From positions 1-64,000 of the forward strand of contig JAFDVO010000022.1 in NCBI GenBank assembly GCA_018268955.1: a stretch of 64,000 nucleotides of DNA, written 5' to 3'. How positions within the stretch are numbered: position 1 is the stretch's first letter; the number at the start of each line of letters is the position of its first letter. The stretch comes from Acidobacteriota bacterium. GTDB taxonomy: Bacteria > Acidobacteriota > Vicinamibacteria > Vicinamibacterales > CAVVIG01. Both the position numbers and the translations under genes were made by a program. The notes beneath the pieces were generated by a model. The model ran no database searches. It saw only the letters and a program-made list of their open reading frames with translations, and had not been told where the DNA came from. Of the stretch, positions 1-64,000 are shown piece after piece.

Positions 1-26
1 AGAGACGGCCCTTTCATCTGATCAAG

Positions 27-115
27 AATGCACGAATGCAAAATGCAAATGCACGAGCGCGGCGGCGCCTTGGGGCATTCCCACATTCCTGCATTGCTGC
101 ATTCCTGCATTACAG
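27..115. repeat. Inverted AATGCA / TGCATT minisatellite
   Basis: The left arm is built from AATGCA-like units (about 27-55) and the right arm from CATTCCTGCATTGC-like units (about 78-115), so the two arms can pair across a GC-rich centre. It lies just downstream of the minus-strand cupin gene and could act as a transcript-end hairpin. A related GATGCAAGAACGCAG string occurs near 43378. Confidence 0.6.
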
Positions 116-119
116 GTTG

Positions 120-527
120 TTACTTCGCGGGGGCCGGCGTGCTGACCGGCTTGCCCTTCTCGATGACGTAGGTGGCGACGACCTTGGCGGTCTTGCCCGC
201 CTCGGGGTGGCCGTTGTGGATCACGCCGGCCGGGACGAAGAACGGCTCGCCGGTCTGGAGCGTCTTCGCGGGCTGGCCGTCCACTTCGAGCACGAAGGGA
301 CCCGCCTCGACGAAGGAGATTTCCTCACCCGGGTGGGTGTGCCGTCCGGTCTCGCTGCCGGCGGGGAACTCGACGGCGGCCATGACCGCCTCGCGCCCCG
401 GGGCAGACAGATCCTTCTGCTGCAGGATCGTCCGCTTGAACTGCGGCGCCTGCGCAGCCAGTGTGCCCAGCATCAGCGCCACTCCCACTGCCGTCGTCAC
501 CGCGCCGGCCATCACTCGCTTCGTCAT
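120..527 (-). CDS. Secreted single-domain cupin protein
   Basis: This 135-residue protein has an N-terminal signal peptide (about 1-25, ending near LAAQA). One small beta-barrel cupin domain follows at about 40-120. The cupin metal-site signature is visible as GRHTHPGEE (His, His and Glu ligands) with a second-motif His near PAGVIHNGH. The start is supported by a purine-rich AGGGAGAG upstream of the ATG. It is probably periplasmic and may bind a small molecule or metal, but no substrate can be assigned. It lies downstream of sdhB on the same strand, separated by a strong hairpin, so co-transcription with the sdh operon is uncertain. Confidence 0.85.
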   Translation of the reverse strand: MTKRVMAGAVTTAVGVALMLGTLAAQAPQFKRTILQQKDLSAPGREAVMAAVEFPAGSETGRHTHPGEEISFVEAGPFVLEVDGQPAKTLQTGEPFFVPAGVIHNGHPEAGKTAKVVATYVIEKGKPVSTPAPAK

Positions 528-551
528 CAGCTCTCTCCCTCGATCACGTGA

Positions 552-606
552 GCGGCAGGCTGAAGCCTGCCGCCTACGACTGCTTGCCTTCCCGGCCCTC
601 CGGGCC
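552..606. repeat. Perfect hairpin plus GGCCC palindrome
   Basis: Positions 552-573 form a perfect 9-bp stem (GCGGCAGGC / GCCTGCCGC) with a TGAA loop. A second palindrome, GGCCCTCCGGGCC, lies near 594-606 and touches the sdhB stop codon. Neither has a T-tract, so this is not a classical terminator. It may be an mRNA-stabilising or REP-like intergenic hairpin between sdhB and the cupin gene. Confidence 0.6.
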
Positions 607-1352
607 TACTTGGCCGCCAGCACCGCGCGGACGTACTCGCGGGTCATCTTCGCGATGTTGGAGATCGGGATCTCCTTCGGGCAGACCGCTTCGCACTCCG
701 CTTCGTTCGAGCAGCTGCCGAACCCTTCGGCGTCCGCCTGCTCGATCATCGCGACGACGCGCCGTTCGCGCTCCGCGTCCCCCTGGGGGAGCAGGGCGAG
801 CTGCGAGATCTTCGCGCTCATGAAGAGGTGCGCCGACGCGTTCTTGCAGGCGGCCACGCAGGCGCCGCACGCGATGCACTGCGCCGAGTCCATGGCCGCT
901 TCGGCCACGTCCTTCGGAATCGGAATCGCGTTGCCGTCGGGTGCGCCACCGCAGTTGATGGACACGTAGCCGCCGGCTGCGATGATGCGGTCGAACGCGC
1001 TCCGGTCGACCACCAGATCCTTGACGACCGGGAACGCCCGTGCGCGCCACGGCTCGATGGTGATGGTGTCGCCGTCCTTGAAGCGGCGCATGTGCAACTG
1101 GCACACGGTCGTGCCGCGGTCAGGCCCGTGCGGCACGCCGTTCACGACCAGGCTGCACATCCCGCAGATGCCTTCGCGGCAGTCCGAGTCGAACGCGATC
1201 GACTCTTCGCCCTTCCGCAGCAGCGATTCGTTGACGACGTCCAGCATCTCGAGGAACGACATGTCGGGCGAGACGTTCTCGGCGACGTAATCGACAAGCC
1301 GGCCAGCCGCATTCGGGCCAGCCTGACGCCAGATTTTCAGGTTGAGTCTCAC
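606..1352 (-). CDS. sdhB: Succinate dehydrogenase/fumarate reductase iron-sulfur subunit
   Basis: SdhB (248 aa) carries electrons from the flavoprotein SdhA to the membrane quinone site. The plant-type 2Fe-2S loop is seen as CREGICGMC (about residues 59-67) with the fourth Cys in TVCQ. The C-terminal 4Fe-4S and 3Fe-4S ligands are [11 protein letters not shown] (near 140) and [10 protein letters not shown] (near 225). The start is GTG with AAAGGGA upstream. The sequence resembles type-B complexes (Bacteroidota, epsilon-proteobacterial and Bacillus type). It is the last sdh gene of sdhC-sdhA-sdhB and is separated from sdhA by a 137-bp gap filled by a repeat. Confidence 0.96.
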
Positions 1353-1370
1353 GATGAATCCCTTTCAGGC

Positions 1371-1488
1371 CCTGGGCTCCCGGCTCCGGGCTCCCGGCCA
1401 GTCGGCTTCGGGCTGACCGGCCCCTGAGCCTGGAGCGTCTGAGCCTGTGGCCGACGCCGCCTGAAGCCAGGAGCCTGAAGCCCGATGC
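1371..1488. repeat. GGCTTC/GAAGCC intergenic hairpin element (copy 1)
   Basis: Imperfect direct copies of GGGCTCCCGGCT lie on the left and CCTGAAGCC-like inverted copies on the right, around a central GTCGGCTTC ... GCCGAC pair. The same architecture recurs at 5408, 25441, 34893 and 36171. It sits between sdhA and sdhB inside an operon, so it must be transcribed and could fold as a long imperfect hairpin. Confidence 0.8.
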
Positions 1489-1489
1489 C

Positions 1490-3399
<1,910 letters not shown>

Positions 3400-3403
<4 letters not shown>

Positions 3404-4083
3404 TGCCCCACCTGCCCGCCGAAGAGATGCACGTAAAGGGTGATCAGGATGAATCCGCCGCCGATGAGGACGGCGAACGCCTTCCCGAACGCGAGGATGC
3501 GCGGTGTCCAGCGCGGATGATCGAGGCCGAGCGACTGGAAGCCGCTCGACACGCCGTGCCACAGGTGCGACCCGACGATCAGCATGCTGACCACGTAGAA
3601 CGCGACCATCAGCGGGCTGCGGAAGTTCTCGACGACCAGCCGATGCAGATCCCGCACGCCGTCTGCGCCGTCGACCGCGTAATACGCGCCGTACTTGAAG
3701 CCCTTGACGTGGATGACGACGAAGATCAGCAGCCAGAGGCCGGTGATGATCATCGTGAGCGAGGAGACGGAGCGACGGCTCGGCGAGCCCTGGCTCTTCT
3801 TCGCCTGGTAGGCGACAGGGCGCGCCTGCTGGTTCCTGAGGTACATCGTAACGGTCTTGTAGATGTGCACCAGGAAGATGAGCAACAGCACGATCTCGAT
3901 GACCGGGATCAGCGGGTTGCTCGTGAGGGTGTGCGAGTACGTGTTGAACGTGTCGCGGCCGAGGAAGATGAGGGCGTTGCCGGCGATGTGCGAGATGAGG
4001 AACAGGAAGAGAGCGAGGCCGGTGACGCCGATCAGCAACTTCGTGCCGACGGACGTGCTGAAGACGCGAATGCGCGAAGACAT
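3400..4083 (-). CDS. sdhC: Type-B succinate dehydrogenase cytochrome b membrane anchor
   Basis: The 227-residue protein has five hydrophobic helices, as expected for a type-B di-haem cytochrome b that anchors SdhAB and reacts with (mena)quinone. Candidate haem-ligand His residues lie in the helices at SHIAGN, VHIYKT, IHVKGF and SHLWHG. A single long SdhC, rather than separate SdhC and SdhD, is the type-B arrangement. The ATG at 4083 is preferred over the adjacent TTG at 4086. It is the first gene of the minus-strand sdhCAB operon and is divergent from sucC across a 161-bp gap. Confidence 0.93.
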
Positions 4084-4191
4084 CAACCGCAGAGTTTACA
4101 TCAATTTAGGCGGCGTACCCTGACGTGCGTGACGTCGTCTGGAGGAGGCGGCGGACACACGAGCGCGACGCGGCCGCATGCGCGCGCGCCA

Positions 4192-4221
4192 TTGACGAAA
4201 CCTCATCGTGGCACGTAGCAT
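4192..4221 (+). promoter_or_regulatory. Putative sigma70-type promoter for sucC
   Basis: TTGACG at 4192-4197 and TAGCAT at 4216-4221 are separated by 18 nt, and the sucC ATG is 24 nt downstream. This lies in the divergent gap between sdhC and sucC. It is assigned by pattern only. Confidence 0.4.
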
Positions 4222-4244
4222 CAGGTGCCCTCTAAACCTCCACG

Positions 4245-5405
4245 ATGAAAATCCACGAGTACCAAGCCAAAGCGATCCTCGCGAAGTACGGTGTTCCCGT
4301 GCCGCGTGGTGAAGTTGCCTTCAACGCCACCGAAGCCGGCGACATTGCCCGGCGGCTCGGCGGCTCCATCGTCGTCGTCAAGGCGCAGATCCACGCCGGC
4401 GGCCGCGGGAAGGGCGGCGGCGTCAAGCTCGCCAAGTCGCCCGACGAGGCCGAGGCGATTGCCCGGCAGATGATCGGTATGACGCTGGTGACCCACCAGA
4501 CCGGTCCCGAAGGGCGCGTCGTCGGACGCGTGCTCATTGAGGAAGGGCTGCAGATGGAGCGCGAGCTCTACCTGAGCATCGTCCTCGATCGATCGGCCGG
4601 GAAGCCGGTCATCATGGCCAGCGCCGCAGGCGGCATGGACATCGAAGAGGTCGCCGCGGCGACGCCCGAGAAGATTCACAAGGTGCACATCGAGCCGGGC
4701 GTGGGCTTCGTGCCGTTCCAGGCACGCCAGCTCGGATTCGCGATGGGGCTGGCCGGCGCGCAGGTGAACAAGCTGGTGAAGCTGGTCGGTTCGCTCTACG
4801 ACGCGTTCGTCGCGACCGACGCGGCGATGGTCGAGATCAACCCGCTGGTCGTGACGGCCGCGGGCGACCTGCTGGCTCTCGACGCCAAGGTGAACTTCGA
4901 CGACAACGCCCTCTATCGCCATCAGGACATCCGCGACCTGCGGGACCTGGGTGAAGAGGATCCGCTCGAGATCGAAGCCTCGAAGTTCTCGCTCAACTAC
5001 ATCCACCTCGACGGCAACATCGGCTGCATGGTCAATGGTGCGGGCCTCGCGATGGCGACCATGGACATCATCAAGCTCGCAGGCGGGGAGCCGGCGAACT
5101 TCCTCGATGTCGGCGGCGGCGCGAATGCCGAGCAGATCCGCAACGCGTTCAAGATCCTGATGTCGGACAAGAACGTGAAGGCGGTGCTCATCAACATCTT
5201 CGGCGGCATCCTGCGCTGCGACGTGCTCGCGCAGGGCGTGATTGCCGCGGTGAAGGAACTCGGGGTCCCCGTGCCGATCGTCATCCGCATGGAAGGCACC
5301 AACGTGGAGGAAGGGAAGCGGCTCCTGCGCGAGAGCGGGATGAACTTCGCCACGGCAGACTCGATGGGCGAGGCGGCCACGAAGGTCGTCGAGCTCGCGG
5401 GCTGA
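4245..5405 (+). CDS. sucC: Succinyl-CoA synthetase (ADP/GDP-forming) beta subunit
   Basis: SucC (386 aa) pairs with SucD to interconvert succinyl-CoA and succinate with substrate-level phosphorylation. The start [20 protein letters not shown] is the classic family N-terminus. The ATP-grasp domain includes [19 protein letters not shown] (about 45-63) and EINPLVVT. The CoA-ligase domain carries [15 protein letters not shown] and FLDVGGGA. The length is normal for the family (about 385-390). Together with sucD and the divergent sdhCAB, it places two consecutive TCA-cycle steps at one locus. Confidence 0.97.
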
Positions 5406-5407
5406 CA

Positions 5408-5518
5408 GCGGGCTTCTGGCTCAGGGCTTCCGGCTCTGGGCCGGTCGGCTTCCGGCCTACGCTCCAGGCCCGCAGCCGACGCTGCCCGAAGCCGAGAGCC
5501 TGGAGCCGAGAGCCTCAT
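5408..5518. repeat. GGCTTC/GAAGCC intergenic hairpin element (copy 2)
   Basis: The left arm holds GGCTTCTGGCTCAGGGCTTC-type units, the centre is GGTCGGCTTCCGGCC ... GCAGCCGACG, and the right arm holds CCCGAAGCCGAGAGCC-type units. It fills nearly the whole sucC-sucD gap and ends about 10 nt before sucD, so the sucD ribosome-binding region directly abuts it. Confidence 0.8.
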
Positions 5519-5528
5519 AGAGACAACG

Positions 5529-6404
5529 ATGGCAGTACTCATTGACAAGAACACGCGGCTGATTGTCCAGGGATTGACCGGCCGCGAAGGGACGTTTCAC
5601 GCGAAGGCCGCCGCGGCCTACGGCACCAACGTCGTGGGAGGCGTCACGCCCGGCAAGGGTGGGACGACGCACGAGGGGTGGCCGGTGTTCAACACCGTGC
5701 AGGAGGCCGTGGAGAAGGCGGGCGCGAACGCGTCGGTCATCTTCGTGCCGCCGCCATTCGCCGCCGACGCCATCATGGAGTCGGCCGATGCAGGGCTGCC
5801 GCTGGTCGTCTGCATCACCGAAGGGATCCCGACGCTGGACATGATGCGCGCGACGACCTTCCTCACGTCGCACCCGAAGACGCGGCTGATCGGCCCGAAC
5901 TGCCCCGGCGTCATCTCCGCGGGCCTCGGCAAGGCCGGGATCATCCCTGGCCACATCTGCCGTGAAGGGTCGATCGGGATCGTGTCGAAGAGCGGCACGC
6001 TCACCTACGAGGCGATTCACCAGCTGTCGCGCCTCGGCCTCGGCCAGACCACCTGCATCGGCATCGGCGGCGACCCGCTCATCGGCACCAGCCACATCGA
6101 TGCGCTGAAGCTGTTCGCTGACGACCCGGCCACCGAGGCGGTGATCATGATTGGCGAGATCGGTGGCAGCGCGGAGGAAGAAGCCGCCGCGTGGATCAAG
6201 GAGAACTTCAAGAAGCCGGTCGTCGCGTTCATCGCCGGCCAGACCGCGCCCCCCGGCCGCCGCATGGGCCACGCCGGCGCGATCATCTCCGGCGGATCCG
6301 GCGCCGCGTCCGACAAGATGGCAGCCCTGACCGCCGCCGGCGTGACCGTCGTCAAGAGCCCGGCGGATATGGGAACGGCGATGAAGCAACTGCTCGGCAA
6401 GTAA
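5529..6404 (+). CDS. sucD: Succinyl-CoA synthetase alpha subunit
   Basis: SucD (291 aa) binds CoA in its N-terminal Rossmann domain and carries the phosphorylated His. Visible motifs are [14 protein letters not shown] near the start, the GPNCPGVI strand (about 123-130), and the active-site loop [18 protein letters not shown], where the first His is the phosphohistidine. Length matches the family. It follows sucC by about 120 bp and is presumably cotranscribed through the intervening repeat. Confidence 0.97.
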
Positions 6405-6427
6405 GAACGCGACGAGCAGCTCGATCC

Positions 6428-6557
6428 AATTGGTGAGTTGGCGATCTGGTGAGTTGGCGCGGGGAACGCCAGCGACCGCGGCGGACGGCAGGTCACGCGA
6501 CGAGCAGTTCGCGTACTTGGTGAATTGGCGAATTCGTGAGTTGGTGAGTAGGAGGCC
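6428..6557 (+). repeat. GGTGAATTGGCGAATT minisatellite, left flank of four-helix gene
   Basis: Degenerate 7-9-nt units of the form TTGGTGA/ATTGGCG occur at 6428-6465 and 6516-6551. They are AT-richer than the surroundings. Copies in the opposite orientation lie at 7112-7158, on the other side of the four-helix-bundle gene. Confidence 0.75.
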
Positions 6558-6676
6558 ACACGCTCGCCTGCGGGAAACACTCCGCGGCAGTTCGCTCCAA
6601 GCAGTGAGCTGTCGATCAGGTCAGTTGGTGGGTCGTCAGTAGTCAGAGGAGAACGCAGGACCGGCGTGGGCACGAG

Positions 6677-7045
6677 CTACTCGCGGGATCTGAGGTTCTC
6701 CTTTGCTGTTTTCAGGGACTTAGAGAGGATCGCGAGCAACTCTCCGGCCTCGAGGCGCAATGGTCTCACGGCCTCGGCCCTTGCGACTCCGACCCGTTCG
6801 ACCAGGTCGAGCCAGAATAGCGTTTCATCGGCCTCTTCGACCGCAACTCCCAGTTTCGCGACGAACTCTCGGCGTGAGCGCCCACGGCAGGCCGCGCGGT
6901 AATTGGCGGCCGTTGCGGTACCTGCCTTGAGAAGTTGTCGGGACCGTTCGCGCGTATCGCTGTCGCGCGGAAGCGCGCGGCAGAACATCACGCACTGTGC
7001 GGCAAAGGCGAACGTTCGGGCCCGCATGTCGTCAGCGATCGTCAT
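6677..7045 (-). CDS. Four-helix-bundle protein (TIGR02436 / 23S rRNA IVP-like)
   Basis: The 122-residue helical protein matches the four-helix-bundle family related to the 23S rRNA intervening-sequence protein. Recognisable features are the [20 protein letters not shown] first helix, the second-helix [20 protein letters not shown], and the third-helix [18 protein letters not shown]. Function is unknown; relatives include the Avd accessory protein of diversity-generating retroelements. Three starts are possible (GTG 7090, ATG 7045, ATG 7027), and 7045 gives the usual length. It is an isolated gene between sucD and ndk, on the opposite strand, bracketed by oppositely oriented minisatellites. 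That arrangement suggests insertion of a cassette into a core-gene gap. Confidence 0.85.
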
Positions 7046-7111
7046 GGCGACCCGCGCAGCCAGCTCCGTGCCAGCTGCTGGTTCCTTCACCGACGTCGGG
7101 CAATCAGCACA

Positions 7112-7158
7112 CCAACTTGCCGATTCACCAATTCACCAATTCACCAATTCACCAATTG
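7112..7158 (-). repeat. ATTCACCAATTCACC minisatellite, right flank of four-helix gene
   Basis: Four or more tandem copies of ATTCACCA lie directly before ndk. This is the reverse complement of the 6428-6557 family. The array runs to within 2 nt of the ndk TATAAT hexamer, so it forms the upstream part of that promoter. Confidence 0.85.
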
Positions 7159-7159
7159 C

Positions 7160-7165
7160 TATAAT
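7160..7165 (+). promoter_or_regulatory. Consensus -10 box (TATAAT) for ndk, implying a leaderless start
   Basis: A perfect TATAAT lies with exactly 6 nt between it and the ndk ATG at 7172. Normal -10 to start-site spacing puts transcription initiation at or next to the A of the ATG. No clear -35 or Shine-Dalgarno sequence is present. Confidence 0.55.
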
Positions 7166-7171
7166 CACCAG

Positions 7172-7588
7172 ATGTCTCAGCGTACTCTCGCCATCATCAA
7201 GCCGGACGCCGTGGAGCGGAAGCTCGCGGGCCGGATCATTCAGCGCATCGAAGACGAAGGGTTCACCATCCGCGCCATGCGGCGCGTGCACCTCACCGAG
7301 CAGCAGGCGGGCGGCTTCTACGCCGTGCACCGCGAGCGGCCGTTCTTCGCGAGCCTCACGCAGTTCATGTCGTCGGGCCCGGCGATCGTGCTCGTGCTCG
7401 AGGCCGAGGATGCGATCAAGAAGTGGCGGACGCTGATGGGCGCCACGAACCCGGCAAATGCTGACGCCGGCACGCTGCGCAAGGAGTTCGCCGAGTCGAT
7501 CGAGCGCAACGCCACGCACGGCTCCGACGCGCCAGAGACGGCCGCGTTCGAGATCGGCTACTTCTTCCCCGGAGTGGATCTGATTTAG
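7172..7588 (+). CDS. ndk: Nucleoside diphosphate kinase
   Basis: Ndk (138 aa) transfers the gamma-phosphate of NTPs to NDPs through a phosphohistidine. The N-terminus [19 protein letters not shown] is typical. The Kpn-loop/active-site region is [16 protein letters not shown] followed by [16 protein letters not shown], in which the His of THGSD is the catalytic residue. The start at 7172 is set by family homology; an open frame extends upstream to 6935 but crosses the repeat. The gene is probably transcribed from the adjacent TATAAT. Confidence 0.97.
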
Positions 7589-7589
7589 G

Positions 7590-7663
7590 GCTGGTGGGGC
7601 TGGTTGGGCAGGTCGGACTGTGGCAGTGACAGTCCCACCTGTCCGACCCGCCCCTCCTGCCCT
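7590..7663. repeat. GGCTGGTTGGGCAGG hairpin repeat (copy 1)
   Basis: GGGCTGGTTGGGCAGGTCGG is followed by an inverted copy (CAGTCCCACCTGTCCGACCC), giving an imperfect stem around GGCAGTGACAG. A close relative is at 11188-11250. It lies between ndk and the DUF2905 gene and may terminate or stabilise the ndk transcript, though it has no T-tract. Confidence 0.7.
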
Positions 7664-7671
7664 GCAGTGCC

Positions 7672-7866
7672 GTGGGAAAAGCGCTCGTCATCATCGGGCT
7701 GGTCATCGCCGCCATCGGGGCCGTGATGATGCTCGGTGTGCCGCTCGGGCGGCTGCCGGGGGACATCGCCGTTCGCAAGGGGCACTTCTCGTTCTATTTC
7801 CCGCTCACGACGTCGATCGTCCTGAGCATCGTACTGACGCTTCTCCTCGCCTGGTTTCGACGCTGA
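7672..7866 (+). CDS. DUF2905 small membrane protein
   Basis: This 64-residue protein (GTG start) has two hydrophobic helices (about 4-22 and 44-60) linked by the family-typical GRLPGDIAVRKGHFSFYFPLTTS segment. It matches the widespread DUF2905 family of inner-membrane proteins of unknown function. The stop is 3 nt before dcd, so the two genes are probably translated from one message. Confidence 0.85.
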   Translation: MGKALVIIGLVIAAIGAVMMLGVPLGRLPGDIAVRKGHFSFYFPLTTSIVLSIVLTLLLAWFRR

Positions 7867-7869
7867 CAC

Positions 7870-8424
7870 ATGGGCATCAAGGCTGATCGCTGGATCAAGC
7901 GCATGGCACTCGAGCACGGCATGATCGAGCCGTTCGTCGAGAGCCAGGCACGGGCAGGGGTCGTCTCCTACGGCGTGTCGTCCTACGGGTACGACATCCG
8001 GGTCGCGGACGAGTTCAAGGTGTTCACCAACATCTACAACACGGTGGTGGACCCGAAGAACTTCGACCCGAAGTCGTTCGTCGACATCAAGGCCGACGTC
8101 TGCATCATCCCGCCGAACTCGTTCGCGCTCGCGCGCACCATCGAGTACTTCCGCATCCCGCGCGACATCCTGACGGTCTGCCTCGGCAAGTCCACCTACG
8201 CGCGCTGCGGCATCATCGTGAACGTCACCCCGTTCGAGCCCGAATGGGAAGGGCACGTCACGATCGAGATTTCCAACACCACCCCGCTGCCGGCCAAGAT
8301 CTACGCGAACGAAGGCATCGCCCAGGTGCTCTTCTTCCAGGGGGACGAACCCTGCGAAACCTCCTACAGGGACAAGCAGGGCAAGTACCAGGCGCAGCGC
8401 GGCGTCACACTACCGAAGATCTGA
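7870..8424 (+). CDS. dcd: dCTP deaminase
   Basis: Dcd (184 aa) deaminates dCTP to dUTP, feeding dTMP synthesis. The trimer-forming beta-fold motifs are present: SYGYDIRV near 37, the nucleotide-binding GKSTYARCG near 110, and [17 protein letters not shown], which carries the catalytic Glu (EGHVTIE). The C-terminal RGVTLPKI is the conserved lid tail. The length is slightly below the E. coli enzyme (193) and normal for this subgroup. A bifunctional dCTP deaminase/dUTPase is possible but not decidable here. Confidence 0.95.
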
Positions 8425-8427
8425 GCA

Positions 8428-8535
8428 TTGCTGAATGCTAAGTGCCAATTGCTCATCTGAGGCCAGAGCCTGCGCTGGCGGCAGTGGTGAACCAACAGCA
8501 GCAACTGCCAATCTTCAGCAATCAGCACTTTGAGC
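8428..8535. repeat. Inverted TTGCTGAATGCTAAGTGCC arms
   Basis: A left arm near 8430-8455 and its approximate reverse complement near 8500-8530 (CAACTGCCAATCTTCAGCAA) can pair around about 45 nt. This is the first of three different repeat elements stacked head to tail in the 301-bp dcd-cytochrome gap. Confidence 0.6.
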
Positions 8536-8660
8536 GGGTTGCAAAACGCTCCACCACGGAGGACGCTCAGGCCTCGGAGACGGGTGTTCCCAAGAAGGAA
8601 ATCTCCGCGAGCTCCGCGCACGCCGCGGTGGCGCTGTTGTGTTTTGAAACGCACTCTTAG
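8536..8660 (+). repeat. CCACGGAGG-type ~120-bp dispersed element (copy A)
   Basis: The landmarks in order are GGGTTGCAAAACGCTCCACC, CACGGAGG units, a TTCCCAAGAAGGAAATCTCC centre, CTCCGCG units, and the end block TTTTGAAACGCACTCTTAG. The same landmarks recur at 26521-26632 (same strand) and, reverse-complemented, at 30012-30130. The CACGGAGG and CTCCGCG halves can pair as one long stem. Confidence 0.85.
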
Positions 8661-8722
8661 CCTCTAGCGATCAGCCTTTAGCGTTCAGCCTTTAGCGATT
8701 AGCCTTTAGCGATTAGCCTTTC
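8658..8722 (+). repeat. TTAGCGATCAGCC tandem repeat ending at a GTG start
   Basis: About four 14-nt units of the form CCTTTAGCGATTAG are followed by TTTCCCTGTG, where the GTG is the cytochrome start codon. A similar TTTAGCATTTCCCCTGTG stretch abuts the mutL GTG start at 26673. Confidence 0.8.
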
Positions 8723-8725
8723 CCT

Positions 8726-11164
8726 GTGCCCCCCCTGACTGCCCGAGCCTGGCGACTGCTCACCGGTCTGGCGGTGATGGTCGCGACCGTTGCTGCCTGG
8801 TGGTTTGGACGGCCGCTCCCCGAGATCGAACGCACGCGCCGGCACTTCGTCGAACTCCGGCGGCAGGTCGCCGCTGCCGAGCGTGCGAAAACGACGCGGT
8901 CCTCGGATCGCGCTCGCGTGCTGCGCCTGCGCGCGCAGGCGAGGGCCGTGCCCGATGCGCAGAAGGCCCCGCTCGAGGCCGAAGCCGCGGCACTCGAAAC
9001 CACCCTCGCCTGGGGCGACGCCGGCGTCGTCCGCACCGCCGTCCGCTCTGGACCGCTGGTGCCTGTGCTGCGCAGCGAGCGCGTCGACGGTTTCCCCGAT
9101 CCGAACCCGGAGCGTGGCGGCGCGTGCCTCGGGTGCCATGTATCCGTGGCCTCGTCCGGCTACGAGCAGTACCCGGCGCCGTTCAGAACCCATCCCGCGT
9201 TTGCGAACTACGTCGGGGCCGCCTCTCCGCATCCGCCGTCACGCGTCGCCTGCACGGCGTGCCATCTCGGAAACGACCACGCGACGACGTTCGCCGAGGC
9301 TGGGCATGCGCGTGCCGCGGACGATCGACGCGAACCGCCGCAAACGAGCCGGACGTGGGTGTCGTCGTCTGTCGACGGTGCGATGCTTCCGCGGGCGCGC
9401 ACGGAAGCCGGGTGCGTGGCGTGCCACCTCGGTGAGCGGTATCAGCCTGGGGCGAGCGCGCTGAACGACGCCGTCCTCACCCTCGAGCGGGGCGGCTGCT
9501 ACGCCTGCCACCGTGTGCCCGGCCTCGAGCAGGCGCCCCGCCGCGGACCGGACCTGCGACGTATCGACGAGAAGCTCACGCGCGAATGGGTGACGCTCTG
9601 GCTCGCCGATCCTCGCGCCATCAAGCCGTCCACATGGATGCCGGCCTTCTGGCCTGGCCGCATGGTGCTCAACACGCCCCAGCGCGCGACGATCGACGCC
9701 ATTGTCGCCTACCTCTTTTCCTCCAGCGGCGCGCGCGGGACTCCGGTCGCCAGCGCTGGTAGGGCTACGGGCGGTGACGTGGCGCACGGCAAGACGATCG
9801 TCGAGTCGGTCGGCTGTCTTGGGTGCCACGTGGTCGGCGCCACGCCGCGCGACGAAGCGAGCCTGCGGCGGACGTTCGGTCAGCCGCTGCAGGCATTGGC
9901 GGGAAAGACGACCCGGTCGTGGCTCGTGAACTGGGTCCGTGAGCCGGCCCGGTACAGCCCGCACACGCGGATGCCGAACCTGCGGCTCAGCGACAGCGAC
10001 GCGGCGGACGTGGCGAGCTATCTCGGCTCCATCGGCGAGGCTCCCGACCTGGCGGCCGCGGGGACGCCGAGCGAGGATGACGAGGCGTATCGCGCCGTTC
10101 TCGACACGTACAAGCGGTCCGCGTCAGCGGCAGACATGGCCCTGAGCGGGATGCCGCTCCGCATCGCGGCAGGTCGCGCGGCCATCGATGCGCTCGGTTG
10201 CTTCAACTGCCACGAGATTCGCGGCTTCGACACACGTACGACGACCGTGCCGATCCGTCCGCGGCAGGACTGGGATGAAGCCGCAATCCTGACGCTGTTT
10301 CCCGACAGCACGGCGCGATCGACAGCCGCCATGTCTGGCGCTGTCGTGGGTGGGCCTGCCACGGACCGGGTCAGCGACGGCACGAGTGCGACCCCGGTCG
10401 CCTCCCCGGCGGCATCGGTGCCCGGGCTGGCGATTCATCCCGGGCCCGGGTTCCGGTTCGGTCCGAACGAAGTGCAGCGACTCGCGCTCGCGCTGACGGC
10501 TGTCGCCGGTCGCCCACGTGACGCGCACGCGCTGACGACCCCCTGGCACCTCTCGAAGGTGAGCGGCCGTGCGCTTGTGCAGGATCGCAACTGCGTGGGC
10601 TGCCATCCGATTGAGGGCACTGGTGGCGACATGGTGCGGCTCGTTGCCGAGCCCACGCTCGGCCCGCCGCTCCTCACGCCCGAAGGCTCCCGCGTGCAGC
10701 CCGCGTGGCTCCGCGGGTTCCTGCGTCAGCCGTCGACGATCCGCCCGTGGCTCTCCCTGCGGATGCCGACCTTCGGCCTTGCCGACGATGAACTGGAGCG
10801 GGTGGGTGAGTACTTCCGCAGCATCGCGCCGGAGAACCCGAAGCCGACGCCGTTGCCCGACGGCGTGAGTGCCGCCGAGGGCCGTGAGCTCTTCGAACTC
10901 CTGAAGTGCCAGCAGTGCCACGTGCTCGGATCGATTCCGAAGGACCAGCCCACGTCGAACCTCGCGCCCGACCTCCGCATGGCGCACGAGCGCCTGCAGC
11001 CCGACTGGATCCTCGCGTGGCTCCGCAACCCGGGCGCCATTCTTCCAGGCACACGCATGCCGACCTTCTGGCCGGACTACCCGAAGTCCTACTACGCGCC
11101 GCTGGACAAGGACGGCGCGAAGCAGGTACGGGCGATCCGGGACCACGTGCTCGCGCTGCGGTGA
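8726..11164 (+). CDS. Membrane-anchored octahaem c-type cytochrome
   Basis: This 812-residue protein starts with a signal anchor (about 8-28) followed by a charged helical or coiled segment (about 30-95). It then has eight CxxCH haem sites at about residues 133, 174, 229, 257, 362, 490, 621 and 726. Four distal Met candidates in Met-Pro contexts (STWMPAFW, HTRMPNLR, LSLRMPTFG, GTRMPTFWP) suggest that several haems sit in class I cytochrome c domains, while the first three sites lack such a partner and may be bis-His. It should face the periplasm and shuttle electrons. Its partner is unknown, because no oxidase or reductase genes adjoin it. The GTG start directly follows a repeat. Confidence 0.85.
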   Translation: MPPLTARAWRLLTGLAVMVATVAAWWFGRPLPEIERTRRHFVELRRQVAAAERAKTTRSSDRARVLRLRAQARAVPDAQKAPLEAEAAALETTLAWGDAGVVRTAVRSGPLVPVLRSERVDGFPDPNPERGGACLGCHVSVASSGYEQYPAPFRTHPAFANYVGAASPHPPSRVACTACHLGNDHATTFAEAGHARAADDRREPPQTSRTWVSSSVDGAMLPRARTEAGCVACHLGERYQPGASALNDAVLTLERGGCYACHRVPGLEQAPRRGPDLRRIDEKLTREWVTLWLADPRAIKPSTWMPAFWPGRMVLNTPQRATIDAIVAYLFSSSGARGTPVASAGRATGGDVAHGKTIVESVGCLGCHVVGATPRDEASLRRTFGQPLQALAGKTTRSWLVNWVREPARYSPHTRMPNLRLSDSDAADVASYLGSIGEAPDLAAAGTPSEDDEAYRAVLDTYKRSASAADMALSGMPLRIAAGRAAIDALGCFNCHEIRGFDTRTTTVPIRPRQDWDEAAILTLFPDSTARSTAAMSGAVVGGPATDRVSDGTSATPVASPAASVPGLAIHPGPGFRFGPNEVQRLALALTAVAGRPRDAHALTTPWHLSKVSGRALVQDRNCVGCHPIEGTGGDMVRLVAEPTLGPPLLTPEGSRVQPAWLRGFLRQPSTIRPWLSLRMPTFGLADDELERVGEYFRSIAPENPKPTPLPDGVSAAEGRELFELLKCQQCHVLGSIPKDQPTSNLAPDLRMAHERLQPDWILAWLRNPGAILPGTRMPTFWPDYPKSYYAPLDKDGAKQVRAIRDHVLALR

Positions 11165-11187
11165 CATTGAGCAGCGCCCATTCGGCA

Positions 11188-11322
11188 GGAGGGGCTGGTT
11201 GGGCAGGTGGGACTGCGGCAGTCCAACCCGCCCTACCCGCCCTTGCTGCCGGTGTTCGCCTTCCCGGCTCTCCCGGCCCTCCCGGCCTTCCCGGCCCTCC
11301 CGGCCTTCCCGGCCTTCCCGGC
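11188..11322. repeat. GGCTGGTTGGGCAGG hairpin (copy 2) plus CCCGGCCTT tandem array
   Basis: Positions 11188-11250 repeat the 7590 element almost exactly at its start. They are followed by about seven 9-nt units, CCCGGCCTT or CCCGGCCCT (about 11260-11322). The array ends immediately before the TATAAT of the next gene. Confidence 0.85.
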
Positions 11323-11328
11323 TATAAT
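11323..11328 (+). promoter_or_regulatory. Consensus -10 box (TATAAT) before gamma-carbonic anhydrase
   Basis: TATAAT lies 8 nt before the ATG at 11337, again too close for a normal leader. It is an A+T island at the end of a nearly pure G+C tandem repeat. Confidence 0.5.
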
Positions 11329-11336
11329 TGTCGTGA

Positions 11337-11840
11337 ATGCTCCGCCCCTACCGCGGCCAGATGCCGCGCGTGCACCCCACGGCTTTCATCGACGACAGCG
11401 CCCAGGTCATCGGCGATGTGGAGATTGGTGAAGAGAGCAGTGTGTGGATGCTGTGCGTCATCCGCGGGGATGTCCATCGGATCCGCATCGGGCACCGCTC
11501 GAACATCCAGGACGGCACCGTCATCCACGTCATGAAGGACACCCACCCGACGACCATCGGGAATGACGTGACGGTGGGGCATGCGGCGGTCGTGCACGGT
11601 TGCACGATCGAGGACCGCTGCCTGATCGGCATGGGAGCCATCCTCCTCAACGGCGTGACAGTCGGCACCGGCTCGATCGTCGCCGCGGGGAGCCTTCTGC
11701 CGGAAGGGACGCAGGTTCCGCCACGGTCGCTCGTCATGGGCAGCCCGGGCAAGGTGCGGCGCACGCTCAGCGACGCGGATCTCGACGAGATTCAGATGTA
11801 CGCCGATCGGTACGTCGCGTATCGATTGGATTACATGTGA
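11337..11840 (+). CDS. Gamma-class carbonic anhydrase family protein (left-handed beta-helix)
   Basis: This 167-residue protein has the hexapeptide-repeat left-handed beta-helix of the YrdA/PaaY/gamma-CA family. The three metal-ligand His positions are visible in GTVIHVM and in VGHAAVVHGC. It may hydrate CO2 or be a related metal-binding trimer, since many family members lack measured activity. The stop codon overlaps the hisS start (GTGA), indicating translational coupling. The ATG lies 8 nt after a TATAAT box. Confidence 0.9.
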   Translation: MLRPYRGQMPRVHPTAFIDDSAQVIGDVEIGEESSVWMLCVIRGDVHRIRIGHRSNIQDGTVIHVMKDTHPTTIGNDVTVGHAAVVHGCTIEDRCLIGMGAILLNGVTVGTGSIVAAGSLLPEGTQVPPRSLVMGSPGKVRRTLSDADLDEIQMYADRYVAYRLDYM

Positions 11841-13198
11841 GCACCATCTCCACCAAGCCGCCGAGCGGCACGCGCGACTTCCTGCCGGAGGACATCCGCC
11901 GTCGCGAGTACGTCGTGCGCGTGATCCGCGAGGTGTACGAGAGCTACGGCTTCGAGCCGCTCGAAACCCCCGCGTACGAGAACATCGAGACCCTCCTCGG
12001 CAAGTACGGCGAGGAAGGGAACAAGCTCATTTTCAAGATTCTCAAGCGCGGTGAGCACGAGGCCAGCGGCGAAGCGGACCTCGCGCTGCGCTACGACCTC
12101 ACGGTGCCGCTGGCGCGCGTCGTGGCGCAGTACCAGCAGGAGCTGCCGCGCTTCTTCAAGCGCTACCAGATCCAGCCGGTGTGGCGCGCGGATCGGCCCG
12201 CGAAGGGGCGCTTCCGCGAGTTCTACCAGTGCGACATCGACGCGATGGGGTCGACCTCCCCGGTCGTGGAGGCGGAGCTGATTGGCGCCGTGTCCGAGGT
12301 GCTGAGCCGCCTCGGGTTCGACGACTACGTCATCCGCCTGAACCACCGGAAGGCGCTGAGTGCGCTGCTCGAATGTGCGGGTGTGCCGGAGGGGCTGCAC
12401 GCCGAGGCGCTGGTGGCGATCGACAAGCTGGACAAGATCGGCGTCGAGGGCGTGGAGAAGGAGCTCGCCGCGCGAGGCGTCAACGTGGACGCCACCAGGC
12501 AGTGCCTCGACTTCTTCACGGGCGTCTCGAACATCGATCCGACGCCGCACACGATGCTGGGGCGGCTGCGGGAGTTCGTGCGCAGCCACCACGCTGGCCC
12601 GACCGCCATCGACGAACTCGACACGATCGTGGCGCTCGCCGACGGTGGTCCCGCGCACGGACGGATCCGCATCGATCCGAGCCTTGCGCGCGGGCTGTCA
12701 TACTACACAGGCGCGATCATGGAGGTCGCCGTCCCGGACCTCGCCGGCAGCATGGGCGGGGGAGGGCGGTATGACAACCTGGTCGGCATGTTCCTCGGCC
12801 GGGACATTCCGGCTGCGGGCTTCTCCCTCGGACTCGAACGCATCATCGTCGTCATGACCGAACGCGACATGTTCCCCGCGAAGGTGTCGCGCGGGCCGGT
12901 CGACGTGATGGTGACGTTCCTCTCCGACGAACTGCGCGGCGATGCGCTGCGGCTCGCGGCCGAGCTGCGGGCCGAGCGGCTGCGCGTCGAGGTGTTCCCC
13001 GAGTCGAGCCGGAAGCTCGATCGCGCGCTGAAGTACGCGTCGGGGCGTCACGTGCCGGTGCTCGCCATCCTGGGCGAGGACGAACGGGCACGCGGTGAAG
13101 TGGCCGTCAGGGATTTGCAGACGCGGCGCCAGGAGGCCGCACCACGGGCGACCGCCGCGGGACACATCGCGCGGCTGGTCCGCATTGAGGCGAACTGA
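11837..13198 (+). CDS. hisS: Histidyl-tRNA synthetase
   Basis: HisRS (453 aa) charges tRNA-His. Class II motifs are present: PPSGTRDFLPED at the N-terminus, motif 2 in FKRYQIQPVWRADRPAKGRF, the His-specific LARGLSYYTGAIMEV, and motif 3 AAGFSLGLERI. A C-terminal anticodon-binding domain follows (about 355-450). The GTG at 11837 is chosen because it sits at the conserved N-terminus and overlaps the preceding stop by 4 bp. aspS follows after 5 nt. Confidence 0.96.
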   Translation: MSTISTKPPSGTRDFLPEDIRRREYVVRVIREVYESYGFEPLETPAYENIETLLGKYGEEGNKLIFKILKRGEHEASGEADLALRYDLTVPLARVVAQYQQELPRFFKRYQIQPVWRADRPAKGRFREFYQCDIDAMGSTSPVVEAELIGAVSEVLSRLGFDDYVIRLNHRKALSALLECAGVPEGLHAEALVAIDKLDKIGVEGVEKELAARGVNVDATRQCLDFFTGVSNIDPTPHTMLGRLREFVRSHHAGPTAIDELDTIVALADGGPAHGRIRIDPSLARGLSYYTGAIMEVAVPDLAGSMGGGGRYDNLVGMFLGRDIPAAGFSLGLERIIVVMTERDMFPAKVSRGPVDVMVTFLSDELRGDALRLAAELRAERLRVEVFPESSRKLDRALKYASGRHVPVLAILGEDERARGEVAVRDLQTRRQEAAPRATAAGHIARLVRIEAN

Positions 13199-13203
13199 TC
13201 GAC

Positions 13204-14967
<1,764 letters not shown>

Positions 14968-15001
14968 GTGGTATGTATCTTGTTACCTGCACGGAGCAGT
15001 G

Positions 15002-15988
15002 ATGAAGCGCATCACCGTCCCTGAAGACGCGATCTCGACGCTCTTCGGGACGTACGACGAGAACCTGAAGCACTTCGAGTCGGTCCTGGGTGTCCGGATC
15101 CGGACCCAGGGGCACGAGCTCGTCGTCGACGGCGAGAACGGAGGGCCTGAGAAGCTCGAGCGGGTCGTCACGCAGCTCGTCGGCCTCATGGCCGATGGCT
15201 ACAAGGTGTCCAATGCCGACGTGAAGACGGCGGCGGACCTCGTCGCGCGCGACGAAACGGTCGACCTGCACGAGCACTTCGTGAAGGGAAGCCTGACGGC
15301 CGCTGGCAAGCGCCGCGTCGCCCCCAAGTCGCTGAACCAGCGCCGCTACATCGACGCCATCGACAACAACGATATCGTCTTCGGTGTCGGGCCCGCAGGT
15401 ACGGGCAAGACGTACCTCGCGATGGCGCAGGCGGTCTCGTACCTGGTCAACAAGAAGGTCTCGCGCATCATCCTCGCCCGGCCTGCGGTGGAAGCGGGGG
15501 AGAAGCTCGGGTTTCTCCCCGGCGACCTGCAGGAGAAGGTCAACCCGTACCTGCGCCCCCTGTACGACGCGCTGTACGACATGCTCGAGACCGATCGCGT
15601 GGCGCGGTACCTCGAACGGGGCACGATCGAGATCGCGCCGATCGCCTTCATGCGCGGCCGCACGCTGAACGACTCGTTCGTCATCCTGGACGAGGCGCAG
15701 AACACCACGAACGAGCAGATGAAGATGTTCCTCACGCGCCTGGGGTTCGGCTCCAAGGCGGTGATCACTGGCGACGTCACGCAGATCGACCTACCCAGCG
15801 GCCGCGGGTCAGGGCTCATCGAGGCGATCAAGGTCGTCGGCAACATCGAAGGGATTTCGTTCATCCACTTCGATGAGCGCGATGTGGTGCGCCACCGCCT
15901 GGTGCAGCAGATCGTGAAGGCCTACGAGGCCTATACGAACGGGAACGAGGCGCTTCGGCCCGTGGCCGCGACGCCTCGGACCGCCTAA
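15002..15988 (+). CDS. phoH: PhoH-family ATPase
   Basis: This 328-residue protein carries a KH-like N-terminal region and a PhoH ATPase domain with Walker A GPAGTGKT (about 133-140) and Walker B VILDEAQN. The family is linked to RNA metabolism and sits in the conserved phoH-ybeY-corC-era order seen here. The ATG at 15002 is preferred over the overlapping GTG at 14999. ybeY starts 6 nt downstream. Confidence 0.94.
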
Positions 15989-15994
15989 GTCGTC

Positions 15995-16486
15995 ATGGCT
16001 CCTGGCGACCAACGTCGCGCGCCGCGACGGCTGCAGGTGATCGTCACCGACGAGCGGGGCGGTCGCGTGCGCAGCACGCTGGGGAGCTGGCTCGAACGCG
16101 TGGCGCCGGCCTCGGCCCGCGGAACAGTCGGTGTCGCCCTGGTCAGCGATGCCCGTGTCCGCGCCCTGAATCGGCAGTACCGGGGCAAGGATTACGCGAC
16201 CGACGTCCTCTCGTTCCCAACCGACGCCGCTGACCGCAGCGCCACCGCAGTCCGTACCGGACGCATTGCGGAACTCGGGGACATCGTGATCGCCCGCGGC
16301 GTCGCTCGGCGGCAGGCGCGCGAGGCGGGCCACCCCGAGTGGACCGAGTTGCGCGTGCTGGCGCTGCACGGCCTCCTGCATCTGCTTGGCTACGACCACG
16401 AGACCGACCGCGGAGAGATGGCTCGACTCGAGCAGCGCCTGCGCCGAAAGGGCGGCCTCCGCGAGGGGCTGATCGAACGCGCATGA
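15995..16486 (+). CDS. ybeY: Endoribonuclease YbeY (rRNA maturation factor)
   Basis: YbeY (163 aa) is a metal-dependent RNase involved in 16S rRNA 3'-end processing and ribosome quality control. The diagnostic zinc motif H-x3-H-x5-H is present as HGLLHLLGYDH (about 129-139), and DYATDVLSFP precedes it. The N-terminal 12 residues are basic and poorly conserved. The stop overlaps the start of the CorC-type gene by 4 bp (ATGA). Confidence 0.95.
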   Translation: MAPGDQRRAPRRLQVIVTDERGGRVRSTLGSWLERVAPASARGTVGVALVSDARVRALNRQYRGKDYATDVLSFPTDAADRSATAVRTGRIAELGDIVIARGVARRQAREAGHPEWTELRVLALHGLLHLLGYDHETDRGEMARLEQRLRRKGGLREGLIERA

Positions 16487-17733
16487 TTCCGCTCACTCTC
16501 TTCCTGCTCGCGTGTGCGGCCGTCTACCTCGGGACGATCGACGCATCGTTCAGCGCGCTGATGCGGCTTTCGCTGCGGCTGCTCGCGGAGCGGAGTGCAC
16601 GCCCTGGGGCGCTCGTCGAGTACCTGGACGATCCCGTCCTGCTGTTTGCGCCGTTGCGCCTGCTGCTGTCCGTCATCACCGCAATCGCCACCGCGCTGCT
16701 TGCCCGTGCCATTGGCGTGGATACCGTCCGCGGCATCCTGTCGGTACTGTTCGGCGTCGCGATCTTCATCGCCGTCTTCCAGGTGGTGCTGCCGCGCCTG
16801 CTGGTGATCGGGGATCCCGAGCGCGTGCTCGAGGCGCTCTTGCCGACCTTCCGACCGATTGCGCGCGTCCTCGGTCCCATCGCGCACTGGACCGCCCGTG
16901 CCGTCCCCACGCGCAAGCCCGCCTCGCAGGCCGACGATGCGGAGGACGAGGCTGGCGAGGTGACCCGCGCGTACCTCGACACCGCTGAGGAGACCGGCAT
17001 CATCGAGGGCGAAGAGCGCCGCCTGCTCCAGAGCATCGTCGACTTCGGGGACACGCTGGTGCGCGAGATCATGACTCCACGCCCCGATATCGTCGCCATC
17101 CGTGACGATGCGACGATTGGGGACCTGCTGGCGCTATTTCGCGAGCAGGAGTACTCGCGCTTCCCGGTCTTCAAGGAGAACCTGGATAACATCGCCGGAT
17201 TCGTCTTCGTGAAGGACGTGGTGAAGTTCCAGCATCGCGACGATCACGGGCCGATCACGCCGTTGCTGCGGCCCGCCGTCATCGTGCCGGAGAGTAAGCG
17301 GGTGCCGGAACTGCTCAAGCAGTTCCAGCGACAGCAGACGCAGATTGCCATCGTCGTCGACGAATACGGAGGCACGGCCGGGCTCGTCACGATCGAGGAC
17401 ATGCTCGAGGAAATCGTTGGGGAGATCCGCGACGAGTACGATGTGGAGACCGAGCCAATCGTCGATGAAGGTGGCGGCAGCTTCCTCTTCAGCGGCAAGG
17501 TGGACATCGACGAAGTCGCGCAGCGGCTCAACGTGCAGATCGAGCGCGAAGGGTTCGAGACGGTGGGCGGATTCCTGATGACGCACCTTGGGCGTGTGCC
17601 GCTGGTCGGCGAGCAGGTCGACATCGACGGGCTGCACGTGGAGGTGCTGGACGTGGAGCGACGACGAGTGAGCAAGGTGCGGATAACGAGGCGCGAGATG
17701 GCGCCGGCGCCGGAAGGGGAGCGCACGCTGTGA
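16483..17733 (+). CDS. CNNM/CorC-type transporter-associated CBS protein
   Basis: This 416-residue membrane protein has an N-terminal DUF21/CNNM region with three or four hydrophobic helices (about 1-125). A tandem CBS pair follows (about 185-310, after the conserved EERRLLQSIVDFGDTLVREI and IMTPR), then a C-terminal CorC_HlyC domain (about 330-405). The family is implicated in Mg/Co efflux or homeostasis and was formerly called hemolysin-like. The start at 16483 overlaps the ybeY stop (ATGA). Its own stop overlaps era (GTGA), so three genes are translationally coupled. Confidence 0.92.
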   Translation: MIPLTLFLLACAAVYLGTIDASFSALMRLSLRLLAERSARPGALVEYLDDPVLLFAPLRLLLSVITAIATALLARAIGVDTVRGILSVLFGVAIFIAVFQVVLPRLLVIGDPERVLEALLPTFRPIARVLGPIAHWTARAVPTRKPASQADDAEDEAGEVTRAYLDTAEETGIIEGEERRLLQSIVDFGDTLVREIMTPRPDIVAIRDDATIGDLLALFREQEYSRFPVFKENLDNIAGFVFVKDVVKFQHRDDHGPITPLLRPAVIVPESKRVPELLKQFQRQQTQIAIVVDEYGGTAGLVTIEDMLEEIVGEIRDEYDVETEPIVDEGGGSFLFSGKVDIDEVAQRLNVQIEREGFETVGGFLMTHLGRVPLVGEQVDIDGLHVEVLDVERRRVSKVRITRREMAPAPEGERTL

Positions 17734-18629
17734 AGTGCGGATTCGTGTCGTTCATCGGCCGGCCGAATGCCGGCAAGTCCACGCTGCTGAACCGGCTCGT
17801 GGGTGAGAAGCTCGCGATCGTCTCGGACAAGCCGCAGACGACGCGGACGCGCATCCTCGGGGTCCGCAACTACCCCGACGCGCAGGTCATCTACCTCGAC
17901 ACGCCGGGCATCCATCGGCCGCTGCACCGCATGAACGTGCGGATGGTGGACGCCGCGCGCGACACGATCGGCGAAGTGGACGTCGTCGGGCTCGTCGTCG
18001 ATGTCACCGAGAAGTTCGGGCGCGGGGACCGCTTCGTGGCCGACATGCTGAAGGACGTCGACAAACCCGTGTTCCTCATCCTCAACAAGATCGACCTGGT
18101 GAAGAAGCCGCGGCTGCTGCCCATCATCGAGGAGTTCAGCAGGGCGGGCCGCTTCGCGGAGATCGTGCCGGTGTCGGCCTCGACCGGCCTGAACATCGAC
18201 AGGCTCGAGAAGGCCATCATCGACGCCATGCCGGAGGGGCCGGCACTCTACCCCGAGGACTACCTCACCGACCAGCCCGAGCGCGTGATGGCGGCCGAAA
18301 TCGTCCGCGAGAAGCTCCTGCAGTTCACACACGCCGAGATCCCGTTCTCGAGCGCGGTGATCGTGGACCGGTTCGAGGAGCCGGCCACGCCGAAGGACAT
18401 GCTGCGGCTGTACTGCACGATCGTGGTCGAGCGCGAGACGCAGAAGCCCATCGTCGTCGGGCGCAACGGCGACATGATCAAGAAGATCGGCACCGCCGCG
18501 CGCGAGGAACTCGAAAGGTTCTTCGCCACCAAGGTGTTCCTCGATCTGCACGTGCGGGTGAAGAGCGACTGGCGCGAGGACGACCGGACCCTGGGGGAAC
18601 TCGGGGTCGGAAGGCCGGGGGGAAGTTAG
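17730..18629 (+). CDS. era: GTPase Era
   Basis: Era (299 aa) is a ribosome-assembly GTPase that binds 16S rRNA near the anti-Shine-Dalgarno region. G motifs are visible: G1 GRPNAGKST (about 11-19), G2 within KPQTTRTR, G3 DTPG and G4 NKID. A KH domain occupies the last ~90 residues (IVVGRNGDMIKKIG). The GTG start overlaps the upstream stop by 4 bp. The C-terminus runs to GGS at the edge of a GTTAGAAGTTAGAC repeat. Confidence 0.97.
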   Translation: MKCGFVSFIGRPNAGKSTLLNRLVGEKLAIVSDKPQTTRTRILGVRNYPDAQVIYLDTPGIHRPLHRMNVRMVDAARDTIGEVDVVGLVVDVTEKFGRGDRFVADMLKDVDKPVFLILNKIDLVKKPRLLPIIEEFSRAGRFAEIVPVSASTGLNIDRLEKAIIDAMPEGPALYPEDYLTDQPERVMAAEIVREKLLQFTHAEIPFSSAVIVDRFEEPATPKDMLRLYCTIVVERETQKPIVVGRNGDMIKKIGTAAREELERFFATKVFLDLHVRVKSDWREDDRTLGELGVGRPGGS

Positions 18630-18760
18630 ACGTTAGAAGTTAGACGTTAGAAGTTAGAACTTAGAAGTCGGAAGTCAGAAGTACGGGAATCCGCCAGCCC
18701 GCGTGCGCGGTCCCTGATTCCGAGTCCCGAGTCCCCAGGTGCGCGTTCCCGGTTCCGCTC
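18629..18760. repeat. GACGTTAGAAGTTAGA tandem array and GAGTCCCGAGTCC units
   Basis: Positions 18629-18683 hold about seven 7-8-nt units (TTAGAAG / TTAGACG / TCGGAAG). They are followed at 18712-18760 by a short stretch of the CCGAGTCC family that recurs at 29930 and 37796. The whole era-recO gap is therefore repeat-derived apart from its last ~50 nt. Confidence 0.85.
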
Positions 18761-18795
18761 CTGTCCCTCTCCCGGATGAGTTCGTTCTTGTAGTA

Positions 18796-18815
18796 CAGTG
18801 AGGTGCTTTTCACTG
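18796..18815 (+). promoter_or_regulatory. CAGTGA/TCACTG inverted repeat at the recO start
   Basis: A perfect 6-bp inverted repeat with an 8-nt loop ends one base before the recO ATG. The likely Shine-Dalgarno (AGGTG, 18801-18805) lies inside it. It could be an operator or a translation-limiting hairpin. This is pattern only. Confidence 0.4.
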
Positions 18816-18816
18816 G

Positions 18817-19464
18817 ATGCCGCTGTTCACCGCAGACGCGCTCATTCTGAGGACGTACTCGCTCGGTGAATCGGACCGCATCATCGTCTTCCTGACGCGG
18901 GACCGCGGCAAGAAGCGTGGAGTCGCGAAGAACGCCCGGCAGAGCCGGCGCCGCTTCGGAGGCGCCCTCGAGCCGATGACCTGCGGCCGGGTCACCTACC
19001 GCGAGCGTGAGCGGCGGGACCTGGTCTTCGTCGAGGACGTCGCGCCCACCCAGAGCCCCCTGCGCATTCCGGCCGGGGCGGGGGAGGCACTCGGGCACGT
19101 CGAGTACTTCGCAGAACTGATCGACGAGTGGGCGCCCGAGAACGACCCGAACGAAACACTGTTCCGGCTCGGGGCGTCGGTAGTCGACGCGCTCGCTACG
19201 GGTGTGGCAGTCGAGCCGCTGGCGCGGTACTTCGAGTACTGGCTGTTGCGGCTGCAGGGGGTCTACGAACCGGACGTGCGTGCGTCGGCCGGCGCCCGCG
19301 CCTTTCTCGAGGCGGCGCGCACCAGCAGCCCGTTCGGCGTCGGTGACGTGCCGGTCTCGCCTGCCGTGCTGGCGGAGCTGGAAGCCTCGCATCGCGTGAA
19401 GATCGCGATGCATCTCGAGAAGGATTTGAAGTCTGCGCGGGTGTTGCGCGACATGCGACGATGA
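18817..19464 (+). CDS. recO: DNA repair protein RecO
   Basis: RecO (215 aa) loads RecA with RecR and anneals SSB-coated DNA. The N-terminal OB-fold is clear ([20 protein letters not shown], then [13 protein letters not shown]). A helical C-terminal domain follows. The protein is shorter than typical RecO (about 240 aa) and lacks the CxxC...CxxC zinc finger of many orthologues. Its stop overlaps glyQ by 4 bp (ATGA). Confidence 0.88.
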
Positions 19465-20336
19465 CGTTTCAAGGTCTCATTCTCAAGCTGTCGGAGTTCT
19501 GGGCCTCGCGCGGCTGCATCCTGCAGCAGCCGCTCGATCTCGAGGTCGGGGCGGGCACCATGCACCCGGAAACGTTCCTGCGCGTGCTCGGCCCCGAGCA
19601 CTGGAACGTCGCCTACGTCCAGCCGTCTCGCCGCCCGGCCGACGCCCGCTTCGGCGAGAACCCCAACCGCGTCTTCAAGCACCATCAATTCCAGGTCATC
19701 CTCAAGCCGGCACCTGACGATGTCCAGAGCCTCTACCTCGAGAGCCTGGAGGCGTGCGGCATCAACCCTCGGCAGCACGACATCCGCTTCGAGGAGGACA
19801 ACTGGGAGTCGCCCACGCTCGGTGCGTGGGGCATCGGCTGGCAGGTGCTCTTCGACGGCCTCGAGATCTCGCAGTTCACGTACTTCCAGCAGGCGGGCGG
19901 CATTGAACTCGCGCCGATTTCGGCGGAGCTGACCTACGGGCTCGAGCGGATTGCGATGGCGCTCCAGAAGGTCGACAGCGTGTACGACCTCGAGTGGGGC
20001 GCCGACGTGAAGTACTCGGCGGTCCGTCACCGCGAAGAGGTCGAGCAGTCGAAGTACGTGTTCGGCCAGGTGGACATGCCGCAGGCCGACTTCGGCGCGT
20101 TCCACCGTGACATGTTCGACCGTAACTACGGGTTCGCCGAGACGCTGCTGCGCAGCGGCCTTGTGTGGCCGGCGCTCGAGTACTGCCTGAAGTGCTCGCA
20201 CCTGTTCAACATCCTCGATTCGAGCAACAGCATCGGCGTGACGGAACGGACCGCATACATCCTGAGGGTGAGGCAGCTCGCGCTGCAGATCGCGAAGGCC
20301 TACGTCGGCGAGCCCGCCGGGAAAGCGACGGCCTGA
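19461..20336 (+). CDS. glyQ: Glycyl-tRNA synthetase alpha subunit
   Basis: GlyQ (291 aa) is the catalytic alpha chain of the tetrameric bacterial GlyRS. The N-terminus ([20 protein letters not shown]) and [20 protein letters not shown] are hallmarks, and [16 protein letters not shown] is the class II motif 3 region. Its start overlaps recO, and glyS follows after one base, so the two subunits are coupled for stoichiometric synthesis. Confidence 0.97.
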
Positions 20337-20337
20337 C

Positions 20338-22578
20338 ATGGACCGCGAACTGCTGCTCGAAATCGGCTGCGAGGAGATCCCGGCGAGCTGGCTGCCGGGG
20401 CTGACGAACCAGATCGGCGAGGTGGTGCTCACGCAGCTCAAGGAGCACCGGCTGGCGCCGGAGGCGCCGGTCGAAACCTACAGCACGCCGCGTCGCCTCA
20501 CCGTGCGGGTGGCGAAGCTCGCCGAGCGCCAGACCGACCTCGAGGAGGTCCTGAACGGACCGCCGGTCGCTGCGGCGTTTCGGGAAGACGGCACGCCGAC
20601 TCCGGCGGCCATCGGCTTCGCGTCGAAGAATGGGACGGAGGTCTCCGTCCTGGAACGCGTGGAGACGCCGAAGGGCACCTATCTCGCCTTCCGCAAGAAG
20701 CAGCGCGGCAAGGCCGCGGTCGATGTGTTGCCGTCCGTGCTGGGCGGCACGCTGCGCGGCTTGAGCTTCCCGAAGCTGATGCACTGGGACGCGATGCTCG
20801 AGGATGGGAAGGGCGAACTGCTGTTTGGTCGCCCCATCCGCTGGCTGCTCTTCACCTACGGTGGCCGCGTCGTCCCCTACGGCATCTCCCGCACGCCCAC
20901 GGCGCAGAGCGGATCGGTGCAGGACGTCACGACAGGCGCGGTGACCTACGGGCACCGCTTCCTGACGACCAGCGGGCGGGCCGGCCGCGCGATCAAGGTC
21001 CGTTCGTTCGACGAGTACCGCAACCGGCTGCTCGAGAACTTCGTCATCCTCGAGCGCAGCGAGCGGCACAACAAGATTGCGCGCGAGCTCGATGCGAAGG
21101 CGCAGCGCCTGCAGGGCCGCGTCAGCCGGATGGTGCGGCACGAGTCGGGCCTCCTCGCAGAAGTGCCGGATCTGGTCGAGTACCCATCCGTCGTCGCCGG
21201 CACCTTCAGCCCGGAGTTCCTCGAACTGCCCGAGGAAGTGCTGACGACCACGCTGATTCATCATCAGCATTACTTCCCGGTCGAGGCCGAGGACGGGAAG
21301 CTGAAGAACGCGTTCCTCGCGGTCATCAACACCGAACCCGACAACGAGCGGACGATTGCGCGGAACGCCGAGCGGGTCGTGTCCGCCCGGCTGCGCGACG
21401 CGCGGTTCTTCTGGGAGGCGGACCGCACGTCCACCCTCGAATCGCGGCTCGGTCGCCTGGGCACGCTGCTGTTCCACAAGAAGCTCGGGAGCTACGGCGA
21501 GAAGGCGACCCGCATCGAGCGCCTCGCCAGCTGGATTGCAGCCGAGGCGCTCGGCGCCGATCAGGCAACGGCCGCGCTCGCGGCAAGGGCCGCGCGTCTC
21601 GCCAAGGCCGACCTGACGACGGACATGGTGCGGGAGTTCACCGAGCTGCAGGGCACCATGGGCGGCATCTATGCCCGTGAAGAGGGGCAGCCCGACGCCG
21701 TGTGGAAGGCGATCTACTACCACTACCTGCCGATTGGCGTCGAAGCCGATGCTGCCCCCTCGAAGGCGCAGCTTGGGACGGCGGCGGTGACGTGGGCAGC
21801 GGTCTCACTCGCCGACAAGATCGATACAGTCGTCGGCCTGTTTGCGGCTGGGGAGAAACCCACAGGATCGCGGGATCCTTACGGTCTCCGGCGCGCCGCG
21901 CAGGCGGTCACCAAGATCCTCACGGACCTTCACGCGACCACCGGCATCACCCGGACGGTCTCGATCGCGGCACTCGTCGACAACGCGTTCGAGGGCTACC
22001 AGGGCGCGCTTGCCCCGCAGGGAGAGGGCTGGAAGGCACTGGTGTTCGAGTTCTTCGGCGAGCGTCAGGCCTACCTGCTCGAGCGTCGTGGCTTCCGCTT
22101 CGACGAGATCCGGGCGGCATTTCCGGCCGATCCGTCACAACTCCGGCCGTACGATCTGCTGCGCCGCGTGCATGCGCTGGCGCAGGCCCGCAAGACCGCG
22201 GGGTTCGAGCCGCTCGCGGTCCTCTTCAAGCGGGTCAAGAACATCACGAAGGACTTCGTGCCCGGGCCGACCACGCCGTCAGGCTTCGACGCCCTCCGCG
22301 CCGCCCTGCGCGAGCCGGCGGAACAGGCGTTGCTTGCCGAGCTGGAGCGGCGGTACCCGCGCATCGACGCGAGCCTCAGGGACGAGAAGTTCCTCGACGC
22401 CATGACCGAGCTGGCGCACCTGCATGCGCCGGTCGATCGGTTCTTCGTGGATGTGCTCGTGATGGCCGAGGAGCCGGCGCTGCGCGATGCGCGACTGGCT
22501 CTGTTGACGACCTTGCGCGATACGATCCTGAAGACCGGCGGCGATATCTCCGAAATCGCCCCGGACGAGAGCCGCTGA
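20338..22578 (+). CDS. glyS: Glycyl-tRNA synthetase beta subunit
   Basis: GlyS (746 aa, slightly longer than the usual ~690) provides tRNA recognition. The N-terminal ELLLEIGCEEIPASWLPGL and TPRRLTVRV are diagnostic. The central region includes TTTLIHHQHYFPVEAEDGKL and LAKADLTTDMVREFTELQGTMG, with the His/Asp-rich HD-like fold. The C-terminal DALR-type anticodon domain ends near VMAEEPALRDARLALL. The extra length is spread through the body, with no obvious fused domain. Confidence 0.96.
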   Translation: MDRELLLEIGCEEIPASWLPGLTNQIGEVVLTQLKEHRLAPEAPVETYSTPRRLTVRVAKLAERQTDLEEVLNGPPVAAAFREDGTPTPAAIGFASKNGTEVSVLERVETPKGTYLAFRKKQRGKAAVDVLPSVLGGTLRGLSFPKLMHWDAMLEDGKGELLFGRPIRWLLFTYGGRVVPYGISRTPTAQSGSVQDVTTGAVTYGHRFLTTSGRAGRAIKVRSFDEYRNRLLENFVILERSERHNKIARELDAKAQRLQGRVSRMVRHESGLLAEVPDLVEYPSVVAGTFSPEFLELPEEVLTTTLIHHQHYFPVEAEDGKLKNAFLAVINTEPDNERTIARNAERVVSARLRDARFFWEADRTSTLESRLGRLGTLLFHKKLGSYGEKATRIERLASWIAAEALGADQATAALAARAARLAKADLTTDMVREFTELQGTMGGIYAREEGQPDAVWKAIYYHYLPIGVEADAAPSKAQLGTAAVTWAAVSLADKIDTVVGLFAAGEKPTGSRDPYGLRRAAQAVTKILTDLHATTGITRTVSIAALVDNAFEGYQGALAPQGEGWKALVFEFFGERQAYLLERRGFRFDEIRAAFPADPSQLRPYDLLRRVHALAQARKTAGFEPLAVLFKRVKNITKDFVPGPTTPSGFDALRAALREPAEQALLAELERRYPRIDASLRDEKFLDAMTELAHLHAPVDRFFVDVLVMAEEPALRDARLALLTTLRDTILKTGGDISEIAPDESR

Positions 22579-22644
22579 TACCTACGACCCTGCACTACAA
22601 TCATTCGTTTTCTGTCTCAGAACCGACGTTCGACGGAGTCGATG

Positions 22645-25434
<2,790 letters not shown>

Positions 25435-25440
25435 TATAAA

Positions 25441-25534
25441 CAGGCTGAAGGCTTCGGGCTTCAGGCTTCTGGCTGCGTCGGCTTCAGACCAGAGCCGACG
25501 TTGCCCGGAGCCAGCAGCCTGGAGCCCAGAGCCC
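25441..25534. repeat. GGCTTC/GAAGCC intergenic hairpin element (copy 3)
   Basis: The left arm holds GGCTTCGGGCTTCAGGCTTC, the centre is GTCGGCTTCAGACC ... AGAGCCGACG, and the right arm holds CCCGGAGCC/AGCCTGGAGCCC. It occupies the entire ppdK-corA gap and ends one base before the predicted corA TTG. Confidence 0.85.
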
Positions 25535-25535
25535 G

Positions 25536-26501
25536 TTGGTCACCATCTTCCTCAACCGCAACGGCCAGACCGAACAGGTCCAGAGCATCGACCGGGCCTG
25601 GCTGAACCGATCGTCGAACACCTTCCTCTGGGTCGACCTCTTCGGCCCATCGGTCATCGAACTCCTGATCCTGAGCGACACGTTTGCCTTCCATCCGCTC
25701 TCAGTGGAAGACGCGCGGGCGGAGCTGCACTACCCGAAGATCGAGGCGTACGACGGGTACCTGTACGCCATCCTCCACGGCATCGCGTTCGCCGCGGATG
25801 GGCGCGACTTCGAGACACAGGACGTCGACTTCTTCATCGGGCCGAACTACCTCGTGACGGTGCACAACGGCCCGTCGCGCTCGATTCAGGACCTGCAGGA
25901 CAACGCCACCCGCAACCCACGGGTCATGAACGAAGGGCCCGTCTCCCTGTTCCATCGCATCGTCGACGCGATGGTGGACCACTACCGGCCCGAGGTGGAG
26001 AAGCTTGAGGACCGCCTCGATGACCTCGAGGCGGAAGCGTTCGACCATCCGGATCAGGAGACGATCCGCAGGATTCTCCATGAGAAGCGGCGCGTCGCCG
26101 GCCTGCGCCGCATCGTCATTCCGCAGCGTGATGTGATCGCGCGGCTCGCCAGGCGCGACTTCGTCGACATCAGCACCGACATGTCGTTCCGATTCCGCGA
26201 CGTGTACGACCACCTGCAGCGGCTGGCCGACGACACGATGATGTTCCAGGACCGGATCACCGGCATCCTGGACGCCTACCTGTCGAACGTGAGCAACCGC
26301 CTCAACGAGGTGATGAAGGTGCTGACCGTCGTGGCCACCATCTTCATGCCGCTCACGCTGCTGTCGGGCATCTACGGCATGAACGTGCACATGCCCCAGT
26401 TCCCGGGCAGCGACAGCGCCCAGTTCTGGTGGCTCGTCCTCATCATGCTCGGCATCGTCGGCGTGATGCTGGCCTTCTTCAAGCGGAAGCGCTGGATCTG
26501 A
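25536..26501 (+). CDS. corA: CorA-family magnesium/cobalt transporter
   Basis: This 321-residue CorA has a large cytoplasmic N-terminal domain (about 1-255), two C-terminal helices and the pore signature YGMNVHMPQF, whose GMN tripeptide defines the family. The basic KRKRW tail is typical. The apparent start is TTG, immediately after a repeat. No better in-frame start precedes it, and the first conserved residues begin only a few codons later, so the start is uncertain. Confidence 0.93.
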   Translation: MVTIFLNRNGQTEQVQSIDRAWLNRSSNTFLWVDLFGPSVIELLILSDTFAFHPLSVEDARAELHYPKIEAYDGYLYAILHGIAFAADGRDFETQDVDFFIGPNYLVTVHNGPSRSIQDLQDNATRNPRVMNEGPVSLFHRIVDAMVDHYRPEVEKLEDRLDDLEAEAFDHPDQETIRRILHEKRRVAGLRRIVIPQRDVIARLARRDFVDISTDMSFRFRDVYDHLQRLADDTMMFQDRITGILDAYLSNVSNRLNEVMKVLTVVATIFMPLTLLSGIYGMNVHMPQFPGSDSAQFWWLVLIMLGIVGVMLAFFKRKRWI

Positions 26502-26520
26502 GTACCAGAGCCTGTCCCAA

Positions 26521-26672
26521 GAAGCTCGACCACGGATGCCACGGAGACCACGGAGCCACACGGTTTCCCATAGAATCTCGGTGACCTCCGCGTGCTCCGC
26601 CGTGGCGTGCTGGGGGCTTGAAACGCATCCTCAGCAATTAGCGATTGGCCTTTCGCGTTTAGCATTTCCCCT
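26521..26672 (+). repeat. CCACGGAGG-type element (copy B) plus TTAGCGATT repeat
   Basis: Positions 26521-26632 repeat the landmarks of 8536-8660 in the same order: CCACGGAGACCACGGAG, TTTCCCATAGAATCTC, CTCCGCGTGCTCCGCCGTGG, then CTTGAAACGCATCCTCAG. Positions 26633-26672 continue with AATTAGCGATTGGCC and TTTAGCATTTCCCCTGTG, as upstream of the cytochrome gene. Two different elements therefore occur in the same order at two loci. Confidence 0.85.
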
Positions 26673-28592
<1,920 letters not shown>

Positions 28593-28650
28593 GGAATCGC
28601 TAAACGCCAATTGCTAATCGCTAAAGGTAAACGCCAAACGCCAACCAGCG
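28593..28650. repeat. CGCTAAACGCCAATTGC tandem repeat after mutL
   Basis: Degenerate 10-14-nt units (CGCTAAACGCCAATTGCTAA and AAACGCCAAACGCCAACC) start right after the mutL stop. They are the reverse complement of the TTAGCGATTAGCC family found upstream of mutL and of the cytochrome gene, so mutL is bracketed by inverted copies. Confidence 0.7.
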
Positions 28651-28722
28651 GGATCTGTTCTGATCTGAGTTGAGCATGTAGCGATTTGCGATTCGCATTG
28701 TCCCGGTTCCCTCCCGTTGAGC

Positions 28723-28927
28723 TTGACCCTGCCTTCACGTGGCTGTTACTTTGGCCTCGTTCGCCGATAACAACTGCATAGCCTCACGCTTGCCCAAGCG
28801 ACAAGGGCCATCCGGCGGGAGCTCTACCTGCGCCTGCAGGGGAGCGGTGCGTCGGAGCGCAAAGCTGTAAGCCACGGACATCCGGGGATGCCGCGGGTGG
28901 TTTGGCTGCCGAACTTGGAGTCCGTCA
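28723..28927 (+). promoter_or_regulatory. Candidate promoter and structured 5' leader of the protease gene
   Basis: The rest of the 335-bp mutL-protease gap is not simple repeat. TTGACC (28723-28728) and TTACTT (28746-28751) with a 17-nt spacer could be a promoter, giving about 170 nt of leader. Near 28871-28902 the strings GCCAC, CATCC, GGATG and GTGG nest as a stem (GCCAC-GG-CATCC / GGATG-CC-GTGG). No known riboswitch could be assigned. Confidence 0.35.
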
Positions 28928-29929
28928 ATGGTGTCTCGCCGGTTCCTCACGACCATCGCCATCATCTCGACAGCCGTCGCCTTCTTCTTCCTTGGCGACT
29001 TCCACGCCCGTACGAACGAGGCGGCCACGCGCGCTGAATACGACGCGAAGCTCGACGCGCTGCGCGCCGAGATCCGCAGCCAGATTGGCCAGGAAGAGGC
29101 CGCCCTCCTCGAAGTCAGAGGCACCTCCGGGGACAAGTCGCCGGCGGTTCGCCGCGCGTCCGACGTGCCGGAGACGAATCGCGCGCAGATGGTCGCCGAG
29201 ATCAAGCAGGAACTGCAGAGCGAGATGGGGCTGCTGCCGCTGCAGCTCCTTCGCGACCGCCGCACCAGCTTCCTCGAGCTCTACTCCAGCGACAACCAGG
29301 GACGCACGAATTACGGCACGGCCGGGTACCTCGGGAACGGCTACTTCGTCACCGTGAAGCACGCGGTGGTTGCGCTCAAGGACGATGACAACCGCGATGG
29401 CCAGCGCAAGGTCACGTCGATCCGCGTGGTCTATCAGGGCCGCGAGATTCCCGCGAAGCTGATCGACGCGGGGGATGCCGACGTCGAGGTGCATAGCGGC
29501 GACTGGGCGATCATCCGCACGAAGCCGCTGGACATCCCCGCACTGCACCCGAACACGCGCTTCGGGTACGACTTCGCCGAGCCGATCTTCCGGCTCGGGA
29601 ACGATTACTCCAAGGGCATCCTGCTCTCGACCGGGTACGTGGGCCAGCGCACCTCGAACGGCCTCATCACGGCGTTGACCGACGGCCATCCGGGCGTGTC
29701 CGGTGGCGGTGTACTGAACCGCGCCGGCGACCTGGTCGGCATCCCGATCGGCCGCATGCAGGGCGACTACCGCTTCTCCTTCATTCTCCCGATCCGCGCC
29801 GAGATGCTGCGCAAGCTCCCGCGCGTGGCCGCGCCGCCGTCGGGTCCGCTGGCGCCGGAGCCAGGCCCGGCCACGCTGGCCGCCTCCGCGCAGCCGGCCC
29901 CGGTCCAGGACGTCACCCAGACGCACTGA
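28928..29929 (+). CDS. Membrane-anchored trypsin-like serine protease
   Basis: The 333-residue protein has an N-terminal signal anchor (about 5-22), a charged helical stalk (about 25-95), then a chymotrypsin-fold domain. A plausible triad is visible: His in YFVTVKHAVV (about 145), Asp in HSGDWAIIR (about 195), and Ser in GHPGVSGGGVLN (about 258; the GxSGG motif). A Pro/Ala-rich tail follows. There is no PDZ domain, unlike DegP. It probably acts in the periplasm, but the substrate is unknown. A long leader precedes the ATG. Confidence 0.8.
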   Translation: MVSRRFLTTIAIISTAVAFFFLGDFHARTNEAATRAEYDAKLDALRAEIRSQIGQEEAALLEVRGTSGDKSPAVRRASDVPETNRAQMVAEIKQELQSEMGLLPLQLLRDRRTSFLELYSSDNQGRTNYGTAGYLGNGYFVTVKHAVVALKDDDNRDGQRKVTSIRVVYQGREIPAKLIDAGDADVEVHSGDWAIIRTKPLDIPALHPNTRFGYDFAEPIFRLGNDYSKGILLSTGYVGQRTSNGLITALTDGHPGVSGGGVLNRAGDLVGIPIGRMQGDYRFSFILPIRAEMLRKLPRVAAPPSGPLAPEPGPATLAASAQPAPVQDVTQTH

Positions 29930-30010
29930 GGGCTGGGAACTCGGGATTGGGAACTCGGGATTGGGGACTCGGGGTTCGGGACTCGGCTTCCGGCCCTTGG
30001 ACTTCTGAGT
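29930..30010. repeat. GGGAACTCGGGATTGG tandem array
   Basis: About eight 8-9-nt units of GGGACTCGG / GGGAACTCGG lie in the gap after the protease gene. This is the reverse complement of the CCCGAGTCC array at 37796-37912. It directly abuts the ~120-bp element at 30012. Confidence 0.85.
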
Positions 30011-30011
30011 T

Positions 30012-30130
30012 CTAAGAGTGCGTTTCAAGATGCCCGCGCGACCGCGGAGTGCGCGGAGTGCGCGGAGATCCTTTTGGAAACACCGGTCTCCGTGGCCTCC
30101 GTGTCCTCCGTGGTGGAGAATTTCGCAACC
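30012..30130 (-). repeat. CCACGGAGG-type element (copy C, inverted)
   Basis: Read on the minus strand this shows the same landmarks as 8536-8660: GGTTGCGAAATTCTCCACC, CACGGAGG units, TTTCCAAAAGGATCTCC, CTCCGCG units, and CTTGAAACGCACTCTTAG. Here the two arms are clean tandem 9-mers (GCGCGGAGT on one side, CTCCGTGGC on the other). They can form a stem of about 30 pairs closed by a loop containing CCTTTTGGAAACACC. Confidence 0.9.
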
Positions 30131-30171
30131 AGCCCTAAGTTCTGAGTTCGCCTGTGTTCTCGTCCCTGTAC

Positions 30172-30177
30172 TAGAAT
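30172..30177 (+). promoter_or_regulatory. -10-like TAGAAT, 6 nt before an ATG
   Basis: TAGAAT (5 of 6 matches to TATAAT) with exactly 6 nt to the ATG at 30184, the same spacing as at ndk. This suggests a leaderless transcript for the Rossmann-like gene. No -35 is evident. Confidence 0.4.
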
Positions 30178-30183
30178 GACGGC

Positions 30184-30750
30184 ATGAACCCGAGCGACTG
30201 CATTCTCTTCTCAGGCGGCGCCCCGGGCGCCGAGGCTGAGTTCGGTGCGTGCGCCGAGCGTCACGGCGTCGAGGAAGTGAACTTCACCTTCGAGGGGCAC
30301 AAGACGGTCCGGCACCGCGGCGTGCGGGTCCTCAACCACGAGGAACTGCAGAACGGCGACGTGAGCCTCGCGTACGTGTCGAAGCTGATGCACCGGCGAT
30401 ACACAGACGCGCCGACGATCCGCAAGGTCCTGCAGACCATCTGGTACCAGGTGAACAGCGGCCAGGAGATCTACGTCATCGGCACCGTGCTCGACGACGG
30501 CACCGTGCAGGGCGGGACCGGCTGGGGCGCCGAGTTCGCGAAGATCTGCAACAAGCCGCTGCACGTCTTCGATCAGGACAAGGATGCCTGGTTCTCGTGG
30601 GACGGCGAGGCCTTCGTGCGCCGTGCCGCAGAGGACGGCCCGGTGATCACCCATCCGCACTTCACCGGTACCGGCACGCGGCGCATGCGCGACAACGGCA
30701 AGGCCGCCATCGAGGCGCTCTTCACCCGTTCGTTCGGCGCCGGAGCTTGA
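30184..30750 (+). CDS. Rossmann-like (possibly SLOG-superfamily) protein
   Basis: I do not recognise this 188-residue protein as a named family. The N-terminal CILFSGGAPGAEAEFG resembles the GGxxGxD/E loop of SLOG/LOG nucleotide-binding folds. A second Gly-rich stretch, QGGTGWGAEFAKICNKPLHVFD, fits the later strand of such a fold. The centre is rich in His, Asn and Tyr. The start is supported by TAGAAT 6 nt upstream. Its 3' end overlaps the convergent rarA by 29 bp. A nucleotide or nucleotide-derivative ligand is a guess. Confidence 0.6.
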   Translation: MNPSDCILFSGGAPGAEAEFGACAERHGVEEVNFTFEGHKTVRHRGVRVLNHEELQNGDVSLAYVSKLMHRRYTDAPTIRKVLQTIWYQVNSGQEIYVIGTVLDDGTVQGGTGWGAEFAKICNKPLHVFDQDKDAWFSWDGEAFVRRAAEDGPVITHPHFTGTGTRRMRDNGKAAIEALFTRSFGAGA

Positions 30751-32068
30751 TCTCGGCCCAGCCGTCGAGCCGACGCTTGATCTCCTTCTCGAACCCGCGC
30801 TCGGTCGGCGTGTAGAACGTCCGTCCGTCGAGGCCGCGTGGCAGGCACGACATGTCTGCCACCGCGTCCGCCTCATCGTGCGCGTACCGGTACCCCTTCC
30901 CGTACTCCAGCGACTTCATCAGCGACGTCGGGGCATTGCGCAGGTGCAGCGGCACCGGTTCCGCCACATCCCTCTGCGCCGCGTCGGCCGCCTGGTTGTA
31001 GGCGCTGTAGACGGCGTTGCTCTTGGGCGCCGTCGCCAGGTAGATCGCGGCCTGGGCGAGTGCCGTGTTGCCTTCCGGCATCCCGAGGAAGTGCACCGCT
31101 TCCTTGGCGGCGACCGCCACGGTCAGCGCCTGCGGATCGGCGTTGCCGACGTCCTCCGAGGCAAACCGCACGAGCCGGCGCGCGATGTAGAGCGGATCCT
31201 CCCCGGCCTCCACCATCCGTGCGAGCCAGTAGACCGTCGCGTCCGGGTCGCTGTTGCGCATCGACTTGTGCAGCGCGGAGATCAGGTTGTAGTGCTCCTC
31301 GCCGGCCTTGTCGTAGCGCAGCGTCTTCCTCTGAAGCGTGTCGCGTACGCGGTCGACGGTGACCTGTCGACGGCCGTTCACGAGCGGGGCGGCGCCGACG
31401 GTCAGTTCCAGCAGCCCCAGTGCGGAGCGCGCATCGCCACTCGCGTACCCGGCGATCGCGGCAAGCGCATCGGGCGCGATGTCGACCGGAACCGCTCCGA
31501 GCCCGCGCTCGGCGTCGCGCAGCGCGCGCTCGAGAATCGCGCTGACCTCCTCCGTCGTCAGCCCCCGAAGCACGAACACCTTTGACCGCGAGAGCAGCGC
31601 GGCGTTCACCTCGAACGACGGGTTCTCGGTGGTCGCCCCGATGAGCACGATGTCGCCCGCTTCGACGCGCGGCAGGAACGCGTCCTGCTGCGCCTTGTTG
31701 AACCGGTGGATCTCGTCGATGAAGACGATGGTGCGCCGGCCGGTGGCGCGACGCAACCGCTCGGCTTCGCCCATCACCTCGCGAATCTCCTTGATGCCCG
31801 ACAGCACGGCGCTGAAGGAGACGAACTTCGCGCGCGTCTTCTCCGCGATGATCCGCGCCAGCGTGGTCTTGCCCGTGCCCGGAGGCCCCCACAGGATGAT
31901 GGACTGCAGCAGGTCGCGCTCGATCGCCTCACGCAGCGGACGACCCGGCGCGAGCAGTTCGTCCTGCCCGACGATCTCGTCGAGCGTGCGTGGTCGCATG
32001 CGCTCGGCGAGTGGAGCCGGAGCGGTGGAGTCGGAGGTCGGCGACGGTTCGTCAGGGAAGAGACTCAC
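30722..32068 (-). CDS. rarA: Replication-associated recombination protein A (AAA+ ATPase)
   Basis: RarA/MgsA (448 aa) is a clamp-loader-like AAA+ ATPase acting at stalled forks. Signatures include LAERMRPRTLDEIVGQ, Walker A WGPPGTGKTTLA (about 60-71), Walker B IVFIDEIHRFNKAQQDAFL, and the tetramerisation domain with DPLYIARRLVRFASEDVGNADP. The C-terminal GYRYAHDEADAV and PTERGFEKEIKRRL complete the family. The start is GTG. The last 29 bp overlap the convergent gene at 30184-30750. Confidence 0.96.
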   Translation of the reverse strand: MSLFPDEPSPTSDSTAPAPLAERMRPRTLDEIVGQDELLAPGRPLREAIERDLLQSIILWGPPGTGKTTLARIIAEKTRAKFVSFSAVLSGIKEIREVMGEAERLRRATGRRTIVFIDEIHRFNKAQQDAFLPRVEAGDIVLIGATTENPSFEVNAALLSRSKVFVLRGLTTEEVSAILERALRDAERGLGAVPVDIAPDALAAIAGYASGDARSALGLLELTVGAAPLVNGRRQVTVDRVRDTLQRKTLRYDKAGEEHYNLISALHKSMRNSDPDATVYWLARMVEAGEDPLYIARRLVRFASEDVGNADPQALTVAVAAKEAVHFLGMPEGNTALAQAAIYLATAPKSNAVYSAYNQAADAAQRDVAEPVPLHLRNAPTSLMKSLEYGKGYRYAHDEADAVADMSCLPRGLDGRTFYTPTERGFEKEIKRRLDGWAEIKLRRRTNG

Positions 32069-32087
32069 GGGGGGTAAGAACAGGGAA

Positions 32088-32150
32088 ATTGGTGAATTGG
32101 CGAATTGGTGAGTTGGTGAAGTGGTGAGTTGGTGGATGACTGAGTTGATG
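32088..32150. repeat. AATTGGTGAATTGGCG minisatellite
   Basis: About seven TTGGTGA/ATTGGCG units fill the gap between the divergently placed rarA start and the end of the methyltransferase gene. This is the same family as at 6428, 7112 and 63883. Confidence 0.85.
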
Positions 32151-32153
32151 TCG

Positions 32154-32951
32154 TCACGTGGCGGCGAGAGGACGCGCTCGCTGGCGACGGGCTTCGTAGA
32201 GGAGCACGGCTGCGGCGACGCTTGCGTTGAGCGACTCGACCGGAGGCTCCATCGGGATGGTCACGCGCACGTCGGCGGCGTCGAGCGCCGACTGCGGCAG
32301 GCCAGGTCCTTCACCGCCAATGAAGAGCGCGGTTGCCTCCGAGAGATCGCTGTCGAACAGCGGCACGCCGTCTCGTGGCACGGTGGCGACGATGTGCACC
32401 TGGTGCGCGCGGGCGGCGGCGATCACATCGGCGGCGTCCGGAACGAACTGCAGGGGAAGCCGGAGCGCGCTTCCCATGGAGCCGCGCAGCGCCTTCCATC
32501 CAAAGGGGTCGGCGGTCTGGCCGGTGAGGATGGCGCCGTGTGCGCCTGCCGCTTCGGTGACGCGCAGAATCGCCCCGACGTTGCCCGGATCCTGGATGTC
32601 GCACAGCACCACGACGAGCGGAGACGGTCGTGCAAGGAGATCCGTGGCACGGGCTGGTCGCGAGGCGAGCGCCACGATCGCGCTGCTCGATCGGACAGGG
32701 CTGGCCGCGTCCATCACCCCCGCGCTGCCCTCGGCGACCTGCACCGCGTGAGGCAACCGCCCCAGGATTTCCTCGATCTCCGGATGCGCGGCCGCCTCGA
32801 TGTCGACCAGCACCTGTTCGAGTCGAATCCCGGCGGTCAGGGCCTCACCGACAAGGTGAGTGCCGTCGAGCAGCATGGCCTCATCATCGCCGCGCGCAGC
32901 CGCCCGGAATCGGGTCACGATCGGGTTCTGGCGGCTCGTGATCCGCTGCAC
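32154..32951 (-). CDS. TrmH/SpoU-family RNA 2'-O-methyltransferase
   Basis: This 265-residue SPOUT methyltransferase probably modifies a ribose 2'-OH in rRNA or tRNA using SAM. The N-terminal substrate-binding domain (about 1-95) precedes the trefoil-knot domain. Motif 1 is DIQDPGNVGAILRVTEAAGA, motif 2 is FIGGEGPGLP and motif 3 is IPMEPPVESLNASVAAAVLL. The exact target nucleotide (RlmB- or TsnR-like) cannot be assigned. It is divergent from greA across about 38 bp. Confidence 0.92.
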   Translation of the reverse strand: MQRITSRQNPIVTRFRAAARGDDEAMLLDGTHLVGEALTAGIRLEQVLVDIEAAAHPEIEEILGRLPHAVQVAEGSAGVMDAASPVRSSSAIVALASRPARATDLLARPSPLVVVLCDIQDPGNVGAILRVTEAAGAHGAILTGQTADPFGWKALRGSMGSALRLPLQFVPDAADVIAAARAHQVHIVATVPRDGVPLFDSDLSEATALFIGGEGPGLPQSALDAADVRVTIPMEPPVESLNASVAAAVLLYEARRQRARPLAAT

Positions 32952-32989
32952 GGCTGAAGCATAGCACTGTGATATCTTCTCAACAGACC

Positions 32990-33475
32990 ATGAGCGTGTC
33001 GGTGAAGGAACGGCTGATCAAGAAGTTCGACGATGAGATTGCGGCGCTCGATCGTGAGCTCAAGCTCGAGCTGCCGAAGGAGATCAAGCGGGCCCGGGAG
33101 CTGGGTGACCTGCGCGAGAACGCCGAGTACGCCGCGGCGAAGGAGCGCCAGCGACTGGTCGAGGCGCGGATCAGCATGCTCCAGAAGCGGGTGTCCGAGA
33201 TCCACCTGCTGAACGTCGATCGCATCCCGAAGGACAAGGCCGGGTTCGGCTCCACGCTGTACGTCACCGAAGCGACAGGCGACAAGCACGTCTTCCAGCT
33301 CGTGATGCCCGAGGACGCCGACGCAACCAAGGGGCTCATTTCCACGACGTCGCCCATCGGTCGCTCCCTGCTCAACAAGGAAGCGGGCGACAGCGTGAAG
33401 GTCACCACGCCCGGTGGCATCCGCGAGTTCGAGATCGATCGTCTCTTCACCATCCACGACGAAGCGCCGGAATGA
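32990..33475 (+). CDS. greA: Transcription elongation factor GreA/GreB family
   Basis: This 161-residue Gre factor stimulates transcript cleavage by backtracked RNA polymerase. The N-terminal coiled coil (about 5-75) carries the tip motif GDLRENAEYAAAKERQ with the acidic residues that coordinate the catalytic metal. The C-terminal FKBP-like domain includes SPIGRSLLNKEAGD. The start at 32990 (MSVSVKERL) fits the family better than an upstream in-frame ATG at 32969. The stop overlaps the next gene by 4 bp (ATGA), an unusual partner for greA. Confidence 0.93.
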   Translation: MSVSVKERLIKKFDDEIAALDRELKLELPKEIKRARELGDLRENAEYAAAKERQRLVEARISMLQKRVSEIHLLNVDRIPKDKAGFGSTLYVTEATGDKHVFQLVMPEDADATKGLISTTSPIGRSLLNKEAGDSVKVTTPGGIREFEIDRLFTIHDEAPE

Positions 33476-34884
33476 CCGGCCCGGGCGGCATCCCGTCGGT
33501 TGACGCCTACTCCCCGCAGCGACGCACGGCGCTGGTCCTCACCGGCTCCGGGACGGACGGTGTCTACCACGCCGGTGTGATTCGTGCCCTGCACGAAGCC
33601 GGGGTGAAGCTTGACGTCGTGTCGGGACGCGGCGTCGGTGCCGTTGGCGCGCTGCTCTGTGCCGTTGACGGCGGCTCGCAACTCTGGAGCGACAAGGGCT
33701 TCTGGAAGTCGCCGGCGATCGCGAAGCTGTATGCCTGGCGGCCGACGTTGCGGATGCTCGTCGGTGCGCTCGTGCTCGCCGTTGCCGTGGTGGCAGTGCC
33801 GCTCCTCGCCATCGTCCTTGGCCTCATCGTCTTTCCCATCGACTTCTTCCTGAAGATGCTGGGCCTGTCGGGAGGCGGGCTCACTGCATGGTATGTCGGC
33901 GTTGCCGACGCGGCCTTTGCGCCCACGGCGTTCCCGACCTGGCTGCCGCGGCTCGCCATCCTCGTCCTGGGCGCGGCCGCGCTGATCGCCGCCATGAGCG
34001 CCGTGCGTCGGGTATCCAGGTCGAGGCACGTGCGGGGGCCCTGGTGGTGGAGGGTCGTGCCCTCGCCACTCACGGCGGACCATGCGGTGGCGCACCTGTG
34101 GGGGACCGTGTGGGATCTGGTCCGTGGGGCGGCCCACGTGCGCATTCCTTCGCGCGTGGATCTGGCCCGACGGTACGCGGAACTGGTGGCCGAGAACATC
34201 GGCCAGCCCGGGTTTCGGGAACTGGTACTGGTGGCGCACGACGTCGATGCGCGCCGTGACCTCGTCTTCGCGCTGGTTGGTGAGGGCCGCCGACGAGATC
34301 TGATCCGTCGACCGCTGACGCATGCCGCGGAGGCGCGCCGGGCGGAGGTCTTCGACGTTGCAGGCGTCGCCCGCGACCACTTGCACGACGCGGTGGCGGC
34401 GGCGCTGACGGTGCCGCTGGCCACCGACCTCCACGAGGTGACCTTCACGCCGGAGAGCTACTGGCGCGGTGAAACGCATCGGCTGTGCGACCGACCGGGC
34501 AGCCTCGAGCGCTTGCTGCAGGAACTGGCGGACCTCGGCGTCGAGCAGGTCGTGCTGGTGTCGGCCGCTCCAGAGTCGCCTGGGCCACATACGCTGGCGG
34601 CGCCACGGCTGGACGGCCGCGGACGGCTCGGTGAATACGTGCGGTCGTCCGAGGCGGCCGCGTTGCGAGATCTGCTCTCGCGACGCCGCGCGGACGATCC
34701 GCGAATCTACGTGATCAGACCGACGCACAATCCGGTCGGCCCGTTCGACTTCGGCGGTGGTTTCGACGACCGATCGGATCGACGGCAGGAACTGACCGAG
34801 CTGATGCACCGCGGATACGATGACGCGCACCAGCAGTTCGTCGAGCCGGTCGTCGGCGCGAGCGGCGAACACGTCGGCCGCTGA
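33472..34884 (+). CDS. Patatin-like membrane protein lacking the catalytic serine
   Basis: The 470-residue protein opens with a patatin-type strand and loop, ALVLTGSGTDGVYHAGVIRALHEAGVKLDVV. The expected GxSxG nucleophile elbow reads SGRGVGAVGALL, with Gly in place of Ser. Two long hydrophobic segments (about 92-120 and 155-180) interrupt the domain. The C-terminal half is soluble and includes LEQV-like strands (VEQVVLVSAAP) and IYVIRPTHNPVGPFDFGG. It is probably an inner-membrane pseudo-lipase or a diverged hydrolase. It overlaps greA by 4 bp. Confidence 0.65.
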   Translation: MTGPGGIPSVDAYSPQRRTALVLTGSGTDGVYHAGVIRALHEAGVKLDVVSGRGVGAVGALLCAVDGGSQLWSDKGFWKSPAIAKLYAWRPTLRMLVGALVLAVAVVAVPLLAIVLGLIVFPIDFFLKMLGLSGGGLTAWYVGVADAAFAPTAFPTWLPRLAILVLGAAALIAAMSAVRRVSRSRHVRGPWWWRVVPSPLTADHAVAHLWGTVWDLVRGAAHVRIPSRVDLARRYAELVAENIGQPGFRELVLVAHDVDARRDLVFALVGEGRRRDLIRRPLTHAAEARRAEVFDVAGVARDHLHDAVAAALTVPLATDLHEVTFTPESYWRGETHRLCDRPGSLERLLQELADLGVEQVVLVSAAPESPGPHTLAAPRLDGRGRLGEYVRSSEAAALRDLLSRRRADDPRIYVIRPTHNPVGPFDFGGGFDDRSDRRQELTELMHRGYDDAHQQFVEPVVGASGEHVGR

Positions 34885-34892
34885 ACGTTCAT

Positions 34893-35000
34893 GGAGGCTT
34901 CTGGCTTCGGGCTCCAGGCTGCGGGCATCTCGGCTCCCGGCCTGAAGCCGACGCGGCCTGAAGCCCGAAGCCCGAAGCCTGAAGCCCGAAGCCCGGAGTC
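34893..35000. repeat. GGCTTC/GAAGCC intergenic hairpin element (copy 4)
   Basis: The left arm is GGAGGCTTCTGGCTTCGGGC, the centre is CTCGGCTCCCGGCC ... GAAGCCGACG, and the right arm has four tandem GAAGCCC units. It fills the gap before the PLP enzyme and ends only about 5 nt before its ATG, leaving little room for a separate promoter or Shine-Dalgarno sequence. Confidence 0.85.
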
Positions 35001-35005
35001 TAGGC

Positions 35006-36166
35006 ATGTCCAAGAGCACCGATCTGATTCACGCCGCGAACCGCGTGCCCGCGAGCGCGAAGCCGCTGACGCTACCGATCGTCGAGACGACGACCTACGT
35101 GTTCGACAGCGCGGCCGACGTCGTCGCCTACAACGAGGGTCGATCGGAGAAGTTCCTCTACACGCGGTATGGCAACCCGACTGTCGCGGCGGTCGAGGAG
35201 TCGCTCGCACAGCTCGATGGTGCAGAACGGGCCCTCTTGTTCTCCTCCGGCATGGCGGCAACCGCGACCACGCTGATTGGCCTGCTCGAGGCGGGCGACG
35301 AAGTGATCTGCGCGTCGGCGATCTACGGCGGCACGCTGCACCTGCTGCAGGACCTGCTCGTGCGGTTCGGCATCAGGACCAGGTGGGCCTCGGCGGCCGA
35401 CCTCACGTCGCTCGGCGATGTGATCGGTGAGCGCACGCGCGTGGTGTGGTTCGAATCGCCGACCAACCCGACCCTCCGCTGCGTGGACATCAGGCGGGTG
35501 GCCGAGGCGTGCCGGGCACGGGGCGTCGTCAGCGTGCTCGATAACACCTTTGCGAGCCCGTTGAACCAGCAGCCGCTGGCGCTCGGCGTCGACCTCGCCA
35601 TGCAGAGCGCGACCAAGTACCTGAACGGCCACAGCGACGTGACGGCCGGCGTCGTCGCCGGACCGGCGGCGCTGATAGCGAAGGTGGAGAAGGCCCGTCG
35701 GCTGCTCGGGACCATCCTCGATCCGGCTCCCGCCTATCTCCTCGGTCGTGGCCTGAAGACGCTTGCGGTGCGCGTGGCTCGCCAGAACGCGACGGCGCAG
35801 GCGCTCGCCGAGGCGATGTCCAGGGATGCGCGCGTGTCACAGGTGTACTATCCGGGGCTCGCCTCGCATCCGGAGCATGCGATCGCGCAGGCACAGATGA
35901 GCGGTTTCGGCGGGATGGTCTGCATCGACCTGGGCGGCGACTTCGACAGGGCCGTGCGCGCGTTCGACCGGCTGAAGGTGATCACCCGCGCGGCCAGCCT
36001 CGGCGGGGTCGAATCGATCGTCAGCCTTCCGGTTCTCACCTCGCAGTGGGGCTACACCGACGATCAGCTGCGCGCGGCTGGCGTGACGAAGGGGATGTTA
36101 CGGCTGTCGATCGGGTTGGAGGAGGTCGACGACCTGCTCGCGGACCTGAATCAAGCGCTCGGGTAA
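35006..36166 (+). CDS. Cys/Met-metabolism PLP enzyme (cystathionine gamma-synthase/lyase family)
   Basis: This 386-residue fold-type I PLP enzyme acts in transsulfuration or sulfhydrylation. Signatures are YTRYGNPTVAAVEESLAQLD, SSGMAA, the Asp-containing VLDNTFASPLNQQPLALG, and the PLP Lys in SATKYLNGHSDV (about 207). The C-terminal SLGGVESIVSLP is family-typical. It could be cystathionine gamma-synthase, cystathionine or methionine gamma-lyase, or O-acetylhomoserine sulfhydrylase; the sequence alone does not decide. It stands alone between two copies of the same repeat. Confidence 0.9.
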   Translation: MSKSTDLIHAANRVPASAKPLTLPIVETTTYVFDSAADVVAYNEGRSEKFLYTRYGNPTVAAVEESLAQLDGAERALLFSSGMAATATTLIGLLEAGDEVICASAIYGGTLHLLQDLLVRFGIRTRWASAADLTSLGDVIGERTRVVWFESPTNPTLRCVDIRRVAEACRARGVVSVLDNTFASPLNQQPLALGVDLAMQSATKYLNGHSDVTAGVVAGPAALIAKVEKARRLLGTILDPAPAYLLGRGLKTLAVRVARQNATAQALAEAMSRDARVSQVYYPGLASHPEHAIAQAQMSGFGGMVCIDLGGDFDRAVRAFDRLKVITRAASLGGVESIVSLPVLTSQWGYTDDQLRAAGVTKGMLRLSIGLEEVDDLLADLNQALG

Positions 36167-36170
36167 GACG

Positions 36171-36253
36171 TTCAGGCTCCGGGCTTCTGGCTTCTAGCAG
36201 CGTCGACTTCAGGCCTGGAGCCGACCCGGCCTGAAGCCGGAAGCCTGGAGCCC
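36171..36253. repeat. GGCTTC/GAAGCC intergenic hairpin element (copy 5)
   Basis: The left arm has TTCAGGCTCCGGGCTTCTGG, the centre is CGTCGACTTCAGGCC ... GAGCCGACC, and the right arm is CCTGAAGCCGGAAGCC. It fills the convergent gap between the PLP enzyme and the DHH phosphoesterase, with copy 4 on the enzyme's other side. Confidence 0.85.
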
Positions 36254-36255
36254 AT

Positions 36256-37689
36256 TCACGATCGCACCGTCTCCCGCTTCCGTTCCCCCGCCGGCGCCTC
36301 GTGCAGGAACTGCGCGATGAGCTCGTGGAGTTTCGGGCCGATCTCCGGTGTGCCGTCGATGGCGAACTTGTCCCGGAAGGCGCGCATCGAGACGACCGCC
36401 TTGGCCATGGCCCGGTGGCCGCCTGCGCTGCCGATATCGCCGAAGAAGCGGCGCGCGAACTCGCCGGCGTTCTTCGAGTAGCCGAGGTTCCGGACCGACA
36501 CGACCAGCGACTCGTTGACGATGCCGGCGACGATCGTCCACTTGACGTGTTCGAGCTGGAGGAAGAAGTCGGCAACGTAGGGGATGAAGTCCTCGCGCGG
36601 CAGGGTGCCGAGGAAGGTGCAGAAGACCTGATCGATGAGGCCGCCGTTCTGGTGCGCCTTCAGCACGTACTCGAGCCGTTCGCCGGTGATTTCCGCGCCC
36701 TCCATCTTGCGGATCAGCGCCGCGTCCGCGAGCGGATACAGGTACGAGAACGCCTCGATGTCGACCCGGTTCGTCTGCCGGTTGAAGAACAGCGTGTCGG
36801 ACTTGATCGCGTAGAGCATCGCGGTGGCCGTGCGCTCCGAGATGTTCACGTCGACTGCGCGGAGGTGCTCCGTCAGGATCGTGCAGGTCGATCCGTAGTC
36901 CGCACGCACGTCCTTGAAGACCGCCGTGTAGCCGGTCTGCTCCGGGTGGTGGTCGATGACGAGGTCCACGCGGTCGATGAGCCCGCCGAAGTAGTGCGGC
37001 TGCACGTCAACCATGCACACGCGATCGAACTCCCGGATCGTCTCCGGCGTCATCGTCTCCACGTGGATGTCGAGCAGGTTCACCATCCGGAGGTTCTCCG
37101 GGCGCGTGACGCCCTGGAGCGCACCGATGATGGCCGTGTTCTTCGTGCGGCGCAGGATGTTGCGCAGCGCGAGCCCGCTCGCCATCGCGTCGGGGTCCGG
37201 ATCGTTGTGCAGCATGATCAGGATGCGGTCCGCATCGCTGAGGTAGCGCTGGTATTGCTGCACGCGCGCGCGGGTCATCGAGCGGCTCACCTCGGTGACG
37301 AGCGGGTTCCCGAACAGCTCCGACATCGTGAGGTAGGCGACGTCAGGGAACTCGTCGTGGAACTCCTCACTGCGCTTCGTGGTGGCGCTCGGGCCGATGC
37401 CGAGCAGGTATACGAGCGTGCCGCCCGCATCCCGAACCGCTTCGAGAATCTTGCGCGGGCTGCGACGGCCGTTGTCTTCGATGATGACGCAGGTGCTGGG
37501 GCCGAGGTCGGCCTTGAGGAAGGTATCGGTGCGGCGGGGATCGCCGGTGATGACGCCCACACCGGCATCGTGCAGGCGGCGCGCGAGCGGCTTGTTCTCG
37601 ATGATGAACTCGACTTCGAACCCCGGGAGGAGGATCTCGTCGAGCATCCTGATGACCAGCTCGTCCTGACAGACAGCTAAACAGCGCAT
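36256..37689 (-). CDS. DHH/DHHA1 phosphoesterase with N-terminal TrkA-N-like domain
   Basis: This 477-residue protein has an N-terminal Rossmann-like region (about 1-115, RCLAVCQDELVIRMLDEILL) resembling TrkA-N/RCK folds. A DHH domain follows with HNDPDPDAMASG, MVDVQP and VIDHHPEQ. The DHHA1 domain near the C-terminus contains GSAGGHRAMA. DHH proteins hydrolyse phosphodiester substrates such as c-di-AMP, pApA or nanoRNA. The specific substrate is unknown. A TATAAT on the minus strand (37712-37707) lies 17 nt before the ATG and is a likely promoter. Confidence 0.88.
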   Translation of the reverse strand: MRCLAVCQDELVIRMLDEILLPGFEVEFIIENKPLARRLHDAGVGVITGDPRRTDTFLKADLGPSTCVIIEDNGRRSPRKILEAVRDAGGTLVYLLGIGPSATTKRSEEFHDEFPDVAYLTMSELFGNPLVTEVSRSMTRARVQQYQRYLSDADRILIMLHNDPDPDAMASGLALRNILRRTKNTAIIGALQGVTRPENLRMVNLLDIHVETMTPETIREFDRVCMVDVQPHYFGGLIDRVDLVIDHHPEQTGYTAVFKDVRADYGSTCTILTEHLRAVDVNISERTATAMLYAIKSDTLFFNRQTNRVDIEAFSYLYPLADAALIRKMEGAEITGERLEYVLKAHQNGGLIDQVFCTFLGTLPREDFIPYVADFFLQLEHVKWTIVAGIVNESLVVSVRNLGYSKNAGEFARRFFGDIGSAGGHRAMAKAVVSMRAFRDKFAIDGTPEIGPKLHELIAQFLHEAPAGERKRETVRS

Positions 37690-37795
37690 CCGGATACCAA
37701 CAATCGATTATACAAAGCCGAGGTTCCGGCGCACGGCGTCTCGCGGGGGGCGACGCGTTTCCCGCCGCGACTCCCGAATTCCGGATACACTTCGC

Positions 37796-37912
37796 GAGCG
37801 CTCAGCTCCCGCCCGAGTCCCGCGTCCCGAGTCCCGAGTCCCGAGTTCCCAGTCCCGAGTTCCCAGTTCCAAGTCCCCAGTTCCAAGTCCCGAATTCCCA
37901 GCCAGAGTCCCG
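37796..37912. repeat. CCCGAGTCCCGAGTTCC tandem array
   Basis: About twelve 7-9-nt units (CCCGAGT, TCCCAGTCCCGAGT, TTCCAAGTCC) form the longest array of this family in the window. It ends a few bases before a TACGAT -10-like hexamer (37916-37921) upstream of uvrB. Confidence 0.9.
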
Positions 37913-37932
37913 TAGTACGATGAGCGTTTCGT

Positions 37933-39957
37933 ATGCCGTCGGTCCACGACCGTTTCCATCTTGTCTCCGATTTCGAGCTGGCCGGCGACCAGCCGCGCGC
38001 CATTGCTGAACTGGTGGAGGGGCTGGAGCGGGGCGATTCGCATCAGGTGCTGCTCGGGGTGACCGGCTCGGGCAAGACCTTCACGATGGCGCAGACCGTG
38101 GCGCGCGTGAACCGGCCGACGCTGGTCATGGTCCACAACAAGACCCTGGCCGCCCAGCTCTACCAGGAGTTCAAGCGCTTCTTCCCGGAGAACGCGGTCG
38201 AGTACTTCGTCAGCTACTACGACTACTACCAGCCTGAAGCGTACGTGCCGGCGACCGACTCCTACATCGAGAAGGAAGCGACCATCAACGACGAGATCGA
38301 CCGGATGCGGCTCTCGGCCACCCGGTCGCTGTTCGAGCGCCGCGATGTCCTGATCGTCGCGAGCGTCTCCTGCATCTACGGCCTTGGCTCGCCCGAGGCG
38401 TACTACGGGATGCTCGTCTCGCTCGAGCGGGGCCAGCGGATCGCGCGCGAGCAGGTGCTCCGCAAGCTCGTCGAGATCCAGTACGAGCGGAACGACCACG
38501 ACTTCAGCCGCGGCAACTTCCGCGTGCGCGGCGACATCATCGAGGTCTATCCGTCGTACGAAGAGTTCGGGCTCCGCATCGAGCTGTTCGGCGACGAGGT
38601 CGACGACCTGGCCACCTTCGACCCGCTCACCGGCAAGACGCTGCGCCGGCACGACAAGGTTGCGGTCTACCCGAAGTCGCACTTCGTCGCACCGAGGGAT
38701 CGCACGCGGCGTGCGGTGGAGACGATCAAGGAGGAACTGGTCCAGCGTCGCACCGACCTCGAGCGCGACGGCAAGCTGCTCGAGGCCCAGCGGCTCCACC
38801 AGCGAACGATGTTCGATCTCGAGATGATCAAGGAGATCGGCTACTGCCACGGCATCGAGAACTACGCCCGACACCTGACGGGCCGCGCGCCGGGTGAACC
38901 GCCGCCAACCCTGTTCGACTATCTTCCGCAGGACGCGCTCCTCATCGTCGACGAGAGCCACCAGACCGTGCCGCAGATCCGCGGCATGTACTTCGGTGAC
39001 CGGTCGCGCAAGGAAGTGCTGGTGTCGTACGGGTTCCGGCTCCCCTCCGCGCTCGACAACCGGCCGCTCAACTTCGCGGAGTGGGAGGCGCGGGCACCGC
39101 AGACGATCTTCGTCTCGGCAACACCAGGCCCCTACGAGCTGGACAAGGCCCAGGGCGTGGTGGTGGAGCAGATCATCCGGCCGACCGGCCTCATCGATCC
39201 GCCCATCGAGGTGCGGCCCGTCCGCGGGCAGGTGGACGATCTCCTCGCGGAGATCCGCGAGCGCGTGGCGCGGCGGGAGCGCGTGCTCGTCACCACCCTC
39301 ACCAAGCGCATGGCCGAGGACCTCACGAGCTACTACCAGGGGCTCGGCGTCCGGGTGCGCTACCTGCACTCCGACATCGAGACGCTCGAACGGGTGCAGA
39401 TCCTTCGCGAACTGCGCAAGGGCGAGTTCGACGTGCTCGTCGGGATCAACCTGCTCCGGGAAGGGCTCGACCTCCCGGAGGTCTCGCTCGTGGCCATCCT
39501 CGATGCCGACAAGGAAGGTTTCCTGCGCTCAGGCGGGTCGCTGATCCAGACCTCGGGCCGTGCCGCGCGCAACGTGAACGGCCGCGTCATCATGTACGCT
39601 GATACGGTGACCGACTCGATGCGCACGTGCATCAGCGAGACCGAGCGTCGACGCACGATGCAGCAGGCCTACAATGAAGCGCACGGCATCACGCCGCAGT
39701 CCGTCGTCCGGCAGATCGACGAGGTCATGTCGAGCGTGTACGAGCGCGACTACATGACCACGCCGGTGCTCGTGCGTGACGGCGCCGAGGTCTTCCGCAC
39801 GCAGGCGGAACTCGACGCCCATCTCGCGCGTCTGCAGGAGAAGATGAAAGCTGCGGCGGCCAACCTCGACTTCGAGAAGGCCGCCACCCTGCGCGACGAC
39901 ATCAAGCGCCTGCGCAACGCCGACCTCGGGCTGCCGTGGCCGGCGCGGAGACACTGA
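37933..39957 (+). CDS. uvrB: Excinuclease ABC subunit B
   Basis: UvrB (674 aa) verifies damage in nucleotide excision repair. It shows Walker [13 protein letters not shown] (about 40-51), the damage-sensing beta-hairpin [12 protein letters not shown], helicase motifs ([14 protein letters not shown]), motif [14 protein letters not shown], and the C-terminal UVR coiled coil ([17 protein letters not shown]) that binds UvrC. The length is typical. The start ATG is 11 nt after TACGAT. mlaE begins 4 nt after its stop, so the mla genes may be transcribed from uvrB. Confidence 0.97.
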
Positions 39958-39961
39958 CCGC

Positions 39962-40738
39962 GTGCCCTCGTTTGTCGAAAGCTGGTCCAAGAACGCCGCC
40001 CTCGAAGTCCAGGAATACATCCGGCTGACGCTGGCGGCCGTGCGCGGCGCCTTCAGCCGCCCGCTGTACCGGCACGACATCATCGAGCAGCTCGACGCTG
40101 TCGGCATCGGGTCGCTGACCGTCGTGCTCCTCACGGGCATCTTCACCGGCATGGCCATCACCGCGCAGAGCGGCCTGACCCTCGATCAGTTCGGCGCCCG
40201 CGCGGTCGTCGGCCGCCTGGTCGGCGCGTCGATGATCAAGGAGCTCGGGCCGGTGCTGACGGCGCTGATGCTCACCGGACGCGTCGGGTCCGGTATCGCT
40301 GCCGAGCTCGGCTCGATGATGGTCACCGACCAGATCAACGCCCTGCGTGCCCTGGGCACCGATCCCATCCGGAAGCTGGTCGTTCCGCGGATGCTCGCCG
40401 GGTTCATCATGACGCCGGTGCTGACGGTCATCTCGGACTTCGTGGGCATCTCAGGTGGATGGCTCGTGGCCCGGTTCCAGCTGCAGGTGAACAGCGGGCT
40501 CTACTGGTCGTCCGTGCGCGACGGCCTCTACATGCAGGACGTCTACGGCATGGGCCTGGTGAAGCCGTTCGTCTTCGGCTTCATCATCGTCACCGTGGCG
40601 TGCCACGTGGGGATGAGGACGAGCGGCGGCACGGCCGGGGTCGGTCGGTCGACGACGGTCGCCGTCGTGGCCGGATCCGTGCTGGTGATTGCGGCGGACT
40701 TCTTCGTGAACCAGATCCTGGTGGCGTTGCTCTACTGA
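39962..40738 (+). CDS. mlaE: MlaE-family lipid ABC transporter permease
   Basis: This 258-residue permease of the Mla/MCE system moves phospholipids between the inner membrane and the MCE hexamer. It has an amphipathic N-terminal helix and about five membrane segments, with the family signature ELGPVLTALMLTGRVGSGIAAELGSM (about 97-122) and the EF/linker TDQINALRALGTDP. The start is GTG. It heads mlaE-mlaF-mlaD, one base before mlaF. Confidence 0.95.
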   Translation: MPSFVESWSKNAALEVQEYIRLTLAAVRGAFSRPLYRHDIIEQLDAVGIGSLTVVLLTGIFTGMAITAQSGLTLDQFGARAVVGRLVGASMIKELGPVLTALMLTGRVGSGIAAELGSMMVTDQINALRALGTDPIRKLVVPRMLAGFIMTPVLTVISDFVGISGGWLVARFQLQVNSGLYWSSVRDGLYMQDVYGMGLVKPFVFGFIIVTVACHVGMRTSGGTAGVGRSTTVAVVAGSVLVIAADFFVNQILVALLY

Positions 40739-40739
40739 G

Positions 40740-41591
40740 ATGCCGGCCGACCTCACCCTCGAGACCGACGCACGCGCCGTCCTGGACGAGCCGGGCGCTC
40801 CCGTCGTCGTGTTCGATCATGTCGAGCTGGCGTTCGACGACAAGGTCGTGCTGCGCGACGTCAGCTTCACGCTGCTGAAGGGGCACACGAAGATCATCCT
40901 GGGGGCGAGCGGGTCCGGGAAGTCGACGTCACTGAAGATCATCACGGGGCTGCTGAAGGCGGACGCGGGCGTCGTGTGGGTCAATGGGCAGCGGGTCGAC
41001 CAGCTGAACGAGCAGGAGATGATGGCCGTCCGCGCAGACCTGGGCCTCATCTTCCAGGAAGGCGCGCTCTTCGACTCGCTGACCGTCCGCGAGAACGTCG
41101 GCTACAAGCTGTACGAGGAGTCCGACATGCCCCTCGACGAGATCGATCGGCGCGTCGAGGAGGTGCTCGGCTTCGTGGGGCTCGCCGAGCACATCGACAA
41201 GATGCCGTCGGCGCTCTCGGGAGGGCAGCGGCGGCGCGTCGCCATCGCACGCGCGATGGCGTTCAAGCCGCGCATCCTGCTGTACGACGAGGCCACGACC
41301 GGCCTCGACCCGATCACTGCGTTGACCGTGGACGCAGAGATCATCAAGCTCCGGGACTTCGAAGGGGTCAGCTCGATTGTCGTGACGCACCAGCTGCGGG
41401 ACGCCTTCTACGTCGCGACGCACATGGCCGTGCGCGGCGAGCGTGGGGAGGTCCAGATCGTGCGGGCCACACCAGAGAAGGAGCGCGAAGCCGAGTTCCT
41501 GATGCTGAAGGACGGCGTCATCGTGTTCGAGGGGGACGCGGAGGCGCTGCGGCGCTGCACCGACCCCTATATCAGGTCGTTTCTTTCGTAG
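40740..41591 (+). CDS. mlaF: MlaF-family ABC transporter ATPase
   Basis: This 283-residue ATPase energises the MlaE permease. It has Walker A GASGSGKST (about 60-68), Q-loop LIFQEGALFDSLT, signature LSGGQRRRVAIARA and Walker B ILLYDEATTGLDPIT. The switch His is in VVTHQL. A C-terminal ~35-residue extension follows, comparable to the extension that wraps the partner protomer in MlaF. The length and order fit a complete MlaEFD core. MlaB (STAS) was not found here. Confidence 0.96.
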   Translation: MPADLTLETDARAVLDEPGAPVVVFDHVELAFDDKVVLRDVSFTLLKGHTKIILGASGSGKSTSLKIITGLLKADAGVVWVNGQRVDQLNEQEMMAVRADLGLIFQEGALFDSLTVRENVGYKLYEESDMPLDEIDRRVEEVLGFVGLAEHIDKMPSALSGGQRRRVAIARAMAFKPRILLYDEATTGLDPITALTVDAEIIKLRDFEGVSSIVVTHQLRDAFYVATHMAVRGERGEVQIVRATPEKEREAEFLMLKDGVIVFEGDAEALRRCTDPYIRSFLS

Positions 41592-41600
41592 GATTGCTGC

Positions 41601-42641
41601 ATGCCTCGCACGAGATCACTGGCGTGGTCCGAACTCAAAATCGGTGTGCTGACGATCGTGGCGGTCACGATTGCGGCCATGCTGATCTTCAGCCTGACTG
41701 GCACCAAGGGGTTTGCCTGGCAGCGCTACACGCTCAAGACGCGGTTCACCAACGTGGCCGGCCTCGCGTCGGGGTCGCCGGTGCGCATTGCTGGCGTCGA
41801 GGTGGGGACGGTCACCGACGTGCGGCTGGTCGGTGAGGCGGTCGACGTCACGTTCCAGGTCAACGACCGGAACCGCGCGCTGATCACCGACAAGTCCGTC
41901 GCGCGGCTCGGGTCCGTGTCGCTGCTCGGGCAGAGCGCCGTCGACATCACGCCCAACGCGGCTGGTACGCCGATTCCGGAATGGGGCTACGTGCCGCAGG
42001 GACGCCCTGTGGCCGTGATGTCGGACATGACGGACGCCGCCAGCCAGGGCATCCAGGAACTCACCGACATGATCCACGACGTGCGCGGCGGCAAGGGCAC
42101 GGTCGGGAAGCTGATGACCGACGAGCAGCTCTATGTGCAGCTGAATCAGTTCGTCGCGTCCGCCGGTGCGTTGACCGACGGCATCCGTCAGGGGAAGGGC
42201 TCCGTCGGCAAGCTGTTGAACGACCCGGCGAGCGCGAACGCCCTCGAAGCGTCGCTCAAGAACATCGAGACGCTGACGAGCCAGATCGCATCGGGAAAGG
42301 GAAGCCTCGGCACGCTCCTGAAGGACGATGCGTTCTCGAAGTCGCTGACGTCGGCGACCGGCAACATCGATACGCTCCTGGCGAAGCTGAATAGCGGCGA
42401 AGGGACGGCCGGAAAGCTGATGACCGACCCCGCGTTGTTCAATCGCCTCAACTCGGTGACGGAGCGGCTCGACACGCTCGTGACGAGCCTGAATTCGGGC
42501 GACGGCACCGCCGGCCAGTTGCTGAAAGACAAGCAGTTGTATGAGAACATGAATGGCGCGGTGGGCGACCTGCGTGCGCTGGTCGCCGACATCCGGAAGG
42601 ATCCGCGGAAGTTCCTCAACATCAAAGTCAGCGTGTTCTAG
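41601..42641 (+). CDS. mlaD: MlaD-family MCE protein with five 34-residue repeats
   Basis: This 346-residue protein has an N-terminal membrane helix (about 12-34), one MCE domain (about 40-125, with AGLASGSPVRIAGVEVGTVTDV) and a long helical C-terminus. The C-terminus contains five consecutive repeats of exactly 34 residues starting near 163, 197, 231, 265 and 299. Each begins G-[KED]-G-[TS]-x-G-x-L-[LM]-x-D. In MCE systems the C-terminal helices form a needle or tunnel. The regular repeat suggests an extended helical bundle bridging the periplasm. It is the last core gene of the mla operon. Confidence 0.93.
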   Translation: MPRTRSLAWSELKIGVLTIVAVTIAAMLIFSLTGTKGFAWQRYTLKTRFTNVAGLASGSPVRIAGVEVGTVTDVRLVGEAVDVTFQVNDRNRALITDKSVARLGSVSLLGQSAVDITPNAAGTPIPEWGYVPQGRPVAVMSDMTDAASQGIQELTDMIHDVRGGKGTVGKLMTDEQLYVQLNQFVASAGALTDGIRQGKGSVGKLLNDPASANALEASLKNIETLTSQIASGKGSLGTLLKDDAFSKSLTSATGNIDTLLAKLNSGEGTAGKLMTDPALFNRLNSVTERLDTLVTSLNSGDGTAGQLLKDKQLYENMNGAVGDLRALVADIRKDPRKFLNIKVSVF

Positions 42642-42652
42642 GGAGAACGACA

Positions 42653-42928
42653 ATGGCGAGAGACGAAGGGGCTGGCGCCGGAACCGTCCTGCTGGCATTC
42701 ATCCTCGGTGCCGTCAGCGGCGCGGCGGTCGCGTTGCTGTATGCACCGGCCTCGGGCAACGAAACCCGCGAGTACCTCGGTGAGAAGGCGCGCGAAGGTC
42801 GGGAGCGTGCCGCCGCCGCTGCGGCCAAGGGGCGCGAGATGATGGACCAGGGGCGCGAGACGCTGTCCTCCGCGATCGAGCGGGGGCGTGAAGCCTACCA
42901 GCAGGCGAGGGCACGGGAGAACGCGTGA
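42653..42928 (+). CDS. YtxH-domain small membrane protein
   Basis: This 91-residue protein has one N-terminal Gly/Ala-rich membrane helix (about 8-30) ending in the YtxH-typical LLYAPASGNETREYL. A charged, Ala-rich amphipathic helix follows (about 35-88). YtxH proteins are poorly understood and often stress-linked. It lies in the mla operon, and its stop overlaps the next gene by 4 bp (GTGA), suggesting an envelope-related accessory role. Confidence 0.85.
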   Translation: MARDEGAGAGTVLLAFILGAVSGAAVALLYAPASGNETREYLGEKAREGRERAAAAAAKGREMMDQGRETLSSAIERGREAYQQARARENA

Positions 42929-43350
42929 GCGGGTGGTCTGAGGTCTTTCTCGGCATCATTGCCGTGGCGACCCTCGTCACGGCCATCCTGCAGGTCGCCG
43001 TGCTCATCGCGGCCGGCATGCTGACGCGTCGCCTGGCGCGGCTCGCCGATCAGGTCGAGCGCGAGCTGTCGCCGCTGATCGCGAGCCTCAACTCCATCGG
43101 CAAGGATGCCGCGAAGGCCGCCGCGCTCGCCACGGCGCAGGTCGAGCGGGTTGACCGCCTGTTCGGTGAGGTGGCGCTCAAGCTGGAAGATACCTTTGGC
43201 GCTGTGCAGCGCGCCATCTCTGCGCCCGCCCGCGAGGGGGCTGCCTTCATGGTCGGCCTCCGCGCGGCGCTCGACTCCCTCCGCCGCGGCCCCTCCGGCC
43301 GTCCGCCACGCTCCCGAACGAGCGACGACGAAGACGCACTGTTCATCTAG
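42925..43350 (+). CDS. DUF948-like membrane-anchored coiled-coil protein
   Basis: The 141-residue protein has an N-terminal hydrophobic helix (about 6-32). It is followed by a long amphipathic helix with heptad-like spacing (about 33-105) and a disordered Arg/Pro/Ser tail. This matches the DUF948 layout, commonly paired with YtxH proteins. It has a GTG start overlapping the upstream stop. It probably forms a unit with the preceding gene, but its function is unknown. Confidence 0.75.
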   Translation: MSGWSEVFLGIIAVATLVTAILQVAVLIAAGMLTRRLARLADQVERELSPLIASLNSIGKDAAKAAALATAQVERVDRLFGEVALKLEDTFGAVQRAISAPAREGAAFMVGLRAALDSLRRGPSGRPPRSRTSDDEDALFI

Positions 43351-43377
43351 GCCGAGTGGAGGAGCTGTGTCTCCTGT

Positions 43378-43490
43378 GATGCAAGAACGCAGGGATGCAG
43401 GAACGCAGGCTGTCGGCCCAGCCGAACCCCACCTCTGACCTCCAATCTCTGACGTCCAAGGTCCGACGTCCGGACTCCCGCCTTCGCACA
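43378..43490. repeat. GATGCAGGAACGCAGG and TCTGACCTCCAATC repeat tracts
   Basis: Positions 43378-43410 carry AGAACGCAGGGATGCAGGAA units, related to the element at 27-115. Positions 43432-43485 carry CCTCTGACCTCCAATCTCTG and GACGTCCAAGGTCC units, related to the CCTCCAACC array at 60961. Two families again stand side by side in one gap. Confidence 0.7.
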
Positions 43491-43554
43491 TGGGGTGCTT
43501 TGGCGAGGCGGGGCTGTCACCGTCTTGTCACGCTGCCGCCGGGGCGTCCATCCG

Positions 43555-43560
43555 CATAAT
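43555..43560 (+). promoter_or_regulatory. -10-like CATAAT, 6 nt before an ATG
   Basis: CATAAT (5 of 6 matches) with 6 nt to the ATG at 43567, the same spacing as at ndk and 30184. A TTGTCA lies at 43525-43530, but 24 nt away, too far for a standard -35. Confidence 0.4.
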
Positions 43561-43566
43561 CGAGCC

Positions 43567-44283
43567 ATGGCTCGAACAACTCTGGGTGTGTGGCTCAGCG
43601 CCCTGATGCTGGCGGGCGCCAGCGTCCGCGTCGTGACCGCGCAGGCGCAGCCTGCCTCCATCGTCGGCGCGTGGGTTCTGAACCAGGACCTGTCCGACCA
43701 TTCGGCCCCGCCTCCTGACAGCGGGGACGACGGACGTCGGGAGGGGCGCGGTGGTGGTCGCGGTGGCGGCGGCCGGGGCGGTGGACGCGGCGGATTCGGT
43801 GGTCCGCGCGGGGGCGGCTTCGGAGGACGAGGCGGTGGAGCCGATCGGGGTGGTGACCGGGGCGGTCCCGGCAGCACGAATCGCGAGGAGATGCAGCGTC
43901 GCATGGACGCCGTCAGGGCGATCGTCGAACCGGCGGACCGCCTGACAATCGTGCGGACCGACTCGATGGTGATCGTCACCACAGGAGACGGCCGCACGAC
44001 CCGGCTCGCCCCGGACAACTCGAAGATCAAGGACGGCGCGTCCGGCGTCGAGCGGAGGAGCCGCTGGGAGGGCGACCGGCTGGTCACGGACATCTCCGGA
44101 CTTGGTCGGGGGAAGGCCACGGAAACCTACGCGGTCGACCCGCAGACCCACCAGCTCGTCGTCACATTCGATCTGCAGGGCGCCGGCGGGGATGCCGAGC
44201 GCGCGGGCACGCCAGACGGTCGCGGGGGAATGCCCGGCATGCGTGTGCCCCGGCGCCGCGTCTACGACCCCGCCCAGCCCTGA
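43567..44283 (+). CDS. Secreted protein with Gly/Arg-rich (RGG) low-complexity region
   Basis: This 238-residue protein has a signal peptide (about 1-26, ending VVTAQA). A short strand region (IVGAWVLNQDLSDHS) is followed by a Gly/Arg-rich stretch (about 57-100, with many GGRGG and RGG units). The C-terminal region, with repeated beta-like segments (DRLTIVRTDSMVIVTTGDGR, SRWEGDRLVTDI, TYAVDPQTHQLVVTFD), resembles a lipocalin-like fold. I do not recognise a named family. The RGG tract would be strongly positive and flexible in the periplasm or outside the cell. Confidence 0.75.
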   Translation: MARTTLGVWLSALMLAGASVRVVTAQAQPASIVGAWVLNQDLSDHSAPPPDSGDDGRREGRGGGRGGGGRGGGRGGFGGPRGGGFGGRGGGADRGGDRGGPGSTNREEMQRRMDAVRAIVEPADRLTIVRTDSMVIVTTGDGRTTRLAPDNSKIKDGASGVERRSRWEGDRLVTDISGLGRGKATETYAVDPQTHQLVVTFDLQGAGGDAERAGTPDGRGGMPGMRVPRRRVYDPAQP

Positions 44284-44380
44284 CCGGGTCGCGCCTCCAG
44301 CGTTCGTGCGACACACGGCGGCCCCGTCTCCGGCGGCGTCGTGGCCTCCTGCCTTCCCGACAGTCGCGGCCTTCCCGGCC

Positions 44381-44418
44381 AAAAAAGAACCGGCTGCTGC
44401 CGTGAGGCAACAGCCGGT
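44381..44418 (-). terminator. Rho-independent terminator downstream of hdeD-like gene
   Basis: The minus strand has a 13-bp near-perfect stem (44418-44406 with 44401-44389; ACCGGCTGTTGCC pairing with GGCAGCAGCCGGT, one mismatch) and a TCAC loop. It is followed by TCTTTTTT (44388-44381). This is the clearest intrinsic terminator in the window and lies 30 nt beyond the stop codon. Confidence 0.9.
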
Positions 44419-44447
44419 GGGAAAAGCCACGTCGGAGCGGGCTTCGA

Positions 44448-45014
44448 TTACAGCGCGACTGCGGGCGAACCGAGGACGTTCCTCCAGCCCTTCACGTTGA
44501 ATGCGAATGCCAGCAGGAGGATGCCCGAGACGAGCGCGAAGCCGCCAAGCAGCATCACCATGGTGCCCGGGTTCATCGCCGAGTTGAAGAGCAGGAAGAT
44601 CCCGAACACCAGCGAGATGGCACCGTTCAGGCCCAGCAGCCAGTCGCCCTGGACCATCGCGCCGCGGGCCTGGCTCTTCAGGCGGAGCGCACCCGCGAGT
44701 TCGAGCGCGCCGGTCAGCGCAGCGTAGCCACCGATGTTCACGATCAGCCAGTACTCGACGAAGCTTGCGGGCGCGAACAGCGTCACGAGACCGACCGCAA
44801 TGCCGATGAAGCCTTCGAGGAAGAGCGAGAGCCAGCTCACGGCCAGACCCGCGCCCATCGTGAAGAGACCGTCCGCCAGGGCGAACAGGCCGAACAGCTT
44901 GAGCAACCACGCCAGCGTCTGATCCGGTGCGACAAGCGCGGCAATCCCGAACAGCACCGAGACTGCGCCGCGTGCGGCGACGATCCACCAACGGCGAACG
45001 AGTTCATCGAACAT
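44448..45014 (-). CDS. HdeD-family (DUF308) membrane protein
   Basis: This 188-residue protein has six hydrophobic helices arranged as three similar pairs, typical of HdeD/DUF308. It opens with FDELVRRWWIVAARGAVSVLFGIAAL, and the later helix starts (LFLEGFIGIAVGLVTL, LGLNGAISLVFGIFLL) echo that motif. HdeD is linked to acid resistance in E. coli, while the wider family is uncharacterised. The start at 45014 is fixed by a strong AGGAGGGA upstream. It is monocistronic, between two intrinsic terminators. Confidence 0.88.
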   Translation of the reverse strand: MFDELVRRWWIVAARGAVSVLFGIAALVAPDQTLAWLLKLFGLFALADGLFTMGAGLAVSWLSLFLEGFIGIAVGLVTLFAPASFVEYWLIVNIGGYAALTGALELAGALRLKSQARGAMVQGDWLLGLNGAISLVFGIFLLFNSAMNPGTMVMLLGGFALVSGILLLAFAFNVKGWRNVLGSPAVAL

Positions 45015-45082
45015 GAGGTCCCTCCTCTGAATGCAGCTTGCCCCCTCCTTGAGCAGACTCCGTGCCGGGTGCATTTTTGAGG

Positions 45083-45118
45083 AAAAAGGCCTGATTCTCA
45101 GGGAGTTCCAGCCTTTTT
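45083..45118 (-). terminator. Intrinsic (bidirectional) terminator downstream of cotH
   Basis: AAAAAGGC-C-TG (45083-45093) pairs with CA-GCCTTTTT (45109-45118), with one bulge and a 15-nt loop. On the minus strand it ends in a T5 run and lies about 40 nt beyond the cotH stop. Its symmetry would also allow plus-strand termination. Confidence 0.75.
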
Positions 45119-45157
45119 GCGGGGAAGACTCCGCACTGCCGCCGAAAAATCGGCAGG

Positions 45158-46453
45158 TCAGCGGTCGGCGTCGGGGAGCGGCTTCGGCCGGAGGCCGGTG
45201 CGCGCCCGATCGGCGGCGATTTCTGCCGCGACGAACCCGGGCCGCTCCTGCGCGAACACCCGCAGCGCATTTACGGAGTCTTCGAACGCCTCGTTCGTGA
45301 ACGGCTTCACGGGATCGGCCAAGGCGGCCGCGTGGATCTGGGCGTACTCCCGCTCGATTTCCCGCGCGAGCCAGCCTCCGTCCTCGGGCTGCGCGGGGTC
45401 CAGTTCAAGGCTGCTCGTGATGCAGTCCTCGAGCGACGCCAGCCAGGACGCACGCAGGTCGCGATAGTTCAGTGCGCGGTTTACCAGCCGGTTCTGCTGT
45501 TGGGTCGGGACGTCGACGATGTTGTGCCAGACCGACCCGTAAGGGCCGGGGAAGGTATCGCTCTTGTCCCACGGCAGCAGCGTGAACGTCGACGTGCCCG
45601 GGAACCGATACGTGTAGAAGTTGTTCATCCCCCAATTGCCGAGCACGCCGTCATCGTCGCCGAGGTAGGCCTCAATCGCGACGAAGCGGAGGAACGCGCC
45701 CAGGTCGATGAAGCCGGCCATCAGCGTGCGCCACACGGCCTCACGCGGGTCGTTGATCGCCTGCACCCAGCTCGCAATGATGTCGCCCCTCGGATCGCTG
45801 CTGTGGGTTTCCGGTGAGAACGGCGTCGGCACGTACGCGCCCGGGTCGAGACCCCGATCCTCGAAATAGAACGGCGCCGCGTCAGCGGGGTAGTCGTACT
45901 TGTAGAGCCATCCCGAGTCGTCACCGAACGTATTGCGCAGGAACGGCTTGTCCAGCGATTCGACGATGGTGTACAGGCCGGCGAACTCGCCGTTGATGAA
46001 CAGGCGCGCGTGCACCTCGCGAGGCGCGGGGATGCCCATGCGTCTGTACAGCAGCATGCTGAGGCGCTCGCGCAGGTTCGAGGGATCCTGGGTGTTGTTC
46101 CGCAGCACGATCGACTTCAGCCCCATGAAGGTCTGGTCCGACGTGTACTTGCTGAAGTCGACCTTCAATCCGGGCTTCGTCCCGCTGCGGCTCCCGGACC
46201 CCCGCGACTTGATGCCCACATTGCGGACGACGTTGTTCCGCCAGCGGAAGTCGGCCGGGTAGTAGGTGTCCTCGAGGTAGCGCGCCTTGAGCGTCTGCCA
46301 GTCGTCCTTGTTGATCGTCAGGGTGATGTCGTGGACCACGCTGTCGTCGAACAGCGCGTCGGCAGACGCGGGTCCGAGAAGGGAACGGGGCTCCTGAGCC
46401 GCCACCGGCGTGGCAGCGACGAGCGAGACGAGCAGGAGAAGGACACGCGTCAT
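45158..46453 (-). CDS. Secreted CotH-family kinase
   Basis: This 431-residue protein has a signal peptide (about 1-20, TPVAAQ). The CotH kinase domain includes DITLTINKDDWQTLKARYLEDTYYP, the substrate/ATP region VGIKSRGSGSRSGTKPGLKVDF, LRNNTQDPSNLRERL, and the metal-binding LPWDKSDTF. CotH is an atypical protein kinase fold first known from spore coats, but homologues occur in many non-sporulating bacteria. Its start overlaps the upstream lipoprotein stop (ATGA), so the two are coupled. Its extracytoplasmic substrate is unknown. Confidence 0.9.
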   Translation of the reverse strand: MTRVLLLLVSLVAATPVAAQEPRSLLGPASADALFDDSVVHDITLTINKDDWQTLKARYLEDTYYPADFRWRNNVVRNVGIKSRGSGSRSGTKPGLKVDFSKYTSDQTFMGLKSIVLRNNTQDPSNLRERLSMLLYRRMGIPAPREVHARLFINGEFAGLYTIVESLDKPFLRNTFGDDSGWLYKYDYPADAAPFYFEDRGLDPGAYVPTPFSPETHSSDPRGDIIASWVQAINDPREAVWRTLMAGFIDLGAFLRFVAIEAYLGDDDGVLGNWGMNNFYTYRFPGTSTFTLLPWDKSDTFPGPYGSVWHNIVDVPTQQQNRLVNRALNYRDLRASWLASLEDCITSSLELDPAQPEDGGWLAREIEREYAQIHAAALADPVKPFTNEAFEDSVNALRVFAQERPGFVAAEIAADRARTGLRPKPLPDADR

Positions 46454-46908
46454 AGCCGCCTCAACGTGACCTGGCCGGAGTAGATCTTCCCGCCGCAAGT
46501 GCTCGTGCCGCTGTAGGTGGCGGTCAGGCTGCCCGTGGCCAGCGTGGCGTCGCCGGTTACCGTGCTCGAGCAGTTGTCATACGGCGCATCGAAGCCACCG
46601 GACGGCACGACAAGCGTGAACTGCATCCCCGAGGGAGTGACCGTGCCCGAGATGGTGCCGCGGCCCGTGATGCTGACGCCGCGGTCCGTGATCTCTACGA
46701 CGCCAGAAACCGCGCCGCCGCTCCCTTGCTGGAGCCGCCAGACGAAGTCGCCGAAGCCCGACGTGTCCGAGGCGGAGCCGGCCCAGGTTCCGGTCAGGTC
46801 CGGGGTCGTCGGTCCTGGTGCGACCGGACTGTGCGAACAGGCAGCGCCGCCGAGAGCCGGCACGACGAGGCCGAGCCAGACCAGCGCCTTCGAGCAGGTG
46901 GTGCGCAT
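46450..46908 (-). CDS. Putative lipoprotein upstream of CotH kinase
   Basis: This 152-residue protein has a lipoprotein signal with lipobox LGGAAC (about 16-21). The mature part contains TGTWAGSASDTSG and several Thr/Ser/Gly-rich strands with Cys residues (NCSST, TSTCGGK), and it looks like an all-beta lipocalin-like domain. AGGAG lies 5 nt before the ATG. It is translationally coupled to the CotH kinase and may be its substrate or anchor; that role is inferred only from position. Confidence 0.75.
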   Translation of the reverse strand: MRTTCSKALVWLGLVVPALGGAACSHSPVAPGPTTPDLTGTWAGSASDTSGFGDFVWRLQQGSGGAVSGVVEITDRGVSITGRGTISGTVTPSGMQFTLVVPSGGFDAPYDNCSSTVTGDATLATGSLTATYSGTSTCGGKIYSGQVTLRRL

Positions 46909-47048
46909 GGAACTCCTGTGTGCACATGACTTCAGCAAACCGCGTGCCCCACGTGTCCGCAGATGTTTCGGCTGAAGCCGGATGACACTCCACTCGAGGT
47001 GCCGCCTCGCCGACACTCGCGACGCTTGCCAGCCGCCACCGCGTCCCC

Positions 47049-47054
47049 TATCCT
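47049..47054 (+). promoter_or_regulatory. -10-like TATCCT, 6 nt before the Mo-hydroxylase operon
   Basis: TATCCT (4 of 6 matches, including the key TA and final T) with 6 nt to the ATG at 47061. The match is weaker than the other cases but has the same spacing. Confidence 0.3.
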
Positions 47055-47060
47055 GCTGCG

Positions 47061-47927
47061 ATGCACACGGTTCGATATGAAGCGCCCGGCACGATCGCGG
47101 GCGCCCTCGACATCATGGCCAGCGCGCCTGGCGCCATGGTGCTGGCGGGCGGCACCGACCTTCTCGTGCAATACCAGTCCGGTCTCAAGCGGCCGGCGGT
47201 GTTCCTCGACGTCAAGCGGATCCCCGAGATGATGGCCATCGTGGTGGATGCCGACGGCGCCACCATCGGCGCCGCTGCGCCGGCGGCGGTCATCTGCGCC
47301 GATCGCACGCTGCAGGCCTGGTATCCCGGGCTTGTCGAGGGGGTTCACCTGATCGGATCCACCCAGATCCAGGGACGCGGCAGCATCGGGGGCAACCTGT
47401 GCAACGGATCGCCGGCGGCCGATTCGGTCTGCGCGCTCATCGCGGACCGCGCCGTTGCCCGCATCGCCGGTCCGACCGGCACCCGGGAAGTGCCGGTCGA
47501 GGCGTTCATGCGCGGCCCCGGCCGTACCGCTTTGGCCCCGGGAGAACTGCTGGTCGCGGTGCGGCTCCCGAAGCCCGCTCCCCATACCGCCGACGCGTAT
47601 CAGCGCCTCATTCCCCGCAGCGAGATGGACATCGCGGTGGCGTCGTGCGGCGTGAGCCTCACGTTCGACGCAACCGGGACCTGCACGGCGGCACGCGTCG
47701 CCATTGGTGCCGTGGCGCCGACGCCGCTGCTCGTCCTCGACGCGGCGGCCGCGCTGGTCGGGACGACGGTGGATCCTGAGGCCCTCGACAGGGCTGCTGC
47801 GGCAGCGAGTGCGGCGGCGCACCCCATCGACGATCGACGCGGAACGGCCGCATACCGACGCACCGTCGTCGGGGTCCTGACCAAGCGCGTGGCGGCCCTG
47901 GCCGCAGCCCGCGCGAAGGAACGCTGA
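47061..47927 (+). CDS. Molybdenum hydroxylase FAD-binding (medium) subunit
   Basis: This 288-residue protein matches the FAD-binding domain of xanthine dehydrogenase/CO dehydrogenase-type enzymes (CoxM/HcrB-like). FAD motifs are VLAGGTDLLVQYQSG (about 27-41) and the STQIQGRGSIGGNLCNGSPAADS segment. A C-terminal CO_deh_flav_C domain follows. It passes electrons from the 2Fe-2S subunit to an acceptor. It is the first gene of a four-gene operon, and its stop overlaps the next start by one base (TGATG). Confidence 0.93.
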   Translation: MHTVRYEAPGTIAGALDIMASAPGAMVLAGGTDLLVQYQSGLKRPAVFLDVKRIPEMMAIVVDADGATIGAAAPAAVICADRTLQAWYPGLVEGVHLIGSTQIQGRGSIGGNLCNGSPAADSVCALIADRAVARIAGPTGTREVPVEAFMRGPGRTALAPGELLVAVRLPKPAPHTADAYQRLIPRSEMDIAVASCGVSLTFDATGTCTAARVAIGAVAPTPLLVLDAAAALVGTTVDPEALDRAAAAASAAAHPIDDRRGTAAYRRTVVGVLTKRVAALAAARAKER

Positions 47928-48409
47928 TGTCCAGACTGCACATCGAAACAACCGTCAACGGGGAACCGGCTGAATTCCTCTGTGCTGCCGACGAAACGCT
48001 GCTGAGCGGACTCCGCAACGGCCTTGGCCTTACCGGCACCAAGGAAGGGTGCGGCACCGGCGATTGCGGGGCATGCTCGGTCATCATGAACGATCGCCTC
48101 GTCGCCTCATGCCTCGTCCTCGCCGCGGAGGCGCAGGGCCAGTCGGTCACCACGATCGAAGGGATCGCGAGCGGGACGACGCTGCACCCGTTGCAGCAGG
48201 CCTTTCTCGAGGAAGCCGCCCTGCAGTGCGGCATCTGCACACCGGGCTTCATCGTCGCCGCCAAGGCGCTGCTCGACGTGAACCCGGAACCCACTGAAGA
48301 GCAGGTGCGGTACTGGCTCGCTGGCAACCTGTGCCGCTGCACCGGCTACGACAAGATCGTCCGTGCGGTGCTGGAAGCCGCGGGGGAGATGAGGAGCGCA
48401 ACGGTATGA
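47927..48409 (+). CDS. Molybdenum hydroxylase 2Fe-2S (small) subunit
   Basis: This 160-residue protein has the two-domain CoxS/XdhC-type fold. The plant-type cluster is GCGTGDCGACSV (about 42-53) with the later Cys in SCLVLA. The C-terminal cluster comprises QCGICTPGF and LCRCTGYDKI. It relays electrons between the Mo-pterin and FAD subunits. The stop overlaps the large-subunit start by 4 bp (ATGA). Confidence 0.96.
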   Translation: MSRLHIETTVNGEPAEFLCAADETLLSGLRNGLGLTGTKEGCGTGDCGACSVIMNDRLVASCLVLAAEAQGQSVTTIEGIASGTTLHPLQQAFLEEAALQCGICTPGFIVAAKALLDVNPEPTEEQVRYWLAGNLCRCTGYDKIVRAVLEAAGEMRSATV

Positions 48410-50688
48410 GTGCACCAACCTTCACGGCTGTCGGCACGCGTCCGATCCGCCACGACGGCGTCGACAAGGTCACAGGGCGTGCGAACTACGGGGCCGACCT
48501 CTCTCTGCCCGGCATGCTTTACGGCGTCGTCGTGCGCAGTCCGCACACGCATGCGCGCATCGTGTCCATCGACACGAGCGCTGCCGCCAAGGTGCCCGGC
48601 GTGAAGGGCATCGTGACGGGCAAGGACGTGCCGCTGATCGACGCCAAGCTCGGCATGGGCGAAGGCGCGCTGGACCTCAAGGACCTCTCCGACAACGCCC
48701 TCGCTCGGAGCAAGGCGCTGTACCACGGCCATGCCGTTGCCGCCATTGCGGCCACCAGCCTTGCCGCCGCGCACGAGGCGGCGGCGCTGGTCCGCGTGGA
48801 GTACGAGATCCTCGAACCGGTCCTGACCGTCGACCGTGCGATGGAATCGGGGGCGCCGATCCTGCACGACACGATGACGACGCAGGCGAGGCCGCCGATT
48901 GAGCAGAGCGGACCCACCAACGTCGCCGGCCGGATGGAACTGAGGCGCGGAGACATCGAGCAGGGATTTCGCGACGCAGACGTGATCGTCGAGCACGTGT
49001 TCCGTACGCCCACGAGCCATCAGGGGTACATCGAGCCGCATGCCTGCGTGGCACGCGTGAACGAGGACGGGCGCATCAGCATCTGGACGAGCACGCAGGG
49101 GCCCTTCCTCGTGCGTGACGCCACGGCCATGATGCTGGGTCTCGACGCCGCCAACGTGAAGGTCACGCCGAGCGAGATCGGCGGCGGCTTCGGCGGCAAG
49201 ATTCCCGTCTATCTCGAACCGCTCGCGGTGCTGCTGGCGCGCATGACGCAGCGCCCCGTGAAGATGGTGATGACGCGTGACGAGGTCTTCCGAGCGACGG
49301 GACCGACGTCAGCCACGAAGATCCGGATGAAGATGGGCGCGAAGCGCGACGGCACGATCGTCGCGGCGTCCGCGTCGCTGTACTACGAGGCGGGCGCCTA
49401 TCGCGGCTCGCCCTCGGGCGCCGGCGCCATGTGCGCCTTCGCGCCGTATCGGATCCCCAACTTCTTCATCGAAGCGTACGATGTGGTCGTCAACAAGCCG
49501 AAGGTGGCGGCGTATCGTGCGCCTGGTTCGCCGATGGCGGCGCTCGCCACCGAATCGCTGATCGATGAGATCGCCACGCAGCTCGGTCTCGACAAGGTGG
49601 AGATCCGCCTGAAGAACGCCGTGCAGGAGGGCGACCTCGCGCCGTACGGCCCTCCGTATGGCCGCATCGGGTTCCGCGAGGTGCTCGAGCAGGTGCGCAA
49701 CAGCGACCATTGGAAGAGCGCCGTGAAGCCGGGCGTTGGGCGCGGGCTCGCCTGTGGATTCTGGTTCAACGCCGGCATGAGCTCGAGCGCCACGGTGACA
49801 CTCGGCGCGGACGGGAGCGCAGCCGTCGTGACCGGCAACCCTGACATCGGCGGGACCCGAGCCGCACAGGCGCTGATGGTCGCCGAGGAGCTTGGCGTGC
49901 CGGTCGAGCGCGTGCGCCCCAGCGTGGCCGACACCGACACCGCCGGGTACACCGATCTCACGGCAGGGAGCCGCACGTGCTACGCGACAGGCATGGCGGT
50001 CGTGGAGGCGTCGCGTGACGTGCGGGAGCAGCTGCGCGGACGCGCCGCGAAGATCTGGGGCGTGCCGATCGAGGAGACGCGCTGGGAACACGGTCGCGTC
50101 GAGCCGGTGAACCCCTCGGCCGACCGGCAGCCGCTCACCGTAGCGGAGATCGCGGCGAAGCTGTCGAAGACCGGCGGGCCGATCATCGGGCGCGCCGCTG
50201 TCAATCCGCCAATGGCGGGGCCGGCGTTTGCCGCGCACATCTGCGACCTCGAGGTCGACCGCGAAACCGGCTGCAGCCGCGTTGTTCGCTACACGGCCGT
50301 GCAGGACGTCGGCAAGGCGGTGCATCCGAGCTATGTCGAGGGCCAGATGCAGGGCGGCGCCTCACAGGGCATCGGGTGGGCCCTCAACGAGGAATACGTC
50401 TACAACGCCTCTGGCGTGATGGAGAACGCCGGGTTCCTCGACTACCGGATGCCGGTCGCATCGGACCTGCCGATGATCGACACCATCCTGGTCGAAGTGC
50501 CGACTCCGGGGCATCCCTACGGCGTGCGTGGCGTTGGTGAAGTCCCGATTGTGCCGCCGCTCGCCGCGGTGGCCAACGCGATGGCGGACGCCACGGGCAT
50601 CCGGTTCACCGAGCTGCCGCTGTCGCCGCCCCGCGTGCTCGCGCGCCTGCTGGAGGAAGCGCCAGCCGCGGTCGGCGCCGGCGCGTAG
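48406..50688 (+). CDS. Molybdenum hydroxylase Mo-pterin (large) subunit
   Basis: This 760-residue protein is the catalytic subunit of a xanthine dehydrogenase-family enzyme. Motifs are GGGFGGK (about 261), AYRAPGSPMAALATES in the position of the active-site loop, and the catalytic Glu in RGVGEVP near the C-terminus. The AYRCSFR signature of form I CO dehydrogenase is absent, so it is not CoxL form I. The substrate could be a purine, aldehyde or aromatic CoA ester. The start at 48406 overlaps the preceding stop, and an upstream frame extension is spurious. Confidence 0.92.
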   Translation: MSAPTFTAVGTRPIRHDGVDKVTGRANYGADLSLPGMLYGVVVRSPHTHARIVSIDTSAAAKVPGVKGIVTGKDVPLIDAKLGMGEGALDLKDLSDNALARSKALYHGHAVAAIAATSLAAAHEAAALVRVEYEILEPVLTVDRAMESGAPILHDTMTTQARPPIEQSGPTNVAGRMELRRGDIEQGFRDADVIVEHVFRTPTSHQGYIEPHACVARVNEDGRISIWTSTQGPFLVRDATAMMLGLDAANVKVTPSEIGGGFGGKIPVYLEPLAVLLARMTQRPVKMVMTRDEVFRATGPTSATKIRMKMGAKRDGTIVAASASLYYEAGAYRGSPSGAGAMCAFAPYRIPNFFIEAYDVVVNKPKVAAYRAPGSPMAALATESLIDEIATQLGLDKVEIRLKNAVQEGDLAPYGPPYGRIGFREVLEQVRNSDHWKSAVKPGVGRGLACGFWFNAGMSSSATVTLGADGSAAVVTGNPDIGGTRAAQALMVAEELGVPVERVRPSVADTDTAGYTDLTAGSRTCYATGMAVVEASRDVREQLRGRAAKIWGVPIEETRWEHGRVEPVNPSADRQPLTVAEIAAKLSKTGGPIIGRAAVNPPMAGPAFAAHICDLEVDRETGCSRVVRYTAVQDVGKAVHPSYVEGQMQGGASQGIGWALNEEYVYNASGVMENAGFLDYRMPVASDLPMIDTILVEVPTPGHPYGVRGVGEVPIVPPLAAVANAMADATGIRFTELPLSPPRVLARLLEEAPAAVGAGA

Positions 50689-50692
50689 CCGC

Positions 50693-50935
50693 ATGCCCAT
50701 CGTCCACTTCTCGAGCGCGCTGCAGCGCCACACCGGTGGCGTCGCGCAAGTCACGCTCGAGGCGCCACGGGTCAAGGAACTCGTGGCGGCGGTCATCGCC
50801 CGTTTCCCCGGGCTCGAACTCGAGCTCGGGGACCTTGCCGTGGCCATCGACGGCGAGGTCCGCCCGGACGCGGCGTACGAGCCGCTGATGCCTTCCAGCG
50901 AGATCTACTTCGTCCCCAAGATCGCCGGCGGGTGA
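50693..50935 (+). CDS. MoaD/ThiS-family sulfur-carrier protein
   Basis: This 80-residue ubiquitin-like protein ends in the diagnostic di-glycine (VPKIAGG), which is thiocarboxylated to donate sulfur. MPSSEIYFVPKIAGG matches the MoaD C-terminus, and VKELVAAVIARFPGLE the helix. It starts 4 nt after the Mo-hydroxylase large subunit, so it probably supplies molybdopterin synthase for that enzyme. No MoaE or other cofactor gene is present here. Its last 31 bp overlap the convergent acyltransferase gene. Confidence 0.85.
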   Translation: MPIVHFSSALQRHTGGVAQVTLEAPRVKELVAAVIARFPGLELELGDLAVAIDGEVRPDAAYEPLMPSSEIYFVPKIAGG

Positions 50936-51687
50936 GCCGGTCGCGCGGGGATGCCCACGTAGGTCTGCCCGGCCTCCAGCCGCGAGTGCTTCGGAACCAG
51001 TGCCAGCGCGCCGACCTGCGCCCCTGGGCCCGCGACGACATCGATGTCGATGACGCTGCCAAGGCCGATCGTGACGCCGTCCCCAAGCACCACCCGCCCC
51101 GTCTTCAGGCAGCCCCGCTCCACGGTGTGTCCCGACAGGTGCACCTCGCTCCCGATGACCACATCGTTCCCGAACGTCAGCAGGTTGTGGTCGCTGAGGA
51201 AGAGCGAGTTCACGAACACCCGCCTGCCGAACCGCGCGCCGTTCATGCGCAGGTAGACGGTCCATACCGGTGTCCCCCTGAACAGGGGACCGGCGAGCAC
51301 GCGCACGACGTGTGACGCCGCCATGTAGCGGGCCCACTGCAGCAAGGGCCAGCTCATGTCCGCGATCGGCAGTTCGGCGTCCGTGGGGGTCCGCGCGCCG
51401 GTGAGGCGAGTACTTGCGGCGGACAAGGTCATGAGGCACAGTGCAAACAGCACGTACGCAGGGATCACCGCGACTCCAACGAGCACGGCACGCACGGGCA
51501 GGCTGCCTGTCGTCCGTTCGATGAGCAGCAGCAGGAGGGCGCTCGGGGCGACCGCGGACACCCCGCACACGACGGCTTCCACCACGAAGATGGCAAGGAC
51601 CGTCAGGGCAGCGCGCGCGATCGCGCCGGACGTCCACCGACGTGAACGGGGCATTTCGTCCGTCGAGGAGAGAGATGGCTGGCTCAT
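50905..51687 (-). CDS. Membrane-anchored hexapeptide-repeat acyltransferase
   Basis: This ~260-residue protein has two hydrophobic segments near the N-terminus (about 20-55 and 60-85). A left-handed beta-helix of hexapeptide repeats follows (about 155-250: NDVVIGSEVHLSGHTVERGC, VVLGDGVTIGLGSVIDIDVV). The layout resembles the C-terminal domain found on some NRPS-like proteins. A small-molecule O- or N-acyltransferase is likely. The start could be ATG 51687, which overlaps the divergent hydrolase start, or ATG 51654. It converges with the MoaD gene with a 31-bp overlap. Confidence 0.78.
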   Translation of the reverse strand: MSQPSLSSTDEMPRSRRWTSGAIARAALTVLAIFVVEAVVCGVSAVAPSALLLLLIERTTGSLPVRAVLVGVAVIPAYVLFALCLMTLSAASTRLTGARTPTDAELPIADMSWPLLQWARYMAASHVVRVLAGPLFRGTPVWTVYLRMNGARFGRRVFVNSLFLSDHNLLTFGNDVVIGSEVHLSGHTVERGCLKTGRVVLGDGVTIGLGSVIDIDVVAGPGAQVGALALVPKHSRLEAGQTYVGIPARPAHPPAILGTK

Positions 51688-52430
51688 ACGACCCGCGTAT
51701 CCGCGTCGCCGGGACAGGCCCTCCACTCGTCCTCGTGTCGGGCATGGACGGCACCGGCCAACTGTTTTACACCCAGGTGCCCCGGCTCGCCACGGCGTTC
51801 CGCACGGCGACCTACGCGCTGCGCGACAGCGCGGCCGCAATGGCGCCCCTGGTCGACGATCTGCACCGCGTCGCTGCTGAACTGACGACCGGAGACGAGC
51901 GGCTCGTCCTGGTGGGGGAGTCCTTCGGCGGAGCCCTGTCGCTCAGCTACGCGCTCGCGCATCCGGAGAAGGTCCGTGCGCTCGTCATCCTGAATTCGTT
52001 TGCCGCCTTTCTCCCGCAGTTCCGCCTGCACCTGGCCCACGCGGCGCTGTCACTACTGCCGTGGGGCACGATGCGGCTGGTACGTCGCCTCACCGCGTTC
52101 CGCATGCACTCGGCCCACACGACGCCCGAGGAGCTCCAGCAGTTCATGCGCCTGATGCGCGCCACGACCAGGGAGGGGTACCTCAACCGCCTTCGCGTGC
52201 TGATGCACTACGATGTCCGCCAGCAGCTCGCGCAGCTCCGGGCACCGACGCTGTTCCTGGCCGCCGACCGCGATCACCTCGTCCCGGCCGTGGAGCAGGC
52301 GCGTTTCATGGCGTCACGGGTGCCGGGCTCATCGATGCGCGTCCTCGACGGCCATGGGCACATCTGTCTGCTCGCGCCGGACCTCGACCTGCTAGCGATC
52401 GTGCGCGAATGGCGACCGGATCTCCTCTGA
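51675..52430 (+). CDS. Alpha/beta hydrolase resembling phytyl-ester-synthase hydrolases
   Basis: This 251-residue alpha/beta hydrolase has the oxyanion-region LVLVSGMDGTGQLFY, nucleophile elbow GESFGG (Ser about 84), acid residue in AADRDHLVP and His in DGHGHICLL. GMDGTG near the start and GESFGG are the combination seen in plant PES-type acyl esterases/acyltransferases. AGGAGAG at 51665-51671 supports the ATG. It is divergent from the acyltransferase gene with touching starts, so both may handle acyl groups. This is inference. Confidence 0.85.
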   Translation: MAGSYDPRIRVAGTGPPLVLVSGMDGTGQLFYTQVPRLATAFRTATYALRDSAAAMAPLVDDLHRVAAELTTGDERLVLVGESFGGALSLSYALAHPEKVRALVILNSFAAFLPQFRLHLAHAALSLLPWGTMRLVRRLTAFRMHSAHTTPEELQQFMRLMRATTREGYLNRLRVLMHYDVRQQLAQLRAPTLFLAADRDHLVPAVEQARFMASRVPGSSMRVLDGHGHICLLAPDLDLLAIVREWRPDLL

Positions 52431-52442
52431 AGGTGGTGTGAC

Positions 52443-52829
52443 ATGTCGTTCCTGCTGCGACTGGTGGTGAATGCGGTGGCCCTCTGGGCCGCGACCCGCC
52501 TTGTACCGGGTGTCAGCTACGCGGGTGAGCCGCTGCCGTTCATCGGCGTGGCGCTCATCTTCGGCATCATCAACGCCACCCTCCGCCCGCTGATGAAGCT
52601 CCTGACCTGCCCGCTGATCCTGCTGACGCTTGGCCTGTTCGCGCTGATCGTCAACGGCCTCATGCTCTGGCTGACGAGTTCCATCGCGACGTCGCTCGGC
52701 ATCGGGTTCCACGTCGACGGCTTCTGGCCGGCGTTCTGGGGCGCGCTCGTCGTGAGCATCGTGAGTGCCATCCTGTCGATGGCGTTCAAGTCGGACACGG
52801 AGAACACGATCGTCATCAGCCGCGGCTGA
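52443..52829 (+). CDS. YvlD/phage-holin-4-like membrane protein
   Basis: This 128-residue protein has four hydrophobic helices and matches the COG1950 (YvlD) family, annotated as phage holin superfamily IV. Typical elements are RLVVNAVALWAATRLVPGV at the N-terminus and the central FGIINATLRPLMKLLTCPLI. No phage genes are near, so a housekeeping envelope role is more likely than lysis. GAAGGTGG precedes the ATG, which is 12 nt after the hydrolase gene. Confidence 0.88.
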   Translation: MSFLLRLVVNAVALWAATRLVPGVSYAGEPLPFIGVALIFGIINATLRPLMKLLTCPLILLTLGLFALIVNGLMLWLTSSIATSLGIGFHVDGFWPAFWGALVVSIVSAILSMAFKSDTENTIVISRG

Positions 52830-52834
52830 CGCGT

Positions 52835-54067
52835 TTACAGGAACGCCACCGCGGTTGCCACGCCTGCCGTCAAGGCCATCCACGGCAGGGCGACCCGACG
52901 GAACTCCGGGCCGCCCAGGACCGCGGCCACCGCCAGCTTCATCCAGGAGTTCGCCGCGACGCCGGCGACGACCGCGCGCGCCGCGAGGTGCGCATCGGTG
53001 CCCAGGCGCTCGAGCGTCGCCATCGAATAGGCTAGCGCGTCCATCTCCGCCAGCCCGAGGAGCGCGCCGGAGGTCATCAGGCCGCGGCTGCCGAACGAGA
53101 CGCGCACCCACGCCGTCGCGAACAGGACCACCTGGAAGGCCAGTGCCATCTGAATCGCCGGCAGCAATTGCAGCGGGTTCCCGGTCGCCTGCGGCGTGAC
53201 CGCCGCGCCGTGCGAGTTGCGAACCACGATCAGCGAGATCACGCCCGCGACGAACGGGACGAGCAGGTACCAGACCAGGTCCGAGGCGACACGCAGGTTG
53301 AGCACCGCCATCGCCACCGCGAGGCGCGGATAGAGCATGGTCGAGGCCGCGAGTGTGCCGATTGCCAGCGCCCTCTGCGACTCTGGCTCCAGCCGGCTGA
53401 GCCGGGAGAAGCTGAATGTCACGGCGGTGGAAGAGACGATCCCTCCGAGCAGGCCCGAGAGCGGATACCCGGTGGTGCCGTGTGTCAGGCGTCGTGCGAT
53501 GTAGCCGATGAAGCTGAGGGCGCTGAAGAGCAGCACGACCATCCACAGCGTGCGTGGGCGGAACCCGCCGAGCGGACCGTAAGGGCCTTCCGGCAGCAGC
53601 GGCAGGATCACGGTGGCCATCACGGCGAACCGCACCGCGGCCTTGAGCTCGGTATCATCCAGCCGCTCGACGAGCCTGTGCAGCCTGGACTTCTCCGCGA
53701 GCAGCAGGGCCGTGACCGCGATGATGCCGCTGGTGAGAGCGATCTCCCCGCGGCCCGCGAGCACGCCAGCCGCGATGACGACGAGCGCCGCCATTTCCGT
53801 GGTGGCCTCGACCTCACGTCGGCTTGCCGCGGCATATCCGGTGATGATCAGCGCGCACGCAGCGGCCACCACCGTGATGGCGAGGCCGTTGGCGTCCGCC
53901 GTCGAGAGGTACCCGGCGATCCCCGAGACGCCGCCGAGCAGCGTGAAGGTACGGATGCCACCGAAGCGGGCGTGCGGACCGCTCGCGTGTCCGGAGTGCT
54001 GTCGCTCGACGCCGATCGCTGCACCGCCGAGCGCCGCAACCAGCAGTCCGACGATGTCAGGGTTCAT
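52835..54067 (-). CDS. MgtC/SapB-DUF4010 integral membrane protein
   Basis: This 410-residue protein has about twelve hydrophobic helices. The N-terminal MgtC-like domain (about 5-130) contains GAAIGVERQHSG and RTFTLLGG, and a DUF4010 domain follows (about 170-400, with GGIVSSTAVTFSFSRLS). MgtC proteins are linked to Mg2+ limitation, ATP and phosphate homeostasis. The start at 54067 overlaps the end of the upstream gene by 11 bp. It is the last gene of the six-gene operon running down from 58690. Confidence 0.88.
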   Translation of the reverse strand: MNPDIVGLLVAALGGAAIGVERQHSGHASGPHARFGGIRTFTLLGGVSGIAGYLSTADANGLAITVVAAACALIITGYAAASRREVEATTEMAALVVIAAGVLAGRGEIALTSGIIAVTALLLAEKSRLHRLVERLDDTELKAAVRFAVMATVILPLLPEGPYGPLGGFRPRTLWMVVLLFSALSFIGYIARRLTHGTTGYPLSGLLGGIVSSTAVTFSFSRLSRLEPESQRALAIGTLAASTMLYPRLAVAMAVLNLRVASDLVWYLLVPFVAGVISLIVVRNSHGAAVTPQATGNPLQLLPAIQMALAFQVVLFATAWVRVSFGSRGLMTSGALLGLAEMDALAYSMATLERLGTDAHLAARAVVAGVAANSWMKLAVAAVLGGPEFRRVALPWMALTAGVATAVAFL

Positions 54068-54752
54068 CGCGTCTGCTCCCCGCGAGATCGCGGAAGCGAT
54101 AGAGGTAGCCGATCGAGACGAGAGCCAGGAGTGCCGCGACGGGCCACGAGAACGACCGCCGGCTCGCGCGCACGTCGAGCACGGCACGACCACCATTGGC
54201 GATCAGGTGTGTGTCCAGGACCACCGTGTGGCGCTCCTGCTCCAGCGTGATTCGCTCCTTCTCGTTCTTGCCGTCGCCATCCGTCGTCGTCACCGCATTG
54301 AAGACGTACCGATCGGGCAGCACAACCGACGTCACGTACCGCTCGAATGCCGCGTCCGTCGTGTTGACGAACTCGCGCCGGAGCGTGAGGGCGCCAGCTC
54401 CCTGCCGCCGCGCCGCGTTGGCCAGCGTGTAGCGCACGACGATCGTCCGCCCCGCCGCCGCGGCCGGCATCGCAACGGCGATCTGTCGTCGCGTGCTGTC
54501 CCAGGTCGCGCGTGTGTCGGGATCCTGCGAGTCCGCTACCGACACGTTCTGAGGGGCGCCGCCAATCACGGGCACCCGCACGGCCTCGACGTTCGCCGGC
54601 ACAGCGAACGTCACGCGCACGTCGGCGCTGCCGTTCTCGTCCAGCACGAGCTCTTCACGCACGTTCGTGACCCTCGCCTGCGCGTCGAGGTCTGGCGGCG
54701 ACATCACGACCGGTATGGCGAGCACTGCGGCGAGGGTGAGCCAGCGTCCCAT
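54057..54752 (-). CDS. Signal-peptide, C-terminally anchored beta-rich protein
   Basis: I do not recognise this 231-residue family. It has a signal peptide (about 1-24, ending DLDAQA), a Val/Thr-rich extracytoplasmic part (LVLDENGSADVRVTFAVPAN and TIVVRYTLANAARRQG, resembling an immunoglobulin-like fold), and one C-terminal membrane helix (about 200-218) with a basic tail. It therefore sits on the periplasmic face of the inner membrane. It lies between the DASS transporter and the MgtC gene with 2-nt and overlapping junctions, so it belongs to that system. Confidence 0.75.
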   Translation of the reverse strand: MGRWLTLAAVLAIPVVMSPPDLDAQARVTNVREELVLDENGSADVRVTFAVPANVEAVRVPVIGGAPQNVSVADSQDPDTRATWDSTRRQIAVAMPAAAAGRTIVVRYTLANAARRQGAGALTLRREFVNTTDAAFERYVTSVVLPDRYVFNAVTTTDGDGKNEKERITLEQERHTVVLDTHLIANGGRAVLDVRASRRSFSWPVAALLALVSIGYLYRFRDLAGSRRDEP

Positions 54753-54754
54753 GA

Positions 54755-56314
54755 TCAGAATCCTGGCGTGATGCCGAGCAGCCGGAACCACGTCATGCCG
54801 GCGATTGTGAACAGGACGACGCCGATCGTGGTCATCACGAAGCCGTACTTCAGGTTGTCGAGCACGGAGTACTGGCCGGTGGTGAACAGGATCAGGTTCG
54901 GCTTCGCGCTGATCGGCAGGCCGATCACCCAGTCGATCGTGAAAGCCGCCGGCAGCGCAAGCGACACTGGCGGGAAGCCCAGATGCTTGGCCAGCTCGAT
55001 GACGACCGGCAGCATGATCAGCGTCCGCATCGTCTTGCTGGTGAAGAAGAGGTGCGAATACAGGTTCACCGCGATGACGACAACGTACACCGTCCAGAAG
55101 TTCGGGTGCGGCCCGAAGTTGAGCAGCGCGAACAGCCGCTCGATGGCCCACCCGGCGGCGCCGGTCTGGTCGAGGGCGAGCCCGCCTGCGTAGGCACCGG
55201 CACTGAAGATCATCAGGTGCCACGGAATGTCCGTGTCATTCCACGTGAGCAGGCCGACGCGCGGGGCGAAGGTGATGATGACGCCCAGCATCGCCGCCAT
55301 CACCGGATCGATGCTGAAGCCGAACCATGCGGTGTGGAAGCGGTCAGTCACCCAGAGCAGGACGACGACGGTGAAGATGCCGAGCCCCTTGCGTTCGGCG
55401 GTCGTGAGCGGACCGAGCCGCGCCAATTGCGTGCGGAGCCCCTCGATGCCACCGGGGAGTGACGGCTTCGCTTCGGCATCGCTGACCCGGAACAGCAAGT
55501 GAGGTCCGAGCCACCAGGCGATGAGCATCGCCGCGACCGCAACCGGCAGGTTCGCGAACATCCAGTCGGTGTAGTAGACCCGATGGTCGCCCATCGAAAG
55601 GATGAAGCCGACCGCCAGCAGGTTCGCTGTCGATCCGGTCATGAATCCGGACGACAGGATGTTGATTCCCAGGAGATTCTGGAGGAAGAGGTTGCGCCCG
55701 AAGTTCGTGGGGTTGGCGGCGGTGGAGCGGTAAATCGCCGCCACCACGAGCATCAGCGGGAGCGTCATCACCGCGCGTGCGGCAGTGGCGGGAATGAGCG
55801 GCGCGAGCACCAGCTGCAACAGGACGAATGCCAGCAGCATCGTCGACGCCCGGTTCCCGAACCGGACGAACAGGTGCAGCGCGAGACGACGGGCCAGGTT
55901 GGTCTTTATCAGGATCGTGCTCAGGATGAACGCCATCACGTTCAGCCAGATCACGTCCATGCCGAGGACTGCGAGGACCTTGGTCTCCTCCCACGCGCCT
56001 GTGAAGACGAGCAGCACCATCAGGAGGAGCGACGTCACGTAGGCCGGCACCGGCTCCGCCACCCACCAGGTGATCGCCAGGGCGAAGCAGGCAAGGGCGG
56101 CCTGTGCCGCGGTGGTCAGTCCACCGGGCGTGGGCATGAGATAGAGCAGCCCGAACAGCACGAGCCCCAGCGGGAAGCCCAGATACTCCATCCACCGCTC
56201 TGTTGCGTTCGGCGTCCGCGCGGGGATGGACGACAGCTTCTGTTTGTCGAGGTCGACCAGGACGTCGACCTCGGCATCAGCGGCGGGCAGCGCTGCGGCG
56301 GCCGCGGGGTTCAT
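54755..56314 (-). CDS. DASS/SLC13-family anion transporter
   Basis: This 519-residue transporter has about eleven helices. Family substrate/sodium-site motifs are visible: FMTGSTANLLAVG (first SNT-like motif, about 225) and LPISAKPNLILFTTGQYS (second, about 478). The family moves di- and tricarboxylates, sulfate or phosphate, usually with Na+. A ~40-residue polar N-terminal extension is present. In this operon, with an OprP/O porin and CYTH proteins, a phosphate-type anion is plausible but unproven. It starts 4 nt after the CYTH gene. Confidence 0.92.
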   Translation of the reverse strand: MNPAAAAALPAADAEVDVLVDLDKQKLSSIPARTPNATERWMEYLGFPLGLVLFGLLYLMPTPGGLTTAAQAALACFALAITWWVAEPVPAYVTSLLLMVLLVFTGAWEETKVLAVLGMDVIWLNVMAFILSTILIKTNLARRLALHLFVRFGNRASTMLLAFVLLQLVLAPLIPATAARAVMTLPLMLVVAAIYRSTAANPTNFGRNLFLQNLLGINILSSGFMTGSTANLLAVGFILSMGDHRVYYTDWMFANLPVAVAAMLIAWWLGPHLLFRVSDAEAKPSLPGGIEGLRTQLARLGPLTTAERKGLGIFTVVVLLWVTDRFHTAWFGFSIDPVMAAMLGVIITFAPRVGLLTWNDTDIPWHLMIFSAGAYAGGLALDQTGAAGWAIERLFALLNFGPHPNFWTVYVVVIAVNLYSHLFFTSKTMRTLIMLPVVIELAKHLGFPPVSLALPAAFTIDWVIGLPISAKPNLILFTTGQYSVLDNLKYGFVMTTIGVVLFTIAGMTWFRLLGITPGF

Positions 56315-56318
56315 GTCG

Positions 56319-56783
56319 TCACCAGCGACTGAAGGGGTGCTGAATCAGGTTCGCGTTGAAGTAGCGTGTGTCGCCGGAGACCTCCTCGCCGACCCACGAT
56401 GGCCGCTCGAACACGGTGTTCGCATCAGGCAGCTCGATCTCGGCGACGACCAGGCCTTCGTTCTCTTCGTGGAACTGGTCGACTTCCCACGTGAACCCAC
56501 CAACGGGAATCCGGTACCGTGTCTTCGCGATCAGCGGGCGCTCACACACCCTGTCCAGCATGGCCGTCGCGTCGTCGAACGGAATCGGGTACTCGAATTC
56601 CAGTCGGGTCACGCCGGTGGTGAGCCCCTTGATGGTCAGGAACGCGTCGGGGCCTGCCGTCCGGACCCGTACGACGCGCTCCTTTGCCGACGAGAGGTAG
56701 CCCTGGCGATAGAGCACTCCTTCCGCCAGGGACTGCCACTCGGTGCCAACAACGAGGAACTTGCGTTCGATTTCGACCGCCAT
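56319..56783 (-). CDS. CYTH-domain (triphosphate tunnel metalloenzyme) protein
   Basis: This 154-residue protein begins MAVEIERKFLV, the ExExK signature of the CYTH fold. Alternating charged strands follow (RVVRVRT, AFLTIKG, RLEFEYPIP, TRYRIP, WEVDQFHEENEGLVVAEIELP). These line a cationic and metal-binding tunnel for triphosphate groups. Single-domain bacterial CYTH proteins are often inorganic tripolyphosphatases or act on ThTP or long polyphosphate. It lies 2 nt downstream of the porin gene and 4 nt upstream of the DASS gene. Confidence 0.93.
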   Translation of the reverse strand: MAVEIERKFLVVGTEWQSLAEGVLYRQGYLSSAKERVVRVRTAGPDAFLTIKGLTTGVTRLEFEYPIPFDDATAMLDRVCERPLIAKTRYRIPVGGFTWEVDQFHEENEGLVVAEIELPDANTVFERPSWVGEEVSGDTRYFNANLIQHPFSRW

Positions 56784-56785
56784 GA

Positions 56786-58072
56786 TCAGAAGATCAGCTG
56801 CAGGCGGGCCTGCAGTACGTTGAAGTCGTCATTGACCTTGCCGTTGTAGCCCTTGGCGTACTGGTCGCTGTTCACGAACGCGTAGTTCACCATCAGGCGG
56901 ACGTTCGGGTTGAAGTACCAGTTGGTGCCAAACGTCGTGATCTCCTGCTTGCCGCCGAAGATGTTTGCCGACGGGTCGTTGAGGTCGGCGGTGCTGTAGC
57001 GGGCGAGAAGCTCGAGTGCGCCGCGGCGGTGCTTCGGCAGCACGCGATCGAACTCGCCAGCCACCGGGTCGTAGGGGCGGTGCTCACCGGTCGGGAACCA
57101 GCTGACGAACGTATACCAGCCGTCGAAGGTCGGCTCGGCCAGCGTATCGAGCGTCCGCTTGTAGGTCGCCTTGTTGTATTCACCCTGCACGGAGAAGGGG
57201 CCGGCCGTCGCCGCCAGTTCCAGACCGAGCAGGTTCTGGTGATCGATGTTCGACATCTTGCCCGTGTCGATGTAGCGCAGCCGGTTGACGTGCGTCTCAG
57301 GCCGCGCGCGCAGCCGCATCTGATTCGCGTCCGAGAGGTTGGCGCTGGTGGCCGCGTTCGGGGTGGTGTAGCTCGCCGCCGCGCCGACGTGGACCAGCAT
57401 GTTCCTGGTCTTGACCGGAAGAGCGGTCACGCGGCCGGTGAAGCCGTACCCCTGATCGGCGCCGGTGCTGTCGGCGGCGCCGAGCGCCTGCCCGAACAGC
57501 CCGCCGGTCGCCTGCCAGCGGCTGCCCCACGTGCTGTAGGCGACGCCCAGGTGCCGATCGGGCGAGAAGTTGTCGATCATCGAGCGCTCCATGAAGGAGA
57601 TGTAGCGCGACGAGGTCAGCGTCTCCAGGCCGAACGGCTCCTTGAAGTTGCCGATCTTGATCGTGGAGTGCGGAATGCCGGTGTAGCCGAGCCACATGTC
57701 CTTGATCTCGATCGTGCCGTCGGAGATGTACTCGACGTCGAACTGCGACGCCCAGGTCTTCCACAGCATCATGTTCAGCGCGAAGCGCGCGCGTCGGACT
57801 TCGGCGCCATTCGACATCGCGTTGTCACTGTTCGAATACATGGCCGCGTCGAGCATCATGCGGCCGTCGAGCCACCACGCGAAGCGGTCGTCCGGGGTCT
57901 TCGCGATGAGGAACCCGGCACCGTGGAACAGGTCAACCGGCTCGTTCGAAACCACTGCGGCGGCTGACGGGTCGGTCTGCTCGGTTGCGTTCGGCTGGGC
58001 GAGGAGTGCGCCCGGCGTCAGTGAGATGGCCAGAGCGAGGAACGGTGAAGCCAGACGGGTGTGGGGATACAT
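56786..58072 (-). CDS. OprO/OprP-family phosphate-selective porin
   Basis: This 428-residue outer-membrane protein has a signal peptide (about 1-25, GALLAQ) and ends in the terminal Phe of beta-barrels (QARLQLIF). Porin_O_P signatures include RRARFALNMMLWKTWASQFDVEY, KDMWLGYTG, IKIGNFKEPFGLETLTSSRYISFMER and RHLGVAYSTW. OprP and OprO favour phosphate and pyrophosphate/polyphosphate in Pseudomonas. GGGAGG lies upstream of the ATG. It is the second gene of the operon. Confidence 0.9.
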   Translation of the reverse strand: MYPHTRLASPFLALAISLTPGALLAQPNATEQTDPSAAAVVSNEPVDLFHGAGFLIAKTPDDRFAWWLDGRMMLDAAMYSNSDNAMSNGAEVRRARFALNMMLWKTWASQFDVEYISDGTIEIKDMWLGYTGIPHSTIKIGNFKEPFGLETLTSSRYISFMERSMIDNFSPDRHLGVAYSTWGSRWQATGGLFGQALGAADSTGADQGYGFTGRVTALPVKTRNMLVHVGAAASYTTPNAATSANLSDANQMRLRARPETHVNRLRYIDTGKMSNIDHQNLLGLELAATAGPFSVQGEYNKATYKRTLDTLAEPTFDGWYTFVSWFPTGEHRPYDPVAGEFDRVLPKHRRGALELLARYSTADLNDPSANIFGGKQEITTFGTNWYFNPNVRLMVNYAFVNSDQYAKGYNGKVNDDFNVLQARLQLIF

Positions 58073-58102
58073 GATGGCGCCCTCCCCGGGCGCTGTCGCC
58101 CC

Positions 58103-58690
58103 TCAGCGAAGCGAGCCAGTGAGGTGCTGCTTCAGGGCCTTGACGTAGTTCGTGTTCTCGGTGCGGTCGAATCCGTAGCGGAGGACGAGCGTCCACAGCC
58201 CCTTCCGGTCGGTGGACTCGATGGCGACTGTCTTGATTGGGTGTCCATCGAAGGTCAGCTCCGCGATCTCGAGCAGGCAGCCCTCGACATCCGCCCCCCG
58301 GCGGGCCTTGGTGACGCGCACGACCTGCACGTCCGGCACCTGCGCGGCGATGCCGTCGACGAACGCGTCGACTGACGATGCGGCCCAGGGGGCTGACGGG
58401 TGGGGAATGCGCCACGCATTCGCGATGCGCGCCAGATCAGAGGCGGTGAGGGGGAATGCAGCCTTCAGGACGGGACGCCAGAGTTCGAGACCCTGATCGT
58501 CGCGCTGCTCGAGCAACTTGACGTCGAGCAGGTTGTCGCGAATCTTCGTGTTCGCGTCGGAGTGACGAGAGACGAGGTACGTTTCGACGCTGTGACGGGC
58601 GGGTCCGAGGACCGGCTGCAGTTGATCTTCGGCGACGCCGAACGATGCCCCGAACGTTCGCCACTCCCAGCGGGGAATGACGGGAGCCAT
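58103..58690 (-). CDS. CYTH/TTM-like protein, divergent
   Basis: I recognise this 195-residue protein only at superfamily level. It begins PRWEWRTFG, then has alternating basic and acidic strands (ETYLVSRHSDANTKIRDNLLDVKLLEQ, ELWRPVLKAAFPL, VQVVRVTKARRGADVEGCLLEIAELTFDGHPIKTVAIE) and a helical C-terminus. The EWR start and KIRD/DVKL strands are like those of triphosphate tunnel folds. It is the first gene of the six-gene operon, 30 bp before the porin. A second, canonical CYTH gene in the same operon supports the assignment. Confidence 0.6.
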   Translation of the reverse strand: MAPVIPRWEWRTFGASFGVAEDQLQPVLGPARHSVETYLVSRHSDANTKIRDNLLDVKLLEQRDDQGLELWRPVLKAAFPLTASDLARIANAWRIPHPSAPWAASSVDAFVDGIAAQVPDVQVVRVTKARRGADVEGCLLEIAELTFDGHPIKTVAIESTDRKGLWTLVLRYGFDRTENTNYVKALKQHLTGSLR

Positions 58691-58865
58691 GCACGACGTG
58701 TACGCATCAACGATGCCGACACATCTGTAGGCTAGGCCCCGCGTATCTCCGTGCTATTCCAAGCATTTGTCCTGGCTTTGCCTGCGGTGGCAGGTGCCGG
58801 GCCGGCGAACGTCCGCCACTCGCCGGAAATCCGGCGACGCGCGCCGCCGCTTTTGCGAACGCCGA

Positions 58866-59651
58866 TCAGTGGCCCTCGGCAGCGTCGCAGGACGAGCCGC
58901 CGGTCGTCACCAGCAGGACGGCGGGGTTGCGACCGCGCTTGGTGAGCGCGTGCGCGGTACCGCGGGGCACCATCGCATACCAGCCCGAACTCATCGTCTG
59001 GTCGCGGCCGTTCATGTTCAGTGTGGCCTCGCCGGCGACGACATAGAGGGTCGTGTCGGCGTCGGCCTTGGCTGGCACCTTCAGACTCTCGCGCAGCACG
59101 AGCATCTGCGTGTTGTCGAGGCCGGAGCAGGCCACGGGAACGAACTTGCTCGGCTCGCGGCCACCGAGCGACTTCTCAGCCAGATCGGCGATGGAGAGGA
59201 CTCGAGGGGAGCCGGCCTTCGGCGCCGGCGCCGCGGCGACTTCGGGCTTCGGGGGCTCAGGCGCGGGCGGGGGCGGAGGAGGCGGTGGCGCAAACGAGAG
59301 CGCGAATTCAACCGGGGGCACGGTGGCGCCCGCCCGCACGGTCACTTCCTTCTCGAGGGTGATGAATGTGTCTCCCTCGGCGCGGATGCGGTACGTGCCG
59401 GCAGCCAGCGTTCGGAACTGCACGCTACCGCTTGCGTCGCTCTTGCCCTCGCGGCTCGCAGGTCCCTCGAGCGTCACGGCCACGCCTTCGACCGGCGTTC
59501 CGGTGCGATCGGTCACGCGCACCTGCAGCGTGAGGCTCGTCGCGGCAGGACGTCGCGCGGGCTGCGGCGCCGGCGCGGTCCCTTGCGCAGGGGCGGGCGC
59601 GGCGGCGGTCGCCTGCAGGAGCGCCAACGTCAGGGCAAAAGCTGCGGTCAT
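58866..59651 (-). CDS. Secreted carboxypeptidase-regulatory-like / cupin fusion
   Basis: This 261-residue protein has a signal peptide with an Ala/Pro-rich region (about 1-35). A beta-sandwich of the carboxypeptidase-regulatory/CnaB type follows (about 40-115: VTDRTGTPVEGVAVTLEG, AAGTYRIRAEG), then a run of nine prolines near 125. A C-terminal cupin (about 145-260) contains TTLYVVAGEATLNMNGRDQ and PRGTAHALTKRGRNPAVLLV. The first cupin motif lacks the usual HxH, so metal binding is doubtful. AGGAG precedes the ATG. Its role is unknown. Confidence 0.78.
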   Translation of the reverse strand: MTAAFALTLALLQATAAAPAPAQGTAPAPQPARRPAATSLTLQVRVTDRTGTPVEGVAVTLEGPASREGKSDASGSVQFRTLAAGTYRIRAEGDTFITLEKEVTVRAGATVPPVEFALSFAPPPPPPPPAPEPPKPEVAAAPAPKAGSPRVLSIADLAEKSLGGREPSKFVPVACSGLDNTQMLVLRESLKVPAKADADTTLYVVAGEATLNMNGRDQTMSSGWYAMVPRGTAHALTKRGRNPAVLLVTTGGSSCDAAEGH

Positions 59652-59733
59652 CGTCTCCTCCACGTCCGACAGTAATCGCAGCGACCGATGTGCTGCAACC
59701 TCGAGCATCCGGCCGCCACGGCCGTAGCGCCCG

Positions 59734-60285
59734 TCATCGCAGCGCGTCCGGCGTGAGGACGGCGCGAGCGACCATGCGTGCGCTCTCGCGGATTTCGCGG
59801 GCCGCCGCGCGCACCGAGATCGTGGCGCGCGAGGTGACGTCCACGTCCTGCCCGACCTCGAAGCGGTCGCGAATGCTCTTGCCCTTGAACTGCAGCGGGA
59901 ACTCCGGGCGGTTGATCGAGATGTCGCCGTACGGCTCCGTGTTGCGGTCCATGATCACGCCCGTGATGCGGCCCTGGGTGTTCATACCGATGAGCATGTG
60001 GATGTGGCCGTGGTAGCCAAGTTCACCCGGCACCAGGTCCGTCGTCCAGAACGCCCAGCCAACCGGCTTCGCGCCCTTCACCGTCGCCGGGTCGGCGGCG
60101 TACGCCGTGAAGTACAGCGGGTCCCTCTCGCCCCGAGGCGTGAAGGTGACGGCCGTGGGAAACAACTGCTTCAGCCGCGCCGTCGGCATCGGGTCGATGA
60201 AGCCCGCGACCGATTGCGCGAGCGACACCAGCGGCGCCAGCAACAGGAGCGTCAGCGTGAGGGCGACAGGACGGGGTAGGACCAT
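59734..60285 (-). CDS. Secreted FMN_bind-domain protein
   Basis: This 183-residue protein has a signal peptide (about 1-23, VSLAQ) and an FMN_bind domain. GYHGHIHMLIGMNTQGRITGVIM is typical. The covalent-flavin motif, normally DgxSGAT, is seen as DVTSRAT (about 150), with Arg replacing Gly. If the terminal Thr is modified, ApbE-type flavinylation would be needed; no apbE is here. The protein is probably a periplasmic redox module, with partner unknown. Confidence 0.8.
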   Translation of the reverse strand: MVLPRPVALTLTLLLLAPLVSLAQSVAGFIDPMPTARLKQLFPTAVTFTPRGERDPLYFTAYAADPATVKGAKPVGWAFWTTDLVPGELGYHGHIHMLIGMNTQGRITGVIMDRNTEPYGDISINRPEFPLQFKGKSIRDRFEVGQDVDVTSRATISVRAAAREIRESARMVARAVLTPDALR

Positions 60286-60397
60286 CGTTCCGACCCAGAA
60301 TTATAGGTGAGCCGCCCGTCCGGTCCGGCGTCGGCCTCGTCCATTGGATACAAAACGGCACGGCAGTTGCCGATAGCTCAGGGAGAGACGAGGCCCT

Positions 60398-60907
60398 ATG
60401 GAACCACTATCCGAGTTGATCGCGACCACGGAACGTCAGGCGCTCGAGTTCTTCTTCACCGGGCTGAAGGATGTGTCGGGAGCCGACGTGGACGAGCGGG
60501 AACTGTTGTACACGGCCAGCGTGCTCGCGCACTACGCGCAGGTCTCCACGCACGCCGGCGTGGACATTCCCGCCCCCGCCACGCTCGCGGCGGTGTTCGA
60601 TCAGTTCGTCCTGGACACGGCCATGCGTGAGGACAGCACGATGCTCGAAACGGCTGCGGCGCAGTGCCTGCTGCTCTCCGGCTTCTTCGAGGCGCAGATG
60701 TGCCACCGGCACAGCATCAGTTGGTACGCAGGGCTGGGTGCGGGGTTCTTCAGTCGTGCGGCGGCGCTGTCCAGCCAGCGGAAGCGCGCGGAACTGCTCT
60801 ACCTGGTGGGGCGTCACTTCGAGCCGTGGCGCGTGCGCTACTCGCGCCTGAGCCGCGAGCTCCGCGAACAGCCGTACGTCATCAGAGACGTAAGACGTAA
60901 GACGTGA
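60398..60907 (+). CDS. Helical protein of unknown family
   Basis: I do not recognise this 169-residue protein. It is largely alpha-helical with several Ala/Leu-rich segments (ELLYTASVLAHYAQV, TLAAVFDQFVLDTAM, AQCLLLSGFFEAQM, AELLYLVGRHFEPWRVRYS). There is no signal peptide and no transmembrane helix of full length. The final residues VIRDVRRKT and the stop codon are supplied by a GACGTAAGACGTAAGACGTG repeat, so the original C-terminus may have been different. It is divergent from the FMN_bind gene. Confidence 0.7.
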   Translation: MEPLSELIATTERQALEFFFTGLKDVSGADVDERELLYTASVLAHYAQVSTHAGVDIPAPATLAAVFDQFVLDTAMREDSTMLETAAAQCLLLSGFFEAQMCHRHSISWYAGLGAGFFSRAAALSSQRKRAELLYLVGRHFEPWRVRYSRLSRELREQPYVIRDVRRKT

Positions 60908-61018
60908 GACTTCAGAAGAGGAATTCAGAAGATACAGGGTGGAGGTCGAAGGGCGGGGCCGCCGTCTCCAACCTCCAACCTCCAACCTCCAACCTCCAAC
61001 CTCCAACCTCCAACCTCC
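60886..61018. repeat. GACGTAAGACGTAAG array and CCTCCAACCTCCAACC array
   Basis: Positions 60888-60907 hold two and a half 8-nt GACGTAA units, overlapping the 3' end of the upstream coding region. Positions 60966-61018 hold seven near-perfect CCTCCAA heptamers, the most regular tandem repeat in the window. The first type is related to the era-recO array at 18629. Confidence 0.95.
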
Positions 61019-61029
61019 CGGTCTGACCT

Positions 61030-61563
61030 TTACATCGCGGGAAGCCTGGCGAGGATCTTCGTCACTGCCTGATCCACGCGCCACTCGATCGTCTCCTGGT
61101 TGTCGATCCCTTCGAGCGAGCCTTCCGCCCACCCTCGCCAGACCAGTTTGTTCGTCCGGGCGTCCACGAAGTCGAGCGTGATCGTGCCGGCGTCGTAAAT
61201 GCTCGAGTGGCAGTCGTCGCAGTAGCCGTACGGCCTGTCCAGCGCATTCACGTCGATCTTCTGCGTGGCGTTCGCGTGGTAGTGGACGACCAGCGCCGCG
61301 GTAGCCGGCGTGGTCTTCTCGAGGCCGCGAGCGGCCAGTAAACGGTCAGCGGTCGCCTGCAGCCGGCTCTCGAAGAACTCGTTGTTGTCCAGGCGTGGGT
61401 CGCCCGTACCGAACCGGTCTTCAGCCGCCCACGTGTAGCTCGTGTACCGGGCGAAGTCCATCCCGCGTTCGAGCGAGGCGTTCACCCGCATCGGCGCACA
61501 CGCCGACAGCGCGGTGGCCGTCGTCAGCAGCACAAGTCCCAGCGTCCATTTGAAGGTTCGCAT
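61030..61563 (-). CDS. DUF4136 lipoprotein (paralogue 1)
   Basis: This 177-residue protein has a lipoprotein signal with lipobox LSAC (Cys about 22). A DUF4136 domain follows, showing FARYTSYTWA near the start, DPRLDNNEFFESRLQ, HYHANATQKID and LVWRGWAEGSLEG, which are typical of the family. CDDCH resembles a CxxCH haem motif but sits in a loop, and haem attachment is doubtful. Starts at 61563 and 61569 are both possible. It shares about a third of its residues with the next gene, indicating tandem duplication. Confidence 0.88.
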   Translation of the reverse strand: MRTFKWTLGLVLLTTATALSACAPMRVNASLERGMDFARYTSYTWAAEDRFGTGDPRLDNNEFFESRLQATADRLLAARGLEKTTPATAALVVHYHANATQKIDVNALDRPYGYCDDCHSSIYDAGTITLDFVDARTNKLVWRGWAEGSLEGIDNQETIEWRVDQAVTKILARLPAM

Positions 61564-61625
61564 CACCATTCTCCGTCGCGCGTGCGCGCATCAGCGGGTT
61601 CAGCTCCTCTCAGGCAGGACGCGTC

Positions 61626-62174
61626 TCACAGGCTCTTCGGGAAGCGGGCGAACATCTTCGTGACCGCTTCGTGGATGCGCGCCTGGAAGCGCTGCGGATG
61701 GTCGAGTACGCCTTCGAGTGGGTTCTGCGCCCAGCCGCGCCAGATCAGGCGGTTGGTGTGCCCGTCGATGACATCGATGACGATCGTGCCGGTGTCGTTG
61801 TCGAACACCCGGACGGCGCAGTTCTCGTCGTAGCAGGCGCCGGCGGTCTGGTCACCGCGGTTGATGCTGATCGTCGACGCGATATTGGCGTGATAGTGCA
61901 CCTTCAGGTCGGGAACGTCGCCCTCCGCGACGGTCTGGGTGAAGCCGCGCGCTGCGAACTCGCGCTCGACCGCGCCCTGGAAGTGATCCTTGAAGAAGGA
62001 GTTGTCGAGCCGTGGGTCGCTTTCCGGCAAGGCGTCCGGAGTATCCCAGTCCCAGGTGTGGTACTGGGCCATGTTCAGCCCCGGCGCAACGTGGGAGCTG
62101 ACGTTCATGGTCGCGCACGCCGACGCAGCGAGCACGAGGACTGCCAGGCTAGACCACCGCAGGATTCGCAGCAT
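61626..62174 (-). CDS. DUF4136 lipoprotein (paralogue 2)
   Basis: This 182-residue protein has lipobox ASAC (Cys about 20) and the same DUF4136 landmarks as its neighbour: MAQYHTWDWD, DPRLDNSFFKDHFQ, HYHANIASTISINRG, LIWRGWAQNPLEG and AVTKMFARFP. A CYDENC pair replaces the neighbour's CDDCH. It is probably anchored in the outer or inner membrane, facing the periplasm. The function of the family is unknown. The start at 62174 fits the signal peptide. The two genes are 62 bp apart and probably cotranscribed. Confidence 0.88.
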   Translation of the reverse strand: MLRILRWSSLAVLVLAASACATMNVSSHVAPGLNMAQYHTWDWDTPDALPESDPRLDNSFFKDHFQGAVEREFAARGFTQTVAEGDVPDLKVHYHANIASTISINRGDQTAGACYDENCAVRVFDNDTGTIVIDVIDGHTNRLIWRGWAQNPLEGVLDHPQRFQARIHEAVTKMFARFPKSL

Positions 62175-62298
62175 GACGCACCTCGGTACCCGTCCGACCG
62201 ATCGAACAGGTACCAAGAGTGGCTGCGAAAGCGGTACCACGACCAGACCGGTCCGAAACGGGCCGATTAGAAGGCCGGTGCCGGGTTCCCGGTTGTCG

Positions 62299-63321
62299 TC
62301 AGGGGATTATCACGGCGCGCCCGCGGAGATCTCCGCGGCGCAGCCGATCGTAGGCGCCAGCAGCATCGGCGAGGCGGAAAGTCTCGACGTGCGCGGTGAT
62401 CCGCCCGGACTGCCCGAGCGCGAGCACCTCCGCCAGCTCGGCCTTGGTGCCCCAGAAGGGAATGCTCACCCGCGCTTCCATCGGCAGCATGCCGAAGCTG
62501 ACGGGCAAGGTCCCGCCGGCGAGGCCGACGATCCCCACGTCGCCGCCGGCCATCACCACCGAACGCGCGATCTCGAGCGTCGGCGTGGAACCGACGAAGT
62601 CCAGCACGACCTCCGCTCCGCCAGGGGCAGGACCCACCAGGTCGCGAATGCGCCCGGCCGCGTCAGCATCGGAGAGGAACGCATGCTCGGCACCGAGGTC
62701 ACGCGCGAGCGCCAGTGCCTCGTGCCTCGTGTCCAGCGCGACGATGCGGGTGGCCGTGGTGGCTCGCAGGATCTGGATGGCCATGTGGCCGAGGCCTCCA
62801 ACCCCGATCACCACGCAGGTGCTGCCCGGGACCAGATTGCGGCTGGTGATCGTGATCGCGTGATACGGCGTCAGCCCTGCGTCGGTGAGCGGCGCTGCCT
62901 GGGTCACGTCGAGGCTCCCGATCGGTACGAGCTGACGTGCCGGCACGCTCACGAACTCGGCCATCCCGCCATCGCGTCCCAAGCCGACTCCGCTCGGCGG
63001 CACGCGTCGGCACTCGTTGTCGCGGCCCGCGAGGCAGGAGGCGCAGGTGCCGCACCCGATGATGCCGTAGACCGCGACAGCGTCGCCGACAGAGAAGCCG
63101 GTGACGCCAGGGCCGGTGGCATCGACCCAGCCGGCAATCTCGTGGCCGAGCGTGAAGGGCATCGGCATCCCGAGCGCATTCGGGTCGTCGAGGATGTGCA
63201 GGTCCGAGTGACACGCGCCAGCCGCGCCAACCCGGAGCCGAACCTCGCCCGCGAGCGGCTCGGGCGTGGGCACATCTTCGAGCGTGGCGGTATGTGGACC
63301 TGTGACTCTGAATGCCCGCAT
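62299..63321 (-). CDS. Zinc-dependent alcohol dehydrogenase (MDR family)
   Basis: This 340-residue medium-chain dehydrogenase has the catalytic-zinc motif ACHSDLH (Cys about 37) and GHEIAGW (His about 60). The structural-zinc loop GCGTCASCLAGRDNEC is complete (four Cys). The coenzyme motif is VIGVGGLGHMAIQ (about 173), and ALDTRHE has an Asp at the strand end, favouring NAD+ over NADP+. The substrate is probably a primary or secondary alcohol or aldehyde. The preceding 124-bp gap after the DUF4136 gene shows no clear promoter. Confidence 0.93.
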   Translation of the reverse strand: MRAFRVTGPHTATLEDVPTPEPLAGEVRLRVGAAGACHSDLHILDDPNALGMPMPFTLGHEIAGWVDATGPGVTGFSVGDAVAVYGIIGCGTCASCLAGRDNECRRVPPSGVGLGRDGGMAEFVSVPARQLVPIGSLDVTQAAPLTDAGLTPYHAITITSRNLVPGSTCVVIGVGGLGHMAIQILRATTATRIVALDTRHEALALARDLGAEHAFLSDADAAGRIRDLVGPAPGGAEVVLDFVGSTPTLEIARSVVMAGGDVGIVGLAGGTLPVSFGMLPMEARVSIPFWGTKAELAEVLALGQSGRITAHVETFRLADAAGAYDRLRRGDLRGRAVIIP

Positions 63322-63441
63322 GAACTCCTCCTCAACGCGCTTCGTCAGCCCTGCCGCCGCTCTGTCAGCCGGGCCGCCCCGGCCGTCCTGGGCGTCCGGT
63401 CAGCCCCGCCTGCCCTCAGTCCCGACTCTCCCGACCTTCGC

Positions 63442-63849
63442 CTACTTCCACCCGGACGACTTGCGGGTGAACCTGGGCGGGAGCGTGGGCTTGGCCGGGG
63501 CATCCGGCTCGGTCTCACCAGAGGCGGCGCGGATCTCGGCTTCGAGCTCTTCGTCGTTGGGCAGACCGGCAAGCTGGTCGACGAACAACAGCGAATGCTG
63601 CGAGGGGATTTCAAACTTCTTGCCGCAGGCCTTGCAGACGACCTCTTCATCGAGGCGCAGCAGGTAATCGCGCAGCTTGGCGAAGCGTGCGCGGTCGTGC
63701 TCGTCCGCACCCTGCGGCGGTCGATCCTTCTTCACGCGGCGCACCCACTTGATGGAGTAGTCGCCAGCGCGATGGCATCGTGGACAGGTGAAGCGGCCGG
63801 GCCGCATCTCCGGGCGATCGGTGAAGAAGGCACGCTCATCGAGAGGCAT
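63442..63849 (-). CDS. Small zinc-ribbon protein of unknown function
   Basis: The 135-residue protein has two CxxC pairs, TCPRCH (about 21-26) and VCKACGKK (about 71-78), which together form one probable zinc ribbon split by a charged helix (about 35-65). A Pro/Lys-rich tail follows. It has no signal peptide, so it is cytoplasmic. I do not recognise a named family. A nucleic-acid or protein-binding role would be typical for such ribbons, but this is inference. Confidence 0.75.
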   Translation of the reverse strand: MPLDERAFFTDRPEMRPGRFTCPRCHRAGDYSIKWVRRVKKDRPPQGADEHDRARFAKLRDYLLRLDEEVVCKACGKKFEIPSQHSLLFVDQLAGLPNDEELEAEIRAASGETEPDAPAKPTLPPRFTRKSSGWK

Positions 63850-63882
63850 GGGAGCGATGGTACCACCGGGAGATCACCTGCA

Positions 63883-63922
63883 TTGGTGAATTGGTGAATT
63901 CGTAAACTGGTGAACTGGTGAG
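63883..63922 (+). repeat. TTGGTGAATTGGTGAATTCG minisatellite
   Basis: About five TTGGTGAA/CTGGTGAA units, the same family as at 6428, 7112 and 32088, lie between the zinc-ribbon gene and the partial gene at the window end. Confidence 0.85.
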
Positions 63923-63935
63923 AGGGGATGCCGCG

Positions 63936-64000
63936 CTAGAACGCCAGGCGGAAGGCCACGAGCGCGCCTACGGCGAGCGATGCCCACCAGCTCACCCGAT
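63936..64000 (-). CDS. C-terminal end of a gene cut by the window edge
   Basis: On the minus strand an open frame runs from the window end to a TAG at 63938-63936, giving the last 20 residues, RVSWWASLAVGALVAFRLAF. The segment is hydrophobic with a terminal Phe, so it could be a last membrane helix or the end of an outer-membrane barrel. Too little is present to name it. Confidence 0.4.
   Translation of the reverse strand, partial: RVSWWASLAVGALVAFRLAF

Follow-up and report, generated by a model that had tools for sequence, protein, structure and literature searches.

Inorganic polyphosphate is generally held to be degraded outside the cell, with phosphate alone being imported. The described proteins closest to the locus reported here include the outer-membrane porins OprP and OprO, in which an arginine ladder and a lysine cluster provide the selectivity for phosphate and polyphosphate, the DASS carriers, the characterised members of which transport carboxylates, sulfate or orthophosphate, and the yeast VTC, a TTM polyphosphate polymerase, i.e., an enzyme that makes polyphosphate. 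Yeast Pho90, which belongs to the DASS/SLC13 fold family, performs Na+-driven phosphate transport (PMC13394699).

The operon and its products

The locus lies in a window of 64,000 nucleotides (the whole stretch of Acidobacteriota DNA that was analysed), and consists of six minus-strand ORFs, the junctions of which, from W1 to W6, measure exactly 30, 2, 4 and 2 bp, followed by an 11-bp overlap. All the ORFs and spacings of the six-gene operon proposed in the initial annotation were thus confirmed, as were its porin, canonical CYTH, DASS and MgtC/DUF4010 assignments, given that Porin_O_P, CYTH, Na_sulph_symp (223.5 bits), DUF4010 and MgtC all exceeded their cut-offs in the Pfam search. The gap upstream of W1 (58691..58865, minus strand) is the probable site of the operon promoter, which is inferred without a sigma-70 match, and a scan of the operon for promoters, terminators and RNA families found none.

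W1 (58103..58690, minus strand), part of the cassette core, is cytosolic, 195 aa long, and belongs to a family without annotation (PRWEWRTFG). No match to it was found in Pfam, NCBIfam or the PDB sequences, the CYTH model (PF01928) did not match it and reached only 2 of 54 of its relatives (best E 0.01), and hhalign of W1 against CYTH returned a probability of 0.4%, i.e., no sequence link. Given that the sequence searches and hhalign yielded nothing usable, the fold was settled by structure prediction alone. The AF2 model (pLDDT 92.9, pTM 0.88) forms an eight-stranded beta-barrel tunnel, the leading PDB matches of which in Foldseek were all TTM proteins (E down to 5e-7, prob 1.00), and structural comparison (VIA) gave a Z of 12.8 over 152 residues, with an rmsd of 3.2. 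On the strength of this model, W1 belongs to the TTM fold superfamily, so that the earlier description of the protein as CYTH-like holds for the predicted barrel, and has no support from the sequence. The N-terminus of W1 bears an invariant RxExR (R7, E9, R11), with no CYTH ExExK motif, and the invariant charged residues of the family are R7, E9, R11, K49, R51, D56, K58, K128, R130, E141 and E158.

The outer-membrane porin (56786..58072, minus strand; 428 aa) has a signal-like N-terminus and matches Porin_O_P (PF07396, 197 bits) over nearly its full length, which places it in the Pfam family only. The next protein, W3 (56319..56783, minus strand; 154 aa), is a canonical CYTH (Pfam CYTH, 53.6 bits), the nearest solved relative of which is NeuTTM (NE1496), a specific inorganic triphosphatase, with 2fbl/3typ being the only PDB profile matches at E<=1e-3. 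The ExExK motif (E4, E6, K8), Y29 and K52 are invariant across 30 cassette CYTH proteins, which thereby retain the counterpart of the Tyr28/Lys52 dyad of NeuTTM (PMC3440374). W3 fits the NeuTTM-like CYTH group by its match to the CYTH model, its ExExK and its Tyr/Lys dyad, from which PPPase activity is inferred.

W4 (54755..56314, minus strand) is an inner-membrane carrier of anions that belongs to the DASS family, as shown by a score of 215.9 bits against TIGR00785 'dass' (cut-off 198.6), and its substrate motifs are altered. Its motifs are ATA (176-178), SKTMR (426-430) and AKP (470-472), the last being SKP in most relatives, and the SNT-type motifs of the DASS carboxylate carriers are missing. 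The cassette DASS proteins form a separate, supported clade in the tree, and all the members have replaced the canonical SNT substrate motifs and gained the invariant K427, R430 and K471. The combination of SKT..R and SKP was seen in 0/33 comparison carriers, CitT and TtdT among them, nearly all of which have SNT, or a motif close to it, in one half or both. It had been stated that a firm grouping with dicarboxylate carriers would refute the first proposal, and no such grouping was obtained. The sister carriers on Klebsiella and Macrococcus plasmids adjoin phosphatase-family genes (a histidine phosphatase, a PGM-like metalloenzyme).

W5 (54057..54752, minus strand; 231 aa) has a signal-like N-terminal segment, a beta-sandwich domain and a single C-terminal transmembrane helix, and its predicted fold (AF2 pLDDT 77.9) resembles the beta-sandwiches of aminopeptidases and ribophorin, which is little informative on function. 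Its relatives lie directly downstream of DASS in seven loci (L018, L060, L074, L081, L089, L090, L098). The membrane protein W6 (52835..54067, minus strand), which starts 11 bp within W5, exceeds the cut-offs of both the DUF4010 (PF13194, 153.6 bits) and the MgtC (PF02308, 40.6 bits) models, and a gene of this type also adjoins the cassette in L024, L060-L064 and L074. A core role for MgtC in Mg/phosphate handling was considered and dropped, as the gene was present in 0/80 named loci and only in relatives from the phylum of the window itself. W5 and MgtC are accessory rather than core.

Spread and modularity of the W1 loci

A W1-only search found at least 575 relatives of W1 in genome contigs, and the neighbour counts below cover the best 80 of these (the query of the collection scan was A2, A1 being too divergent). 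A CYTH protein is present in 32/80 loci and PPX in 47/80, so that one or the other occurs in 79/80 and both in none, and DASS (26/80) and TctABC (27/80) likewise never occur together. PiT was found in 30 of the 80 loci, DUF47 in 31 and Porin_O_P in 26, whereas fewer than one locus each would be expected by chance for PiT and DASS, at base rates of about one PiT and two DASS per genome. The association of the cassette genes with W1 is far above chance, and CYTH is replaceable by PPX, as DASS is by TctABC, among the versions of the cassette. CYTH or PPX, DASS or TctABC, PiT, the porin and W1 recur together in at least 15 bacterial phyla, far beyond close relatives, so that none of the three conditions stated to refute the first proposal (a neighbourhood confined to close relatives, a 195-aa protein without a TTM fold, and a DASS member grouped with dicarboxylate carriers) was fulfilled. 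The analysis itself shows the gene content, the conservation, the folds and the motifs.

The W1 tree indicates that the CYTH/PPX partner was switched 3-5 times. For example, L151 has changed to PPX and Tct, and has retained PiT and the porin. A sign test for coupled changes of enzyme and carrier on this tree had too few pairs. W1 is fused with PPX in 16/80 loci, in which neither PiT nor the porin was found, and DASS was matched in L155 only. Given these fusions without PiT or porin, W1 may belong to internal polyphosphate metabolism. PPK1, sought with the genome's own PPK, was not found near W1, and a close copy of the cassette seen in Citrobacter was found neither in E. coli genomes nor in other plasmids. 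The window genome has its PiT elsewhere, outside the operon, and carries its own PPK and PPX. Further neighbours include a secreted family I inorganic pyrophosphatase, which several Acidobacteriota loci have close to the porin, a PhnD-type binding protein, kinase and regulator divergent from W1 in many loci, LysR regulators, and, in L126, an SBP_bac_6 ABC importer next to W1-CYTH.

A candidate phosphoanhydride uptake route

The W1-PPX fusion, the exchange of PPX and CYTH, the presence of PiT/DUF47 and the secreted pyrophosphatase point to a phosphoanhydride substrate. We somewhat favour the reading that the operon represents one form of a modular system, widespread among bacteria, for the acquisition and hydrolysis of inorganic tripolyphosphate (PPPi) and/or short polyphosphate. 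The porin would pass the polyanion across the outer membrane, and the inner membrane would be crossed by way of the DASS carrier, with its lysine/arginine-rich substrate site (or TctABC in other versions), which may work as an antiporter with, e.g., phosphate as the counter-anion. Cytosolic CYTH (PPX in other versions) would then cleave the polyanion to phosphate and pyrophosphate, W1 might bind the phosphate chain through its TTM fold and either hand it to the hydrolase or control the latter, and PiT/DUF47, in many versions, would deal with the phosphate produced or exchanged. The substrate, the direction of transport, the mode of exchange and the role of W1 (chain binding, and delivery to or control of the hydrolase) are all inferred. 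The dedicated uptake and processing system first proposed is thus supported by gene association, fold and clade, with an inferred substrate, except that MgtC and the membrane-anchored protein take part only as accessories.

Some points count against uptake, given that Porin_O_P proteins may carry other anions, that PhnD-type sensors are as indicative of phosphonate or phosphite as of polyphosphate, and that we know of no DASS or TctABC carrier that moves PPPi or polyphosphate. The main rival, which we consider unlikely without dismissing it, is that the cassette transports orthophosphate in conjunction with the turnover of polyphosphate inside the cell: DASS, PiT and the porin would all handle Pi, and the cell's own polyphosphate would be degraded by W1 together with CYTH or PPX. 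Pho90, which appears as a distant profile match, does transport phosphate, PiT and DUF47 are Pi-type genes, the genome has PPK and PPX, and the importers are absent from the fused loci, but three Pi routes within one operon would be redundant, and NeuTTM-like CYTH proteins favour PPPi over long polyphosphate. In addition, the substitutes TctABC and ABC are uptake systems for larger anions, no PPK1 was found in the cassettes, and the porin and secreted pyrophosphatase suggest an outward role.

The PhnD-type sensors and LysR regulators, the importer of L126, and the phosphatase and metalloenzyme beside the DASS sister clade would also suit the uptake of a phosphorylated organic anion (a phosphonate, a phosphorylated acid or a nucleotide-like triphosphate), from which CYTH or PPX strips phosphate after entry. 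This seems improbable, as inorganic chains are the substrates of PPX and the family I pyrophosphatase, the CYTH is of the PPPi-specific NeuTTM type, and no recurrent enzyme for an organic moiety was found in the neighbour clusters. Ordinary di- or tricarboxylate uptake by DASS or TctABC, placed by chance beside phosphate genes, with W1 and CYTH/PPX as a separate regulatory pair, is hard to reconcile with the separate DASS clade devoid of SNT carboxylate motifs, the lack of recurrent carbon-metabolism genes, and the repeated co-occurrence with PiT, PPX/CYTH and the porin in many phyla. Although carboxylates are the classic substrates of both carrier families, and the nearest PDB relatives of the cassette DASS are dicarboxylate exchangers, we give this explanation very little credence.

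Returning to phosphoanhydride uptake, no description of such a cassette was found in a search of open-access literature. The recurrence of this gene set in at least 15 phyla, which brings a porin and an unusual anion carrier together with W1 and with enzymes that split triphosphate or polyphosphate, suggests a way of taking up and using inorganic tri- or polyphosphate that is present in many bacteria and has not been described. Only tentatively, and short of an even chance, can a dedicated bacterial importer of PPPi or short polyphosphate be proposed, with DASS or TctABC as the carrier, perhaps in PPPi/Pi exchange, and a new TTM protein feeding a triphosphatase or exopolyphosphatase. If true, this would be, to our knowledge, the first known inner-membrane phosphoanhydride importer. 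The natural role of the specific triphosphatases is unknown, and one study failed to detect significant PPPi in E. coli or brain extracts (PMC3440374); a cassette in which these enzymes are combined with dedicated transport would account for them. A further gain would be W1, a TTM family that counts hundreds of proteins and lacks annotation, together with a so far untested pathway in the phosphorus cycle of soils and sediments.

Comparison with known systems

The cassette porin shares the Pfam family PF07396 with the phosphate/polyphosphate porins OprP and OprO, and differs in sharing an operon with TTM proteins and a DASS carrier. The cassette CYTH proteins align along their length with NeuTTM of Nitrosomonas europaea (NE1496), including ExExK and the Tyr/Lys dyad, whereas NeuTTM was characterised as an enzyme and not as a member of an uptake cassette. 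W4 has the TIGR00785 family in common with the DASS exchangers (LaINDY, E. coli CitT/TtdT, chloroplast DiT1), and its R180 and R430 are positive where LaINDY has motif-flanking R and H, but its clade is separate, A-T-A and S-K-T replace SNT, and invariant lysines have been added.

W1, in turn, has the predicted fold of the TTM superfamily (ThTPase, AtTTM3, SaTTM, YgiF), although it is unmatched by the CYTH model, bears RxExR rather than ExExK and belongs to an unannotated family. The yeast phosphate homeostasis system (Pho90 and VTC) is eukaryotic, SPX-regulated and without a porin/PiT/PPX cassette, yet it likewise brings a DASS-fold carrier and a TTM protein together around inorganic phosphate and polyphosphate.

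Gene content and the fold of W1

The six minus-strand genes reported in the initial annotation are all present at 52835-58690, namely the 195-aa protein W1 (58103-58690), the Porin_O_P porin (56786-58072), the CYTH protein (56319-56783), the DASS carrier (54755-56314), the membrane protein W5 (54057-54752) and MgtC/DUF4010 (52835-54067). Their domain names stood, except that of W1, which had been called CYTH-like and for which sequence searches of Pfam, NCBIfam and the PDB gave no match. The contig measures 198 kb, in a genome of 4.77 Mb whose genes for PPK, PiT and two PPX-type proteins lie away from the operon. A phage holin 4_2 family gene (PF04020; 52443-52829, plus strand) converges on the operon end, and at 60966-61018 the 7-bp unit CTCCAAC is repeated perfectly in tandem (7.6 copies).

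The suggestion that W1 folds as a triphosphate tunnel (TTM) protein was borne out by its AlphaFold2 model (pLDDT 92.9, pTM 0.88; 54 relatives in the alignment), whose top Foldseek matches are all TTM proteins (probability 1.00), among them thiamine triphosphatases, AtTTM3 and SaTTM, with a structural alignment to TTM of Z 12.8 (VIA-align). Given that W1 has RxExR where CYTH has its ExExK signature, and that hhalign detected no sequence link between the two, W1 is a separate family within this fold. Its invariant charged residues (R7, E9, R11, K49, R51, D56, K58, K128, R130, E141 and E158) are inferred, without inspection of the coordinates, to lie on strands with two-residue spacing, as in a tunnel with a basic and acidic lining, and the active site may bind without cutting.

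Five genomes carry two W1 genes each, one copy lacking several invariant basic residues, and most of these also carry two MgtC/DUF4010 genes. Four distant W1 relatives, which carry small insertions when compared with the cassette proteins, have no cassette gene nearby.

Conservation and exchange of modules

In tblastn searches with the window proteins, porin, CYTH, DASS and W1 were found together in other genomes of the same order, and a LysR gene followed by CYTH-W1-DASS on a Citrobacter freundii plasmid. W1 occurs in 23 of 396 sampled genomes of the phylum, where all 14 non-fused, non-distant loci retrieved by this search have porin and CYTH, and 13 have DASS, the remaining one (L072) having TctC and TctA instead. 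One scan with W1 returned at least 575 relatives in genome contigs, the best 80 of which were taken as loci (mean 12.4 kb) and counted with profiles from neighbour clusters, named by Pfam; as the closest to the query, they do not reflect the proportions of the whole family. The neighbourhood, for which a dedicated system had been proposed, is kept beyond close relatives, since these best 80 of at least 575 cover, judged by their record titles, at least 15 named phyla, with modules not all present in every phylum.

The partner enzyme in these 80 is CYTH in 32 and PPX in 47, never both, and neither in one, at a contig end. The carriers are DASS (26), TctC (27) and TctA (24), DASS and Tct never occurring together, accompanied by PiT (30), DUF47 (31), Porin_O_P (26) and a PhnD-type binding protein (15). 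Genomes from the order of the window carry approximately one PiT gene and two DASS genes each, a frequency at which about 0.2 and 0.4 loci would be expected by chance, versus the 30 and 26 observed.

Triphosphatases and exopolyphosphatases both split inorganic phosphoanhydrides, and the W1 tree requires five changes between CYTH and PPX, at least three on supported branches. One locus (L151) lies within a CYTH-DASS clade, yet has PPX and TctCA while retaining PhnD, PiT/DUF47 and the porin; another (L084) combines W1, PPX and DASS. A carrier is present in 23 of the 31 unfused PPX loci. W1 is fused to PPX in 16 loci, mostly of Pseudomonadota, all without PiT and porin and with a DASS match only in L155. 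Beside the fusion, 14 of these have a further, weakly CYTH-like gene, its product having about 290 aa and an Ala/Lys/Pro-rich N-terminus.

Near the porin, several Acidobacteriota loci encode an inorganic pyrophosphatase of family I whose N-terminus is signal-like. For W5, which recurs directly downstream of DASS, a beta-sandwich and a single transmembrane helix at the C-terminus are predicted; the recurrence of MgtC/DUF4010 beside the cassette is limited to the phylum, and no PPK1 was found near W1 in the W1 loci. In seven of the 32 CYTH loci, a protein encoded near the cassette has a signal peptide and resembles CYTH weakly (E 0.02); it may be a TTM protein of the periplasm. Downstream of six Ignavibacteria-type cassettes lie genes for lamin-tail-domain proteins, joined in most by one for an SdiA-regulated/phytase-like protein.

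Substrate and proposed route

The DASS proteins of the cassettes group in a single clade (support 1.0), in which the two SNT-type motifs are changed to AT(T/A/S) and SKT, with R430 after SKT and an additional lysine, K471, in the second hairpin. Unlike these, none of 33 comparison carriers, including CitT, TtdT and LaINDY, has SKT, which sets the cassette carrier apart from the dicarboxylate carriers, as the proposal of a polyphosphate route demanded. SKT is shared by the sister group, on Klebsiella and Macrococcus plasmids, whose genes adjoin those of a histidine phosphatase and a PGM-like metalloenzyme. The more positive site and the phosphatase neighbours suggest that the substrate bears phosphate. 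In two plasmid loci of Klebsiella sp. PL-2018 and Macrococcus (L027, 5962-8098; L028, 4923-7614), LysR and an SKT-type DASS, probably a carrier of a phosphorylated compound, are followed by one or other of these enzymes.

Built on the observed gene content, conservation, folds, motifs and module replacements, the inferred route would have tripolyphosphate (PPPi) or short polyphosphate, itself an inferred substrate, pass the outer membrane via the porin and be carried across by DASS, or TctABC in other versions. CYTH, or PPX, would then split the chain, which W1 might hold or deliver, and PiT would handle phosphate, perhaps as the ion exchanged. The chief rival is that DASS moves orthophosphate, like yeast Pho90, and that the enzymes have polyphosphate inside the cell as their substrate; the W1-PPX fusions that lack transport genes favour an internal role for W1 itself. 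The porin and the secreted pyrophosphatase favour an external substrate.

Comparison with known systems

No description of this gene combination was found in the open-access literature, subscription papers being outside the search, and to our knowledge the cassette has not been described earlier as a system; its component families are all known except W1. The sole PDB profile matches of the cassette CYTH at E 1e-3 are structures of NeuTTM, a specific triphosphatase with a proposed Tyr28/Lys52 dyad (PMC3440374), and the Tyr and Lys aligned with this dyad are invariant in 30 cassette CYTHs. In the Na+-independent exchanger LaINDY, positive residues substitute for Na+ (PMC13394699), and given that positive residues also adjoin the corresponding motifs of the cassette DASS, an exchange mode is a plausible inference for this carrier.
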